Part shown: piece by piece, positions 1-64,000 of the stretch
Layout: each line of letters starts with the position of its first letter
Position numbering within the stretch: position 1 is the first letter of the stretch
Assembly (NCBI GenBank): GCA_029227035.1
Contig: JAQXZD010000091.1
Location: 1-64,000, forward strand
Reading direction: 5' to 3'
Source of the DNA: Lachnospiraceae bacterium
GTDB lineage: Bacteria > Bacillota > Clostridia > Lachnospirales > Lachnospiraceae
DNA: 64,000 nt
The notes under the pieces: generated by a model
What the model was told of the DNA's origin: nothing
The model's input: the letters and a program-made list of their open reading frames with translations, nothing else
Databases searched by the model: none
Position numbers and translations under genes: made by a program

Positions 1-1
1 C

Positions 2-49
2 AGCTACTATATCTGCAAATGGTTAGATGGAAACAACCGTGACAATTAG
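2..49 (+). CDS. 3' end of a plus-strand CDS truncated by the window start (...SYYICKWLDGNNRDN*)
   Basis: Open frame from base 2 to TAG at 47-49, followed directly by an intrinsic terminator. Confidence 0.45.
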   Translation, partial: SYYICKWLDGNNRDN

Positions 50-56
50 CCAGTAG

Positions 57-86
57 AAAACCCCGGAGCGCCATCTCCGGGGTTTT
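57..86 (+). terminator. Rho-independent terminator
   Basis: aaaaCCCCGGAG-cgccat-CTCCGGGGtttt perfect stem with A/T flanks. Confidence 0.85.
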
Positions 87-273
87 CGCTTTGTGTACCA
101 CTTGGATATAATTTCTTTCTTAGCTGGCAATATTATAACATGTGCACTCAGCTAAATCAAGTATTCCCTCATTTTTTCAAATTATAAAGTATATTTTCGA
201 AGAAAATGTACTTTCGCCTACGCACCCATTCACGAAGCGAAGTTCAAATGTGCGCAGCTCCCGTTTATAAATG

Positions 274-1641
274 TTACTGAATCGCATCCAATGCTTCCCG
301 GACATTCGACACTCCTACCAGCTTCATGTTGGTTCTGCATTGCACACTTGCCAGGCTCACCTTCGGCATGATGCAGACTTCAAATCCCATCTTCTGTGCT
401 TCCGACACACGCTGCTCGATCATACTAACTCCGCGCACCTCACCGCTTAAGCCCACTTCGCCAAAACAGATTGTCTTGCTGTCAATGGTGAAGTCAAGCT
501 TGCTGGACATAATAGCTAGCACAATTCCCAGATCGATTGCCGGTTCATTCATCCGAATTCCCCCTGCAATATTCACATAGGCATCGCAGTCCGACAGTTG
601 CAGCCCGGCTCTTTTCTCCAGCACTGCCATCAGCAGATTAACCCGGTTAAAGTCTGTTCCGGTTGCAGTTCTCCTTGGATTATTAAAATAGCTGTGGCAG
701 ACAAGTGCCTGAATCTCCAGAAGTATCGGACGGGTTCCCTCGATGGAACATGCCACAATAGAACCGGATGCATTTTCCGGCTTGCCGCTCAGCATGTACT
801 CGGACGGATTCTCCACTTCCACCAGTCCCTCGGAACGCATCTCAAATACGCCGATTTCATTGGTCGAGCCGAAACGGTTCTTCACACCGCGCAAAATCCG
901 GTAGCTCTCGTAACGGTCACCCTCAAAATAAAGTACGGTATCCACCATATGCTCCAGTACACGTGGTCCCGCCACCACGCCTTCTTTGGTCACATGTCCG
1001 ACTATAAAAACAGATATTCCCATCCCCTTGGCTATCTGCATCAGTATTGCCGTTGCCTCACGTACCTGTGACACACTTCCAGGCGCCGAAGCAACATTCT
1101 CATGATACATGGTCTGAATACTGTCGATAATGACAATCTGCGGCTTTTTCTGCTCTATCACACCGCGAATTACATCCAGATTGGTCTCGCACAAAAGTTC
1201 CAGCTTATCCGTGAAAGATCCGATACGGTTTGCCCGCATCTTAATCTGCCTCGGTGACTCTTCCCCGGACACATACAATACCGACACGTTCCGGTCGGAC
1301 AGATTCTTGCATACCTGCAATAAAAGTGTTGATTTGCCAATTCCCGGATCTCCACCAACAAGAACGAGGGAGCCTTTTACAACTCCCCCGCCCAAGACGC
1401 GATCCAATTCCGGCATGGAGGTACTGATTCTGTCCTCCTCCGATTCCTCGATTGCAGAAAGAGGAACCGGCTTTGCCTCTGATGCCGGCTTCATCTTACC
1501 GGATGCACTGAGAGACTTTTTGTCTACCAGTTCTTCTACAAAGGTATTCCACTCCCTGCAGCCCGGACATTGTCCCATCCATTTTGCTGATTCGTATCCG
1601 CAGTTCTGACAAAAAAACACACTGGTTTTCGTTTTTGCCAT
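274..1641 (-). CDS. radA: DNA repair protein RadA
   Basis: N-terminal Cx2C...Cx2C zinc finger (FFCQNCGYESAKWMGQCPGC), Walker A GGDPGIGKST, KNRFGSTNEIGVF motif, Lon-like C-terminus. Confidence 0.97.
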   Translation of the reverse strand: MAKTKTSVFFCQNCGYESAKWMGQCPGCREWNTFVEELVDKKSLSASGKMKPASEAKPVPLSAIEESEEDRISTSMPELDRVLGGGVVKGSLVLVGGDPGIGKSTLLLQVCKNLSDRNVSVLYVSGEESPRQIKMRANRIGSFTDKLELLCETNLDVIRGVIEQKKPQIVIIDSIQTMYHENVASAPGSVSQVREATAILMQIAKGMGISVFIVGHVTKEGVVAGPRVLEHMVDTVLYFEGDRYESYRILRGVKNRFGSTNEIGVFEMRSEGLVEVENPSEYMLSGKPENASGSIVACSIEGTRPILLEIQALVCHSYFNNPRRTATGTDFNRVNLLMAVLEKRAGLQLSDCDAYVNIAGGIRMNEPAIDLGIVLAIMSSKLDFTIDSKTICFGEVGLSGEVRGVSMIEQRVSEAQKMGFEVCIMPKVSLASVQCRTNMKLVGVSNVREALDAIQ

Positions 1642-1644
1642 ATA

Positions 1645-2058
1645 TTATCTCTTTTCTACTTTAATATCCACGGCATCTGCGCCCTCCAGTTCCACGCTGA
1701 GGCTCAGCTTGCCGCCAAGATTTGTCTTCATGGTTCCTGCCGACTTTCCGTCAATGGTAATCTCATATTCCGTCTCCTCGGAAAGCTCTAAGGTAATCTG
1801 TGCATCCTCCGGTCCTTCCACCGTAAACGCAACCGTATTCTCATCCTGCCGGAAATTGGTTACCGCAGTTCCCGGAACGGATTCATAGACAAACAATCCA
1901 TTACGCTCCAGTTTGGTAATCTCTCCAAATGTCTTAACTTTGTAAATGTCTCCATGAAACTCATAATTATCCAGCTTGGCTTTCGCACCTAATGTATAAT
2001 CTCCGAAGCTTAAAGTTCCATTCCCCTCTGTGCGAATTAATTCACTGATTGCAGCCAT
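1645..2058 (-). CDS. small beta-rich conserved protein (annotated 'endosialidase' in related genomes from memory; function unknown)
   Basis: Intact 137-aa ORF between clpC and radA, 3 bp from radA. Confidence 0.6.
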   Translation of the reverse strand: MAAISELIRTEGNGTLSFGDYTLGAKAKLDNYEFHGDIYKVKTFGEITKLERNGLFVYESVPGTAVTNFRQDENTVAFTVEGPEDAQITLELSEETEYEITIDGKSAGTMKTNLGGKLSLSVELEGADAVDIKVEKR

Positions 2059-2141
2059 GATTTATCCTCCTGTATTTTCTGTCATGTCGTAACTGCCCTA
2101 AATTAGTTACATCATTTCTATTAGCTTAAAGTATACCACTC

Positions 2142-4583
2142 TTACTCTTTCGTGACAACGATTTCCTTATTCTTTGTTGATACAATTACACTGTCTCCGG
2201 ATGCAATTTCCCCACTGATAATCTTCTCGGACAGGCGGTCTTCCACCTCCTCCTGAAGCTTTCTTCTGAGAGGCCTTGCGCCGTATTTTCTGTCATATGC
2301 TTTTTCAACGATAAGTTTCTTTGCCGCATCCCTTATGGACAGATCAATCTGAAGCTGTTCCTTACACCGTTTCTGCAGTTTTGCAGCCATAATCGTAATG
2401 ATCTGCTTCATGTCTTCTTTGTTCAATGCCCTGAATACAATGGTCTCGTCAATACGGTTCAAAAACTCCGGCTTGAAAATGCGCTTAACTTCTTCCATCA
2501 CGCTGCCCTTCATTCGCTCGTGATCCTGTTTCTCGTCCTCTTTTGCACCGAATCCAAGCTTCTTCGGCTCCACGATAGACTGCGCTCCCGCGTTGCTGGT
2601 CATGATAATAATCGTATTCTTAAAATCCACCTTTCGTCCCTGTGAATCTGTGATATGCCCGTCATCCAGTACCTGAAGCAGAATATTAAACACGTCCGGA
2701 TGGGCTTTTTCAATCTCGTCAAACAGAATCACGGAAAAAGGATTCCGTCTTACTTTTTCCGAGAGCTGTCCGCCATCCTCATGTCCCACATATCCAGGCG
2801 GTGAGCCAATCATCTTGGAAACACTGTGTTTCTCCATGTATTCGGACATATCTACCCGTATCATGGATTCCTCATTGCCAAATACCGCCTCTGCCAGCGC
2901 TTTGGAAACTTCTGTCTTTCCAACACCTGTCGGTCCCAAAAACAGGAATGAGCCAATCGGTCTGTTCGGATCCTTCAATCCTACACGGCCTCTTCTGACC
3001 GCCTTTGCCACTGCTGAGACTGCTTCCTCCTGTCCAATCACTCTCTTGTGCAGAATCTGTTCCAGTTTCTGCAGACGCACGGCCTCACTCTCCGTCAGAC
3101 GGCTGACAGGAATCTTGGTCCAGCCGGACACCACATCCGCAATCTCATTTTCGCCCACCTGTGCCGTCTTTTTTCCTGCCACACGGCGGTTTTTCCTGTT
3201 CAGCTTATCCCACGCTTCCTGAAGCTTCTCTTTCTCCTGTCTGAGTTCATGCGCTTTCTCAATATCTCCTTCGCGAAGAGATTCTTCTATCTCGGTATTT
3301 TTGTTTTGAATCTCGCTCTTTAACTCTGTCAGTTTATCATATCCATGTACCATGCCAAGCCGCATTTTTGAAGCAGCTTCATCCATGAGATCAATCGCCT
3401 TATCCGGCAAAAACCGATCCGACACATAGCGCGCGGACAGACGGACTGCTGCCTCAAGTCCTTCATCCGTAATCTCCACATGATGATGCTCCTCGTAAAG
3501 CCTGCGAAGTCCCTTTAATATCTCAACGGATTCCTCCTCGGTCGGTTCCTCCACCTGCACCGGCTGAAAGCGCCTCTCCAGTGCGGCATCTTTTTCGATA
3601 TACTTGCGGTATTCCTCTGTGGTGGTTGCACCGATTACCTGCACTTCACCTCTTGCGAGAGCCGGCTTTAAGATGTTTGACGCATCCAGCGCACCTTCCG
3701 CGCCACCGGCACCAATGATGGTATGAATCTCATCGATAAAAAGCATGACATTACCGGCATCTGCCACTTCATTGATTACTTTCTTAATCCGCTCCTCAAA
3801 TTCACCACGATATTTGGATTTTGCCACAAGGCCTGACATGTCAAGAGATACCAGTCTCTTATCCGCAACAATCTCAGGCACGGTTCCATTGACAATGCTC
3901 TGTGCAATTCCTTCAACGATTGCCGTCTTACCGACACCCGGCTCTCCAATCAGGCATGGATTGTTTTTTCCTCTCCTGCACAGAATCTGAATCACCCGTG
4001 CCGTCTCTTTTTCCCTGCCGATAACCGGATCCAGCATCCCCTGTGCCGCAAGTTTCGTTAAATCTCTGGAATAGCGATCCAGCGTCGGGGTTGCCGACTC
4101 TGCCTCTCCGCTTCTTCCGCGCTGTATCTCTTCCCTGTAATCTGCAGGATTTTCTCCCATTGCCACCAGTATATCCACAAACAGTTTCTGTGGGTTGGCA
4201 CCAAGCGTATTCAGGAGCCTGGATGCCGCGCAATCTCCATCCTTTACAATGGCCAGAAGAATATGCTCCGTTCCAATTTCACTGCTGTCAAAACGCTCCG
4301 CCATCTCCTCTGCACGTGCCAGTATCTCCTGCGCGCGCGGTGAATAGCCATCCCTGTCGGCAACGGTAATTTCCTCCCCGGTTGCCACAAGCTCCTCTAT
4401 CATCTGCTGTAAGGCTGTCAGTTCCACATTATTTGCCGCAAGAACTTCTGTGGCAACACCTGTCTGTTCCTTCAGAAGGCCTTCCAGAATATGCTCTGTT
4501 CCGATATAACTGCTGCCCTCCGCTTTTGACAGGCGTGTTGCATAACTCAATGCCTTTTTTGCTTTGTCCGTATATGGTTTCAC
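2142..4583 (-). CDS. clpC: ATP-dependent Clp protease ATP-binding subunit ClpC
   Basis: 813 aa, two Clp N repeats, two Walker A motifs ([16 protein letters not shown]), UVR-like linker, C-terminal D2-small domain. Confidence 0.96.
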
Positions 4584-4598
4584 TCTTCAAGCCTCCTG

Positions 4599-6122
4599 TT
4601 ACTCTAAGTCAATAAATTCAATATCGTCATCGGATTCGTCCCCGGTATCCTTATTCTTGGTTTTTTTCCACTGCTTATGTGGTTTCTTCGGTTCCGGTTC
4701 TTCTTCCGGTTCCTCTTCAAGCTCCGGCTCCTCTTCCGGCTCTTCCAGATCAAAATCTCCAAGAAGATCACTGATATCCGGTTCTTTCTTTTTCTGTTCT
4801 GTCTTTTCCGGTTTCTTCTGTGGCTCTTTTACAGTCTTTTGTGCCGGCCGGCTCTCCAGTTCTTCTTCCACATCCTCGTCTTCCTCTTCATCCTCATCGC
4901 CATTTTTCCGTTTTCCGGCAAGGATAATAATGACAATCAGAAGAATGATGACCACAACAATAAATGCATAGAGAATCATCCGGTTCTGTCTCTCCAGATC
5001 TTCCAGTTCCTGCGTCTGTCCAATCTCTTCCGGAAGTGTTTCTACAGTCTCCTGCTGCTGCATATAACTGTCAAAATCCACACACGCGAACGGATAAATA
5101 CTGTACGGATCCTCCCGGTCTATCATATACCATGCACCGTTTGCACCGTTTTCATCCACCAGCCAGATAAAGCATGCGGCAGAATCCGAATCCTCCCTGC
5201 TGATACATGGGTATGTCTCTCCCCAGAGTTCAATCTCTGCCTGTGCCATTCCTTCCGGAAGCACTTCTGCCGGAAGCTGGTCGGTCGGATAGAGTTTTAC
5301 CCCGTTTATCTCATAACATTTTTCCGCATCACCGGCTCCGTCTGCACCTTCCTCAGCCTCAGAGTCCGCTGCAGCTCCTTTTCTGGTAACCGTAATACAA
5401 TAAGAATCCGTCACGCCATTCTCGGCTTTCACAACAACTTTTACCTGATTTTCCCCGACCTTTAAATCCTCTCCGCCGGATATGGATTCCACGGAAGCCT
5501 TGCTGTCATTCGGCTTTGCGCTCACCACAATCGAAGTTACGTCCTCCTCCACTTCGACCGTATAATTCTTTATGTCTTTTTGGAAATCCGGGGAAAGTTT
5601 TCCTTCGGAAACGGTCAGTTCTGCCAGCGTGTTATCTGCAGATTTCTTTTTCTCCGTGGTTGCAGATTCATTCTTTACGGTAACATTTGCGCTTGCTCCG
5701 CCCACCTGCACCTGATCACCTTCCTGATTGCCTGCGGTCGGCGCCGACACGGAAAATCCTCCGGTTCCCGCTGCCTTTGCCTTGAAGGTAACGGTTCCGG
5801 TCGTTCTGGAATTGTCTGAACCGTAACTGCCAAGCGTCATACATACGGTTCCCGCATTGACATTCGCCGTGTCCGACGCGGACGAATAAGTAAACAGTTC
5901 CGTCGGATAAGTAAGGTTTACCGTGGCAGACACCCCTGCCGGAAGAGTAATCTGCACTTTCAGTGTATCGCCAATCTTCACGCTGGAGCTGCTGAATGCA
6001 ATAATCAGATTATCTGCATATGCTTTGGTATTCGGAATCATGAGCCATCCCACCAAAAGAGACAGTGCAATCAGACAGCCCAATATTTTTTTCCCTTTTT
6101 GTATCCATTTTTCTTTCATCAT
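4599..6122 (-). CDS. membrane-anchored protein: signal peptide, cohesin-like domain, cadherin-like beta-sandwich domain, TM helix, long charged C-terminal tail
   Basis: N-terminal hydrophobic signal; DNLIIAFSSSSVKIGDTLKVQITLP... cohesin-like strand pattern; LAELTVSEGKLSPDFQKDIKNYTVEV... cadherin-like repeat; TM ILYAFIVVVIILLIVIIILAGKRK; E/K-rich tail. Confidence 0.75.
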   Translation of the reverse strand: MMKEKWIQKGKKILGCLIALSLLVGWLMIPNTKAYADNLIIAFSSSSVKIGDTLKVQITLPAGVSATVNLTYPTELFTYSSASDTANVNAGTVCMTLGSYGSDNSRTTGTVTFKAKAAGTGGFSVSAPTAGNQEGDQVQVGGASANVTVKNESATTEKKKSADNTLAELTVSEGKLSPDFQKDIKNYTVEVEEDVTSIVVSAKPNDSKASVESISGGEDLKVGENQVKVVVKAENGVTDSYCITVTRKGAAADSEAEEGADGAGDAEKCYEINGVKLYPTDQLPAEVLPEGMAQAEIELWGETYPCISREDSDSAACFIWLVDENGANGAWYMIDREDPYSIYPFACVDFDSYMQQQETVETLPEEIGQTQELEDLERQNRMILYAFIVVVIILLIVIIILAGKRKNGDEDEEEDEDVEEELESRPAQKTVKEPQKKPEKTEQKKKEPDISDLLGDFDLEEPEEEPELEEEPEEEPEPKKPHKQWKKTKNKDTGDESDDDIEFIDLE

Positions 6123-6143
6123 CTCTGCCCTTCCATGTACTTC

Positions 6144-7910
6144 TTATTGCTGAATCGTAGTAGTTCCCAAAATGTGACGGTTTATGTAAATCAGATCCAG
6201 AATATTTACGCCATCCTTTGTTTTTGTAACATCCGCTGCCTCAAGACAGTTTCCACTGAGTTTTTCCAATCCCAATATATGCCGGTTGACTTTAATCATG
6301 TCAAGGACATCGATTTTTCCATCCCCGTTGATATCTCCGTATATGATAAGCGGATACGAAGACAGCTTCTTTTTTCCGGAATCATACAACTCCAGCGTGC
6401 AGCCGGTATATACGGTTCCCGTAACACTCTTTCCGTCTGTTCCCACCAGTTTCATGGTGGCATTCTTTGCCGTCATCCCGTTGAGGAAAGCCGACGCCTT
6501 TGTCCCCGGCGTAATTCCTGTAATATATTTGTCACCCACTGCATAGATTGCGGAGGTCGGCACCTTATCCGGTGCTTCGCTTTCCTTCCGCACAACAGTG
6601 AGCGTGTAGGTCTTGGTCTTTCCACTCTGGGACTTACATTTTACCTTGACGGTATTCGTTCCCACTTTCAGTTTCTTTGTGCCGGTTCCCGTAACCGTCG
6701 AGGTGGACGCAACCGCTGTCGCTTTTACGGTTATGGACTCCGTTGCTCCATCCACCACAAGGGAATACTTTGTCGTTGAGCCCCGGAATGCAGGCGTTAA
6801 AGTCTGCCCTGTCACAGAAAGGGACTTCAGATAATTATTCGGATTTCCCGTCTTTTCAAAGGTGACCGCTGTATCTGGCATTCCCTTGTAAACCGGAATC
6901 CGAAAGACAAATGCCTGCTGCTTGTCCGTATATCCCTGACCGAGCTTGCGCCCTTCGGAATAGGCGGCCAGAAGATTGGTCATATACTGGTGGCTGTACA
7001 GGTTCTTGCTGTTGACCACATTGAATTTTTGAAAATACAAGGTATCCTGACCGACGCTTATGTAATTTTTCGCAAGAATCTGCGCGCCGCCCAAAAGTGC
7101 CTTGTACCTTGTGTCCCATCCTGCTTTTTTTGCATATGCCAGGCCGTTCTGAATTACTTTTGTGGTGGTATTTCCAAATGCCCCCACGTTAAAGTAATTA
7201 TAGTACCCTTCATAACCCTTATAGGTTCCGGATATCAGACTGCTTGTCCCCTTCAGTCCCTGCTCCTGCCGCACACGGGAAGCCAGATGATACGGACTTG
7301 CACCGACCGACTGTGCGATCTCTATAAACGCATCCGCATAATTTAACACCGTTCCATCGGCATCCTCGATATCCTCTGCCATAAAGGTTCCGTTCAGGAT
7401 TGCCGCTACACCTTCTCTGGTCTGGGACTGATTATAACTGAGACTCTCAAACTGAAAAATGTCCGTATCGTTCAAAAAATTGCGTGGATCCATGTAATAG
7501 GAAATATACTCGGATTTTGCTGCTACCCATGAAGAACCGTCATAAACCGTCCATGTATTCGTAAACCAGTCATATGCCCCGGAAGCCGTGGATTTCGTCG
7601 AATCGTCCCCGCTTTTCGGCACAAGATTTACACCGTTTGCGCTCTCTTTTTCAATAACTGTCTTCCATTCCAGTCCGGTATTTACCGCTTCAAACTGCCA
7701 GTTCGGATACTGCTCGTGAAGCTTTGCCAGAGGCTCGATATAACTGTCCGGAAATCCTAAAGCCTCCATCTGTACCTGAAACACCGGATCTATAACCGAT
7801 GCGTGAACATCCACACACACCCCGCCAAGCGCTCCGGTTATCAGAACCGCGCCACTCAGCAAAATACTCAGAAAGCGTCTGCCTTTTGCTTTCATATCTG
7901 TTTCCTCCAC
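6144..7910 (-). CDS. secreted glucosaminidase-type peptidoglycan hydrolase with cadherin-like domain and C-terminal type I dockerin-like repeats
   Basis: Signal peptide; glucosaminidase-like core (FMAEDIEDADGTVLNYADAFIEIAQSVGASPYHLASRVRQEQG); C-terminal GDINGDGKIDVLDMIKVNRHILG...AADVTKTKDGVNILDLIYINRHILG. Confidence 0.83.
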   Translation of the reverse strand: MEETDMKAKGRRFLSILLSGAVLITGALGGVCVDVHASVIDPVFQVQMEALGFPDSYIEPLAKLHEQYPNWQFEAVNTGLEWKTVIEKESANGVNLVPKSGDDSTKSTASGAYDWFTNTWTVYDGSSWVAAKSEYISYYMDPRNFLNDTDIFQFESLSYNQSQTREGVAAILNGTFMAEDIEDADGTVLNYADAFIEIAQSVGASPYHLASRVRQEQGLKGTSSLISGTYKGYEGYYNYFNVGAFGNTTTKVIQNGLAYAKKAGWDTRYKALLGGAQILAKNYISVGQDTLYFQKFNVVNSKNLYSHQYMTNLLAAYSEGRKLGQGYTDKQQAFVFRIPVYKGMPDTAVTFEKTGNPNNYLKSLSVTGQTLTPAFRGSTTKYSLVVDGATESITVKATAVASTSTVTGTGTKKLKVGTNTVKVKCKSQSGKTKTYTLTVVRKESEAPDKVPTSAIYAVGDKYITGITPGTKASAFLNGMTAKNATMKLVGTDGKSVTGTVYTGCTLELYDSGKKKLSSYPLIIYGDINGDGKIDVLDMIKVNRHILGLEKLSGNCLEAADVTKTKDGVNILDLIYINRHILGTTTIQQ

Positions 7911-7917
7911 TATTTAT

Positions 7918-7965
7918 CTGTTAAGAACCCCTCCCTTTGGAACTAAAAAGGTTCTGAATAGTCAC
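7918..7965 (-). repeat. short copy of intergenic structured repeat (GTGACTATTCAGAACC...GGGAGGGGTTCTTAACA)
   Basis: Shares both ends with the long copy at 28741-29010. Confidence 0.6.
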
Positions 7966-8001
7966 TTGGTAAGTTAATTATAGTAAATCTGGCAGTTTGC
8001 G

Positions 8002-10509
8002 TCAACGTTTCCTGTGCCTGCTTTTTTCAACAATTATACTAAGCAAAAACAGAAAAAGTGCCGCAAAACTGATTGCTGCTCCCTCCGCAAGCCCCGGTGT
8101 CGTATAGCGCAGAAGAATCTCATGCGTTCCCTCCTGCAAAGGCACCGCTAAAAGTGCATCCGACAGCGGTTTGGTTTCTGTCTCTTTTCCGTCCACATAC
8201 ACCTTCCAGCCCTTATCCGCCGGGATGGAAAAGACCAGTCTGCCGCTCTCTTTTACATCTATGGTTCCTTCTATCGTCCTGTCCGTCATGTCCGTAAGCT
8301 CCATTGTCTGTTTCCGCAAGGTATCATACGCAGGCTCCAAGGCGTCAAAGTTGAGCTTATACAGATGGTAAACAATATTCTCGGAGTTCTGATTTGTAAT
8401 ATGAATCTCCGTTCCCGCCTCGCATTCGCCCAGTTCAATCAGATAACGGTGCGTTGTCTTGGAATACTGTTTTGTCCATCCGTCACTTCTTGTCACAGTC
8501 AGCGTATCGGAATCACAGCTTACATAGTCCGCATAATAATAGCCGTCCTCTGCCACCGTTATGGCAGAATCTCCCTCTTTTTCCTCCGTGGTACAGGTCC
8601 CCGGCTCTATCATGTCTTTCTCCGCCCCCAGCACACGCGCCAGATTGTTCAAGGTTCCAATCCTGTCCGTCTGGGAAGTCTTCCACTCTGCAATTGTCTC
8701 CTCATCCATCATAAATCCCAGAGGCAGACAATAATTATTGCGATACAGATAGTTCCCGTTTTCACTGCCCACCAGTGTCCGGACCCGGCTCTCTTCCACC
8801 GGATTCGAGGAAATGAGATAACGCACCGAAAGCATGGCGGAAGGCAGAGGGGTTGCTCCATTATAGCTGTAAAAATTCTTACCGCCTTCCAGATAAAGCA
8901 TCTGATAAAAATGGCTTACATCCAGATTGATTAACGAGGAAAAAATCGTTGCGGAAGGATAGCCATACAAAGCATCATCATTTTTCGTTTTCCTTCCGTT
9001 GTCCTCCACCCGGTAAAACCCTTCTGTTCCGTTGTCTTTTTCTGCCATCTTAAGAAGCGCCGGATAGTAATCCTGCTTATCCGTATACGCCACGCGGCTG
9101 GTCACATCCAGTCCTGTCACTGCCATATTGACAAAAAGCTCCGCCACCGCAATGCAGACCGTAAAATCCCGAAGTCCCAGGCGAACCTGTTTGGTCGTAA
9201 GCTTGGTCAGAAGCATCAAAATTCCGTACACGCAAATCAAAAGTCCCGTAATAATAAGGGAAAGCGGATCTGTAACCGTCTCATCTCCCAGGGCTCCGCC
9301 CACCATAATAAGCACAAGAGCCACCGCAGTTGCCACAACGATATGCCACGTTTTCGTGCCCTTCCATTTCCGCACCGTCTCAAATCCGACGGACAAAAGG
9401 AGAAAAATATAAAGAAATGACTCTCTCCCCGGAAGCGCCTGCGGAAAATGCATGCCATGCCAGATATAGTCCAACCGGTTATTTGCAAAACTGATCAGGA
9501 AAAAGGCAAGCATCAGAAGACGCGGCACCTTTTCTTTCCAGGATATTCTGCGGTTCAAGACATACAGCCAGATTAAAACCAGGCAGAAAGCCCCCGCATA
9601 AAGGTTCGGCCAATGGTCATTTCCGGTATAGACATTGGTGACGGCCGCCCCTCGCCCAAATTCCGCCAACACGGAAAAATACCACTCCACCGTCTTCGGA
9701 AAGCCCTCGCTCACGGAGCCGGAGTTTCCGAGTACTGCAATCTCAGGCAAAAGCAATACCGCTGAAGCCGCTCCCGCCAGAGCCGAATACCAGATAAACC
9801 GAAGCAGCGCACCAAGCTTTCCTTCTTTCTGCTGAAAGAACAAAAGCGCAAAATAAAATACCAGAAAAATGCAGATCATGATGGACATATAGTAATTGGC
9901 AAAAATGGAGACCGCCAGCGTCACAAAGTACATTCCCGGCTTTTTTTCCTGCACCAGCCGAAGCAGTCCAACCATAATCAGCGGAAAAAGCGCAATGCAG
10001 TCCATCCACATGATATCCCAGCTATACGCAGCGACAAAACCGGACAATGCGTACGCTGTGGAAAAGACCAGTGCCGGAAACATCTGATTGGCGTGCATCC
10101 GGTTATCTTTTCCCACAAGCTGATAGCGGTACTTGAGAAAAATAAAAAAGGTAAGCCCGCAAAGTGCTATCTTTACCAAGATCAATAAGGTCATGAATTC
10201 AATGATAGATTGCTTTTTACACAGCAAAAGCAGAAAATTGAGCGGGCTTGCAAGGTAATAGGCATACAGGGACACAAAATCCGAGCCCAGTCCCAGATTC
10301 CACGAATACTGAAGGCTTCCTCCGGTCTGCAGCTTATTCCACAGTTCCGTAAAAAACGGACAGTACTGATGATACATATCTATATGAAGAATACAGTTAT
10401 CTCCAAAGGGATAGACTCCGTTGCCGATACAGATGACGATACAGATGACAAACGGCAGAAAAAAGGCCGCCATATAAGGAAATGCCTTTTTCTGAATCAG
10501 TTTTTTCAT
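8002..10509 (-). CDS. YfhO family membrane glycosyltransferase-like protein
   Basis: 835 aa multi-TM, YPFGDNCILHIDMYHQYCPFFTELWNKLQTGGSLQYSWNLGLG N-terminus typical of YfhO. Confidence 0.9.
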   Translation of the reverse strand: MKKLIQKKAFPYMAAFFLPFVICIVICIGNGVYPFGDNCILHIDMYHQYCPFFTELWNKLQTGGSLQYSWNLGLGSDFVSLYAYYLASPLNFLLLLCKKQSIIEFMTLLILVKIALCGLTFFIFLKYRYQLVGKDNRMHANQMFPALVFSTAYALSGFVAAYSWDIMWMDCIALFPLIMVGLLRLVQEKKPGMYFVTLAVSIFANYYMSIMICIFLVFYFALLFFQQKEGKLGALLRFIWYSALAGAASAVLLLPEIAVLGNSGSVSEGFPKTVEWYFSVLAEFGRGAAVTNVYTGNDHWPNLYAGAFCLVLIWLYVLNRRISWKEKVPRLLMLAFFLISFANNRLDYIWHGMHFPQALPGRESFLYIFLLLSVGFETVRKWKGTKTWHIVVATAVALVLIMVGGALGDETVTDPLSLIITGLLICVYGILMLLTKLTTKQVRLGLRDFTVCIAVAELFVNMAVTGLDVTSRVAYTDKQDYYPALLKMAEKDNGTEGFYRVEDNGRKTKNDDALYGYPSATIFSSLINLDVSHFYQMLYLEGGKNFYSYNGATPLPSAMLSVRYLISSNPVEESRVRTLVGSENGNYLYRNNYCLPLGFMMDEETIAEWKTSQTDRIGTLNNLARVLGAEKDMIEPGTCTTEEKEGDSAITVAEDGYYYADYVSCDSDTLTVTRSDGWTKQYSKTTHRYLIELGECEAGTEIHITNQNSENIVYHLYKLNFDALEPAYDTLRKQTMELTDMTDRTIEGTIDVKESGRLVFSIPADKGWKVYVDGKETETKPLSDALLAVPLQEGTHEILLRYTTPGLAEGAAISFAALFLFLLSIIVEKSRHRKR

Positions 10510-10533
10510 TTTCCGTACTCCTTTACATTCCGA

Positions 10534-12240
10534 TTACTCAAAAAGATTATAATACTGCAGTTTTCGGTAGGTGAGAAGCTGCTTTTCGTCCGCTTTCGTT
10601 TCCCCTGCTGCCGAGAGAACCGGATAGGTTTCGCTTAATTCCAACAGATAGTTCCGGTAAGCATCCGTCGGAACTCCCGCCGCCCGAAGCGCCTGTGCCG
10701 CAAGATAGTTTAAGCTGGTGTTGCAGCTTCCCGCCCCCTCTATGGCATAGTTTGCCCAGATCAGATAAGGAACCTGATAGCGCTTTGTAACATCCGCCTC
10801 TGCAGTTTTCTCCACAACAGATGCCACTGCATCACTTGGCTGATGATCGCCAAAGAACACGACTACCGTCTTCTCATCCTCTTTCTCAAAGTATTCAATC
10901 AGTTGCTTCAGCGCCTGATCCGTCCTGTGTACCAAAGACAGATACTGATCCAGTGCATCATTGTTCTGCTGTGCATGAATATCATTTGTAAAATCCGCAT
11001 AAGTATCCTGATAACCACCGTGATTTTGCATGGTCACATTAAAAATAAATGCCGGTTTTTCTGTTTCCCGGTTCTCATAAGTATCTATAATGTGCTGCAT
11101 GTCCGCTTCGTCGCTGACATACCCGCGCACACAGTCCTGTGCATTCACCCGGTAATCAGGCAGAAAATCTATATGCTCAAACCCAAGCAGGGGATATACT
11201 TTTTCCCGGTTCCACCCCGCTGCCTGATACGGATGCTGGGCATAGGTTTCATAGCCAAGCTCCTTCAGCCAGCTTGCAAGGGAAGGCGTTTCATCCTTAA
11301 TATATTGCTGGTAAGGAATGCTTCCCTGCGGCAAAAACGCCATTGTATTGCCCGTCAGAAACTCAAATTCGGAATTCGCCGTATTTCCGCCGCAGACAGA
11401 CACCTGTGCAAAGCCGGTAATAGTGTTTTTTTCTTTTTTCATACTGTCCATAAAAGGCATAACCTCTGCATTTGTCTGCAGCTCTCCAAGCACCGACAAA
11501 TCCGAAAATGCCTCATCCATAATCACAATGATATTCGGAAGTTTCTCCGTCTGCTTCCACGGCTCTGTCTCATAGCTTTCAAGGATTTCTTCCGCCTCTG
11601 CCGCACGGTACCCTTCCGGCTTATCTACCACCACATACTGCAGATTCATTGCAAAGGTAAGCGCCATCCCGTTTACCTTTGTCATATATCCCGGCGTAAA
11701 TAAAAAGGGATACAGATAATGCTTTGTCTGGAATTCTTCTTTCTGAACTGTGTTCACAAACAGACACAGAACCAGAATTACGATTCCGGCACAGCCCAGA
11801 CGCGGCGCCACAGATATCTTCGGTGCCTTTTTGAAATATCCCACAATTATAAGCAATGCCGCAAACCCAAGAGTCACCAAAACCACCCTGAGGCTTACGG
11901 TAAAATGATAATTTCCAACCACACTCGCTGCTGTCCGTATGGAAAAAATATCCCATGGTACAAACGGGGTGGAACGAAATGCCATCACATAATGATTCGT
12001 AATTCCAAATGCCAGCGCCAGCGCCAGTTCAATCCGAAGCGCTGTCTGCATCCGGCCAATGAGCAGATAAAGCCCCCATGCAATCAGTTCAAACAGCAGA
12101 ATATTAAAAAGCTGCGCCTGACTTCTCACTTCCGCAAACGGATTATGCTCATATGCCTCCATGAGATAAAATGCCACGACCGGAATCACGGAAAACCCCA
12201 TTCCATACAGAAGTCTTCCTTTTTCTTCTATCTTTTCCAT
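10534..12240 (-). CDS. LTA synthase family sulfatase/phosphoglycerol transferase
   Basis: N-terminal TM segment and sulfatase domain: PNIIVIMDEAFSDLS, GGNTANSEFEFLTGN, VVFFGDHQPS. Confidence 0.92.
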   Translation of the reverse strand: MEKIEEKGRLLYGMGFSVIPVVAFYLMEAYEHNPFAEVRSQAQLFNILLFELIAWGLYLLIGRMQTALRIELALALAFGITNHYVMAFRSTPFVPWDIFSIRTAASVVGNYHFTVSLRVVLVTLGFAALLIIVGYFKKAPKISVAPRLGCAGIVILVLCLFVNTVQKEEFQTKHYLYPFLFTPGYMTKVNGMALTFAMNLQYVVVDKPEGYRAAEAEEILESYETEPWKQTEKLPNIIVIMDEAFSDLSVLGELQTNAEVMPFMDSMKKEKNTITGFAQVSVCGGNTANSEFEFLTGNTMAFLPQGSIPYQQYIKDETPSLASWLKELGYETYAQHPYQAAGWNREKVYPLLGFEHIDFLPDYRVNAQDCVRGYVSDEADMQHIIDTYENRETEKPAFIFNVTMQNHGGYQDTYADFTNDIHAQQNNDALDQYLSLVHRTDQALKQLIEYFEKEDEKTVVVFFGDHQPSDAVASVVEKTAEADVTKRYQVPYLIWANYAIEGAGSCNTSLNYLAAQALRAAGVPTDAYRNYLLELSETYPVLSAAGETKADEKQLLTYRKLQYYNLFE

Positions 12241-12344
12241 CCCTTCCCACGCAAAAAGAGCATGGTACCTCCTCTCCGTCCAAAGCCTGTCGGGAAAAAT
12301 TCTACCACACTCTTCTTCTTTTTTAAATGCATTTCACGAAACTT

Positions 12345-12623
12345 TCAATAATTCGACAAAACCAGTCTCTCCCGATACACTCTATCCATGGAGTCTATCA
12401 CGCGCCTTGCCTGTCCGTACCTGCGCGGGTTCACGGAAATCAGCCACATGGTATCTGCCCCGCGGTACTCCTCTCTCTTATAAAAAGGAATCTTCCTGCT
12501 GCTCTTGGTAAACGGAATCTGCTGTTCCAAAAGCGCCTCCGCAGTCTCATTTCCCACCCGGTTATTGGTTGTCCGGCACAATTCGATGTCATTATCCTTA
12601 TAGTTCCCCAGCTTTTTTATCAC
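12345..12623 (-). CDS. 92-aa protein of unknown function, possibly DUF2007-like
   Basis: Intact ORF 18 bp downstream of an XRE regulator; ELCRTTNNRVGNETAEALLEQQIPF resembles DUF2007-type sequences. Confidence 0.55.
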   Translation of the reverse strand: MIKKLGNYKDNDIELCRTTNNRVGNETAEALLEQQIPFTKSSRKIPFYKREEYRGADTMWLISVNPRRYGQARRVIDSMDRVYRERLVLSNY

Positions 12624-12641
12624 TTTTTTGACTGCCTCCTC

Positions 12642-12857
12642 TTACTTTACCTTTACGTGTATCTGCTTCCCAAGTCCTCCTGCCACTTTCACCAAAAAAT
12701 CAAGACTCGGATTATATCTCCCGCTCTCCAGCCTGGAGATGTTCGATTTCTTGGTTCCCACAAGCTCCGCCAGCGATTCCTGCGTCATTCCCTGCTCTTT
12801 TCTCACCTGCCGGAGCTGTTCTGCCACCTCCTGCCGGGCAGAATCATTCTCCTTCAT
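12642..12857 (-). CDS. XRE-family helix-turn-helix regulator
   Basis: HTH: LRQVRKEQGMTQESLAELVGTKKSNISRLESGRYNPSLDFLVKVAGGLG; start placed at MKEND. Confidence 0.85.
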   Translation of the reverse strand: MKENDSARQEVAEQLRQVRKEQGMTQESLAELVGTKKSNISRLESGRYNPSLDFLVKVAGGLGKQIHVKVK

Positions 12858-12894
12858 AACACTCCCCTTTCCTACCAACTTAATCGCATCTTAA

Positions 12895-12916
12895 AAGTTA
12901 TCATATATGATAACTT
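12895..12916. promoter_or_regulatory. 22-bp perfect palindrome, probable XRE autoregulatory operator
   Basis: AAGTTATCATATATGATAACTT immediately upstream of the XRE gene and just downstream of a minus-strand TTGACA. Confidence 0.75.
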
Positions 12917-12925
12917 CTGTCAAGA

Positions 12926-12953
12926 AAAAAGCCGGCTTTAAAAGCCGGTTTTT
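12926..12953 (-). terminator. Rho-independent terminator of the GGDEF/EAL gene
   Basis: aaaaaCCGGCTTTtaAAGCCGGctttttt on the minus strand. Confidence 0.7.
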
Positions 12954-12955
12954 CC

Positions 12956-15286
12956 TTAAAAATATCGATTTTCAAATTCCCCCACAGGCATTGGTTTTGC
13001 GAAATAATATCCCTGAAACATGTCACACCCCATGCTTTTCAGCATATCCAGTTGCTCCTTTGTCTCCACGCCCTCCGTGATGACCGGTATATCAAGCTGC
13101 CCGGACAGAGTAATAATCATCTGAAGAATTTTTTCACTCCGTACTTCGTCCTCTGCTTTTTTCAAAAATGCCATATCTATTTTAAGCACATCCACATAAA
13201 TATCCTTCAACATATTTAATGAAGAATAACCGCTTCCGAAATCATCCATTTCAACGATAAATCCGCTTTTCTGCAGTCTGGAAATCAGTTCTTTCTGATG
13301 TTCAAAATCCATGACAACGGCCGTTTCTGTAATTTCAAGCTTTAAATTTTTTGGACTAATCTCATATTTTTTAATGAGATTAACGAATTCCTGATAGACA
13401 TTGAGGAAGAAGAAATCCTTCGGCGAAATATTCACAGATATGTACAGGTCATCTCTCCCCTCATCCTTCCACTCTCGAAGCTGTCTGCACGCCATTTCCC
13501 ACATATATCTGTCCACATCAGAGATTAATCCGTTCTTCTCAAATACCGGTATAAACTCTCCCGGCGGAATCATTCCTTTTACCGGATGCTGCCACCGAAT
13601 CAGTGCCTCCGCTCCCAGCAGTCTGCCCTCCGCTGTCATCTGCGGCTGCAGATACATTCTAAACTGCTCCTGTTCAATTGCGCCCTCCATCTCACTGATC
13701 AATTCCTGCTCATACCGGATGTTTTCGCGGAGCCTGTCATCATAATATGCTATCTTATCATGATAGTCCCCCTTAATTGTCGAAATCGCCATCCTTGCAC
13801 GATCCAGCATCACGGATACCGGCAGGTTTCTCTCCGCAATCTCATAGACTCCAACATAATTGATTAACTGATAAGTTCTTCCCTCATCCATGCACCCATC
13901 AAAAACTTTCTGCATCTCTCCAACAAAATATTTCTCATCAAAATCGGATTTTTTCATCAGGATGCCAAATACGTCTCCCTCGATACGTCCGTAAACAAGT
14001 GCGCCTTTCGTCTGTTCTCTTATGATCTGCGCGCATCTGTTCAAAACCATGTCGCCTATTTTTGAATCAAATAAATCATTGATCATTTTAAAATCTTTGA
14101 TATCTGTGCTGACGATCAGAAGCTCTTCCTCTTTATGTTCCTTAATATACTGCTCTGCCTTTTCAAAAAAATGTGCTTTATTGTAAAGTCCCGTAAGACT
14201 GTCATGAGTGGCGAAATATTTCTCTTTTTTCAGTTTATTGATTTCCTGCGTGCGATCCTGTATGACAAAATAACCACCCTGAAGCTTTTTATTCACGTCC
14301 ATCATAATCTGCAAATGAACATTCAGCGTAACCTCTTCGCCCTGATACTCAAACGTCTTCTCCCTGTTACAATCCATATGATGCTCCATATACAAATGCC
14401 TGCACCATTCTTCCAGTGTATTGCCTTCTTTGTCTTTCAACAAACGCTCTTCATCCAACAATTTCCGGGCAGATTTGTTGTGATACAATTTTTTTCCATC
14501 CACATCCAGAACCAAAAGCCCCACCGACATATCCTCTGCCACCAGAAGAAGTGTTTTCCGAAGCAGTCTCTGCGGTGTAAACACATACACGCAGTAATAG
14601 ATACAGACTGCCTCAACCGCATAACCGAAAACAGACATATCAATCGGCGACTGGTAAGTTAAGATGTTCATAATTACAATGGCAACCATGATGACCGCAA
14701 TAACCAGATATCTGCTGCGGTAAAACCGTGGTGCCCTAAAAACCCTGTAAAACAAACTGATTAAGCAGAACGTAACCAGCATCATAATAATCAGATAATG
14801 AATGTAAAATACCGGTGTAACGTCCAACCGGTAATAGATTTCTCCCCCATATGCCTCAACCGGCTTCAAGCAGAAGAGATGATGAAACCCATAATTTAAA
14901 AGCAGGGATACAGAATCTACCGCCAGCAAAAGAATCATCAATTTTCTCTTTACATAGTCATCAAACTTACTTCCCACATACTCCATGGAAAACTGCAGCA
15001 TATAATACAGCAGCCAGTCTGTAAGCAGAAAATAAATACAATCCATAACCAGGTATATTTCTTCTGTTTTAGCAATCAAAGCCACTTCATTGACGAGAAG
15101 AACTCCAAACCCCAGCCATAACAATCTTTTTACGATATATGCCAGTTCATTCTTCTCTGCATTTGTTTTATAAATACAAATTCCCAAAACTGCCAACGCA
15201 ACTGCCAGCGATATTACTACAAATAATCTCATTTGTTTTCTTCCTCTTTCACGTTTCCATATAGCTTTTTGTCCCCCGGAATTCAT
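12956..15286 (-). CDS. 7TM-GGDEF-EAL protein; EAL looks catalytically intact, GGDEF degenerate (EGDVF)
   Basis: N-terminal TM helices; RIEGDVFGIL; GAEALIRWQHP; ISVNISPKDF; LEITETAV; MDDFGSGYSSLNMLKDIYVDVLKID. Confidence 0.92.
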   Translation of the reverse strand: MNSGGQKAIWKRERGRKQMRLFVVISLAVALAVLGICIYKTNAEKNELAYIVKRLLWLGFGVLLVNEVALIAKTEEIYLVMDCIYFLLTDWLLYYMLQFSMEYVGSKFDDYVKRKLMILLLAVDSVSLLLNYGFHHLFCLKPVEAYGGEIYYRLDVTPVFYIHYLIIMMLVTFCLISLFYRVFRAPRFYRSRYLVIAVIMVAIVIMNILTYQSPIDMSVFGYAVEAVCIYYCVYVFTPQRLLRKTLLLVAEDMSVGLLVLDVDGKKLYHNKSARKLLDEERLLKDKEGNTLEEWCRHLYMEHHMDCNREKTFEYQGEEVTLNVHLQIMMDVNKKLQGGYFVIQDRTQEINKLKKEKYFATHDSLTGLYNKAHFFEKAEQYIKEHKEEELLIVSTDIKDFKMINDLFDSKIGDMVLNRCAQIIREQTKGALVYGRIEGDVFGILMKKSDFDEKYFVGEMQKVFDGCMDEGRTYQLINYVGVYEIAERNLPVSVMLDRARMAISTIKGDYHDKIAYYDDRLRENIRYEQELISEMEGAIEQEQFRMYLQPQMTAEGRLLGAEALIRWQHPVKGMIPPGEFIPVFEKNGLISDVDRYMWEMACRQLREWKDEGRDDLYISVNISPKDFFFLNVYQEFVNLIKKYEISPKNLKLEITETAVVMDFEHQKELISRLQKSGFIVEMDDFGSGYSSLNMLKDIYVDVLKIDMAFLKKAEDEVRSEKILQMIITLSGQLDIPVITEGVETKEQLDMLKSMGCDMFQGYYFAKPMPVGEFENRYF

Positions 15287-15396
15287 TTGTTATTATACCA
15301 TATCCCTGTCAATTTTTCCATGAAAGACTCCTTCCGGAATCTTTAAAAAAGCTCTTGCAATCCACCGTTGTATATGCTAATATAATATTTGTTCGC

Positions 15397-15480
15397 GCCG
15401 GCATGTCGGAATTGGCAGACGAGGCAGACTCAAAATCTGTTGATGGCAACATCGTGTGGGTTCAAGTCCCACTGCCGGCA
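15397..15480 (+). tRNA. tRNA-Leu (anticodon CAA)
   Basis: GCCGGCA/TGCCGGC acceptor, long variable arm, anticodon loop CTCAAAA, T-arm GTTCAAGTC; no encoded CCA. Confidence 0.96.
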
Positions 15481-15485
15481 CTAAA

Positions 15486-15525
15486 AAAAGCGGTTGAAAC
15501 CAAATCAATGGTTTCAACCGCTTTT
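15486..15525. terminator. bidirectional terminator between tRNA-Leu and lysA
   Basis: AAAAGCGGTTGAAACCA-aatcaa-TGGTTTCAACCGCTTTT perfect 17-bp stem. Confidence 0.9.
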
Positions 15526-15532
15526 CTGTTTC

Positions 15533-16801
15533 TTATCTTTCGATTTTGATATCGTCAAAGCAGTCAAAAGTTGCGAAGTAATCTTCCGGTGTCTCTGCAC
15601 GGCGAATCATCTTCACACTTCCGTCCTCTTTCAAAAGAAGTTCTGCGGAACGAAGGCGTCCGTTGTAATTATATCCCATGGAAAAACCGTGGGCTCCCGT
15701 ATCATGAATCACCAGATAATCTCCCATATCAATCTTTGGAAGCTGTCTGTCCACAGCAAATTTGTCGCAGTTCTCACAGAGACTGCCGGTCACATCATAA
15801 GTATGATCACACGGTGCATCTTCTTTTCCCAGAACCGTGATGTGATGGTATGCTCCGTAAATTGCCGGACGCATCAGGTTTGCCGCACAGGCATCCACTC
15901 CGATATATTCCTTGTAAATGTGCTTCTCATGAATGGCTTTGGTCACAAGGCAGCCGTAAGGTCCAAGCATAAATCTTCCCATCTCACAGTAGATTGCCAC
16001 ATCTCCCAGTCCTGCCGGAACCATCACCTCATCAAAGGCTTTGTGCACGCCCTCACCGATGACGGAGATATCATTCGGCTCCTTATCCGGTGTATAAGGG
16101 ATTCCTACACCGCCTGAAAGATTGACGAATGCGATATCACAGCCTGTCTTCTCCTTTAATTCCACAACCAGCTCAAAAAGCTCTCTTGCAAGCTTTGGAT
16201 AATACTCATTGGTCACTGTGTTACTTGCCAGGAAAGCATGAACACCGAACTTCTTTGCGCCCTTACTCTTCAATATCTTATATGCCTCAATCAACTGATC
16301 CTTTGTCATACCGTATTTGGAGTCTCCCGGATTGTCCATGATCCCGTTACTCAGCTCAAAGACTCCGCCCGGATTGTAGCGGCAACTGATGGTCTCCGGA
16401 ATGTGACCGATGGTCTCCTCCAGGAAGTCAATGTGGGTAAAATCATCCAGATTGATGATGGCTCCCAGCTCGTCTGCATAGGCAAATTCCTCTGCCGGTG
16501 TATCATTTGAAGAAAACATGATATGCTTTCCGTCAAAACCGCAGGACTTGGCAAGCATCAGCTCTGTATAAGAAGAACAGTCACAGCCCATGTCATACTC
16601 CTGCAGAATCTTTAATATGTACGGATTCGGTGTTGCCTTTACCGCAAAGTACTCTCTAAAATTCGGATTCCATGCGAAAGCTTCCTTGACCTTCTTCGCA
16701 TTTTCACGGATTCCCTTCTCATCATATAAATGAAACGGTGTCGGATACGTCCTGACGATTTCTTCCACCTGACTCTTTGTTACAAATGGTTTCTTTTCCA
16801 T
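15533..16801 (-). CDS. lysA: diaminopimelate decarboxylase
   Basis: PLP fold III decarboxylase: FAVKATPNPYIL, HAFLASNT, NLSGGVGIPY, GSLCENCDKFAVDRQLP. Confidence 0.88.
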   Translation of the reverse strand: MEKKPFVTKSQVEEIVRTYPTPFHLYDEKGIRENAKKVKEAFAWNPNFREYFAVKATPNPYILKILQEYDMGCDCSSYTELMLAKSCGFDGKHIMFSSNDTPAEEFAYADELGAIINLDDFTHIDFLEETIGHIPETISCRYNPGGVFELSNGIMDNPGDSKYGMTKDQLIEAYKILKSKGAKKFGVHAFLASNTVTNEYYPKLARELFELVVELKEKTGCDIAFVNLSGGVGIPYTPDKEPNDISVIGEGVHKAFDEVMVPAGLGDVAIYCEMGRFMLGPYGCLVTKAIHEKHIYKEYIGVDACAANLMRPAIYGAYHHITVLGKEDAPCDHTYDVTGSLCENCDKFAVDRQLPKIDMGDYLVIHDTGAHGFSMGYNYNGRLRSAELLLKEDGSVKMIRRAETPEDYFATFDCFDDIKIER

Positions 16802-16980
16802 AATTTACACTCTCCTGCCTGTCTGATTTTCGCATTTATTTATATATCAATTCGCTTTGAGGTTTATGCTACATCATCTACTTTACAAATTCAAGCAATT
16901 TTCATCTTTTCCTTTAATTTTCTTACTTAATATGCTACAATAAGACAAGTATCAACAAATTTGTACAACAGGAGAAGTTC

Positions 16981-17664
16981 ATGAGTGTAACAATTTTACC
17001 ATATATCGATGACAAAACCACGAAGCAGCTTCAGGAGCGCTACGCTTCTTCACAACCGCTTTCGCAGGTCGAGAATAAGACCTCAGACTTTCAGACATCA
17101 CTGGAGAACGCAACACGTTCCCAGCAGGCGCGCGTTGTTGATGCGCTGATCGCCTTAAGCGATGCCGGAATCAGTCTGGAGACACTACAGAAACTCTTGG
17201 GCAGCAGCTCGTCTTCCTCCGTTTCCCAGGCGGCAACGACTGCATCGGCTTCTTCCTCTTCCGGCGGCATTTCCTGTCCGGATGAGCTGGAATCTTATTT
17301 TCAGGAGGCCTCCGCAAAGTATGATGTTGATATCAATCTGTTAAAAGCAATCGCAAAGGCCGAATCCGGTTTCGATGCATCTGCCACAAGCTCTGCCGGA
17401 GCCATGGGCATCATGCAGCTTATGCCTGCCACGGCAAAAGCGCTCGGTATCTCGGATGCCTACGACGCACACGACAATATCATGGGCGGTGCTCAGGTGA
17501 TTGCCCAGAATCTCAAGAAATATAACGGCGATATCTCCCTTGCCCTTGCTGCCTACAATGCAGGAAGCGGCAACGTGGACAAGTACGGCGGTATCCCGCC
17601 TTTTACCGAGACACAGAATTATGTCAAAAAAGTATTGGAATATTACAACAACGCGCAGGCTTAA
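16981..17664 (+). CDS. lytic transglycosylase (SLT domain), no obvious signal peptide
   Basis: AIAKAESGFDASATSSAGAMGIMQLMPATAKALG...LALAAYNAGSGNVDKYGGIPPFTETQNYVKKV. Confidence 0.93.
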   Translation: MSVTILPYIDDKTTKQLQERYASSQPLSQVENKTSDFQTSLENATRSQQARVVDALIALSDAGISLETLQKLLGSSSSSSVSQAATTASASSSSGGISCPDELESYFQEASAKYDVDINLLKAIAKAESGFDASATSSAGAMGIMQLMPATAKALGISDAYDAHDNIMGGAQVIAQNLKKYNGDISLALAAYNAGSGNVDKYGGIPPFTETQNYVKKVLEYYNNAQA

Positions 17665-17675
17665 CACCTGCGCGT
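17651..17675. terminator. terminator hairpin with its 5' arm in the last codons of the SLT gene
   Basis: ACGCGCAGG-cttaaca-CCTGCGCGTtttct; TAA stop lies in the loop. Confidence 0.75.
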
Positions 17676-17679
17676 TTTC

Positions 17680-18591
17680 TTATAATCTTATATTGGAAAG
17701 CAGATCTCCCAGACTTGTACCTGCGCTTTCACCCGAACTGTATTCCTGCGCCTGCGCTTCTTCTTCCGTATCCGCTTCTTCCATAATATCTTCCAGTGCC
17801 TTCATGCTGAGGCTGACTTTTCCGTCATTGGTATTGAGAATCTTTGCTTTGACTTTCTGGCCTTCCTTCAGGACCTCATGCACGGAAGCAATCCGCTTCT
17901 GGCTGATCTGTGAGATATGTACCAAACCGCTGATTCCGTTTCCAAGATTCACAAATGCACCATAAGGCATGATGGTCTCCACAATTCCTTCCACCACAGA
18001 GCCCGGAACCAACATCGCAATCCTGTGGTTGCGTTCTTCCTCCTGCTCCTTTTTGGCAACTGCCCTCGCTGAGAGAACCAGCTTATTTTCTTCCCTGTCT
18101 ACCGTAATCACTTCCGCTTTTACGTCTTTTCCAACCCAGGCTTTTGTATCCTCCACATAATCCGTTGAAAGCTGGGACACCGGAATAAAAGCCCGAATTC
18201 CTTCCAAAAATGCAATCACTCCGCTTGGAACGCTCTCCTTGATACGCACCGTCACAACCGTCTCATTCTCCTTGAGTTCAAGAAGCTTGTCCCATGCAAG
18301 AACATCATTCGCTTCTTTCTTCGACAATTCGATATTGCCGTTTCCATCATCCTCCCGAATCACGGTAGCTTCCAGTTCATCCCCAATCTGAAGTGCCTCC
18401 TTCGGATTGTAATCCGGATCATTGCTTAAATTCTCCGCCTTAATCACTCCCTGCGTATAATAAGCAAGGTCAAGGGTAACCCCCTCTTCCGACACTGCAA
18501 TGACGGTTCCTTTTACAATGTCTCCTTCGTTAATTGTGCGAAAAGAACGGTCCAATTCCTTCTCGTAGTCTTTCATTGTTTCCATTTTCAC
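17680..18591 (-). CDS. S1 RNA-binding domain protein (ribosomal protein S1-like)
   Basis: Three S1 repeats (GDIVKGTVIAVSEEGVTLDL; VTVRIKESVPSGVIAFLEGIRAFIP; GSVVEGIVETIMPYGAFVNLGNGISGLVHISQIS). Confidence 0.92.
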   Translation of the reverse strand: MKMETMKDYEKELDRSFRTINEGDIVKGTVIAVSEEGVTLDLAYYTQGVIKAENLSNDPDYNPKEALQIGDELEATVIREDDGNGNIELSKKEANDVLAWDKLLELKENETVVTVRIKESVPSGVIAFLEGIRAFIPVSQLSTDYVEDTKAWVGKDVKAEVITVDREENKLVLSARAVAKKEQEEERNHRIAMLVPGSVVEGIVETIMPYGAFVNLGNGISGLVHISQISQKRIASVHEVLKEGQKVKAKILNTNDGKVSLSMKALEDIMEEADTEEEAQAQEYSSGESAGTSLGDLLSNIRL

Positions 18592-18620
18592 ATATCTCCT
18601 TAATTATTTTGTAAAATCAC

Positions 18621-18649
18621 TTGACATTTTGATGTCGACGTAGTATGAT
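18621..18649 (+). promoter_or_regulatory. sigmaA-type promoter of tRNA-Thr
   Basis: TTGACA - 17 bp - TATGAT. Confidence 0.75.
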
Positions 18650-18674
18650 GAAACAGTTGACGCGGTCAATAAAT

Positions 18675-18746
18675 GCTGATGTGGCTCAGAGGTAGAGCAC
18701 TTCCTTGGTAAGGAAGGGGTCACGGGTTCAATTCCCGTCATCAGCT
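18675..18746 (+). tRNA. tRNA-Thr (anticodon GGT)
   Basis: GCTGATG/CATCAGC acceptor, anticodon stem CTTCC-TTGGTAA-GGAAG, T-arm GTTCAATTC. Confidence 0.96.
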
Positions 18747-18830
18747 TTTTTTAATGCTCTAAAATACTACGGCATATCTATTATATTATTAACAATAACA
18801 GATTGCAACATTTTAAATTGGACCAATTCC

Positions 18831-19415
18831 CTAATTTTCGAAAATACAATCAAACAACTGCTCCCTCAGCATCCCCAGATTCATCTCCAGTGCATCCGGA
18901 TACAGTCTTTCCTTGTTTTCAACCGCAATCGCCATAATTTTCATAATATTTGCGATCACATGATAATTAATGTCTTTCTTTATCCCGTCGCAATTCTCCA
19001 AAATTGCATTGATAACGTCAGTTTCTTTTGGCGGATCCAGCGTATAGGATTTCGGTAACCGCTCCAGAAGCCACTGCATATCTTCGCCGGAAATATAGCT
19101 TAAAATATTTGTGTCATTGCCGAAAGAATAAGTTAATAACACTTCTTCCAGTGAATCTCTGTTCAGTTTTCCATACTGCTCCACAGCCGTATTCATCATC
19201 TCTTTTATTTGATTCTTGCTGTACATAATTGCATCATAGGCAAAATACTCCTTCGAATCATAAAAATGATAAAAGGTTCCTTTTCCGATTCCCGTTCTGT
19301 CTGCAATTTCACTAATTGTCATTTTTCGAATCCCTTTTTCTCGGATTAACTCAATTCCAACCTCCAGCAGTTTCTCCTGTATCTGATTTCTTTTCTCCAC
19401 CGTAAAGATTGACAT
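18831..19415 (-). CDS. TetR/AcrR family transcriptional regulator
   Basis: IREKGIRKMTISEIADRTGIGKGTFYHFYDSKEYFAYDAI. Confidence 0.93.
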   Translation of the reverse strand: MSIFTVEKRNQIQEKLLEVGIELIREKGIRKMTISEIADRTGIGKGTFYHFYDSKEYFAYDAIMYSKNQIKEMMNTAVEQYGKLNRDSLEEVLLTYSFGNDTNILSYISGEDMQWLLERLPKSYTLDPPKETDVINAILENCDGIKKDINYHVIANIMKIMAIAVENKERLYPDALEMNLGMLREQLFDCIFEN

Positions 19416-19440
19416 TTGTTTTCTCCTTTAAAACAACTCA

Positions 19441-20088
19441 TCAGCAAAGCAGAGCCAACAGTCCATACATAGCCAGTCCCAGACTTGCCGCACAGCAGCT
19501 CGGCGCATCTATGAAAATTTTCAACTTTGTTGCCCGAAAAAGTAATCCAATCAACTGAATCATAAGCGGATTCAGCAGCATACACCAAAGCGGAAGCGGC
19601 AATATCCCAAGGAAAATCAGAATCATAACCGCAACTGACGGAATAATAACCAGCATAGAATACAATGTAAAAAACGGTACATAAATCTGTCGGAATACCG
19701 ATTCGATGACCTCCTCGGCAAGACTTTGATCATTCTTTTTCATGATTTTTTGGTATATCGTCGGCATCATGCATAAAAATGTATGGATCATAAAACCACC
19801 CATGGCTCCACACAAAAATATGATAGTCAGAATAACCGCAAGTCTTTGATTTTTCTCGGATAACTGCAGCATTAAAGCAATAAATCCGCAGGAATACATC
19901 GGAACCGCAAACATTGCCAAAAGGTCAGACCACACAAACCTTCCGTGAGCCATATCCTCCCATTTACTGTCAATCACTTGCATTTTTCCAAGTTTCCGGT
20001 TTTCCGGTCCCTTGATATCCAACAATAAATCAGCAATTGCGCACAGGCAGCCGCCAATGATTCCAATATAAGCAAGTACACGTATCAT
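19441..20088 (-). CDS. multi-TM membrane protein of unknown function (DUF6796-like)
   Basis: 215 aa, about 6 hydrophobic segments, co-oriented with TetR. Confidence 0.6.
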   Translation of the reverse strand: MIRVLAYIGIIGGCLCAIADLLLDIKGPENRKLGKMQVIDSKWEDMAHGRFVWSDLLAMFAVPMYSCGFIALMLQLSEKNQRLAVILTIIFLCGAMGGFMIHTFLCMMPTIYQKIMKKNDQSLAEEVIESVFRQIYVPFFTLYSMLVIIPSVAVMILIFLGILPLPLWCMLLNPLMIQLIGLLFRATKLKIFIDAPSCCAASLGLAMYGLLALLC

Positions 20089-20105
20089 ATGAACACCTTC
20101 TTTCT

Positions 20106-20169
20106 TTAAGTGACCGTTTCATTTGTTTTTGGTCACTTAATTTATACTATAATTTAACAAATCTGTCAA
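20106..20169 (-). promoter_or_regulatory. promoter (TTGACA-17-TATAAA) with TetR-type operator downstream of the -10
   Basis: Minus strand TTGACA (20169-20164), TATAAA (20146-20141), then 10-bp inverted repeat TTAAGTGACC-N15-GGTCACTTAA (20106-20140). Confidence 0.8.
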
Positions 20170-20191
20170 TAAAAGGTGTTCTCTTTAAAAT

Positions 20192-21106
20192 TTATATCTT
20201 CGTCAGCACAAAAGAAACCACCGTCAACGTCACCGGCATAAAAAGCGTTGTCAGCAGAATCCCCCGAGTCAGCACTTCCGTATCTTCATGGTTCTTCTTT
20301 GCCTGCATCAACGGCAGATTTGCCACCGGCATCGCCAGCATCAGCACAAACGCCTCCAGCATCAACCGGTCTACACCTAACAGACTCATGACACAGCCGA
20401 ATCCCAGCGGAACTAAAAGCATCTTAATCAGTGTAAACAAATACATCTTCCACTCGGAAAACATGGTTTTTGCGGAAGCTGCCGCAAAGGAACATCCCAG
20501 CAAAGTCATGGACAAAAACGTTGTTGCATTTCCAATATAGCTGACACAGTCTGCCACAATCCCCGGAAGGGAAATATCAAGCCAGAAAATCAAAATGGTA
20601 AGCAGACTGCAGACAATTCCCGGACTGAGCTTAAATCCCGAGTTCTCCGCCTTGGATTTCATCACGAAGACTCCGTGTGTATAGAAAAACACGCTGAACA
20701 TAATGTTAAAAATAACAATGTAAACCATCGCTTCCGGCGGAAGCACCGCCCTCGCAACCGGGATACCGATAAACCCCGTATTGGCATATACCAGCATCAC
20801 ATGATAAAACTTCCTGTCTCCCCTCCCGATCCGGCAGAGCTTCGGAATTAACATGCCTCCGATAATCAAAACAAGATACACAGCCGCTGCAATTCCCACA
20901 GCAATGGCAATATCCCTGTGGCTTGCCGCAATTTCCGTATCCAGACTGCAGGAAATGCACAGTAACGGATTACACACATCCACAACAATGGAAGAAAGCT
21001 TTGCGGACATCGCATCATCAATATAATTCTTTTTGTACAGCCCCATGCCAAGGCAGACCAGCACGACAATGACAATCATCTGCTGAAAAACAATTTGTAC
21101 ACTCAT
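20192..21106 (-). CDS. AEC (auxin efflux carrier) family transporter
   Basis: 304 aa, 8-10 TM, LGMGLYKKNYIDDAMSAKLSSIVVDVCNPLL N-terminus. Confidence 0.88.
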   Translation of the reverse strand: MSVQIVFQQMIVIVVLVCLGMGLYKKNYIDDAMSAKLSSIVVDVCNPLLCISCSLDTEIAASHRDIAIAVGIAAAVYLVLIIGGMLIPKLCRIGRGDRKFYHVMLVYANTGFIGIPVARAVLPPEAMVYIVIFNIMFSVFFYTHGVFVMKSKAENSGFKLSPGIVCSLLTILIFWLDISLPGIVADCVSYIGNATTFLSMTLLGCSFAAASAKTMFSEWKMYLFTLIKMLLVPLGFGCVMSLLGVDRLMLEAFVLMLAMPVANLPLMQAKKNHEDTEVLTRGILLTTLFMPVTLTVVSFVLTKI

Positions 21107-21140
21107 TTTATATTCCTTTTCTGTTTAGCCCCCACATCTT

Positions 21141-21731
21141 TCAGATTTCTATAATATACCGCTCATACGCATTAATGACCTGCGTATCACCGATTTTGTC
21201 TTCCCTCGGGAACTGCCTGCCATAGTTCATGTGTACGTGCCCGTGGACAAAATATCTGGGATGATAGGTTTCAATCAGCCTGTGGAATACCGCAAATCCT
21301 TTGTGGCAGAGATCCTCCCCGTCATGGAGTCCCGCTGCCGGCGCATGAGTCACCAGGATATCAATTCCCCGGCTGAATTTCAGCTTCAATCCCAGTTTTC
21401 TGACACGCCTTTTCATCTCTCTCTCCGTGTACTGGTTATCGCCCTTCTTATAACGGTATGAGCCTCCCAGTCCCAGTATCCGGATGCCGTTAAAATTGTA
21501 CACCCGGTCTTCAATACAGATGCATCCCTCCGGCGGCTGCTTTTCATACCGGTCATCATGATTTCCCCGGACATACAATACCGGTACCGGTATCATGGTT
21601 GCAAGAAAAGAAAGATACTCCGGCTTCAGATCTCCGCAGGATACAACCAGATCAATATCCTTATAATCCTCTTTATTAAAATAATCCCAAATCATTTTTG
21701 ATTCTTCATCTGCTACGAATAGTATCTTCAT
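21141..21731 (-). CDS. metallophosphoesterase
   Basis: Motifs VVSCGDLKPEYL, VRGNHDDRY, LVTHAPAAGLHDGEDLCHKG, FVHGHVHMNYG. Confidence 0.9.
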   Translation of the reverse strand: MKILFVADEESKMIWDYFNKEDYKDIDLVVSCGDLKPEYLSFLATMIPVPVLYVRGNHDDRYEKQPPEGCICIEDRVYNFNGIRILGLGGSYRYKKGDNQYTEREMKRRVRKLGLKLKFSRGIDILVTHAPAAGLHDGEDLCHKGFAVFHRLIETYHPRYFVHGHVHMNYGRQFPREDKIGDTQVINAYERYIIEI

Positions 21732-21732
21732 G

Positions 21733-23640
21733 TCACTTTGCTTCCTCTACACCCTTCAGTTGTACGACCGGTTTTGCCTCCTCGGCAAGCATACTCATTG
21801 GCGGTATCTGCCCGATTACATTGTCCACAAGCCAATCCATTTTCATGATGTCTTCCGGTTTCATGGCTTCGCTCTTTTCATTTCTAAGTGTTCCGTCCTG
21901 AGACCATATTTTACCGAAAAACGGAACAATATCTCCCTTCTTGATAGCACTCTTCAGGTGGTCGGACAGGCGCTTCACTCCCACCGGTACATTCTGGGAA
22001 CAGATAATGTCAACCACTCCCGCCGACATGCCCCACCAGTAATTGAGTGCCCTGCCGTCTTCATTATCCGCCGACTGATAAGAGCCTGCCAGAATACTCT
22101 GTATCATCTTCTCATAAAAAACTCCCCAGTTCCATACCGGCATCAACAGATTGACTGTCTTCCCGTTTTCAAACCGGTACAGTCCGAACTGCCGGCTTGC
22201 ATCATGCGGTGTAATCATATCCTGATCCGAAACAATATGAATATCATTCTCCCGCAGGAATTTATCCCTGTCATATTCCTTCCGCGTAGACCACTCAAGA
22301 TAAATCTTTGCCCGCGGATTCGTGCAAAGTGCCCCAAGCGCAAAGGCATTGATATTCGCTATCATTCCGTAAATCGGATAATCCGCAATATAGGCAATGC
22401 GGTCATTCTCCGCCAGCGCTCCGGCAATCATGCCCGACAAAAACTTTGCCTCATACATGCGGGCATAATAAGTACGGATATACTTATGCGGCGTGTTCAG
22501 ACTGCAATTTAAGATTTTCACATCCGGATGCTCCACCGCAACCTTAAGTGTCGGCATCATCATCTGCGGTGCAACCTCAAACACGATGTCCGCTCCCTGC
22601 CGGATTACATCATTCAAAACCTCCTCGGCACTTTCCTCCGTCACATCACTGACACAGATGGTCTCCATCTGCTCCGGGAAAGTCTCCGTCAGGTAATTTC
22701 GCCCCAGTTCATGGGCATATACCCAGTCGGATGTCTCCGGTGACTTCGGATAGAGAAATGCCACGGTAAATTTCTTGTTGGAAGAGTTCGGGAGAAGGTA
22801 ACTGAATATGTTCTTTTTCTCCCGCATATCCAGAGGATCCATGACCAGACCGACACTCTGCTCCTGTGCCAGCATGACGAATTCGTTCCAGCACTTAAGC
22901 ACACTCATGCTCAGTTCCGCATCCGACATCGCAAGAGCTTCCCGGTACCCATATACATTGATAAATGCCGTCAGCGCGTCACCGACCGTAATCGGAAGCT
23001 TGGAACCTCCACGGAATTCGAACGCCTTGGTAAAATGCAGCACCAGACTGTTAAAATCAATCCGGGTATCTTCATCCCACAGGGAAGTTGCCCCCATAAG
23101 ATTAAGCAGCTTCTCTGCCATTCCCAGCTTGGAAAACTCAATCTGGTTCACCCCGGAGATTTCGTTAAACTTCATGTATTCATAATACAGCTTAATCTCA
23201 ATATCATCCGAATACTTCGGTATCTTGCGTGTCACGAAGGCCTGCACGGAGTCCGCTTTAAAATACTTAAGGACGCTGACTCTCTTGTTTCCCTCCACCA
23301 CATAATAGCGGTTCATATACTCATATGCCTTAATCGGATCACGGATTCCCTCATTGACCTGCGCTTCCGAGAGATTGGTCCACTTGATTGCAAACTCGGT
23401 TCCCTCACCCAGAATCGGCATAAAATTCGCCGCAAAGGAATAGGTTCTTCCCATGGTAGATGTCCCTACCACGTACTCCAACGGAATCTTGACCAGCCCC
23501 ATATTCTGTTCTGTCCGGACTTCCTCCCGTGAAAGGATGTCATCAAGAACCGGGAGGTACGGAAAACGTCCACGCGCCACGCATGCTTTATATTCTTTTT
23601 TGCCCAGCTTTAATGCTTCCTGATATTCTGCTTCTCCCAT
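21733..23640 (-). CDS. ParB-like domain fused to a BMP/PnrA-type ligand-binding domain, no signal peptide
   Basis: N-terminal ParB-like block RDPIKAYEYMNRYYVVEGNKRVSVLKYFKADSVQAFVTR; C-terminal BMP fold KKFTVAFLYPKSPETSDWVYAHELG...GADIVFEVAPQ...AKFLSGMIAGAL...IAYIADYPIYG. Confidence 0.78.
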   Translation of the reverse strand: MGEAEYQEALKLGKKEYKACVARGRFPYLPVLDDILSREEVRTEQNMGLVKIPLEYVVGTSTMGRTYSFAANFMPILGEGTEFAIKWTNLSEAQVNEGIRDPIKAYEYMNRYYVVEGNKRVSVLKYFKADSVQAFVTRKIPKYSDDIEIKLYYEYMKFNEISGVNQIEFSKLGMAEKLLNLMGATSLWDEDTRIDFNSLVLHFTKAFEFRGGSKLPITVGDALTAFINVYGYREALAMSDAELSMSVLKCWNEFVMLAQEQSVGLVMDPLDMREKKNIFSYLLPNSSNKKFTVAFLYPKSPETSDWVYAHELGRNYLTETFPEQMETICVSDVTEESAEEVLNDVIRQGADIVFEVAPQMMMPTLKVAVEHPDVKILNCSLNTPHKYIRTYYARMYEAKFLSGMIAGALAENDRIAYIADYPIYGMIANINAFALGALCTNPRAKIYLEWSTRKEYDRDKFLRENDIHIVSDQDMITPHDASRQFGLYRFENGKTVNLLMPVWNWGVFYEKMIQSILAGSYQSADNEDGRALNYWWGMSAGVVDIICSQNVPVGVKRLSDHLKSAIKKGDIVPFFGKIWSQDGTLRNEKSEAMKPEDIMKMDWLVDNVIGQIPPMSMLAEEAKPVVQLKGVEEAK

Positions 23641-23811
23641 ATTTTCTCCTTTTTTACAAAAAAATCAAATTTATGTCACTTTCTTTATTCCAATTTTAGC
23701 ACATTTGTGGTATGATACCAATATCAGGTGAAAAATTTTAAGATTTTCTTTGCTTATTTTGCAATCTTTGTTATAATGGAGAAGGGAAATAGGTACTACG
23801 GAGGATAATCT

Positions 23812-24393
23812 ATGAAAAATGTCACCAGAGAACAAGCCGATATCATCGGTGAAGTTGCTAACATATGTACGGGTTCAGCAGCCACGGCTCTCAGCGTGAT
23901 CATCAATCGTAAGACAAACATCACCACCCCTGTGGTAGAGGTACTCTCCAAGGAGGATGCTTTAGAGAGTGATGATCATATTCTGGTTAAAGTGCCTTAT
24001 ACAAAGGGACTTGACGGAACCAATCTCATTGTCTTGAAATGCAATGACGCTTTAGTGATTGCCAATCTGATGATGGGCGGGAACGGGACAGACATATCCG
24101 GTATGCAGCTTGACGAGATTGCCTTATCGGCAGTTTCCGAAGCAATGAACCAGATGTGTGGTGCTATCGCCACTTCCATGGCGTCCATTTTAGGGACACC
24201 TACAGATATTGGTTTTCCGCTGATTAATTCAAAGGGACATAAGACTTTTGAGATACCGGATGAGTTGTGTAACGGAACCGATATTGTCAAGGTTACCTTT
24301 CAACTGACGGTTGAAGGTTTGATTGACAGCGAATTACTTCAGCTGTATCCGCTCAGCATTGTGAAGCAGATTATAAAACAGGAGGATATATAA
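23812..24393 (+). CDS. CheC/FliY-N-type CheY phosphatase
   Basis: Two complete [D/S]x3Ex2Nx22P motifs (DIIGEVAN...P; SAVSEAMN...P); no FliN-like C-terminus. Confidence 0.86.
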   Translation: MKNVTREQADIIGEVANICTGSAATALSVIINRKTNITTPVVEVLSKEDALESDDHILVKVPYTKGLDGTNLIVLKCNDALVIANLMMGGNGTDISGMQLDEIALSAVSEAMNQMCGAIATSMASILGTPTDIGFPLINSKGHKTFEIPDELCNGTDIVKVTFQLTVEGLIDSELLQLYPLSIVKQIIKQEDI

Positions 24394-24753
24394 ATGGCAA
24401 AAATACTAATTGTTGATGACGCAGCATTTATGCGAATGATGCTCAAGGACATTCTTACCAAGGGGGGGTTTGAAATCGCCGGTGAAGCTTGTGACGGTGC
24501 GGAAGCAGTTGCGAAGTATAACGAATTAAAACCGGATCTTGTTACTCTTGATATTACTATGCCGAACAAAGACGGTATTCAGGCTCTCAAGGAAATCAAA
24601 GCCGCTGATCCAAACGCTGTATGTGTTATGTGCTCTGCAATGGGACAGCAGTCAATGGTAATCGAAGCCATTCAGAACGGTGCAAAGGATTTTATTGTAA
24701 AGCCTTTCCAGGCAGACCGTGTACTGGAGTCTCTCCATAAGGTTATTGGCTAG
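24394..24753 (+). CDS. cheY: CheY-like single-domain response regulator
   Basis: KILIVDDAAFMRMMLKDIL, LVTLDITMPNKDG, CSAMGQQ, DFIVKPF; starts right after the CheC-like stop codon. Confidence 0.93.
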   Translation: MAKILIVDDAAFMRMMLKDILTKGGFEIAGEACDGAEAVAKYNELKPDLVTLDITMPNKDGIQALKEIKAADPNAVCVMCSAMGQQSMVIEAIQNGAKDFIVKPFQADRVLESLHKVIG

Positions 24754-24767
24754 GATTTATAGACATG

Positions 24768-24797
24768 AAAAAGGAGGATGCTTTATCCTCCTTTTAT
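24768..24797. terminator. Rho-independent terminator
   Basis: AAAAAGGAGGAT-gcttt-ATCCTCCTTTTatttttg. Confidence 0.85.
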
Positions 24798-24813
24798 TTT
24801 TGCATTTTTTTAT

Positions 24814-25464
24814 TTACAGTTGTCTTAACATCTCCAGCGCACGCTCCTGTATAATAAATTTCCCGTGCTCTTCCACAAATGCTTTCCGCTCCGCTCCCAC
24901 ATAAATATCCACTGCATACTCATCCGTCAGATTGGACATCTGCTTTACCTGTGTCTCTGATAAATCCGACAAATCCAGCATAAGCATGTATTCTTCTTTG
25001 TATTTGTACAAAGCACTTGGCGGAAATTCGCTCAGCATAATCTGTTTTGCAAACCTTGTCACGGTATCCAGATCCGGGAAAACAAGCGTAATCAGCACAT
25101 TTACCAGTTCCTGCGTATCTTCCTTTCCGTTTTTTGCTTCGGCACCTCCGACCTGCTGCGGCAGGGAATTCATCAGTCCACTTACAATATCCTTCAGATG
25201 CTCCATCATCTCATCCGATCCCGGATGTTCGGAAAAAGTGAGGGATAATGTATGATCCGACATAAAATCTGCACGCACAGTCTTAATTCCCAGCTCAAAC
25301 TTTGTCTCAAACTGCTGCTCTGCCAGATCAAAAATCTGATTCATAAACTCCTGTGTGCGCTCTCCATTGCTCATAATTTCTTCCAGCGTATACCCTAAAT
25401 CCGTAATTTCTTCTTCCGATATCACGCATCGGATTGTGTGTTTTCCAATTCGGGAAAATTTCAT
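24814..25464 (-). CDS. mecA: MecA-family adaptor protein
   Basis: MKFSRIGKHTIRCVISEEEITDLGYTLEEIM N-terminus, FPDLDTVTRFAKQ, SALYKYKEEYMLMLD. Confidence 0.87.
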   Translation of the reverse strand: MKFSRIGKHTIRCVISEEEITDLGYTLEEIMSNGERTQEFMNQIFDLAEQQFETKFELGIKTVRADFMSDHTLSLTFSEHPGSDEMMEHLKDIVSGLMNSLPQQVGGAEAKNGKEDTQELVNVLITLVFPDLDTVTRFAKQIMLSEFPPSALYKYKEEYMLMLDLSDLSETQVKQMSNLTDEYAVDIYVGAERKAFVEEHGKFIIQERALEMLRQL

Positions 25465-25468
25465 ACTC

Positions 25469-26071
25469 TCACCCTCTTTCTATCTTCATTTGTCTGATTT
25501 TCTGGCGGATTCTCTGCAGGGCATTGTCAATCGCCTTTGGACTCTTTTCCATCAGGCCGGCAATCTGAATATAATTATTTCCATCCAGATAAAGCTGCAA
25601 TACCTGCTTCTCCATTTTGCTTAATTTTCCAACAAGTCTCTGCCTGAATTCCTTCCAGAGCTCTCCTTCTATCACCATCTGCTCGGGACTTCTCGTCTCT
25701 CCCAGCAGTCCATCCGAAACCGAAGCCCCTGTCTCTGTCTCCTTTGCCGAAAGTGAGACATAAGAATTTAACGGCATATGTTTCTTCCGGTTTGACGCTT
25801 TCACCGCCGAGTATAACTGTCTGTTAATACACATTTCGGCAAAATGATAAAAACCGGAATTCTTATCGCTCCGATAATCCCGGACTGCCTTAAACAGTCC
25901 AATCATTCCCTCCTGTATCAGATCCTCATTCTCTCCGCCAATCAGATACATTGCCTTTGCGCAACGGCTGACAAGCGGCTTGTATTTTTCCAATATATAA
26001 TCTGTGATATCATCCTCACCCTGACGCAGCTTCTCAATGAGCTCCTCGTCAGAAAATGTATCATATTGCAT
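25469..26071 (-). CDS. sigH: RNA polymerase sigma-H factor
   Basis: YKPLVSRCAKAMYLIGGENEDLIQEGMIGLFKAVRDYR; EKQVLQLYLDGNNYIQIAGLMEKSPKAIDNALQRIRQKI; downstream of rlmB. Confidence 0.92.
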   Translation of the reverse strand: MQYDTFSDEELIEKLRQGEDDITDYILEKYKPLVSRCAKAMYLIGGENEDLIQEGMIGLFKAVRDYRSDKNSGFYHFAEMCINRQLYSAVKASNRKKHMPLNSYVSLSAKETETGASVSDGLLGETRSPEQMVIEGELWKEFRQRLVGKLSKMEKQVLQLYLDGNNYIQIAGLMEKSPKAIDNALQRIRQKIRQMKIERG

Positions 26072-26074
26072 GCA

Positions 26075-26827
26075 CTACCCCTTTTTCATTCGCTGCCGCA
26101 CAATCTCATAAGCCATCACACCCGTTGCCACAGATGCATTCAGCGAATCAATGCTTCCTTTCATGGGAATGGAAGCAACCATATCGCAGTTCTTTTTCAC
26201 CAGCGGACTGACACCGTCTCCCTCACTTCCGATGACAAGTCCTATCGGTCCGGTCAGATCCATATCATACATCACCGTTCCGTCCATGTCCGCACAGACA
26301 AACCAGAGTCCTTTTTCCTTCAGTTCCTTCATGGTATTGGAAATATTGGTCACCTTCGCCACCTTCGTATAATTGATGGCTCCCGCCGATGTCTTTGCAA
26401 CCGTCGGGGTAAGCCCCACCGCGCGGCGCTTCGGAATAATCACTCCATGCGCCCCCGCCTGGTTTGCAGTACGAATAATCGCTCCAAGATTATGTGGATC
26501 CTCAATTCCGTCCAGAATAATAATAAACGGCGGCTCTCCTTTTTCCTCCGCTTCCTTTAAAATATCCTCAACCTCCGCATAAGCGTATGCCGCACTGACC
26601 GCAATCACACCCTGATGCTTCCCGGTTTCCGAAAGCTGATCCAGCCTTTCCCTGCTCACATAATTGATAATGGTATCATGCTTTCTGGCCTCTCTGGTAA
26701 TGGTCTTGACCGGTCCATCCTGACATCCGTCCAGCACATACAGCTTATCAATCGTCTTTCCGGAACGAAACGCCTCCAAGACAGCATTCCGCCCTTCTAT
26801 TCTGTTATCTGTCATCTCGTATTCCAT
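26075..26827 (-). CDS. rlmB: 23S rRNA (guanosine(2251)-2'-O)-methyltransferase RlmB
   Basis: SpoU motifs: LDGIEDPHNLGAIIRTANQAGAHGVIIP, LVIGSEGDGVSPLV, IPMKGSIDSLNASVATGVMAYE. Confidence 0.95.
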   Translation of the reverse strand: MEYEMTDNRIEGRNAVLEAFRSGKTIDKLYVLDGCQDGPVKTITREARKHDTIINYVSRERLDQLSETGKHQGVIAVSAAYAYAEVEDILKEAEEKGEPPFIIILDGIEDPHNLGAIIRTANQAGAHGVIIPKRRAVGLTPTVAKTSAGAINYTKVAKVTNISNTMKELKEKGLWFVCADMDGTVMYDMDLTGPIGLVIGSEGDGVSPLVKKNCDMVASIPMKGSIDSLNASVATGVMAYEIVRQRMKKG

Positions 26828-26842
26828 GTTTTCTTCCTTTTT

Positions 26843-27277
26843 CTATAACCTTAAATCCAGACCGTCCACGGCACATTTTATCAATTCCACGAGACGCTCA
26901 AACCGGTCCGTCAGATACAGGTAGCCCATCAGTGCCTCAAGCCCTGTCGCCTTACGGTAATCGGCAACCGTGGCATTTTTCGGCATGGTTGCTGACTTTG
27001 CATTGCGTCCTCTCCTGCAGATGTCCGCTTCCTCATCCGTCAGCTTATCCGTAAGATACTCCATGATGAGTGCCTGTGTATGTGCCTTTACAATATGGCT
27101 GGTTCGCATGTGAAGTTTACTTGCGTGTGTATTTCCCTTTCCAACAACCACCGTGCGGATAACCAGATCAAAAATCCCATCTCCGATATACGCAAGCGTC
27201 AGCGGCGAATAGGTTCTGATATCCGTATCCGGCACATCAAACTTTTCTCTGATATATGAGTCAATTCCTTTTTCCAT
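26843..27277 (-). CDS. mrnC: Mini-ribonuclease 3
   Basis: SPLTLAYIGDGIFDLVIRTVVV, RGRNAKSATMPKNATVADYRKATGLEALMGYLYL; start MEKGID overlaps the cysS stop (TGATG). Confidence 0.93.
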   Translation of the reverse strand: MEKGIDSYIREKFDVPDTDIRTYSPLTLAYIGDGIFDLVIRTVVVGKGNTHASKLHMRTSHIVKAHTQALIMEYLTDKLTDEEADICRRGRNAKSATMPKNATVADYRKATGLEALMGYLYLTDRFERLVELIKCAVDGLDLRL

Positions 27278-28704
27278 CAAACAAGCTCCCAAACAACACC
27301 TTCTCTGGTATCCTTAATTGCCACGCCCTTTGCCAGCAGTTCCTCTCTGATGGCATCCGCTTTTGCAAAATCCTTTGCCTTCTTTGCTTCCTTACGCTCT
27401 GCAATCTTGTCATTGATATACTGTTCCAGCTCTGCATCCACAGTGGTGCCGGCATCCAGAAGCGCCTGTCCCGCCGTGGTAAGATTCAAAGAGAGAACTT
27501 TGTCAAAATCACGCAAAAGCTCCAGCTTCGTCTTATCATTTATATCGGCTTTTACGACGTCATAGACCACCGTAATCGCCATGGAAGTATTCATATCATC
27601 ACAGATGGCATCCGTAAACCTTGCTTTGTAATCCGAAAATGCCTTCTCATCCACTTTCCCTTCATCCCGCAGGGTTGCAATCTTCTTCACCAGCTTCTCA
27701 TACGCGGTCTCCACATTGTCCAGATTCTCATAGGAAAATACCAGCGGCTTCCGGTAATGGGACTGCAGGCAGAACATTCGGTAAGCAATCGGATCGTAAC
27801 CTTTCTCTTCCAGAAGGGATACCGTGAGGAAATCACCCTTTGACTTACTCATTTTTCCAGACTGGTCGTTCAGATGGTTCACATGCAGCCAGTAGTTGCA
27901 CCATTTATGTCCCAGATAAGACTCCGACTGGGCAATCTCATTGGTGTGATGCGGGAAAATATTGTCCACGCCGCCACAGTGAATATCCATATATTCGCCC
28001 AGATGCTTAATTCCGATGCAGGAACACTCAATGTGCCAGCCCGGATATCCAACACCCCACGGACTATCCCATTTGAGTGCCTGATCCTCAAACTTGGATT
28101 TTGTAAACCAGAGGACGAAATCATTCACATTGCGCTTGTTCTCATCTGCCTCCACATCCTCACGGACAGCCACCTGAAGCTGCTCCTTTTCCACTGCGGA
28201 AGAAAATACATAATAATCCTCCAGCTTGCTTGTGTCAAAATAGACATTGCCGCCTGCCTGATATGCATAACCTTTTTCCAGAAGCACTTCAATCATATGG
28301 ATAAAGTCACTGATGCAGTTGGTTGCAGGCTCCACCACGTCCGGTCTCTTGATATTCAGCTTTCTGCAATCCTCAAAAAAGGCGTCCGTATAGAATTTCG
28401 CCACTTCCATGACGCTCTTATGTTCCCGCTTTGCGCCCTTTAACATCTTATCTTCACCGGTGTCCGCATCCGACGAGAGATGCCCCACATCCGTAATGTT
28501 CATAACGCGCTTAACATCATAGCCCACATAGCGGAGTCCTTTTTCCAGGACATCCTCCATAATGTAACTTCTGAGATTACCGATATGTGCAAAATGATAT
28601 ACGGTCGGTCCGCAGGTGTACATCCGGATTTTACCGTCCTCATGCGGAATTACCGTCTCAACCTCTCTTGTCAATGTATTATAAAAACGAAATCGATTCT
28701 CCAT
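27277..28704 (-). CDS. cysS: cysteinyl-tRNA synthetase
   Basis: CGPTVYHFAHIGNLRSYIMEDVL, GWHIECSCIG, KMSKSKGDFLTV. Confidence 0.97.
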   Translation of the reverse strand: MENRFRFYNTLTREVETVIPHEDGKIRMYTCGPTVYHFAHIGNLRSYIMEDVLEKGLRYVGYDVKRVMNITDVGHLSSDADTGEDKMLKGAKREHKSVMEVAKFYTDAFFEDCRKLNIKRPDVVEPATNCISDFIHMIEVLLEKGYAYQAGGNVYFDTSKLEDYYVFSSAVEKEQLQVAVREDVEADENKRNVNDFVLWFTKSKFEDQALKWDSPWGVGYPGWHIECSCIGIKHLGEYMDIHCGGVDNIFPHHTNEIAQSESYLGHKWCNYWLHVNHLNDQSGKMSKSKGDFLTVSLLEEKGYDPIAYRMFCLQSHYRKPLVFSYENLDNVETAYEKLVKKIATLRDEGKVDEKAFSDYKARFTDAICDDMNTSMAITVVYDVVKADINDKTKLELLRDFDKVLSLNLTTAGQALLDAGTTVDAELEQYINDKIAERKEAKKAKDFAKADAIREELLAKGVAIKDTREGVVWELV

Positions 28705-28740
28705 CCTGTTGTCCTTTTCTGTGTTTTACATTATAGATAA

Positions 28741-29010
28741 TTGTTCAGAACCCTCCCCTGCAATTCGCATTTTCGCCCTCTCTACGAGTGCTTTCCCGTC
28801 CCTTCGGGACTAAATGGAACATCAGCCCATGATAAATTTCCCTTCGGGAAATGGGCTGACGCTGCATAACCGGTTCCTACAGAACCGATTACATAGCTCA
28901 TAATTGGGGCGGTGACTCTATTCGAGCCACCTTACGAATAAGATAACCAGCTTCTTACATGCAAGCATGACGAATCTGCCTATCTTATTCTACGGCTTCT
29001 GAATAGTCAC
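28741..29010 (-). repeat. long copy of structured intergenic repeat in the cysE-cysS gap
   Basis: Ends GTGACTATTCAGAA...TTCTGAACAA; several hairpins, including one (GCTATGTAATCGGTTC-TGTAG-GAACCGGTTATGCAGC) shared with 31542-31604. Confidence 0.65.
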
Positions 29011-29046
29011 CTTTATTGTACAATATTCCATTCAAAAATCCTATAT

Positions 29047-29721
29047 CTAATTATCATTTTTTGTTGATATCTTTTGAAAAGCTTCTTCAAAATCAAGAAT
29101 TTTTCTGCAGAGCTCCTCCCGCTCCCTCCGGAAACACTCCAGATCTTCCTGTACCGGATCCGGAAAATGCACCTGATCCATCTCCTCCTGCGGAAGTTTC
29201 GGACTGTTATGCCGGACAACGCGCCCCGGCACTCCCACAACGGTGGAACCCTGCGGCACCTCGCGTAAGACCACACTCCCCGCTCCAATTTTGCAGTTAT
29301 CCCCTATCTTAAAAGAGCCAATCACTTTTGCTCCTGCGGAAACCATCACATTGTTTCCAAGAGTCGGGTGCCTTTTTCCCTGCTCTTTTCCCGTACCGCC
29401 GAGAGTCACTCCCTGATAAAGCGTACAGTTATCTCCAATCACCGTGGTCTCTCCGATGACAACGCCGCAGCCATGATCGATAAACAGTCCCTTTCCGATC
29501 TGTGCCCCCGGATGTATTTCAATTCCGGTTTTTCGCGCCGCCCTCTGCGACAAAAGGCGCGCCAGAAAATAGTGTTTCTTTCTATACAGCTTATGTGCTC
29601 TCCGGTAACTGAGCATAACCTTGAAACTGGGATACAAAAAGACCTCCAAATCCGAATGGATTGCCGGATCCCTCTCCCGGATTACTCTTTTTTCCTCGCG
29701 CAGATTCCGTAAAAATCCCAT
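29047..29721 (-). CDS. cysE: serine O-acetyltransferase
   Basis: Left-handed beta-helix hexapeptides: GIEIHPGAQIGKGLFIDHGCGVVIGETTVIGDNCTLYQGVTLGGTGKEQGKRHPTLG. Confidence 0.95.
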   Translation of the reverse strand: MGFLRNLREEKRVIRERDPAIHSDLEVFLYPSFKVMLSYRRAHKLYRKKHYFLARLLSQRAARKTGIEIHPGAQIGKGLFIDHGCGVVIGETTVIGDNCTLYQGVTLGGTGKEQGKRHPTLGNNVMVSAGAKVIGSFKIGDNCKIGAGSVVLREVPQGSTVVGVPGRVVRHNSPKLPQEEMDQVHFPDPVQEDLECFRREREELCRKILDFEEAFQKISTKNDN

Positions 29722-29740
29722 GCAGCCCCTTTTCTGAGAA

Positions 29741-29776
29741 AAAGCGGATTACCGTTTTCAAAAGGTACTCCGCTTT
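29741..29776 (-). terminator. probable terminator between ispF and cysE
   Basis: AAAGCGGAGTACC/GGTAATCCGCTTT stem with one mismatch, followed by ttttctc on the minus strand. Confidence 0.5.
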
Positions 29777-29820
29777 CTTCATCCTCTTTACTGTTAGATT
29801 ATGCAGTTTTAAAAGGTTAG

Positions 29821-30381
29821 CTACTGCTCTTTGTGCTGTCCGCAACAGCCTGTACAGGTTCCCCGACTTCCTACCGCCACGCTTCCCTCATAAAAGCCTG
29901 TCAGAAGGCAGACCGCCTGTGCAGAGATTCCTTCCTCCGTTCCCGTAAATCCGAGTCCTTCTTCCGTTGTTGCTTTTACATTCACCTGATTCTTTGCAAT
30001 GCCAAGAGTCTTCGCAATATTCTGCTCCATCTCCTCAATATACGGGCGAAGCTTTGGCTTCTGTGCGATAACGGTCGCATCAATGTTCTCAATGACATAT
30101 CCCTCTTTTTCAAGCAGTTCGCCCACCTGCTCTAAAAGCCGCATGCTGGAGATCCCCTCATACTGCGGATCCGTATCCGGAAAATGTTTTCCGATATCCC
30201 CAAGCGCTGCGGCTCCCAACAGCGCATCCATCACTGCATGTACCAGCACATCTGCATCCGAATGTCCCAAAAGCCCCAGTGTGTGTTCCACTTTGACGCC
30301 TCCAAGAATCAGTTCCCGGCCTTCCACCAGTCTGTGCACATCATATCCCATTCCCACGCGCATTTTATTTCCTCCCGTCAT
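29821..30381 (-). CDS. ispF: 2-C-methyl-D-erythritol 2,4-cyclodiphosphate synthase with Cys-rich C-terminal tail
   Basis: [56 protein letters not shown]; tail [13 protein letters not shown]. Confidence 0.95.
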
Positions 30382-30403
30382 CCATAACGTTACAAAAAGG
30401 GCA

Positions 30404-30434
30404 TAGTCATACTATGCCCCTTTTGGGTTGCTTT
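30404..30434 (-). terminator. Rho-independent terminator between pta and ispF
   Basis: AAAAGGGGCATAG-tatga-CTATGCCCTTTTT on the minus strand. Confidence 0.8.
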
Positions 30435-30448
30435 CATGTTTATCAATC

Positions 30449-31432
30449 CTATGCCAGCGCTGCAGTAATGATTGCCATGGAATATACTTCTGATGCATTG
30501 CATCCACGGGACAAATCATTGATCGGTGCATTCAGACCAAGGAGAATCGGGCCGTAAGCCTCAAAGTTTCCAAGACGCTGTGCAATCTTGTATCCGATAT
30601 TTCCTGCATTGATATCCGGGAAAATAAAGGTGTTTGCATGTCCTGCAATCGGATTGTCCGGACACTTGGTGCGGGCCACTCTCGGTGACACGGCAGCATC
30701 AAACTGTATCTCTCCGGTAATCGGAAGCTCCGGATACTTCTCAGCCGCTTTCTTGGCTGCGTTACGCATCTTGTCCACATCCTCACCTTTTCCGGAACCG
30801 AAAGTTGAATAGCTCAGAAATGCCACCTTCGGATCTACGCCGAATATCTTCGCACACTCTGCGGATTCTCCTGCAATCTCCACCAGTTCATCCTCTGTCG
30901 GATGAATATTGATGGCACAGTCTGCCATCGCCAGCACCTCATTCTCACCGGTTGCGGATGGGCGAACCAGAATGAAGCAGGAAGATACGATGGAATTACC
31001 CGGCTTTGTCTTAATGAGCTGAAGTGCCGGACGGACGGTATCCGCCGTAGAGTATGTAGCACCGCCCAAAAGCGCGTCCGCAATCCCCATCTTCACGAGC
31101 ATGGTTCCGAAATAATTGCTCTGGGACAACATCCCCCTTGCCTGCTCCTCTGTCACACCCTTGCTCTTACGAAGCTCGCAGAACAGGGCAATCATCTCAT
31201 CCATACGGTCAAAATTCTTCGGATCGATAATCTGTGCTCCGCGGATATTGAAACCGCTCTCCTCTGCTGAGGCATAAATCTCTTCTTCATTTCCCACCAG
31301 AATCGGGTGAAGGAAATTGCTGGCAAGCAGACGTGAAGCTGCCTCCAGAATACGCGGATCGTCTCCTTCCGTGAACACAATTTTCTTAGGACTTTTTTTC
31401 AAAATGTCAATCAACTGACCAAAACCAAACAT
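30449..31432 (-). CDS. pta: phosphate acetyltransferase
   Basis: KIVFTEGDDPRILEAA, GGATYSTADTVRPALQLIKTKPG, SYSTFGSGKGEDVDKMRNA, GHANTFIFPDINAGNIGYKIAQRLG. Confidence 0.95.
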   Translation of the reverse strand: MFGFGQLIDILKKSPKKIVFTEGDDPRILEAASRLLASNFLHPILVGNEEEIYASAEESGFNIRGAQIIDPKNFDRMDEMIALFCELRKSKGVTEEQARGMLSQSNYFGTMLVKMGIADALLGGATYSTADTVRPALQLIKTKPGNSIVSSCFILVRPSATGENEVLAMADCAINIHPTEDELVEIAGESAECAKIFGVDPKVAFLSYSTFGSGKGEDVDKMRNAAKKAAEKYPELPITGEIQFDAAVSPRVARTKCPDNPIAGHANTFIFPDINAGNIGYKIAQRLGNFEAYGPILLGLNAPINDLSRGCNASEVYSMAIITAALA

Positions 31433-31541
31433 ATTAATCTCCTTATCTGTTTATTTTAGTTCCTTTTTACATAAGCATATCTAAATGAATTTGCATATTC
31501 TATTATAAAAGGAATTATATTTATACACCTCCTACAACACG

Positions 31542-31604
31542 AGCTACATAACCGGTCCCTACAGAACCGATTACATAGTTCATATTGTAGGCAGTGACTC
31601 TGTT
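31542..31604 (-). repeat. central-hairpin-only copy of the structured repeat
   Basis: agctacataaccggtccctacagaaccgattacatagttcat... is near-identical to 28861-28920. Confidence 0.6.
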
Positions 31605-31674
31605 TCATAAATATTCTATACTCACTTCATTTGAAATTCAATGTGTTTGGTTGTTCTTTATTGAATACATCCTT

Positions 31675-32982
31675 TTACTGTACAGCCTTAAATGCCTCAT
31701 CCAGATCCTCAATGATATCGTCGATATTCTCTGTTCCGATGGACAGACGGATGGTGTTCTCCTTGATTCCCTGATCCAGAAGCTCTGCCTCGTTCAACTC
31801 CGAATGAGTGGTAGATGCCGGATGAATGGCTAATGACTTCACATCGGCAACATTGGCAAGCAGGGAGAACAATTCCAGATTGTCAATAAATTCCTGCGCC
31901 TTCTTCGCATCTCCCTTAATCTCGAAGGTAAAGATAGAACCTCCGCCATTCGGGAAATACTTCTTATACAGTCTCTGCTGCTCCGGATCCGTGGTTACGG
32001 AAGGATGATGTACTGCTTCCACCTGCGGATGCTTAGACAGATATTCCACTACCTTAAGCGCATTCTCCACATGTCTCTCCACACGAAGGGAAAGTGTCTC
32101 CAGTCCCTGCAGGAAAATCCAACTGTGGAACGGAGATAAGGTTGCACCTGTATCTCTGAGCAGAATAGCACGAATTCTTGTTACAAAAGCTGCAGGACCC
32201 GCTGCATCTGCAAAACTGATGCCATGATAACTCTCATTCGGCTCGGTAAGCTGCGGGAACTTTCCGGATGCTTTCCAGTCGAATTTTCCGGAATCCACAA
32301 TGACACCTCCAATGGTCGTGCCGTGTCCGCCGATAAACTTCGTCGCAGAATGGATCACAATATCTGCTCCGTATTCAATCGGGCGTACCAGATAAGGAGT
32401 TGCAAAAGTACTGTCGATTACCAGCGGAATCTTATGAGCATGAGCAATCTTTGCGATTCCTTCAATATCCGCAACCTCTGAATTCGGATTACCAAGAGTC
32501 TCAATGTAGATTGCTTTTGTATTCTCCTGAATTGCATTTTCAAATGCGCTCAAATCCAACGGATCCACAAACGTTGTCTGAATTCCAAAATCCACAAAGG
32601 TATGTGCCAAAAGATTATAGGTTCCTCCGTAGATATTCTTGGCTGCCACGATATGGTCTCCTGAAAAAGCAAGATTCTGAATCGTATAAGAAACGGCTGC
32701 CGCACCGGATGCCACCGCAAGAGCTGCCACACCGCCCTCCAAAGCTGCGATACGCTTTTCAAATACATCCTCTGTCGGATTGGTCAGTCTTCCGTAAATG
32801 TTACCGGCATCCTTCAGTCCGAAACGGTCTGCCGCATGCTGTGAATTGTGGAATACATAAGAGGATGTCTGGTAAATCGGAACGGCTCTTGCATCCGTTA
32901 CCGGATCTGCTGTTTCCTGTCCCACATGTAACTGTAAGGTCTCAAATTTTAAATTTCTGTCTGCATAATGTTTTTTACTCAT
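31675..32982 (-). CDS. metY: O-acetylhomoserine aminocarboxypropyltransferase/cysteine synthase
   Basis: Cys/Met metabolism PLP family: ETLGNPNSEVADIEGIAKIAH, VIHSATKFIGGHGTTIGGVIVD, GAAGPAAF-type region, SLAIHPASTTHSEL. Confidence 0.93.
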   Translation of the reverse strand: MSKKHYADRNLKFETLQLHVGQETADPVTDARAVPIYQTSSYVFHNSQHAADRFGLKDAGNIYGRLTNPTEDVFEKRIAALEGGVAALAVASGAAAVSYTIQNLAFSGDHIVAAKNIYGGTYNLLAHTFVDFGIQTTFVDPLDLSAFENAIQENTKAIYIETLGNPNSEVADIEGIAKIAHAHKIPLVIDSTFATPYLVRPIEYGADIVIHSATKFIGGHGTTIGGVIVDSGKFDWKASGKFPQLTEPNESYHGISFADAAGPAAFVTRIRAILLRDTGATLSPFHSWIFLQGLETLSLRVERHVENALKVVEYLSKHPQVEAVHHPSVTTDPEQQRLYKKYFPNGGGSIFTFEIKGDAKKAQEFIDNLELFSLLANVADVKSLAIHPASTTHSELNEAELLDQGIKENTIRLSIGTENIDDIIEDLDEAFKAVQ

Positions 32983-33099
32983 ATCTTTATTCTCCTTTTC
33001 CTGTTAAAAATTCTTGTCTTGTGTTTTGTTGTATATATCATACCACACCGGTAGGAAAAGTGTTAATTATTCATTTTTATAGTGCGTTATAGGTTTTCC

Positions 33100-34149
33100 T
33101 TATAACAATTCCAGCAATCTGGATGCGCCGTTTTCATCCTTATTATCCAGTATATAGTCGCAAATTTCCCGATTTCTCTTTTCCGCATCAATAGAAAGTA
33201 TCCTAAGGGTTTTCTCCTCCAGGTCATAATCCTCCTGCAGAATCTCTTTTATCAGGCACTCCTTGTCCCTTGCCACATAGATAATGGCGGTTGGAAAATG
33301 ACGCTTCATGGCAATCGCACCACACATATCCAACGCCATAACCGCGTACTTTCCATCCTCCAGCACCACCTCGATATCTTCCTTTTTGGTTCCGTACTTC
33401 ACACCCGCATACATGGTCTGCTCGAAAAATTTCTGCCCCGCGAACTCCTTCTCCGTGAGATAATGATGCTTTGCGCTATGCTTCGTGCAATAGGTTTTAG
33501 GGCCGACAAAACGGGAATCCTCGCAGAGCTGTGCCGCCACCCGGCTTTTTCCGGAACCGGACGGTCCCACCAGTGCCAGCACGGATGGATTCTCGATCTG
33601 TGTACTTTTTGACTGGGAGGCATGAATAATCTGTTTTACCATGGATACAAATTCCGTCATATTATTCACGGAAAGAAGCCCCGTCATCTTCCGGTTCCAC
33701 GGCTTACGCATCAGCACCGGATAAGTTGCCGGTGTCTCCAGCACATTATGGATGGCATCATCCAGTATAATGTCAAACTGCACCAGATTCTTCGCATTCC
33801 CCAGGATGATATTTTCCGGTGGAAACTCCGGAAATGCCTCCAGGATCTGCTTCGCCCTGATTCCCATAAACTGCGGATGGGCTGCCGTAATAAAGTAGAC
33901 ATCCGCTATCTCCATCAGCTTGCGGACTGCCTTTTTATTCTTCTCCGATACCTTCTGCCGCCGATACAGCTCCTCATCCGTATAAAACTCCCGAATAATT
34001 CCTGCCCGTCCCTCATTCTCCCATGAAGTGATATCCTCCAGCACCAACGGCGGATTTATCTGATATTTTTCATTTGCCATTTCAATTGCAAGACTGTTAA
34101 AAGGGGCTGTTACATCATCCCAGTCCAATCCGATTTTTGGTCGCAGCAT
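33100..34149 (-). CDS. fusion of HAD 5'-nucleotidase-like domain and guanylate-kinase-like P-loop domain
   Basis: N-terminal GLDWDDVTAPF / FITAAHP / FDIILDDAIHN; C-terminal LVGPSGSGKSRVAAQL ... YAGVKYGTKKEDIEVVLEDGKYAVMALDMCGAIAMK. Confidence 0.75.
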   Translation of the reverse strand: MLRPKIGLDWDDVTAPFNSLAIEMANEKYQINPPLVLEDITSWENEGRAGIIREFYTDEELYRRQKVSEKNKKAVRKLMEIADVYFITAAHPQFMGIRAKQILEAFPEFPPENIILGNAKNLVQFDIILDDAIHNVLETPATYPVLMRKPWNRKMTGLLSVNNMTEFVSMVKQIIHASQSKSTQIENPSVLALVGPSGSGKSRVAAQLCEDSRFVGPKTYCTKHSAKHHYLTEKEFAGQKFFEQTMYAGVKYGTKKEDIEVVLEDGKYAVMALDMCGAIAMKRHFPTAIIYVARDKECLIKEILQEDYDLEEKTLRILSIDAEKRNREICDYILDNKDENGASRLLELL

Positions 34150-34196
34150 ACGCTTCTCCTGTCCTTTATGTGAAGATTATTTTCGTTTCTCCTGCT

Positions 34197-34424
34197 TTAT
34201 GCAACCTTTCCGTAGTCAATAATCGAAACCTCTTGCATAAGTTTTTTAGCTGTGTCAATAATCTTTTCCAATTGTTCCACAACATCCCCAGTGTAGAAAA
34301 TTTCATCGCATTCTGTACACTTATAGCATGGCACATTACGAACTATAACAAGACAATTTTCCAAATCTGTCACGCTTGTTGTAAATCCTTTTTCTGCATT
34401 TGCTCCACATTCAAAACATTTCAT
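34197..34424 (-). CDS. YgiT-type zinc finger antitoxin-like protein
   Basis: CFECGANAEKG...CYKCTECDEIFYTGDVVEQLEKII. Confidence 0.85.
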   Translation of the reverse strand: MKCFECGANAEKGFTTSVTDLENCLVIVRNVPCYKCTECDEIFYTGDVVEQLEKIIDTAKKLMQEVSIIDYGKVA

Positions 34425-34690
34425 TGTTTGTACTCCTTTCTGGTCTTAAAATCAGCTTCCCACTGTTCGGCATCCGGATAATATGCAGTTATCAAATGTA
34501 TATAACTTTCATTCATACTTACAACCACATGCATATATTTATTTTTAATTGATACGCCCAGAATTAAACAGCTCGGGAATGGTTTATCATTCTGATATTG
34601 CTTAATAATCTCTCCGGATGTAATGCACTTTATAACATCCTCTATAGTTATGTTTCTTTCTCCCGTTTGGGTTATTACCTTTCCGTAATA
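34421..34690 (-). pseudogene. probable N-terminally decayed DUF4258 (YgiT-partner) toxin
   Basis: Minus-strand frame ...GKVITQTGERNITIEDVIKCITSGEIIKQYQNDKPFPSCLILGVSIKNKYMHVVVSMNESYIHLITAYYPDAEQWEADFKTRKEYKQ* overlaps the antitoxin ATG; in-frame TGA at 34693-34691 and no usable start. Confidence 0.6.
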
Positions 34691-34870
34691 TCACAATAAT
34701 CTATTTTCGTATACGTGTCAATTTGCCATCCGTCTATTTTCGTATATTATAACACCATATCGGTATCCAGCAAAGATAGGTTGAAACAGCCTTGCAAAAC
34801 CACATAAGATTAGTATAGGGAGAATCAAGGGATAGAAGAATTCAAAACGAAACACTATATTTTTGCGCAA

Positions 34871-34893
34871 AAAAAAATCGCCTAAGCGATTTT
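34871..34893 (-). terminator. terminator downstream of tRNA-Val/tRNA-Met
   Basis: AAAATCGC-ttag-GCGATTTTTTTTT on the minus strand. Confidence 0.75.
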
Positions 34894-34992
34894 AATTACC
34901 TTTCGGTTTGCCGGAATTTTTAAAGACACTATCTGAGTCTCCTTTCCTTAATAAGCCAAGGCTTCCAGCAATTATTGTTTCGAAAGATTTAG

Positions 34993-35066
34993 TAGCGAGA
35001 GAGAGACTTGAACTCTCAACCTCCCGGGTATGAACCGGACGCTCTAGCCAGTTGAGCCATCTCGCC
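34993..35066 (-). tRNA. tRNA-Met (anticodon CAT, elongator-like)
   Basis: Acceptor GGCGAGA/TCTCGCT, anticodon stem-loop TCCGG-TTCATAC-CCGGG, T-loop GTTCAAGTC. Confidence 0.93.
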
Positions 35067-35077
35067 ATATTTTCAAA

Positions 35078-35150
35078 TGGGACCTATAGGGCTCGAACCT
35101 ATGACCCTCTGCTTGTAAGGCAGATGCTCTCCCAGCTGAGCTAAGATCCC
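35078..35150 (-). tRNA. tRNA-Val (anticodon TAC)
   Basis: Acceptor GGGATCT/AGGTCCC, anticodon stem-loop TCTGC-CTTACAA-GCAGA, T-loop GTTCGAGCC. Confidence 0.95.
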
Positions 35151-35232
35151 ATTTTGTCGTTCTTTTGCCGACCGACTTGTTTATTATATCTTGTCCACTC
35201 GTCTATGTCAACACTTTTTTTAAAATTTTTTC

Positions 35233-37677
35233 TTATGCCAAAAGTCTTTCCACCAATTTCACACAATCTGCGGCATCCTTCGAATAGCCGTCCGCTCCGA
35301 TTTCCTCCGCAAAACTCTCCGTAATGCAGGCACCACCGATAATCACTTTGCTTGTGCAGCCCTTTTCCTTACAGATATCCACCACATCCTGCATCCGCAT
35401 CATGGTCGTTGTCATGAGGGCGGAAAGTCCGATTACCGCCGCATTCTCACGCATGGCAGTATCCACAATCTCCTCACCCGGCACGTCTTTTCCCATATCA
35501 ATCACATTGTAGCCGTAATTTTTGAGCATCAGCACCACCAGATTCTTTCCGATATCATGGATGTCGCCTTCCACCGTTGCCACAACCACTGTCGGCATCT
35601 CTTCACCGTCATTTTTCCGCTCCAGCATAGGCTCCAGATAATCGATTGCAAGTTTCATGGTATTGGCGCTTCCAATCAATTGCGGAAGGAAATATTTCTT
35701 TTGCTCAAACAGTACGCCAACCTCATTGATTGCAGGAATCAGCGAATCGTTAATGATATTCTCCGGCTTCTCTCCGGTTCCCAGAAACTTCTTCACTTCA
35801 TCAATCACGGTTCCCTTATTCCCCTTTAAAACAGCCGTATAGACCGGATTTTTTCCGTCTTCTTCCGTTCCTGCCGCGGTTGCCCCTGCGCTTTCTTTTT
35901 TCACAACAACCGTCTCATACTGTGCCTTTTTCTCTGCCAGCTTTCCCATGCGCTCAATATAGCGGATGTCGCTGTCCGGTCTGTGCAAAAGCATGTCCGA
36001 AGCAAAAGCCGCATTCATAAGCAGTTCCTGCGAAGGGTTTGAAATGGCCATGGTAAGCCCCTTGCCGATTGCCATCGTCAGAAATGCTGCGTTGACATAC
36101 CCTCTCTCCGGAAGTCCGAATGATATGTTGGACAGCCCGCAGATGGTCGGAAGCCCCCGCTCCTCTTTGCAGTACGCAATCGTTTCGAAGCACTCCTTTG
36201 CCGCATCCGGATTGGCGCCTATGGTTGCCACAAGTCCATCCACCACAATATCTTCATGCGTCATCCCGATTCGGATTGCCTCGTTGTAGACCTTCTCTAT
36301 AATCTGCCTTTTCTCCTCTGCATCCTCCGGGAGTCCTTCGTCAGACACCGGAAGAAGGACGAACATCGCCCCGTATTTTTTCGCAAGAGGAAGCATCTTT
36401 TCTATCTTTTCCGTCTCCAGGGATACAGAATTGATGAGTGCCCTTCCCGGATAAACGCGCAGTGCCTCTTCCATAACCTCCGCACTGCTGCTGTCCAGAC
36501 AAAGCGGGCAATCCACAGTTGCCGCCACCTCGTAAATGGTCTGCTTCATCATCTCTTTCTCATCAATGCCGTTCATTCCGACATTGATGTCAAGAATATC
36601 CGCTCCGTCTTCCTCCTGCTGCATTGCCATCTCGCGCACCAGATCGAGCCGTCCTTCGCGAAGCTCTGCCTGCAGCTTTTTCTTTCCGGTTGGATTAATC
36701 CGCTCACCCACCACCAGAAAATTACCGTCCAGATCAATCTCTATATTTTTTCTCTCGGAAGCAAGAATTCTCCGGTGTGTCTCCAAAGGTTTGCGGACCT
36801 GCATGTTTTGTACGGCATCCCGCAGTGCCCGGATATGTTTTGTCGTGGTTCCGCAACAGCCGCCCACAATGGTCGCTCCGGCTTCCACCAGCGCCTTTCC
36901 GGCTTCTGCAAATTCTTCCGGGCTCATACGGTACACTGTCTTTTTTCCATCCAGCTCCGGCAGACCTGCATTCGGCTTTGCAATAATCGGAATTGTTGCA
37001 TATTCTGCCATCTTCTTTACCGGCTCTACCATCTCCATCGGGCCGGTGGAACAGTTGACTCCCACCGCATCTGCTCCAAGCGACTGCAGAACTGTCACTG
37101 CCGTCTCCGGCGGAGTTCCATAAAGGGTGCGCCCGTCCTCGTTAAAGGTCAGCGTCACCATCACCGGAAGGTCACAGACCTCATGAATTGCCAGCACCGC
37201 TGCCCTGCACTCCTGCAGGCTCATCATGGTCTCCACCACAAACAGATCCACTCCGGCTTCCGCCAGAATCCGCGCCTGCTCCTTGTATACTTCCACCAAT
37301 TCCTCAAACAAAAGCTCGCCCATCGGAAACAACTGCTGCCCCGTCATGGTAAGGTCTCCTGCCACCAGCGCCTTGTCTCCCACCGCCTGTCTGGACAGTT
37401 CCACAAGCGCCCTGTTTATTTCCTCCTGTCTGCTGCTGAGTCCATATTCTTCCAGTTTAATGCGGTTTCCCGTAAAAGTCGGTGCATATACAATATGGCT
37501 TCCCGCCTCCACATATCCGCGCTGCAGCTCCACCAGCACCTGCGGATTCTCCAGTATCCATTCCTCCGGACACACGCCAACCGGCATTCCTGCCTCCATC
37601 AGATTGGTTCCCGTCGCTCCGTCCAGTATCACCGGAGCCTTATCTATAATAAATTCTTTAAATTCCTGTCTCGTCAT
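35233..37677 (-). CDS. metH: cobalamin-dependent methionine synthase, short form without reactivation domain
   Basis: Homocysteine MT (GGCCGTTTKHI), pterin-binding (GERINPTGKKKLQ), B12-binding (VEGDIHDIGKNLVVLML); 814 aa. Confidence 0.95.
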   Translation of the reverse strand: MTRQEFKEFIIDKAPVILDGATGTNLMEAGMPVGVCPEEWILENPQVLVELQRGYVEAGSHIVYAPTFTGNRIKLEEYGLSSRQEEINRALVELSRQAVGDKALVAGDLTMTGQQLFPMGELLFEELVEVYKEQARILAEAGVDLFVVETMMSLQECRAAVLAIHEVCDLPVMVTLTFNEDGRTLYGTPPETAVTVLQSLGADAVGVNCSTGPMEMVEPVKKMAEYATIPIIAKPNAGLPELDGKKTVYRMSPEEFAEAGKALVEAGATIVGGCCGTTTKHIRALRDAVQNMQVRKPLETHRRILASERKNIEIDLDGNFLVVGERINPTGKKKLQAELREGRLDLVREMAMQQEEDGADILDINVGMNGIDEKEMMKQTIYEVAATVDCPLCLDSSSAEVMEEALRVYPGRALINSVSLETEKIEKMLPLAKKYGAMFVLLPVSDEGLPEDAEEKRQIIEKVYNEAIRIGMTHEDIVVDGLVATIGANPDAAKECFETIAYCKEERGLPTICGLSNISFGLPERGYVNAAFLTMAIGKGLTMAISNPSQELLMNAAFASDMLLHRPDSDIRYIERMGKLAEKKAQYETVVVKKESAGATAAGTEEDGKNPVYTAVLKGNKGTVIDEVKKFLGTGEKPENIINDSLIPAINEVGVLFEQKKYFLPQLIGSANTMKLAIDYLEPMLERKNDGEEMPTVVVATVEGDIHDIGKNLVVLMLKNYGYNVIDMGKDVPGEEIVDTAMRENAAVIGLSALMTTTMMRMQDVVDICKEKGCTSKVIIGGACITESFAEEIGADGYSKDAADCVKLVERLLA

Positions 37678-37765
37678 TTTTGTACTCCATTCCTTGCGCT
37701 TTTTCTTTGTTTATTATAATATAACGGTAACTGTTTTCCCAGCTTTTTTTGAAAAGAGGTCAAAT

Positions 37766-38605
37766 ATGAAAGAAATACGTCTGATTGCACTGGACTTAGA
37801 CGGCACATTGTTTGATAACAACAGCCGCATCAGTGAAAAAAATATTCAAACTATCCAGCAGGCAGTTGCCAAAGATATTCATGTGGTAATTTCCACAGGG
37901 CGCCCTTATGGAGGGCTTCCCTTTGAGCAGATTGCAGATTCCGGCATCCGTTTTGCCATTACCGCAAACGGCAGCGCCATCTATGAAATCAGCTCCGGAA
38001 AATGCCTGTACGAAGAGGCCATGGACGAGGAACTGATTTTTCCGATTCTGGATTTTCTGCTGGCCCGGGACATTCACATGGATGCCTTCATTAACGGAAA
38101 GGGCTATTCTCCCATATCCTGCATCGAAGCCGGAGAAAAGCTGAATGTCCCGGCTGCTTTAAAACATTACATCACAAAGACACGCACCCGGGTGGAGAAC
38201 CTTCCCCTGTTCATTCATGAGAACCATCTCAAGGTCCAGAAAATGACCTTGAATTTTTTTCCTGACGGAAAAGGCGGCTTCACCGACCGCGAAAAAGTTC
38301 GTAAATTCTTAGAATCCAACCCGCAGATTACCTGCGTTTCCGGCGGCTACAACAATCTGGAATTCACACGGGCAGATGTCAACAAGGGAGCTGCACTTGT
38401 GAAGCTGGCACAGCTTCTGGAGATTTCGCCGGAAGCCACAATGGCTGTGGGCGATACGGAAAATGATCTTGCCATTTTAAAAGCTGCCGGAATCGGCGTT
38501 GCCATGGGAAATGCCATCCCGTCCGTAAAGGCGGAGGCAGATTATGTAACGTCCCCGAATACCGAGGACGGTGTTGCAAATGCCATTGCACATTTTTGCC
38601 TGTAG
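37766..38605 (+). CDS. Cof-type HAD-superfamily phosphatase
   Basis: Start at MKEIRLIALDLDGTLFDNN after RBS gaaaagaggt; MAVGDTENDLAIL. The ORF-track start at 37226 is antisense to metH. Confidence 0.93.
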   Translation: MKEIRLIALDLDGTLFDNNSRISEKNIQTIQQAVAKDIHVVISTGRPYGGLPFEQIADSGIRFAITANGSAIYEISSGKCLYEEAMDEELIFPILDFLLARDIHMDAFINGKGYSPISCIEAGEKLNVPAALKHYITKTRTRVENLPLFIHENHLKVQKMTLNFFPDGKGGFTDREKVRKFLESNPQITCVSGGYNNLEFTRADVNKGAALVKLAQLLEISPEATMAVGDTENDLAILKAAGIGVAMGNAIPSVKAEADYVTSPNTEDGVANAIAHFCL

Positions 38606-38607
38606 CT

Positions 38608-39735
38608 TTATGTCTCCTGCCGCAGGATATGCACGCAGCGCTTAATGCTTTCTATCGTTTCATCCACCTGTTTCTTATCCGTTCCCCGGCCCAGTGTAAA
38701 ACGCACTGTTCCGGCGGCATAGTCCTCCGGAACCCGGATTGCCTCAATCACATGGGAGATTCTTGTTTGCCCGGTGTTGCAGGCAGAGCCTGCGGAAGCA
38801 CAGATTCCGTCTTCCTCCAAAAGTACTAAAAGCGAAGTGGCATCGATTCCCCGGATGCTGATATTCACATTTCCCGGAAGCCTTTTATAAGGATGCCCGT
38901 TTAACCGGACATCTGCAATTTCATGTCTGAGCCTCTCGATAAAGTAGTTGCGCAGACTCCGGATTCTCGGCAGCGTATACTGCATTTCCCTTACGGATAT
39001 TTTCAATGCCTCTGCCATTCCCACAATCCCGGCAACATTTTCCGTTCCCGCCCGTTTCCCGCTCTCCTGACTGCCCCCGTGAATATAGGACGTCAGCTTT
39101 TCGTGGTTTCGCACATAGAGAAATCCCACACCTTTTGGTCCATGAAACTTATGTGCACTTGCGCTCAGGAAATCCACCGGAAGCCTTGATACGGCAATTG
39201 GAATCTGTCCTACCGCCTGTACCGCATCCGTATGAAATGCAATTCCCCGTCCGCGCAGAACTGCACCAATTTCCGCAATCGGCTCAATTGTACCGATTTC
39301 GTTATTTCCCATCATAATGCTGACCAACGCCGTATCTTCCCGCAGCGCATCCACTACTCCTGCCGTATCCACCAGTCCGCTCTCATCCACATCCAGATAG
39401 GTCACTGCCTGCCCCAAGCTCTCCAGATACTGACAGGAGCGCAGGATGGCATGATGCTCAATCTTCGTAGTCAGGACATGCCCCTTTGCATTTTTCACTA
39501 CCCAGTTATCCGACTCACTTCCTCCGGACGTAAAAAAGATTTCGTCGGGATCTGCGTCAATCATACGCGCAATCTCTGTACGTGCTTTCTCTATCGCCTC
39601 TTTCGACCTGCGCCCCATCTCATAAGAGGTGGATGCATTTCCGTACTCCTCTGTAAGATAGGGTTCCATCGCACTGCGCACCTCCGGAAGCATCTCCGTT
39701 GTTGCTGCGTGATCCAGATAAATTCTGCAGCTCAT
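38608..39735 (-). CDS. cysteine desulfurase (NifS/IscS-like)
   Basis: YLDHAATTEMLPEV, FTSGGSESDNWVV, SASAHKFHGPKGVGFLYV, GICASAGSACNTG. Confidence 0.94.
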   Translation of the reverse strand: MSCRIYLDHAATTEMLPEVRSAMEPYLTEEYGNASTSYEMGRRSKEAIEKARTEIARMIDADPDEIFFTSGGSESDNWVVKNAKGHVLTTKIEHHAILRSCQYLESLGQAVTYLDVDESGLVDTAGVVDALREDTALVSIMMGNNEIGTIEPIAEIGAVLRGRGIAFHTDAVQAVGQIPIAVSRLPVDFLSASAHKFHGPKGVGFLYVRNHEKLTSYIHGGSQESGKRAGTENVAGIVGMAEALKISVREMQYTLPRIRSLRNYFIERLRHEIADVRLNGHPYKRLPGNVNISIRGIDATSLLVLLEEDGICASAGSACNTGQTRISHVIEAIRVPEDYAAGTVRFTLGRGTDKKQVDETIESIKRCVHILRQET

Positions 39736-39791
39736 ATTCTCCACCCTCACCTCATATAATAGTTACTAAGTTTTCCTTTTTGGAGTTTTTA

Positions 39792-41171
39792 TTGAATATT
39801 TCCCGTTTGTCCAAAAATCCGCTTATCACCGGAACCCTGATCATGACGGTTGCCGGTGTCCTGAGCCGTATCATCGGCTTCTTTTATAGAATATTCCTGT
39901 CGCGCGCAATTGGTGCAGAGGCTCTTGGAATCTATCAGCTTATCACACCGATTTTTTCCTTCTGCTTTGCTCTTACCGCATCCTCCATCCAGACTTCCAT
40001 CTCAAAATTTGTCGGGGATGCCATAGGACAACACAGCGATGCTGCCGCCGGTGAAAAGCAGGCCCGCATCTACCTGTTCATCGGACTTGTACTCTCCGTC
40101 TCCCTCTCATTGCTGGCGGGAGCCGCAGTCTTTTGCAATGCAGACTGGCTTGCCGTGCATATGCTTGGGGAAGCGCGTTGTGCCCCTCTTCTTGTTCTTC
40201 TGACTTACTCTCTGCTTCCCTCCTCAATTCACGCCTGTATCAACGGCTACTATTACGGAAAAAAGAGGGCTCTGATTCCATCCCTCTGCCAGCTTGCCGA
40301 ACAGCTTACCAGGGTGGGAAGTGTCTGGCTGATTTATCGGATCACTCTGGAAAAAGGCATTCCTCTCACCGCTTACCACGCCGTTGCTGGAACTGTCATC
40401 AGCGAGTTTGCAGGTCTTCTGGTAAGTCTTTGCGCTTTTTCCGCAGAAAAAAGGATTTCCCGGGCTCTTTCCGAAAAACAGCAGGCCAATTACCGTGAAA
40501 AGCTCCGGCAGCTCCTGTCCATGGTTCTTCCGCTGACTGCAAACCGTGTCTCCGTGGCACTTTTTTCAAGCCTTGAGAACCTGCTGATTCCGCAGAAACT
40601 GCAGCTCTTTGGTTATTCTGCTTCCGATGCCTTAAGCATCTACGGAATCCTCTCGGGAATGACCATGTCCATCATCCTCTTTCCGAGTGTTCTGACGAAT
40701 TCTTTTTCCGTACTTCTGCTGCCTGCCATCTCTGAAGCGCAGGGGCAGAACAGGCATGCAGCAATTTCCGGTGCCATCAAAAAAGCAATCTCTTACGGAT
40801 TTTTTCTTGGGCTTGGATTTACGATTCTGTTTTTAATCAGCGGGGGCTGGATTGGAAACCGAATGTTCCACAATGCCCTCGCCGGTGTCTTTATCAAAAG
40901 GCTGTCCTGGCTGTGCCCGCTTATGTATATTACAAGTCTGTTAAGCAGTATTCTCCACGGGCTGGGAAATGCCGGGCAGGTACTTTTTGTCAATCTCCTG
41001 GCTTGTATGATCCGAATCTGCATGATTGTCTTTCTGGTGCCGACCTGCGGAATGAATGCCTATCTGTGGGGAATCCTGATTTCCTATGTCTTCTCAACGC
41101 TTGCCTGCATTCTGCTACTTCGCTCTTACATACTGACGGACGAAGTTTCCTATACAGCAAAAAAGCGCTGA
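39792..41171 (+). CDS. SpoVB/polysaccharide-exporter (MOP flippase) family protein, probable TTG start
   Basis: GTLIMTVAGVLSRIIGFFYRIFLSRAIGAEALGIYQLITPIFSFCFALT; multi-TM; GGAG 6 nt before TTG. Confidence 0.87.
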   Translation: MNISRLSKNPLITGTLIMTVAGVLSRIIGFFYRIFLSRAIGAEALGIYQLITPIFSFCFALTASSIQTSISKFVGDAIGQHSDAAAGEKQARIYLFIGLVLSVSLSLLAGAAVFCNADWLAVHMLGEARCAPLLVLLTYSLLPSSIHACINGYYYGKKRALIPSLCQLAEQLTRVGSVWLIYRITLEKGIPLTAYHAVAGTVISEFAGLLVSLCAFSAEKRISRALSEKQQANYREKLRQLLSMVLPLTANRVSVALFSSLENLLIPQKLQLFGYSASDALSIYGILSGMTMSIILFPSVLTNSFSVLLLPAISEAQGQNRHAAISGAIKKAISYGFFLGLGFTILFLISGGWIGNRMFHNALAGVFIKRLSWLCPLMYITSLLSSILHGLGNAGQVLFVNLLACMIRICMIVFLVPTCGMNAYLWGILISYVFSTLACILLLRSYILTDEVSYTAKKR

Positions 41172-41186
41172 CTTTCGTCAGCGCTC
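41163..41186. terminator. terminator hairpin at the spoVB-like stop codon
   Basis: AGCGCTGAC-tttc-GTCAGCGCT. Confidence 0.7.
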
Positions 41187-41206
41187 TGGTTAAATTCTGT
41201 TTTTTA

Positions 41207-41764
41207 TTATACGCGGGATAAATACTCACCTGTTCTGGTGTCAATCTTAATCACATCATCCTGCTCTACGAACAACGGTACAGATACGGTTGCTCCAGTC
41301 TCAACAGTTGCAGGCTTTGTTGCACCTGTTGCGGTATCTCCCTTGAAGCCCGGCTCTGTCTCTGTAATCTGCAGTTCAACGAAAAGCGGAGGCTCAACTG
41401 CAAATACATTGCCCTTGTGAGAACAAATCTTAACCATCTCGTTCTCTTTAACGAACTTCAATGCATCCCCAACGCTATCCTTTGTCAGGTCAATCTGATC
41501 ATATGTCTCAACATCCATAAAATGATAAAAATCATCATCTGCATACAGATACTGCATATCCTTACGATCAATATGTGCTGTCGGGCACTTCTCTGTCGGA
41601 CGGAATGTCTTCTCAACAACACCACCGTTTACAATATTCTTTAACTTTGTTCTGACAAATGCCGCACCCTTACCCGGCTTTACATGCTGGAATTCAATAA
41701 TCTGATAAATGTTACCTTCAAGCTCTATGGTAACGCCATTTCTAAAATCTCCTGCTGAAATCAT
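41207..41764 (-). CDS. efp: elongation factor P
   Basis: [43 protein letters not shown]. Confidence 0.98.
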
Positions 41765-41841
41765 TCGATCTTCCTCCTTAATTTACGAGTAAAACTCTCT
41801 CGACTACTCATTTTACTATATATTGGAATACTTTTCAAGCA

Positions 41842-42291
41842 CTAATCTCCAGAACGGTTCTCAATCTCCTCAAACATGGCAACCCTTACTGCGTGGCGTC
41901 CCTCCAGAAAGTCTGCATCCAGATATGCCTTTACAATATCCTTTGCCAGTTCGATTCCCACTATACGCGCTCCGAAAGCAATAATGTTTGCATTGTTGTG
42001 TTCTTTCACCAGTCTTGCCGTTGTGGTATCTGAGCAGACCGCAGCCCGAACACCGTTCACTTTATTGGCGGCAATGGAAATTCCCACACCGGTTCCGCAA
42101 ATCAGTACCGCACATTCCACTTCTCCGGCGGCAACTGCCCGTCCTACCTTTTCTCCAATCAATGGATAATGACAGCTCTCCGTTGTGTCTGTTCCATAGT
42201 TCACCACCTCATGCCCAAGGCTCTTCAGATACTCCATGATCTGCATTTTCATCTCGACTCCGGCATGATCATTTCCGATTCCAATCTTCAT
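41842..42291 (-). CDS. rpiB: ribose-5-phosphate isomerase B
   Basis: KIGIGNDHAGVEMK, VLICGTGVGISIAANKVNGVRAA, NIIAFGARIVG. Confidence 0.96.
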   Translation of the reverse strand: MKIGIGNDHAGVEMKMQIMEYLKSLGHEVVNYGTDTTESCHYPLIGEKVGRAVAAGEVECAVLICGTGVGISIAANKVNGVRAAVCSDTTTARLVKEHNNANIIAFGARIVGIELAKDIVKAYLDADFLEGRHAVRVAMFEEIENRSGD

Positions 42292-42328
42292 CTCTATTCC
42301 CTCTTTTCATTTCTGGCTTTATAGCATA

Positions 42329-42874
42329 TCACAGTCCATCTTCCTTTATACGAACAGACGGATATTTTGCGCCAAACAGCTTAACATGTATACGATAACA
42401 TAACAACACGACTTTCTCAAGATACCGTTTCAAAACAATCTGAATCTCTTCCTTTGGATGAATCGGCTGAACCAGAATCGTGCGAATTCCTGCCAGATTT
42501 GCTCCGCATACATCCGTAAAAATCTGGTCTCCCACAAATAATGTATTTTCCGTATTCGTCCCCATCATCTCCATTGCCCTGCGATATCCGGCAGGCTTTG
42601 GTTTTCCGGCTTTATAAATATACTGTACCTGAACCGCGTCGTTAAACATTTTCACACGGGGCTCCTTGTTATTCGATAACAGTACACACTGAAAGCCCAG
42701 CTTTTTCAAACGGGTAAACAAAAGAATCGCCCGCTCATCAGCAGGCGCTCCGTGCGGCACCAGAGTATTATCAATATCAAAAATAATCCCCCGGTATCCG
42801 TCCTGATACAATTGTTCAAAATCAATCCGGTAAGTGGAGTCCAAATACTCCCCCGGATACAGAAATGCACACAT
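42329..42874 (-). CDS. YqeG family HAD IIIA-type phosphatase
   Basis: GIIFDIDNTLVPHGAP, LLSNNKEPRV, YKAGKPKPAGYRRAMEMM, FVGDQIFTDVCGAN. Confidence 0.93.
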   Translation of the reverse strand: MCAFLYPGEYLDSTYRIDFEQLYQDGYRGIIFDIDNTLVPHGAPADERAILLFTRLKKLGFQCVLLSNNKEPRVKMFNDAVQVQYIYKAGKPKPAGYRRAMEMMGTNTENTLFVGDQIFTDVCGANLAGIRTILVQPIHPKEEIQIVLKRYLEKVVLLCYRIHVKLFGAKYPSVRIKEDGL

Positions 42875-42895
42875 ACAACATCTCCTTACTCTTTA

Positions 42896-43288
42896 TTAAA
42901 GTGAAAAGTTCTCCCCCGTATGGGAAATAACATCCTTATCCGGCGAATCAAGCATGGTCTTGGTAACCGGGCTGTCCAGGCCACCGACAAAATACTGATA
43001 TTGCCGTAATACCTGATCCTTGTCTAAATCGGATACTGCCTTCATGATATCCAGACTGTTAATATCACTGTCAGCCCCTTTCAGTTCATAGGACTCACCC
43101 GCAACATAAGTCTGTGCATAATCATAGGAAGTATAACTTTGCTCCGGACGCACGGTGACCGTCTCCGGCAGAGATTCCTTCTGCAAATCCTTTCCGGGAC
43201 TCTCCAGCTGCTCACTGCGAAGCTCTGTTTCTGTTATGGAATTGTACTCATAAAAGCCCTCGTATGGGCGTATTCCCGAAATATTCAT
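42896..43288 (-). CDS. hypothetical protein
   Basis: Intact ORF, likely start MNISGIRPYEGFYEYN; no recognised domain. Confidence 0.55.
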   Translation of the reverse strand: MNISGIRPYEGFYEYNSITETELRSEQLESPGKDLQKESLPETVTVRPEQSYTSYDYAQTYVAGESYELKGADSDINSLDIMKAVSDLDKDQVLRQYQYFVGGLDSPVTKTMLDSPDKDVISHTGENFSL

Positions 43289-43317
43289 ACAATCCGCTCC
43301 CATCAGTTGAATTCAGG

Positions 43318-43767
43318 CTAAACAAGCATCTTCTTCAACTCATTCATAAACGTGTTTACATCTTTAAATTCGCGATACACGGATGCAAACCGGACATAAG
43401 CCACTGCATCCAGCTCCTTCAACCGGTCCATAATAATCTCCCCGATTAAAGAACTTGGGATTTCTCTCTCCTCACGATTGAAAATCTCTACCTCGACCTC
43501 ATCCACAAGCCTGGTAATCTGCTCCGCGGAAATCGGCCGCTTATGGCATGCCAGAAGCACACCCTTCTCAATCTTGGAACGATTATACTGTTCCCTGTTA
43601 TTATCTTTCTTAATGATAATGAGTGGAATCGTCTCTACTTTCTCATATGTGGTAAAGCGCTTTCCACAGTCATCACACAGCCTGCGCCTGCGAATGGAAT
43701 TGTTGTCATCCGCCGGTCTGGAATCAATTACTCTTGTATTCTCACTGCTGCAAAATGGGCACTTCAT
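43318..43767 (-). CDS. nrdR: transcriptional repressor NrdR
   Basis: MKCPFCSSENTRVIDSRPADDNNSIRRRRLCDDCGKRFTTYE. Confidence 0.98.
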   Translation of the reverse strand: MKCPFCSSENTRVIDSRPADDNNSIRRRRLCDDCGKRFTTYEKVETIPLIIIKKDNNREQYNRSKIEKGVLLACHKRPISAEQITRLVDEVEVEIFNREEREIPSSLIGEIIMDRLKELDAVAYVRFASVYREFKDVNTFMNELKKMLV

Positions 43768-43841
43768 GCTGTGCTACCTCCTACGCAATATATGTAGTAA
43801 GTATAACGTTCCTTCCCTTCATTGTCAATATTTTAGCCGTT

Positions 43842-44096
43842 TCAGACTTTATGCCGCATCTCTTTTTCGTTAAAGTCTACAAGTATTATATCGGGTCCGA
43901 TTCGGATAACTTTACACCAGGGAATAAAAAATTCACTGTCCCGGCACAATATACCGAAATATTTTCCCGGTCCCGGCACAATCAGTGCCTTTATTTCCCC
44001 ACACTCCTTGTCAAAATCCAGATCCCTGACATTTCCCAGACACCTGCAATCGTTGACATTAATGACTTCTTTTTCGCACAAATCAGAAAAACGCAT
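43842..44096 (-). CDS. YlmC/YmxH family PRC-barrel sporulation protein
   Basis: MRFSDLCEKEVINVNDCRCLGNVRDLDFD...FFIPWCKVIRIGPDIILVD; ATG start preceded by GTGGAGG. Confidence 0.88.
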   Translation of the reverse strand: MRFSDLCEKEVINVNDCRCLGNVRDLDFDKECGEIKALIVPGPGKYFGILCRDSEFFIPWCKVIRIGPDIILVDFNEKEMRHKV

Positions 44097-44131
44097 AGAA
44101 TGAACCTCCACTGGTTTATTCTATGCGTTTT
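44088..44131 (-). promoter_or_regulatory. 14-bp perfect inverted repeat holding the ylmC SD in its loop and AUG in its 3' arm; terminator-like
   Basis: AAAACGCATAGAAT-AAACCAGTGGAGGTTC-ATTCTATGCGTTTT (minus strand). Confidence 0.75.
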
Positions 44132-44147
44132 CCCCAAAAATGTTACC

Positions 44148-45248
44148 TTATACGTTAAAACGGAACAGAATGACATCGCCATCCTTCACCACATAATCTT
44201 TTCCTTCCAGACCGACAATGCCTTTTTCCTTTGCTGCGGAGAGACTTCCGCACTCCAAAAGGTCCTGATAATTTACCACTTCTGCCTTGATGAATCCACG
44301 CTCAAAATCGGTGTGAATCTTTCCTGCTGCCTGAGGCGCTTTGGTTCCCTCTTTGATTGTCCATGCCCGGCACTCGTCCTCTCCCGCTGTCAGGAATGAA
44401 ATCAATCCCAACAGACTGTAGCTTGCCTTAATCAGCTTATCCAGTCCGGACTCCTTCAAGCCTAGATCTTCCAAAAACATGGCCTTCTCATCATCATCCA
44501 GCTCTGAAATCTCTTCCTCAATCTGTGCACAGACCACAAAGACCTCACTGCCTTCCTCCTTTGCCTTCTCGCGAACGGAAGCCACAAACGGATTGTTTGC
44601 TCCGTCATCGGAAAGATCATCCTCGGATACATTTGCCGCATAAATGGTTGGCTTTGAAGTCAGAAGATTATATCCCTTGTACCAGTTTTCAATGTCCTCA
44701 TCCTCCGGAAGTTCATAGGTTCGTGCCATCTTTCCACTCTCCAGATAAGCCTTGAGTCCCTCCAGAAGTTCCAGCTCCTTGGCAAGCGTCTTATCCATGC
44801 GCGCCTGCTTTGCAACTTTGGCAATTCTTCTCTCCAGAATTTCGATATCCGAGAATATCAGTTCCAGATTGATGGTCTCAATATCTCTTGCCGGATCAAT
44901 ACTTCCGTCCACATGTACAATATTGGAATTTTCAAAACAGCGAACCACATGCACAATTGCATCCACTTCACGGATGTTGGCAAGGAACTGGTTTCCAAGT
45001 CCCTCTCCCTTGCTGGCTCCCTTGACCAGTCCCGCAATATCAACAAATTCAATCGTCGCCGGTGTCACCTTCTTTGTATGGTACAGTTCTCCAAGCTTCT
45101 TAATCCTGTCATCCGGCACTGCAACAATTCCCACATTCGGATCAATCGTACAGAAGGGATAATTTGCAGATTCCGCACCTGCCTTGGTCAGGGAATTGAA
45201 TAGCGTACTCTTTCCAACGTTTGGGAGACCGACGATTCCTAATTTCAT
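44148..45248 (-). CDS. ychF: redox-regulated GTPase/ATPase YchF
   Basis: MKLGIVGLPNVGKSTLFNSLTKAGAESANYPFCTIDPNVGIV; TGS domain. Confidence 0.97.
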   Translation of the reverse strand: MKLGIVGLPNVGKSTLFNSLTKAGAESANYPFCTIDPNVGIVAVPDDRIKKLGELYHTKKVTPATIEFVDIAGLVKGASKGEGLGNQFLANIREVDAIVHVVRCFENSNIVHVDGSIDPARDIETINLELIFSDIEILERRIAKVAKQARMDKTLAKELELLEGLKAYLESGKMARTYELPEDEDIENWYKGYNLLTSKPTIYAANVSEDDLSDDGANNPFVASVREKAKEEGSEVFVVCAQIEEEISELDDDEKAMFLEDLGLKESGLDKLIKASYSLLGLISFLTAGEDECRAWTIKEGTKAPQAAGKIHTDFERGFIKAEVVNYQDLLECGSLSAAKEKGIVGLEGKDYVVKDGDVILFRFNV

Positions 45249-45418
45249 TTCTTTGTTTACCTATCCGAAAATGCTTATGTTTAAAGCACTTTCGCCTTTC
45301 TCTATATTTTTGCTGCGCAATTTTTATTCTTTCAACCTCTTTCGCCTTCCCCAAAAGACAAAAGAGCCTCAACAATCAGTATTTACTATACCATGAAGAG
45401 ACTCAAAATTCAATTCCC

Positions 45419-46519
45419 CTATTTTCCTGCCTTTTCGCGCATAATCTCCAACACCGCCTCGTTTTCTTCCCATAAAGGACTGTGTGCGGAATCTTCAAAG
45501 ATATAAATTCCTTTATCCGGTGCAACGATATTTTCATAAAAAGTCTCGACCATCGGTGTCGGGCAGGTGTAGTCATAGTATCCGTTGAAAAAATAGACCG
45601 GTATGTCAAATTCCACCTTTTCCGCGGAGTTTATCTGGTATTCATGATATGGGGAGCTGCTGCAAAGCATTTTTCCGCGCCAGTAATCGATTTTTTCGCT
45701 GAATGTATAACTCTCTGCCTGCATCTGCGGGAAAAATATGTCAAAGGCATCCGAACGCATTTCGCGCGTTGTCGCACAGCCTGCCGCCAGCAGAACGCTT
45801 TCCCACTCAGCGTGAATGCGTTCCGGATTATTTGGCGTAACAGAGCCATCTTCTGCGACCTTTACCAACGAATCCATCTTGCGCATTGCCTTTGTATTTC
45901 CCGTCTTTTCAAAGATATCCTTCATAAACTGATACCCATAAGTATATCTGTCGTATCCGTTATGAACCACCTGCCCCATGGAAAAATAGCAGTAATACAA
46001 CTCCGGATGCTCCTCTGCCAGGACAACACCAAGCGGTGTTCCTCCGGAATGTGCCATAAGATATATCTTTTCCTGTGAAAATCTTTCTTTCAGATATTCC
46101 GTAACGGCAACTGCATCTTTTTCCAATCTCTCCAGCGTGATTTCTTCTTTCTCTATCTTGGAATCATAAGACAAGCCTTCTCCATAATAATCCCACCAGC
46201 AGACGGTAAAATACTCTTCCAGATCGTTCTCATAATATTCATTCAGCCAGTACTGCGGAACTCCAGGCCCTCCTGAGATAAACAGCAGCACCGGATTATT
46301 CACATTTTTTCCGCGTATAATAAGTCCGTTTTCTGCACCGTTTACATCAATAAATGTTTTTTCCGCAATACTTCCCTCCAAAACATTTCCCTGTTCATCG
46401 GTGAATTGTTTCACTGTCCCCTTGCTTGTCAGAAGCACTCTGACGATAACAGCACCAATTACAATCAGTACGCACACAATAAAAAATAATACAATTCTCA
46501 TAACCATTTTCCTTTTCAT
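45419..46519 (-). CDS. membrane-anchored alpha/beta hydrolase (prolyl aminopeptidase-like)
   Basis: N-terminal TM; SGGPGVPQ, WWDYYGEGLSY, AHSGGTPLG. Confidence 0.88.
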   Translation of the reverse strand: MKRKMVMRIVLFFIVCVLIVIGAVIVRVLLTSKGTVKQFTDEQGNVLEGSIAEKTFIDVNGAENGLIIRGKNVNNPVLLFISGGPGVPQYWLNEYYENDLEEYFTVCWWDYYGEGLSYDSKIEKEEITLERLEKDAVAVTEYLKERFSQEKIYLMAHSGGTPLGVVLAEEHPELYYCYFSMGQVVHNGYDRYTYGYQFMKDIFEKTGNTKAMRKMDSLVKVAEDGSVTPNNPERIHAEWESVLLAAGCATTREMRSDAFDIFFPQMQAESYTFSEKIDYWRGKMLCSSSPYHEYQINSAEKVEFDIPVYFFNGYYDYTCPTPMVETFYENIVAPDKGIYIFEDSAHSPLWEENEAVLEIMREKAGK

Positions 46520-46540
46520 GATAATAAATCCTTTTCTTTA

Positions 46541-46626
46541 ATCTTAACACTGTCAACTTCCACATTAGATTAGCACGCAATCTTAACGCTGTCAAGATTA
46601 TTTTTTTATCTTGACGCCGTTAAGAT
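46541..46626. promoter_or_regulatory. three TetR-type operator repeats in a divergent promoter region
   Basis: ATCTTAACACTGTCAACTT (46541-46559), ATCTTAACGCTGTCAAGAT (46580-46598), ATCTTGACGCCGTTAAGAT (46608-46626). Confidence 0.82.
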
Positions 46627-46637
46627 AAAAGATTATA

Positions 46638-47246
46638 TTGTTAGAAAAAACCACAGGAGAAAAACACTTGCCAAACCAAAAATATCATCATGGAAATTTA
46701 AAAGTGGCCTTGATTGAGGCCGGAATCGAAACCATTAACGAAGTGGGCGAAGCAGGACTTTCCCTTCGGAAAGTAGCGGCAAAATGCCAGGTCAGCCAGG
46801 CCGCTCCCTACGCTCATTTTAAGAATAAAGAAGACTTATTTCATGCCATGCAGCAGCATGTGACGGAACAATTTATGCAGGTGCTGGAAAAATCTGTTGA
46901 AAATGAAGAAATAGGCTCCCCCCAATCCATCCTTGCAATGGGGCAAGCCTATATCTCTTTCTTTATTGACCATCCACACTATTTTCGATTTTTGTTTTTC
47001 ACTCCATATCTGCAGATTCATTTATCGCTGACGGAGGAAGAAAATCTTTATCCGCCTTATGCGCTGTTCCGCAAATATGCCCTTGCCCTTCTGGAAAAAA
47101 TGGGTATTCCAAAAGAAGACAGGTTACACAAAATGGTTTGTCTATGGGCAACCGTTCAGGGTGTTTCCCTGCTTTCAACACAGGAAAATGTAACCTATGA
47201 CGGTGACTGGAAGAAAGATATTCTCAAAATCATATCGAATGAGTAA
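46638..47246 (+). CDS. TetR/AcrR family transcriptional regulator
   Basis: EVGEAGLSLRKVAAKCQVSQAAPYAHFKNKEDLFHAM. Confidence 0.92.
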   Translation: MLEKTTGEKHLPNQKYHHGNLKVALIEAGIETINEVGEAGLSLRKVAAKCQVSQAAPYAHFKNKEDLFHAMQQHVTEQFMQVLEKSVENEEIGSPQSILAMGQAYISFFIDHPHYFRFLFFTPYLQIHLSLTEEENLYPPYALFRKYALALLEKMGIPKEDRLHKMVCLWATVQGVSLLSTQENVTYDGDWKKDILKIISNE

Positions 47247-47253
47247 CGTTCCT

Positions 47254-48738
47254 TTATGCAAAAGGATTCTCCGTCGGATATCTCATTTCCTTCGGCTGGT
47301 TATAGTTGATTTCTTCCACCGGCACTCCAATATAACGGAATACATCAAACAATGCTTTTCCGTAATGTCCGAAAGCAACCGCTCCATGATGCGGATAGTT
47401 CTTCTGGATCAGCACATGGCGGTAGAACCTGCCCATCTCCGGAATCGCAAATACACCGATGGCACCAAAGGAACGTGTTGCCACAGGCAATACCTCACCC
47501 TGTGCCACATAAGCGCGCAGAATATTATCCGATGTTGACTGCAGACGGAAAAAGGTGATGTCCCCAGGAACAATATCGCCCTCCAGCGTTCCGTTGGTCA
47601 CTTCTTCCGGAAGACTTCTTGCCATAATCATCTGATTTTTCATCTCACAGGAAGTCAGCTTTCCGGAGCAGGTATTTCCACAATGGAAGCCCATAAAGGT
47701 ATCCGTATGACTGTAATCAAATTTTCCTTTGATGGATTCCTCGTACATATCCTTCGGAACCGAATTATTGATGTCCAAAAGTGTCACGGCATCTTCGCTG
47801 ACACAGGTTCCGATAAACTCGCTGAGCGCTCCATAGATGTCCACCTCACAGGAAACCGGAATTCCCCGCCCGGTCAGGCGGCTGTTGACATAACAAGGAA
47901 CAAACCCGAACTGTGTCTGGAATGCCGGCCAGCATTTTCCCGCAATTGCAACGTATTTGCGGTATCCTCTGTGCTCCTCTACCCAGTCTGTCAATGTCAG
48001 TTCATACTGTGCCAGCTTCTCCAGAATCTCCGGCTTTTTGTTTCCTGCCCCAAGCTCCCGCTCCATATCTGCCACAACTTCCGGAATTCTTGCATCCCCT
48101 GCATGCTTATTGAATGCCTCGAACAGATCCAGGTCGGAATTTTCTTCAATCTCCACGCCCAGCTTGTAAAGCTGTTGTATCGGCGCATTGCATGCCATAA
48201 AATTAAGAGGTCTTGGACCGAAGGAAATAATCTTCAATTCCGACAGGCCGAGAATGGTTCTCGCAACCGGCAGGAATTCATGGATCATATCCGCACAGTC
48301 CTCTGCATCCCCTACCGGATATTCCGGGATATAGGCATTGACGTTTCGAAGCTTCAAATTATAGCTGGCATTTAACATACCGCAATATGCATCACCGCGC
48401 CCCTGTACCAGATTATCCTGTGTCTCCTCTGCTGCCGCAACAAACATTTTCGGTCCGTCAAAATGCTTTGCCAGCAATGTCTCCGAGATTTCCGGTCCGA
48501 AATTGCCCAGATACACACAAAGCGCGTTACAGCCGGCCGCCTTAATATCCGAAAGTGCCTGCACCATATGGATTTCACTCTCCACAATGCAGACCGGACA
48601 TTCATAGATGTCCTCTGCGCCATATTTTTTTGTATAAGCTTCCACCAGAGCCTTTCTCCTGTTTACGGACAAAGATTCCGGAAAACAATCACGGCTCACT
48701 GCCACAATACCAACTTTTATTTTTGGAATGTTATTCAT
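47254..48738 (-). CDS. L-fucose/arabinose isomerase-family protein, possible pentose isomerase
   Basis: FucI-like fold sequence; candidate metal ligands E and D spaced 24 residues apart in CEVDIYGALSEFIGTCVSEDAVTLLDI. Confidence 0.82.
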   Translation of the reverse strand: MNNIPKIKVGIVAVSRDCFPESLSVNRRKALVEAYTKKYGAEDIYECPVCIVESEIHMVQALSDIKAAGCNALCVYLGNFGPEISETLLAKHFDGPKMFVAAAEETQDNLVQGRGDAYCGMLNASYNLKLRNVNAYIPEYPVGDAEDCADMIHEFLPVARTILGLSELKIISFGPRPLNFMACNAPIQQLYKLGVEIEENSDLDLFEAFNKHAGDARIPEVVADMERELGAGNKKPEILEKLAQYELTLTDWVEEHRGYRKYVAIAGKCWPAFQTQFGFVPCYVNSRLTGRGIPVSCEVDIYGALSEFIGTCVSEDAVTLLDINNSVPKDMYEESIKGKFDYSHTDTFMGFHCGNTCSGKLTSCEMKNQMIMARSLPEEVTNGTLEGDIVPGDITFFRLQSTSDNILRAYVAQGEVLPVATRSFGAIGVFAIPEMGRFYRHVLIQKNYPHHGAVAFGHYGKALFDVFRYIGVPVEEINYNQPKEMRYPTENPFA

Positions 48739-48762
48739 ATTATGTCCCTCCGATATTCTTTT

Positions 48763-49386
48763 TTATTTTTCGCTCACATCCAGATTTTTGCCTTTTAATC
48801 CGATAAAACTTCCCTCCGGAAGTCCTCCGTCTTTGTGCCCGATCAGCCACTTGTTCACCGCCGCCAGCAATGCGTCCTCACCGTCTGCATGCTTCTTCTT
48901 AAGCGGATAATTGGTTCCTTCCGGAAGAATGACCGCAACCTGAAATCCTTCCTGATTTACATGACACGGTGCATAGTGCAAAGTCGTGGCATAGATTTCC
49001 ACCGCCGTTTTCGCCGGTATCCGAAATGCCTCCATTTTGGAAGTATCATATGTAAAATCTTTTTCAACATCCGTCTCCAGTCCAAGAATCAGAATTGCAT
49101 CCGTGACCGCCACATTAATCTCCGAACTTCTGTGGTACTCCACTGCATTCAAGAGCTGATTATGCCCGTTACAGTATCCTATCTGAATCGGCATCTCGCC
49201 GAAGCACACGCTTTTTATCTCCTCTGCCACCGGCAGTGCCATGAGTTTCTCTTCACAAGGCTCGTATACCACACCCTCCGGCACCGGTGTCTCCTTCATC
49301 GCCTCTGTCAAACCGGAAAAATCAACCTGATCTATAACTCTTCCATATTTCTGAAAACGAACGTCACTCACATCATAAATTTCCAT
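48763..49386 (-). CDS. DUF4867 family protein
   Basis: Start MEIYDVSDVRFQKYGRVI; cupin-like sequence; neighbour of FucI-like isomerase and xylulokinase. Confidence 0.7.
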   Translation of the reverse strand: MEIYDVSDVRFQKYGRVIDQVDFSGLTEAMKETPVPEGVVYEPCEEKLMALPVAEEIKSVCFGEMPIQIGYCNGHNQLLNAVEYHRSSEINVAVTDAILILGLETDVEKDFTYDTSKMEAFRIPAKTAVEIYATTLHYAPCHVNQEGFQVAVILPEGTNYPLKKKHADGEDALLAAVNKWLIGHKDGGLPEGSFIGLKGKNLDVSEK

Positions 49387-49402
49387 ACGCTCTCCTCTCT
49401 TC

Positions 49403-50872
49403 TCATACAATCTCATCAAACAGCTCTCTGCATGCCGGATAGATTTTTCTGAATTTCTGATAACAAGCCTCGTATTTTTCCACAAGCTCCGGTTCCGGCT
49501 CGACGGTCTCCACTACTTTTACAATCTGCTTTGCGGCCGCCTCCACGTTCTCATACGCCTCACATGCCACCGCCGCCAGCATTGCTCCGCCAAGGGAAGG
49601 TCCTTCCTCCGTCTCTAATATATCCACCTTCAGATTCAATACATTTGCGATAATTTTTCTCCACAACGGACTTTTTGCACCACCGCCGCAGATTTTTGTC
49701 CGCTCAATCCGTATTCCCAAGGATTTCGCCACCTCAAGGGAATCCCTGAGTGCGAATGCCACGCCCTCCAGCACGGCCTGCGTCATATCCGCGCGGGTGG
49801 TATCCATTGTCATTCCGATAAACGTTGCCCTCGCATTCGGATTATTATACGGGGAACGCTCTCCCATCAGATACGGCAGATAAAATACATGATTTTCGCC
49901 CAGCTTTTGAATGGACTCCTGCTCTTTCCGGTAATCCTTTGTTCCGATAATCTCATCCATCCACCATTTATTGAAGGATGCGGCACTCAGCATGCAGCCC
50001 ATCAGGTGATATGAATGATTCGCGTCACAAAATGCATGCAATGCATTATTCCTGTCAACTCTGAATTCTGCCGAAGAGATAAAAACCGTTCCGCTTGTTC
50101 CCAGCGAAATGTTACAGTTTCCATCTCCGACCGCACCTGCGGCAACTGCCGCCGCCGCATTATCTCCGGCTCCCGCTGCAACCTTCACAGTCTCCGGAAT
50201 TCCAAGTGTCCTTGCAATGTCCGGGAGAACGGTTCCCACACACTCATCACTTTCATAGAGCTTTGGCAAAAGCTCCTCCGTAATCCCGCAGAGATCACAC
50301 ATCTCCTTCGACCAGCGACGGTTCTTCACATCCAAAAGCAGCATTCCCGACGCATCCGACACATCTGTGCAGTGTACTCCGGTCAACCGGTATGCAAGAT
50401 AGTCTTTCGGCAGCATAATCTTTCGGATTCTTGCGAAATTCTCCGGCTCATGCTTTTTCACCCAGAGCAGTTTTGGTGCGGTGAATCCGGTAAATGCAAT
50501 ATTTGCCGTATACCCGGAAATCGTTTCTTTGCCGATTTCCCCATTTAAATATTCACACTCCTGCGCCGTCCTGCCGTCGTTCCAGAGAATCGCCGGACGA
50601 ATCACTTCATCCTTCTCATCCAGTATCACCAGTCCATGCATCTGCCCCCCGAAGCTGATTCCCGCAACTGCTTCTTTGTCTGCGCCCTCCAGCAATTCCC
50701 GGAGTCCAAGCATGGTCTCGTTATACCAGTCCTCCGGTCTCTGCTCTGACCAGCCCGGTTTCGGGAAATACAAAGGATACTCCCTTGTCACCACATTTTT
50801 TACGGTTCCATCTTCTTCCATCAATAAGAGTTTTACCGAAGATGTTCCCAGATCAATTCCGATATATAACAT
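49403..50872 (-). CDS. xylB: xylulokinase (FGGY family)
   Basis: MLYIGIDLGTSSVKLLLMEEDG, GISFGGQMHGLVIL, AAGAGDNAAAAVAAGAVGDGNCNISLGTSG. Confidence 0.93.
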   Translation of the reverse strand: MLYIGIDLGTSSVKLLLMEEDGTVKNVVTREYPLYFPKPGWSEQRPEDWYNETMLGLRELLEGADKEAVAGISFGGQMHGLVILDEKDEVIRPAILWNDGRTAQECEYLNGEIGKETISGYTANIAFTGFTAPKLLWVKKHEPENFARIRKIMLPKDYLAYRLTGVHCTDVSDASGMLLLDVKNRRWSKEMCDLCGITEELLPKLYESDECVGTVLPDIARTLGIPETVKVAAGAGDNAAAAVAAGAVGDGNCNISLGTSGTVFISSAEFRVDRNNALHAFCDANHSYHLMGCMLSAASFNKWWMDEIIGTKDYRKEQESIQKLGENHVFYLPYLMGERSPYNNPNARATFIGMTMDTTRADMTQAVLEGVAFALRDSLEVAKSLGIRIERTKICGGGAKSPLWRKIIANVLNLKVDILETEEGPSLGGAMLAAVACEAYENVEAAAKQIVKVVETVEPEPELVEKYEACYQKFRKIYPACRELFDEIV

Positions 50873-50903
50873 ATGCTCCTCCTGAAGTTTTCCTCTTCGA
50901 AAA

Positions 50904-51557
50904 CTACTCTCCAAAGACAGCTCTGTAATCCGCCTGAAACTTCGCAATTCCCTGATCCGTCAGCGGATGCTTTGTCATCTGCTCAATTACATGATACGGC
51001 ACCGTTGCAATGTCGGCTCCTGCAAGTGCACAATCCGTAACATGAATTGTATTGCGGATGGACGCTGCGATAATCTCTGTCTCATATCCGTAAATGTCAA
51101 ATATCTGTGCAATAGTCTGAATCAGTTCAATTCCCGGCTGGCTGATGTCATCCAGTCTGCCCAAAAACGGAGAGACATAAGTTGCGCCTGCCTCTGCTGC
51201 CAAAAGTGCCTGATTCGCGGAAAAGATTAAGGTAACATTTGTCTTAATGCCTTCCTTTGCCAATACCTTGACCGCCTTTAATCCTTCCACCGTCATCGGA
51301 ATCTTAACCACCATGTTCGGATGGATTGCTGCAATCTCGCGTCCCTCTTTGATCATTCCCTCTGCATCAACTGTGGTTGCTTTGACCTCTCCACTGATCG
51401 GACCGTCCACAATGGAAGTGATTTCCCGGATTACCTCTCCGAAATCCCTGCCCTCTTTTGCAATCAGGGATGGGTTTGTGGTAACTCCGCAGATTACTCC
51501 CATATCATTTGCCTTTTTAATGTCTTCAACGTTAGCCGTATCAATAAAAAATTTCAT
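50904..51557 (-). CDS. fsa: transaldolase / fructose-6-phosphate aldolase (TalC/Fsa type)
   Basis: [55 protein letters not shown]. Confidence 0.94.
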
Positions 51558-51573
51558 TGTTGTGTCTCCTTCC

Positions 51574-53625
51574 TTACTCTACAATCAACCGGATATCCCT
51601 TGAGGAACTGCCAACCGCCCACACGGTATCCTCCGGCAGTTCTTCCAGCGTAACGGTTACTTCTGCCGCTTCGCCTGCTTTTATAAACACTTTCTCAAAA
51701 CCTTTCAGTTCCTGTACATACCGGGAATCCTTACTTCTTTCATATACCTGAACCACTTCCGCTCCATCATACTGTCCGACATTTTTTACGGTGCAGATGA
51801 GCTTCTTCTGCTCCCTGTCAAGCCATGCATTCTCATAGGAAAAAATCGTATAGGATAATCCGTGCCCGAAGCAAAATGCCGGTGCGACATCATATTTGTC
51901 ATTATAGCGATAGCCCACGTAAAAGCCCTCGCTATATGCCACACTCTTTCCTCCCGGAAACTCTCCCAGTGCATGCGCTGAACAATCCATATGGTTTTTG
52001 TAAAAAGTCTCCGGCAATTTTCCGGACGGGTTTATCTCTCCAAACAGTACTTCCGCCAGTGCGTTTCCGCCCTCCATTCCTGCATACCAGCCCCAGACCA
52101 GTGTATATACCTGCTCAATCCATGCCGTCATATCCACCGGACTTCCTCCGATCATAACGACAATCATATCCGGTTTTACCAGAAGCAGCTCCTTGATAAG
52201 AAGATCCTGTTCATAAGGAAGCTTCATATTCTCCCTGTCATTTCCTTCGCTGTCATGATCATGATTTAACCCGCCGATATAGATGACCGTGTCATATTCT
52301 GCCGCAAGGGAAACCGCCTCTCTGCGAAGCTGATCCCTTTTCTCTTCCAGACTTTGGTTCCCGGCTTCCGCAGTCTTTGTACTTCCGCCGCCGTTCTCCA
52401 GACTTCTCTCCTGCCAGTTGGTATCCTGCTCTTCCTGCTTTTCTTCCCGGCAGTATCCCTGCGCATAGGCAACCTCTGCATTGCCGCCCAGATGTGTCTT
52501 TATGCCCATCAGCGGCGAAATCTCATACAAGGCCTTGATTTCTGCGCTTCCACCTCCGTTTGAGTGGATACACTCTGCATTTTCTCCAATCAGAAGCACT
52601 CTTTTTGTATCCTCTTTTTTAAGAGGCAGCAGTCCCTCTTCATTCTTTAACAGAACTACTGACTCCCTTGCCACATCCAGTGCCTTTGCCCGATGTTCCG
52701 GCGTATTGTATGCTCCGCTCTTTCGCTCTTTGTCAAACATATGCAGCTTTATCATCAGCTTTAAAATGCGAAGCACTTTTTCGTCAACGACGCTCTCTTC
52801 GATTTCTCCGTCTTCGATTTTTTTCTTCAGCGGCTCTGCCATATAATACTGATCAAAGTCCGGTGTGACGGACATCTCAATATCCAACTGGGACAGCGCG
52901 GCCTTCTCTGTATCATGAACCGCTCCCCAGTCCGAAATCACCACGCCGTCATATTCCCACTCTTTCCGCAGAACCTGATTCAAAAGGAAATCGTTCTGGC
53001 AGCAGTGCTCACCGTACAGCAGATTGTATGCACCCATAATCGTATAGGAGCCGCCCTTTTTCACTGCATCGTAAAATGCCGGAAGATAGATTTCCCGAAG
53101 CACTTCTTCGTCAATCTCCACCTCTACCCACAGGCGCTCCGTCTCCTGATTGTTTGCCGCAAAGTGCTTCACGCATGCTGCCACATCCCAGTTCTGTACT
53201 CCCCGGATAAATGGTGCCGCAAGCTCTCCCGTCAGATAAGGATCTTCGCTGAAATACTCAAAATTCCGTCCGCACAGAGGGCTTCTCTTGATATTGACTC
53301 CCGGCGCCAGAATTACATCTTTTCCGCGGCCTCTTGCTTCCTCTCCCAGCACACTTCCCATCTCATAGGCAAGGTTTCTGTTCCAGGTTGCCGCAAGTGC
53401 ACTGTTGCACGGAAGATAGGTCACATAATCATCCGTATGGTCAATCGTCTTCCAGTTGTCCGGCTCAAACTCCTGCCTGACTCCCATGGGACCGTCCGAC
53501 ATCTTGAGGGGCGGAATTCCCAGTCTTTTCACCCCGGCGGTCTGAAAAAGCTGTGCCCCGTGAATCATTCCGATTTTTTCATCCAATGTAAGCTGCTTTA
53601 AAATTTCTTCGGCCTGTTTCTGCAT
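51574..53625 (-). CDS. glycoside hydrolase family 3 beta-glucosidase-like, no signal peptide
   Basis: [47 protein letters not shown]-terminal FnIII-like. Confidence 0.93.
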
Positions 53626-53637
53626 TGTCTCACCTCA

Positions 53638-55971
53638 CTACCACTCACAAATCACTTCCGCTGCCGGATCTTTCACTACAACAAGAGTGTTTTTGCCATC
53701 TGCAACAATCTCCGCACCTGACACGCTCTTAAGTTCCCGGTTCATAAAGCGGATTTCATATGGTATCTCTGTCTTAGCTTTGCATATGGTCTTTCCGTCT
53801 TTCTCTTCCACCACAATCTGCATAATTTCTTTTCCGTCTTCATAAACGGTGGTCTCTGCCCGCTCCTGAAGCTCGTATACTCTCAGCTCCAGACCGTCTG
53901 CATAAAAATCATCTGCATGCTTTAACTTCCCGCAGACCGGAAGAATCGTATTCTCCCGTACCCACAGCGGGATGGACATGTATCCATGCTTCTCATTTCT
54001 CCAGATTTTTCCCTCTGTCACCTCACCGGTAAAATAGTTGGTCCAGGTGCCCTCCGGCAGATAATAAGAAGCTTCTCCTCTATCGTTAAAAATCGGTGCC
54101 ACCAGAAGCTTTTCTCCAAGCATATACTGACGGTCCAGATAGAGACAATTCATGTCTTTTTCATACTCCAGAACCATGCTCCGCATCATTGGAATTCCGC
54201 TTCTGGATGTTTCATATGCGCTGCTGTACAGATACGGAAGCAAAAAGAGCTTCAGTTTTGTAAAGAATCTCACAACCTCTACCGCTTCGTCATCATAAGC
54301 CCACGGCACACGGTAAGAGGTACTTCCGTGCAGACGGCTGTGTGTGGATAACAGTCCGAATGCCGCCCAGCGTTTGTACACATCCGGTGTGGAAGTGCTC
54401 TCGAATCCTCCGATATCATGGCTCCAATATCCGAAACCGGACATGGTAAGGGATAATCCTCCCCGGATGCTTTCCGCCATTGCCTCGTAATTCGACCAGC
54501 AGTCTCCGCCCCAGTGTACCGGGAATTTCTGTCCTCCGACGGTCGCAGAACGTGCAAACAGAACCGCATCGTCCTTTCCTCTTTTTCTCTGTAAAAGTTC
54601 ATAGACCGTCTTGTTGTACAGATATGTATAGTAATTGTGCATTTTCATTGGATCCGAGCCATCATAATAGACCACATCTTCCGTCGGAATTCTCTCTCCG
54701 AAATCCGTCTTAAAGCAATCCACTCCCATATCCAAAAGCACTTCCAGTTTATCCTGAAACCACTTACATGCATCCGGATTGGTAAAATCCACCAGTGCCA
54801 TGCCCGGCTGCCACATATCCCACTGCCATACGTCTCCGTTTGTCCGCTTAACGAAATAGCCTTTTTCCATTCCCTCTCTGAACAAAACGGACTCCTGCGC
54901 AATGTAAGAGTTAATCCAGACACAGATCTTAAGTCCCTTTGCCTTGATTCTTTGCAGCATCCCCTTCGGATCCGGGAATACTCTGTTGTCCCAGACAAAA
55001 TCGCTCCAATGAAACTCTTTCATCCAGAAGCAGTCAAAATGAAATACCTGCAGCGGAATGCCGCGCTCTTCCATCCCGTCAATAAAGCTCATAACCGTTT
55101 CTTCATCATAATTGGTGGTAAAGGATGTGGAAAGCCACAGACCGAAAGTCCACTGCGGCGGCAGTGACGGTTTTCCGGTCATATCCGTATAGCGCATCAG
55201 CACTTCCTTCATTGTCGGTCCGTTGATGACATAGTAATCCAAAGACTCTCCCGGAACGGAAAATTCCACTTTAGATACCTGCTCTGTTCCGATTTCAAAC
55301 GAGACCTTTTCCGGATGATTGACAAATACACCGTATCCCCTGTTGGTGAGATAAAACGGGATATTCTTATAAGACTGGTAGGTACTGGTTCCTCCGTCTT
55401 CATTCCAGATATCCACACTCTGTCCGTTCTTTGCAAAAGCGGTAAACCGTTCTCCCAGACCGTATACGATTTCTCCCACCGATAAAGAGAGCTCCTGTCT
55501 CATAAAAGCATCCGCACTTCCCTTATCATAGGCATAGCCTTTCCAATCGGTCTTCATATACGCCAGATCCCTGCCGCTGCTTTTTGTAACAGCCTCTCCG
55601 TTTCTCTCATAGGTCATACTCCAGTTTTCTTTTGTGATAACCAGAGATAAGGTGCCGCTTGTCACGCGAATCTGTTCTTCGTTGTCTTCCACTTCCAGAT
55701 TCACATTCTCTTCCGTCTCCAGCTCAAAATCCGGTCCTTTTTTCTGCACACCAAGATGATGGTATGTCCTGACTCTAAGGATTTCCGGTGCCGGAGAAGT
55801 AACCTCTATGGTAAGATTGATTCCGCCTAAAGTATCTCCTCTGTACTGTATTCTTGAAGTCGGAGCCAGAATTGTCACTTTCTTGTCTTCTTTTTTCAGA
55901 AAATAAACCTGCTGTGGTGCAAAGCACTCGCATCCTTCTTTCTGTAACCAGCATCCGTTTCCAAATTTCAT
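53638..55971 (-). CDS. glycoside hydrolase family 31 alpha-xylosidase (YicI type), no signal peptide
   Basis: KTDFGERIPTEDVVYYDGSDPMKMHNYYTYLYNKTVYE, LSMSGFGYWSHDIGGF-type block (LTMSGFGYWSHDIGGFES). Confidence 0.95.
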   Translation of the reverse strand: MKFGNGCWLQKEGCECFAPQQVYFLKKEDKKVTILAPTSRIQYRGDTLGGINLTIEVTSPAPEILRVRTYHHLGVQKKGPDFELETEENVNLEVEDNEEQIRVTSGTLSLVITKENWSMTYERNGEAVTKSSGRDLAYMKTDWKGYAYDKGSADAFMRQELSLSVGEIVYGLGERFTAFAKNGQSVDIWNEDGGTSTYQSYKNIPFYLTNRGYGVFVNHPEKVSFEIGTEQVSKVEFSVPGESLDYYVINGPTMKEVLMRYTDMTGKPSLPPQWTFGLWLSTSFTTNYDEETVMSFIDGMEERGIPLQVFHFDCFWMKEFHWSDFVWDNRVFPDPKGMLQRIKAKGLKICVWINSYIAQESVLFREGMEKGYFVKRTNGDVWQWDMWQPGMALVDFTNPDACKWFQDKLEVLLDMGVDCFKTDFGERIPTEDVVYYDGSDPMKMHNYYTYLYNKTVYELLQRKRGKDDAVLFARSATVGGQKFPVHWGGDCWSNYEAMAESIRGGLSLTMSGFGYWSHDIGGFESTSTPDVYKRWAAFGLLSTHSRLHGSTSYRVPWAYDDEAVEVVRFFTKLKLFLLPYLYSSAYETSRSGIPMMRSMVLEYEKDMNCLYLDRQYMLGEKLLVAPIFNDRGEASYYLPEGTWTNYFTGEVTEGKIWRNEKHGYMSIPLWVRENTILPVCGKLKHADDFYADGLELRVYELQERAETTVYEDGKEIMQIVVEEKDGKTICKAKTEIPYEIRFMNRELKSVSGAEIVADGKNTLVVVKDPAAEVICEW

Positions 55972-56158
55972 ACACTTTCCCTCCTTATTAGCTATCTTTT
56001 GGCTTAGTATACCTCTTCCGTTCCCTCATTCCTACTGGTAAAATTCAAGACAAAACACACAAATAATTAGAGAATTATGTCTTCCACTGGATTTTTTTCT
56101 CCCCTCAGCTATAATATACAGACGGATATCACAGATGATTTGGAGATGAGGACAGGCA

Positions 56159-57943
56159 ATGAAACAGGGCAGTCACCGGGGAATCAAAGCCCCAAAGGTC
56201 AAATTACAGATTTTACGCATTTTTTTCCTTGCAATACTGATTCCGATTCTGGTACTCGGCATTTTTTCCATTCTCCATGTCCGTAACCAGATGGCGGAAC
56301 ACTATGACTCACAGGTAAAAGCGGACGGACTGCGCGTCAATTCCATCCTGTTCGATATCACCACCTCCATTTATACTTCCTCAGAATCCATCGCCGGCAA
56401 CAAGAGAAATCTTGCCCTTTTCGGCTCTGAATACACAGATGTCAGCGATAAGCAGGATTATCTCGAATTATGTGAGGAACTTTCTTCCTTTACCAAAAGC
56501 ACCGCTTCCATTTCCTCATTGCATATATACACCACCAATCCGAATATTCCGGTTAACAGTTTTATTTCCACCATATCGGACAATCCGGATGAGGAATGGT
56601 ATCAAAAAATCGGAACGCACTGGGCCACTTGGACCACACTTTCCAAAACCGACTCCCTTGGGAAAGAGCATTACGAGCTAGCCCTGATCCGGCGGCTTGG
56701 AATTGTCTCCAAGGATTACCGGGCGTATCTGGTCATAAACCTGGACAACAATTATTTAAAAAACCGTATTGAACAGAATCGTTACCCGGTCATCGCCTGT
56801 GTGGATAACGGACCTGCTTTTTACGCCTCCAACACTTCCCTGTTGCAGAAAAAAATGCCGTTTCCTGATGATTTTGAAGGTTCTTTTTATAAATACACCG
56901 GTTCCCTTTCGGTTGACGGCAAAGAGAGTCTGTCCAACATCATCTCTTTCCGGCCTTATAAGACAGATAATATGTTTTATATCTGTGTGCACGATTCCTC
57001 TGCCTACGCAAGTATCAACCGGATGACCGGTCTGTACCTGTTTATCATACTGATTGCAACGCTGGTGCCTTCCTGCATCATATTCGTGTTTTCATCTTAT
57101 TTCAGTAACCGTATCACAACGCTCAAGACCGCCATGCATCAGGCGCGCATGGGCGATTACAATATCATCGACCATTTTAAGGGAGATGACGAGCTGAGTG
57201 AAACCTTTACGGATTTGAAGGCAACCGTTGAAAAAATTCATGAGAAAGAAGCCAGATATTATGAGGCGCAGCTTACCGAGCAACAGTTGATTAACCGGCA
57301 GCAGCAGATGGAGTTTGAGATGCTGGCAAGCCAGATTAATCCGCATTTTCTGTATAACACCCTGGAAACCATCCGTATGCAGGCATTGGCAAACGGAAAC
57401 AGGGATGTGGCAACCTCCATCAAACTGCTTGGAAAATCCATGCATTATGTTCTGGAAAATACCGGCACAAGCTCAACCACCCTTGCCAAAGAACTGGATT
57501 ACATAAAGACCTATCTGGCCATCCAGAATCTGCGGTTTGGGGATCGCGTAAATGCCACCCTCACCGTACAGGAAGGTCTGGACACCGACAACTTAAAAAT
57601 GCTTCCTCTCCTGCTGCAGCCCATTGTGGAAAATGCGATTGTGCACGGACTGGAAAGTGTCGAGCAGAACGGGCATATCCTGATTGATGTCAGCACCTCC
57701 GGCTCGGATCTGGTTATCACAATAAAGGATAACGGACCGGGAATGGATGAGACCACTCTGGAGAATCTGAAGCAGCATATTGCCAACCACGATCCGCATG
57801 ACACAAGAAGCATCGGTCTTTATAATATCAACCAGAGAATTCACCTGTTATACGGAGAGAATTACGGTCTTGACATCACCAGTTCCCCGGGTTTGGGAAC
57901 CACCGTTACGTTGTGCATTCCGCAAACGTATCAGCAGATATAA
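56159..57943 (+). CDS. YesM-like sensor histidine kinase
   Basis: Two TM, HAMP, LASQINPHFLYNTLETIRMQA, PIVENAIVHGLE, DNGPGMD, IGLYNINQRIHLLYG. Confidence 0.94.
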   Translation: MKQGSHRGIKAPKVKLQILRIFFLAILIPILVLGIFSILHVRNQMAEHYDSQVKADGLRVNSILFDITTSIYTSSESIAGNKRNLALFGSEYTDVSDKQDYLELCEELSSFTKSTASISSLHIYTTNPNIPVNSFISTISDNPDEEWYQKIGTHWATWTTLSKTDSLGKEHYELALIRRLGIVSKDYRAYLVINLDNNYLKNRIEQNRYPVIACVDNGPAFYASNTSLLQKKMPFPDDFEGSFYKYTGSLSVDGKESLSNIISFRPYKTDNMFYICVHDSSAYASINRMTGLYLFIILIATLVPSCIIFVFSSYFSNRITTLKTAMHQARMGDYNIIDHFKGDDELSETFTDLKATVEKIHEKEARYYEAQLTEQQLINRQQQMEFEMLASQINPHFLYNTLETIRMQALANGNRDVATSIKLLGKSMHYVLENTGTSSTTLAKELDYIKTYLAIQNLRFGDRVNATLTVQEGLDTDNLKMLPLLLQPIVENAIVHGLESVEQNGHILIDVSTSGSDLVITIKDNGPGMDETTLENLKQHIANHDPHDTRSIGLYNINQRIHLLYGENYGLDITSSPGLGTTVTLCIPQTYQQI

Positions 57944-57968
57944 CCGCCGTTAGAAGAAAGGATACCTT

Positions 57969-59510
57969 ATGGAAAACGAACTGATCAATGTATTAATTGC
58001 AGATGACGAGCCACTGGTTCGGGATGGACTCAAATATATTATCGATTGGAATGCACTGGGATTCTGCATCTGCGGGGAAGCCGCAAACGGTGATGATGCC
58101 CTCGCCATGATTCACAAATATCAGCCGGGACTGGTTCTTTTGGATATCCGCATGCCGGGCATGTACGGAACGGAACTGATGGAGAAAGTCCGTGGGGAAG
58201 GCTTCTCCGGCGATTTCATTATTTTATCCGGTTATTCCGATTTCAAGTACGCCCAGACCGCCCTTCATTTTGGTGCCTCTTTTTACCTGACCAAACCCAT
58301 TGATGAGGATGAATTGGAAAAAGCCGTCATCTCTGTGCGGGAAAAAATAGAAACTACCAAAAACCGGGAAAATTCCCTGAACCAGTATCTGTCCAAAGCA
58401 AAAACCACGGTGCTGTATGACCTTATCGCCACAACGGAATTCAACCCGTCTATCAATTATGTGGAGCTTGGACTTTCCTTTCCCATTTATCAGATTATTA
58501 TCTACGAGGGATATACTCCTTATTATCGTTCCTACAGTTTTGCCGACATTCTGCGCGTAACCAATCACGATAATAATTCTTTTGAGCATATTACCGTCGA
58601 TGGACATGATGTGATTTTATTAAAGGGAAATTTTGCTCTGGAACGTTTTCAGGCCTGCCTGCGTCATTACGAGGAAGGCACCCAGAAAGGTTCACCGCTG
58701 GACACCATTTTCCTTGCCTATGGCCCGACGGTCTCTTCGCTTTCCAATATTCACACCTCGTATGAGATGTGTCTGAACCTGATGAACCGGCGTTTCTTCT
58801 GCGAGGAAAACCAGCACGTTCTCTCCTACGAGAACCTGCCTGCCCAATCGGAAAATGCCCTTGTTCTGGACGAAGAGCTGGCTCTCTCTTATGCCACGCT
58901 TCTTGTGAACTATTTAAAGACCTGCAACCACAGGCGAATATCGGAAGTCCTGACCAACCTGAAAAACGACCTGTATAACTGCAATGCCGAGACCTCCAAT
59001 ATCAAATATTTTCTGGCGGATATCTTTTTGCAGATTAAGACTTCCATCATGCATACATACAGCGACGCAGACATTCCTTTTGCACACAATGCTGCGATTA
59101 TCGAGTTGATTGAAAACAAATATTATCTCTACGAAATTCTGCTCTATTTTACGGAACAGTTCGACATGATTATGCGTGCCATCGGAAGTAACTCCAACGA
59201 GAGTATTTTGGATGATATCATTGATTATATCCGGCATAATTACGCAATGCCTTTGAAGCTGGAGACAATCGCTCCGCTTTTTGGTTACAACAGTTCTTAC
59301 CTCGGCAAGCTTTTCACGCAGAAGATGGGACTCAGCTTTAATTCCTATCTGGATCAGGTGCGCATCAGGGAGGCCGTCAATTTATTGGACAATACCGACA
59401 TGAAGGTGTACGAAATCGCCGCAAAAGTCGGTTACAAAAACGTGGATTATTTTCATCAGAAATTTAAGAAACGCATGAATATGAGTCCTGCGGAGTACCG
59501 CAAGCGCTAA
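57969..59510 (+). CDS. YesN-like response regulator with AraC output
   Basis: NVLIADDEPLVRDGLKYIIDW, LVLLDIRMPGMYG, C-terminal AraC HTH FGYNSSYLGKLFTQKMGLSFNSYLDQVRI. Confidence 0.95.
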   Translation: MENELINVLIADDEPLVRDGLKYIIDWNALGFCICGEAANGDDALAMIHKYQPGLVLLDIRMPGMYGTELMEKVRGEGFSGDFIILSGYSDFKYAQTALHFGASFYLTKPIDEDELEKAVISVREKIETTKNRENSLNQYLSKAKTTVLYDLIATTEFNPSINYVELGLSFPIYQIIIYEGYTPYYRSYSFADILRVTNHDNNSFEHITVDGHDVILLKGNFALERFQACLRHYEEGTQKGSPLDTIFLAYGPTVSSLSNIHTSYEMCLNLMNRRFFCEENQHVLSYENLPAQSENALVLDEELALSYATLLVNYLKTCNHRRISEVLTNLKNDLYNCNAETSNIKYFLADIFLQIKTSIMHTYSDADIPFAHNAAIIELIENKYYLYEILLYFTEQFDMIMRAIGSNSNESILDDIIDYIRHNYAMPLKLETIAPLFGYNSSYLGKLFTQKMGLSFNSYLDQVRIREAVNLLDNTDMKVYEIAAKVGYKNVDYFHQKFKKRMNMSPAEYRKR

Positions 59511-59540
59511 AAAAGGTCGGGAAAATTCTCCCGACCTTTT
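59511..59540. terminator. bidirectional terminator between response regulator and GH42
   Basis: AAAAGGTCGGG-aaaattct-CCCGACCTTTT. Confidence 0.92.
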
Positions 59541-59543
59541 GGT

Positions 59544-61562
59544 TTATTCCTTTACCAGAATTTTTACATCCCTGCCTGCAAGAAGCATCTCTCCTGCCTC
59601 ATAACTTTCTCCGCTTATGAGATCCTGCATTGCAGCCTGCAGCATGATACGGCTCTCTTCCTCATTATGATTTAAGATAAATATCACCTGTTCCTTCTCG
59701 TTTTCACGGCTGGTTACTTCCACGCCATCCGGAACCTCAAGCACCGGCTTCACGCCGCTCTCTTCGCAGATATCCTTCAAGAAAGTCTGATAGAATGCCT
59801 CATTGGAAGCAGTCGCAAGATAATACGCCTTTCCCTCTCCGAAACTGTTTTTGGTAATTACCGGCATTCCCCGGTAAAAGTCCTCCATATAACCTTTTCC
59901 ATCCACCCGGACAGCGCCTTCCAGATGGATCAGGTCACACAATAACTCAGCCGGATAAATCTCGTCCCGATATAAGAAATGATTCTGTGTTTCTTTTGGC
60001 AGAGCATCTTCCTCCTCCACCCAGATTCCCAGAATATCCCTGAGCTTTCCCGGATATCCGCCAAGCGTTACCAGATCGTTCTCCTGTGCAATTCCGCTGA
60101 AAAAGGTCGTAAGGAACGTACCGCCCTGCTTTACAAAGCTTCGAATGTTCTCGTCGTGATTTCCCTTCACCATGTAATAAACAGGTGCTATTACCACCTT
60201 GTACGGCGTCAGATCCGCATCCTCCGCAACGATGTCCACATTGTAATTCATATTCCGAAGCGCCTCATAAAACCTGCCGAATTCATTCAGATACTTAAGT
60301 TCCCGGCTCGGTCCTGCGGAATACTCGATTGCCCACCAGTTATCCCAGTCCATGATCAGGGCAATATCGGATTTGGTACGCATGCCAAGCGTTCTTGTTC
60401 CGATTTTTTTCAGCTCTGCGCCAAGCTGCGCCACCTCTTTATAGACGCGCGCCTGTCTGCTTCCCGCATGATCAATCACGGCACCGTGATACTTCTCACA
60501 GGCTCCGATACTTCTTCTCATCTGGAAAAACATGACCGTATCCGCTCCGTGAGCCACTGCCTGATAGCTCCAGAGCCGCATCACTCCCGGTCTCTTTAAG
60601 GCGTTGTACGGAAGCCAGTTCGTTACACTCGGTGTCTGCTCCATCAAGGCGAACGGTTCTCCGCCTTTTATTCCACGCATCAGGTCGTGTGCCATGGCAA
60701 TCTTCGCATAGGAATCCTCATTGGAAGGATAATTGTCCCAAGACACAAAATCCATTTTCTTTGCCCATTTAAAATAATCCAGCGGCTTATAAAATCCCAT
60801 CAGATTGGTGGTCACCACGGCATCCTCTATCACTTCTTTGATTGCCTTTTCTTCCAGCTCATAACACTCCAGCATGGAGTCTGACATGAATCTCCGGTAA
60901 TCCAGTGATATCCCCTGAAAAGTGGTTCTGTCCGTCTCAAAATGCTCGCTTCGCATATCCGGCACCACAATCTCATCCCAGTCATAAAAGGTATGTCCCC
61001 AAAACGCAGTGTCCCATGCCTGATTCAGTGCATCAATGGTCCGGTACTTTTTCTGCAGCCACACCCGAAATTCCTTCTCACAGTTCTCACAATAGCACTC
61101 TCCTCCGAATTCATTGGAGACATGCCATGCCACAATGTTATCATAATCCTTGTAATGCTCTGCCAGCTTTCCGGCAAGACGCGCCGCATACTTCCGGTAA
61201 GTCGGGCTGTTTGGGCATGAATTATGCCTGTCTCCGAATTTGCGTTTTATCCCTTGAAAATTCACACGCAATATATCCGGATACTTTTTTGCCATCCATG
61301 CCGGATGTACCGCTGTGGAAGTTGCAAGGCACACTTTCATTCCGTTTGCCCTCACCAGCTCCATAATCTCATCCAGCAGGCTAAAGTCATAGGTGGTCTC
61401 ATTCGGCTGCAGTCTTGCCCATGAAAACACATTCAATGTCACAATATCAATCCCTGCATCCTTTAACATCTGCATGTCTTCTTTCCATACCTCTTTCGGC
61501 CACTGCTCCGGATTATAATCCCCACCGTATACAATCTGATCCAGTTTCTCATATGGAAGCAT
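59544..61562 (-). CDS. glycoside hydrolase family 42 beta-galactosidase
   Basis: YGGDYNPEQWPKEVW, WHVSNEFGGECYCENC, ALMEQTPSVTNW; start placed at MLPYEK after AAGGAGGG rather than 61595. Confidence 0.94.
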   Translation of the reverse strand: MLPYEKLDQIVYGGDYNPEQWPKEVWKEDMQMLKDAGIDIVTLNVFSWARLQPNETTYDFSLLDEIMELVRANGMKVCLATSTAVHPAWMAKKYPDILRVNFQGIKRKFGDRHNSCPNSPTYRKYAARLAGKLAEHYKDYDNIVAWHVSNEFGGECYCENCEKEFRVWLQKKYRTIDALNQAWDTAFWGHTFYDWDEIVVPDMRSEHFETDRTTFQGISLDYRRFMSDSMLECYELEEKAIKEVIEDAVVTTNLMGFYKPLDYFKWAKKMDFVSWDNYPSNEDSYAKIAMAHDLMRGIKGGEPFALMEQTPSVTNWLPYNALKRPGVMRLWSYQAVAHGADTVMFFQMRRSIGACEKYHGAVIDHAGSRQARVYKEVAQLGAELKKIGTRTLGMRTKSDIALIMDWDNWWAIEYSAGPSRELKYLNEFGRFYEALRNMNYNVDIVAEDADLTPYKVVIAPVYYMVKGNHDENIRSFVKQGGTFLTTFFSGIAQENDLVTLGGYPGKLRDILGIWVEEEDALPKETQNHFLYRDEIYPAELLCDLIHLEGAVRVDGKGYMEDFYRGMPVITKNSFGEGKAYYLATASNEAFYQTFLKDICEESGVKPVLEVPDGVEVTSRENEKEQVIFILNHNEEESRIMLQAAMQDLISGESYEAGEMLLAGRDVKILVKE

Positions 61563-61590
61563 TATTTTTCCCTCCTTTTTTATTCTAAAA

Positions 61591-61616
61591 TACACCGGGT
61601 GTTACCACCCGGTGTA
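61591..61616 (-). terminator. 11-bp intercistronic hairpin between solute-binding protein and GH42
   Basis: TACACCGGGTG-gtaa-CACCCGGTGTA followed by ttttagaataaaaaa on the minus strand. Confidence 0.65.
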
Positions 61617-61631
61617 TCGATTCCGAACAGA

Positions 61632-63419
61632 CTACTGTGCTGCCTTTACTGCCTCATCCATTGCTGCAAAATGATCCTTGCAATTCTGCTCATCTACTGC
61701 CAATACGTCATTATATCCCAGTCCCTCTACGGTATCCTGCATCTGCGCTAATAAGCTGTTAAATTCATCATCGCTATTTGCAAATACCATCTTCCAGGAG
61801 TATTCTACAATTGTCTGCTTGCACTGCTCTTTGGTTGTGCTAATATCTGTGGAATATTCCGGTGCTGCATAGTTTGTTCCCGGAAGTACCATTATGTGAT
61901 TGGTATCATTCATATAATCGATTGCCGTGCTTGCATTGTTGTTATGTGCTGACCAATCCTCAGAAAGTGGTGTTGCAGTTTTTTCAAGATAATCATCCCA
62001 TCGCTGGTAATTATAGCACATTCCGTTTTCATCATTCTCATCTATAATTCCAACAGTTTTGAAGTTCAAAGCGGAAATTCCGTCTTTCCATGTTCCACCG
62101 CCCCATTCATCCGGAACCGAGAGATCAGCCTTGATATCTACAAATGCCTGAACACCAAAATCAGTAAGAACCGGCTCACCGTCCTTCATTTCCCATGTAA
62201 GTCCTTCCGGTCCACAGGTACCACCGGTTTCCGGACAAGATGCCATGATTCCTTCCGGAGAATATAACCAATCAATAAAGTCTACCAGTCTCTGCGGATC
62301 CTTTGCCTGACTTCCAACCATAATTGTCGCCTCAAGTTTACCATATGGCATGGAGCCGTGGGACAAACAAGCCATATCATCAATTGTTGCACAAGCAAAT
62401 CCTTTTCCTTCCGCGGTATGCTCTGTGGTATTATACACACCGGAGCCTAACCATGGCCACAAAGAGTATAAGACTGCTCCATCACGGAATTTATTCTGTG
62501 TAGTTGTAAAATCCTGTGTGGTAGATTCCGGATCTACTAATCCCATCTGATTTGCTTCGTACAAGAATTTCAAACTTCTTACATAAATGCCATCTTCATC
62601 GATAACACTCTGCATATCCGATCCGTCTACTTTTTCCATACAGAATCCTGATGGCTGATATCCATAAAGAGCAGCTAACGCACCTGCATTCTGCATTACA
62701 TCGCCATCCCAATCTTTAAACAGGGAAAATGCATATACATCTTTTCCGGAATCGCTTGTTCCTGCTGCATCCTGCATCTCTTTGAGAACCGGCAACAAAT
62801 CTTCCAGTGTCCCAATTTCCGGATATCCTACCTGTCCATATAAATCCCAACGAATAGATGCTGCATTGGTCGGATCCGATGCCTCACATGGCTCTGTTGG
62901 GGACAATGTTGAAATCTCACTCGGAACAGCCCATGTTCCTTCCTGTTCTGCTAAAGCACTGGTTGACTCAATTGCTTCTGAATATTTCTGCAGATAAGTA
63001 CAGTCAGCCATATAATCGGTAATATCAAGAACCAGTCCTGCTGAAACCATATCCTTTAAACGGCTCTTATCTGCATTTGTAATAATCAGATCACCCAGAT
63101 TTCCGTTTGCAGAACGTGTCTGATACAGGGTATCTCCACCACCTGCCACATTTGGTGCAATAATATTAAGTTCCATATTAAACTTATCTTTTACGATTTT
63201 TGCAAACCAGCCGGTCTGAATTCCCTGAAAGTTTGCCTGACTGTCAAACACATCAATCGTAAGTGGCTCTTCATATTTGGATGAGCTGGCGGATTGCGTA
63301 CCACCATCTACCTTTTTTGAAGAAGAGTCATCGCCACAACCGGCCATCAGTAATGTAACCATGGTTGCTGCAAGAGTTACCCCAAGTACTCTTTTGATTA
63401 TTCCTTTTTTCATAGTCAT
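61632..63419 (-). CDS. extracellular solute-binding lipoprotein (carbohydrate ABC transporter)
   Basis: Lipobox LLMAGCGDDSS; LTIDVFDSQANFQGIQTGWFAKIVKDKFNMELNII. Confidence 0.92.
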   Translation of the reverse strand: MTMKKGIIKRVLGVTLAATMVTLLMAGCGDDSSSKKVDGGTQSASSSKYEEPLTIDVFDSQANFQGIQTGWFAKIVKDKFNMELNIIAPNVAGGGDTLYQTRSANGNLGDLIITNADKSRLKDMVSAGLVLDITDYMADCTYLQKYSEAIESTSALAEQEGTWAVPSEISTLSPTEPCEASDPTNAASIRWDLYGQVGYPEIGTLEDLLPVLKEMQDAAGTSDSGKDVYAFSLFKDWDGDVMQNAGALAALYGYQPSGFCMEKVDGSDMQSVIDEDGIYVRSLKFLYEANQMGLVDPESTTQDFTTTQNKFRDGAVLYSLWPWLGSGVYNTTEHTAEGKGFACATIDDMACLSHGSMPYGKLEATIMVGSQAKDPQRLVDFIDWLYSPEGIMASCPETGGTCGPEGLTWEMKDGEPVLTDFGVQAFVDIKADLSVPDEWGGGTWKDGISALNFKTVGIIDENDENGMCYNYQRWDDYLEKTATPLSEDWSAHNNNASTAIDYMNDTNHIMVLPGTNYAAPEYSTDISTTKEQCKQTIVEYSWKMVFANSDDEFNSLLAQMQDTVEGLGYNDVLAVDEQNCKDHFAAMDEAVKAAQ

Positions 63420-63475
63420 AATCCTCCTAACTTTTTTTATTATATAATTTATTTATAAGAAGCCGCAACCTCTTC

Positions 63476-64000
63476 TTATCCTTTTACAGAACCAATCATG
63501 ATTCCCTTTACAAAATATCTCTGGAATATCGGGTAAACAAACAATATCGGTAATACAACGATAACGGAAATCGTCATACGTATGGAAGTCGGTGTCTGCT
63601 GTGTCGCAAGATTGGCAATCGCTGCTACACTTCCGCTCGACTTCACCATTGTTGCCAGAGAATTTGCCTGATTCAAATATGTATAAAGCAGATACTGCAG
63701 TGAATACAGTTTCTGGTCTGTGATATAAATCAAGGTATCCTGGAACGAGTTCCACTGTCCTACTGCGGACCAGATTGCAACCGTTGCCAGAATCGGCTTA
63801 CAGGTCGGCAGAATTACCTTGAAAAATCTGGTCAGGATTCCCGCACCGTCTATCATAGCTGCCTCTTCCAATGCCGGTGGAATGGACTCCACATAGGTCT
63901 TTACCATGATAATGTTAAATGGCTGTACAATCGCCGGGATGATGTATACCCAGAACGTATTGGTCAGATGCAGTGTCTTCATTGTCATAAACATCGGAAT
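63476..64000 (-). CDS. carbohydrate ABC transporter permease (LplC/CarB-like), truncated by window end
   Basis: EAAMIDGAGILTRFFKVILPTCKPILATVAIWSAVGQWNSF EAA-loop motif; C-terminal FQRYFVKGIMIGSVKG. Confidence 0.93.
   Translation of the reverse strand: MPMFMTMKTLHLTNTFWVYIIPAIVQPFNIIMVKTYVESIPPALEEAAMIDGAGILTRFFKVILPTCKPILATVAIWSAVGQWNSFQDTLIYITDQKLYSLQYLLYTYLNQANSLATMVKSSGSVAAIANLATQQTPTSIRMTISVIVVLPILFVYPIFQRYFVKGIMIGSVKG

Follow-up and report, generated by a model that had tools for sequence, protein, structure and literature searches.

A predicted cytoplasmic fusion of a ParB-like and a BMP domain in Lachnospiraceae, closely linked to a metallophosphoesterase

Results

Gene and domain organisation

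The 64,000-nucleotide stretch of DNA analysed here (the window) contains a minus-strand gene whose product joins a ParB/sulfiredoxin (Srx)-like domain to an acidic helical domain and a BMP domain (Table 1). It lies in a 2.4-Mb draft genome (85.6% complete) whose nearest relatives are Agathobacter and Roseburia, within the Lachnospiraceae. A first-pass annotation had given the position and 635-aa length of the frame correctly; the coding strand is minus, and the plus strand of 21733–23640 has in-frame stops. The ATG at 23640 follows AGGAG, a strong ribosome-binding site. Purifying selection acts on both halves of the gene (dN 0.11–0.19 v dS > 1) and 57 full-length relatives could be aligned, so the fusion is not a chance juxtaposition. 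The union of a ParB-like and a BMP domain in one protein, as first annotated, is thus confirmed by PF02608, the 3s99/AtzT alignment, and fold and profile support at the N-terminus.

Table 1. Features of the fusion locus, in window coordinates.
Feature	Position	Strand	Basis
Fusion gene, 635 aa: ParB/Srx-like, helical and BMP domains	21733..23640	minus	Open reading frame, conservation
Ribosome-binding site AGGAG, 5 nt ahead of ATG	23646..23650	minus	Sequence
Residues 1–44, N-terminal helices, without signal peptide or lipobox	23509..23640	minus	AlphaFold2, hydropathy
Residues 45–141, ParB/sulfiredoxin-fold domain, predicted NTP-binding	23218..23508	minus	Foldseek; hhalign with reversed control
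Residues 116–120, EGNKR, the P-motif (GxxR)	23281..23295	minus	Alignment, invariant in fusion family
Residues 146–265, acidic all-helical domain	22846..23205	minus	AlphaFold2 model, charge, hhalign
Residues 288–613, complete BMP domain, AtzT/3s99 subgroup, predicted ligand-binding	21802..22779	minus	Pfam, alignment, profile
Residues 614–635, C-terminal tail, PVVxxxGV semi-conserved	21736..21801	minus	Alignment; very end of low confidence
Partner metallophosphoesterase, 196 aa	21141..21731	minus	PF00149 (7.6e-11); junction; adjacency; co-occurrence

The AlphaFold2 model of the whole protein, built from 58 sequences (pLDDT 87.8, pTM 0.78), comprises N-terminal helices, an alpha/beta domain (41–141), a helical domain (147–258), a disordered linker (~273–287) and the BMP cup (291–613). 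In a separate model of the N-terminus these helices span residues 2–22 and 32–36.

A ParB/Srx fold at the N-terminus

Searches of the fusion protein itself with Pfam, NCBIfam and PHROG did not detect ParB; PF02195 was matched weakly in 4 of 37 relatives (E ≥ 0.026), and a PDB search with the N-terminal profile gave nothing significant. The silence of Pfam was settled by structure search, profile-profile comparison and unfused homologues. The top 50 PDB matches of the N-terminal AlphaFold2 model (pLDDT 88.8) were solely ParB/Noc/Srx/SbnI/SerK-fold proteins and close relatives (Foldseek), with Noc, ParB, PadC, KorB, sulfiredoxin (TM 0.64 over 88 columns), SbnI and the SerK homologue 1vk1 at the top; for two-domain ParB chains the rmsd is poor, and the match is to the single domain alone. 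Against 30 genuine ParB_N domains, hhalign gave E = 2e-4 (probability 46%; reversed ParB control, 0.23), with EGNKR of the fusion in register with AGERR of ParB_N. Unfused homologues matched the ParB-like core of the fusion at E = 1e-18, ParB_N at 2e-8 and PHROG ParB families at 5e-8.

G59, T60, R65 and E116–R120 are invariant across the fusion alignment, and both Box I, GT(x4)R, and the P-motif are kept. A 2025 PNAS survey of ParB-fold fusions (PMC12704722) reports that other ParB folds no longer bind NTP once the P-motif Arg is mutated, and we infer from the motifs that this domain, too, binds nucleotide. A ParB/Srx fold is therefore supported by sequence profiles and modelling. The ParB/Srx block had first been drawn over the N-terminal ~290 residues; the fold stands, through structure and profile comparison rather than the proposed PF02195 match, but the block extends only over residues ~45–141, and ~146–265 form a separate helical domain. 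The host draft genome has no match to PF02195, the canonical ParB family, which is present in 59 of 61 genomes of a phylum sample; the gap may reflect either the incomplete draft or a genuine loss.

The helical domain has a net charge of −7 (fusion-family median, −6), and its first part is common to the unfused homologues (hhalign E = 1.9e-6). No HTH was found in it by sequence, and its profile did not match ParB_N. The aligned fusions have no Box III ENxxR, central HTH or C-terminal dimerisation domain, all features of canonical ParB, and parA was not among the conserved neighbours. DNA binding, implied by the initial suggestion of a DNA-associated switch, is not supported.

The BMP domain and its pocket

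PF02608 covers residues 292–451 (E = 2e-14), and 3s99 and AtzT (6pi5) align over the whole domain (287–613, ~25% identical), so that the BMP fold first assigned to the C-terminal part holds, with both lobes complete. It had been likened to a PnrA nucleoside-type cup. The domain profile favours instead the AtzT/3s99 purine-nucleobase subgroup, at E ~1e-70 v 2e-5 to 3e-8 for the PnrA nucleoside subgroup, the values for Med, BmpA and PnrA lying at 1e-8 to 1e-5. Guanine is bound in the AtzT crystal structure (KD 110 nM; adenine, 2.5 uM), and a purine was also present in 3s99 (PMC6834077). Divergent fusions largely keep the guanine contacts of AtzT (E165 in 10/12, W194 in 9/12, S97 in 9/12) and are predicted to bind purine bases. 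In Lachnospiraceae fusions, predicted to have a changed ligand, position 165 is G in 25/25 and position 194 is K in 21/25, a replacement that points to a possibly non-purine ligand; the cup may also bind nothing. At the AtzT contacts Y/W45, S97, E165, W194 and N220, the window protein has W306, which is kept, and A357, G425, K454 and D474, so the guanine-site set is absent; columns 218/220 are gappy and poorly aligned and were excluded from the pocket comparison.

Invariant aromatic and polar residues of the BMP half include W306, W505, N533 and W535/W536, and this is the more conserved half (dN 0.11–0.14 v 0.13–0.19). No purine genes or purine riboswitch were found near the fusion, a riboswitch check of the surroundings giving tRNAs only. 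A tree built from 44 BMP domains has a 100/100 branch with all 37 fused domains on the same side, which is compatible with a single origin.

Predicted cytoplasmic location

BMP/PnrA proteins are normally exported, usually as lipoproteins. The window protein has no signal peptide or lipobox, and hydropathy revealed no hydrophobic leader among 58 fusion members: over the first 50 residues, the 15-residue value peaks at 0.50 for the window protein and does not exceed 1.32 for 58 relatives, v 2.1–3.3 for three secreted BMPs. Such a leader is present in the closest unfused BMPs, from Thermotogota (L062 and L064), and in the host's own BMP lipoprotein (L001). Neither the window flanks nor the clustered flanks of relatives contain cognate ABC permease or ATPase genes among the near neighbours. 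These results bear out the missing signal peptide and ABC genes anticipated in the first-pass annotation and support its proposal of a receptor, cytoplasmic as we predict from the N-terminus, in which a BMP cup is attached to an NTP-binding fold of the ParB/Srx type. In databases the fusion probably sits as a transporter protein.

A metallophosphoesterase accompanies the fusion

The strongest functional clue, missed in the first-pass annotation, is the neighbouring metallophosphoesterase (MPE), whose ATG lies one nucleotide past the fusion TGA. An MPE adjoins the fusion in ~80 distinct loci with flanks, with three exceptions (L056, L057, L058). In Lachnospiraceae the two genes point the same way and are often no more than 60 nt apart. 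In 11 divergent loci they converge, with a gap of ~1.1 kb in two of these; the pairing thus persists despite altered relative orientation. Clustering of all flanking ORFs found no other neighbour conserved across the divergent loci. Beside the fusion, at window positions 23812–26827, lie a divergent CheC-CheY pair and a MecA/sigma/TrmH cluster. These genes were dropped as candidate partners, being conserved only in close Roseburia/Agathobacter relatives.

Across 200 Lachnospiraceae genomes, one per genus, 75 had both fusion and MPE, none the fusion only, one the MPE only and 124 neither (Fisher P = 5e-55, a value that ignores phylogeny, genera of one family not being independent). The MPE-only genome (G065) has a partial match at G065:C167:9232-9528. 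Both genes were present even where they lay on different contigs (G013, G044, G109). By these counts the fusion is near-obligately linked to one MPE subclass. The motif I His is absent from all 84 aligned MPE copies, 70 of which have Glu there, while the other metal ligands of D-x-H, GD, GNH[DE], H and GHxH are retained. By sequence, no PDB relative of the MPE was found.

Unfused homologues and distribution

Beyond the 75 of 200 sampled Lachnospiraceae genera, full-length fusions occur in other Clostridia. Broken or frame-shifted copies were seen at L058, L060, G005:C25 and G160:C2, so the fusion is dispensable in places. No relatives were found on viral contigs. MT836456.1, an unverified, unannotated scaffold from human feces labelled 'Bacteriophage sp.', has a full-length fusion (L158) at 1639–3540 (38% identity), and is probably bacterial rather than phage.

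A profile search found unfused ParB-like homologues of ~315 aa in other Bacillota. In all 13 full-length cases an MPE of the same family adjoins the unfused protein; none lies beside six short (<200 aa) matches. Plasmids of Tsukamurella (an actinobacterium) and Cetobacterium (a fusobacterium) carry the pair after sugar ABC genes and glycogen phosphorylase, respectively, with different C-terminal extensions. We set aside a ParB-like protein on a Rubrobacter plasmid, since the MPE lying 3 kb from it is of another type with a canonical DxH. Because MPEs of this family stand beside unfused forms not only in other Bacillota but also in one actinobacterium and one fusobacterium, we infer that the MPE and ParB-like protein are the older unit and that the BMP cup looks like a Clostridia-specific addition.

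Among the unfused pairs of other Bacillota (L094–L098, L104–L111), the ParB-like proteins of L094–L098 show a weak DUF4032-like region together with a Cys cluster that is conserved at the C-terminus and resembles Fer4 in L098, which suggests a metal or Fe-S site. In several lineages, unfused pairs (L099, L100, L121, L123, L124) lie near sugar-related genes, namely sugar ABC and amylase, glycogen phosphorylase, a solute-binding-like protein and a NagA-like amidohydrolase, the last two recognised by eye. This neighbourhood may offer a clue to what the MPE acts on; since the contexts differ by lineage, we leave sugar metabolism as a lead.

Discussion

Our preferred reading, held at a little under even confidence, is that the fusion acts in the cytoplasm to regulate its partner MPE in response to a metabolite. 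The BMP domain would be an intracellular cup that closes around a small, purine-like molecule; this would be a purine nucleobase in the divergent Clostridia and a changed ligand in Lachnospiraceae. The linker would relay closure to the ParB/Srx-type domain, where nucleotide would bind through GT...R and EGNKR, and the ParB-like/helical part would dock on the MPE and set its activity or substrate access, control running from the fusion to the phosphoesterase. We favour this reading because of the MPE adjacency, the genome-by-genome co-presence, a pairing that survives changes of orientation and recurs with the unfused form, the AtzT residues kept in divergent fusions, the invariant P-motif Arg and the mostly retained MPE metal ligands. 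As the unfused homologue, which has no BMP domain, is paired with the MPE all the same, the cup may be accessory. More tentatively, a hitherto undescribed signalling pair inside the cell may span several phyla, in which a ParB/Srx-fold nucleotide-binder controls a dedicated MPE; Clostridia would have captured an extracellular purine cup, making the MPE answer to a cytoplasmic metabolite.

The unfused forms lend themselves to another reading, in which small molecules are phosphorylated by the ParB/Srx domain, a SerK-like kinase, and dephosphorylated by the MPE, with the BMP domain a sensor of substrate or product. They carry DGNHR or DGHHR and match the model of the ADP-dependent serine kinase SerK at 6.5e-4 (SerK structures weakly, E 0.3); SbnI and 1vk1 are among the fold matches of the fusion, and SerK itself was long annotated as ParB (PMC5120207). 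We nevertheless regard such a kinase/phosphatase pair as unlikely, given that the SerK similarity is weak, that serine or cysteine genes are absent nearby, and that the invariant DFD of the unfused forms has become SFA and the motif EGNKR in the fusions, with loss of likely catalytic acids. If the putative catalytic role of DFD is right, its replacement would argue for a regulatory ParB-like domain in the fusion rather than a kinase. Regulation of the phosphoesterase could also proceed with a BMP domain that is dead or purely structural in Lachnospiraceae, where the guanine-contact residues are lost, yet the stronger conservation of the BMP half and its many invariant aromatic and polar residues, typical of a working pocket, make this distinctly improbable.

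A ParB-like CTP/ATP-gated switch acting on DNA has in its favour that the N-terminus matches ParB and Noc best in structure and that LacI-type regulators such as PurR likewise join a periplasmic-binding-protein cup to DNA binding. An acidic helical domain lacking a detectable HTH or a profile match to ParB_N, the absence of Box III and a standing partner that is MPE, not ParA, leave it with very little probability. Finally, BMP similarity, and a host whose other BMP genes are ordinary, one a lipoprotein, would suit a transport solute-binding protein with a lost signal peptide or a wrong start. This is largely refuted, and we give it almost no credence: the ribosome-binding site is strong, the N-terminus is fixed and leaderless in 58 members, ABC genes are absent among the near neighbours, and the fused BMPs keep to their own side of the 100/100 branch.

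Each part of the system is of a known kind, while the combination and its obligate partner appear undescribed; in the open-access literature we found neither a ParB-BMP fusion nor its pairing with the MPE described. The fusion resembles the AtzT/3s99 subgroup of BMP/PnrA (PF02608) in its complete BMP domain, and differs in its predicted cytoplasmic location, ParB-like domain, lack of an ABC partner and, in Lachnospiraceae, replaced guanine-site residues. With the ParB-CTPase-fold fusions of the PNAS survey, which was built on PF02195, it shares the ParB/Srx fold, the GxxR P-motif and a lineage-specific partner domain, but it is too divergent for PF02195, has no visible Box III and is not tied to mobile elements; the survey's main text names no BMP or periplasmic-binding partner (PMC12704722). 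The free-serine kinases SerK and SbnI and sulfiredoxin have the same fold, and SerK shares DGHHR/DGNHR with the unfused homologues; the fusion differs in weak sequence similarity, loss of the acidic residues of the unfused forms, its MPE partner, and its helical and BMP domains. Like the proposed fusion sensor, LacI-family proteins such as PurR use a cytoplasmic periplasmic-binding-protein cup to sense metabolites, but PurR has an HTH where the fusion has a ParB-like domain, no HTH that we found and a linked phosphoesterase gene. Med, an activator of comK (PDB 2hqb), is a BMP-family protein annotated as regulatory rather than transport; it is distant (profile E 1e-8) and has no ParB-like domain. 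The partner has most metal-binding motifs of calcineurin-like metallophosphoesterases (PF00149, YfcE-like), but lacks the motif I His and has no PDB relative by sequence.

ParB-fold domains are increasingly seen as general NTP switches, and surveys based on PF02195 would overlook this divergent branch. The fixed ParB-like/MPE pair is a concrete candidate for an output of the ParB fold other than DNA, and its predicted ligand, NTP and partner are open to direct test with purified proteins. In the BMP fusion, an exported substrate-binding domain would have been re-used as an internal sensor, one that is common in gut Lachnospiraceae.
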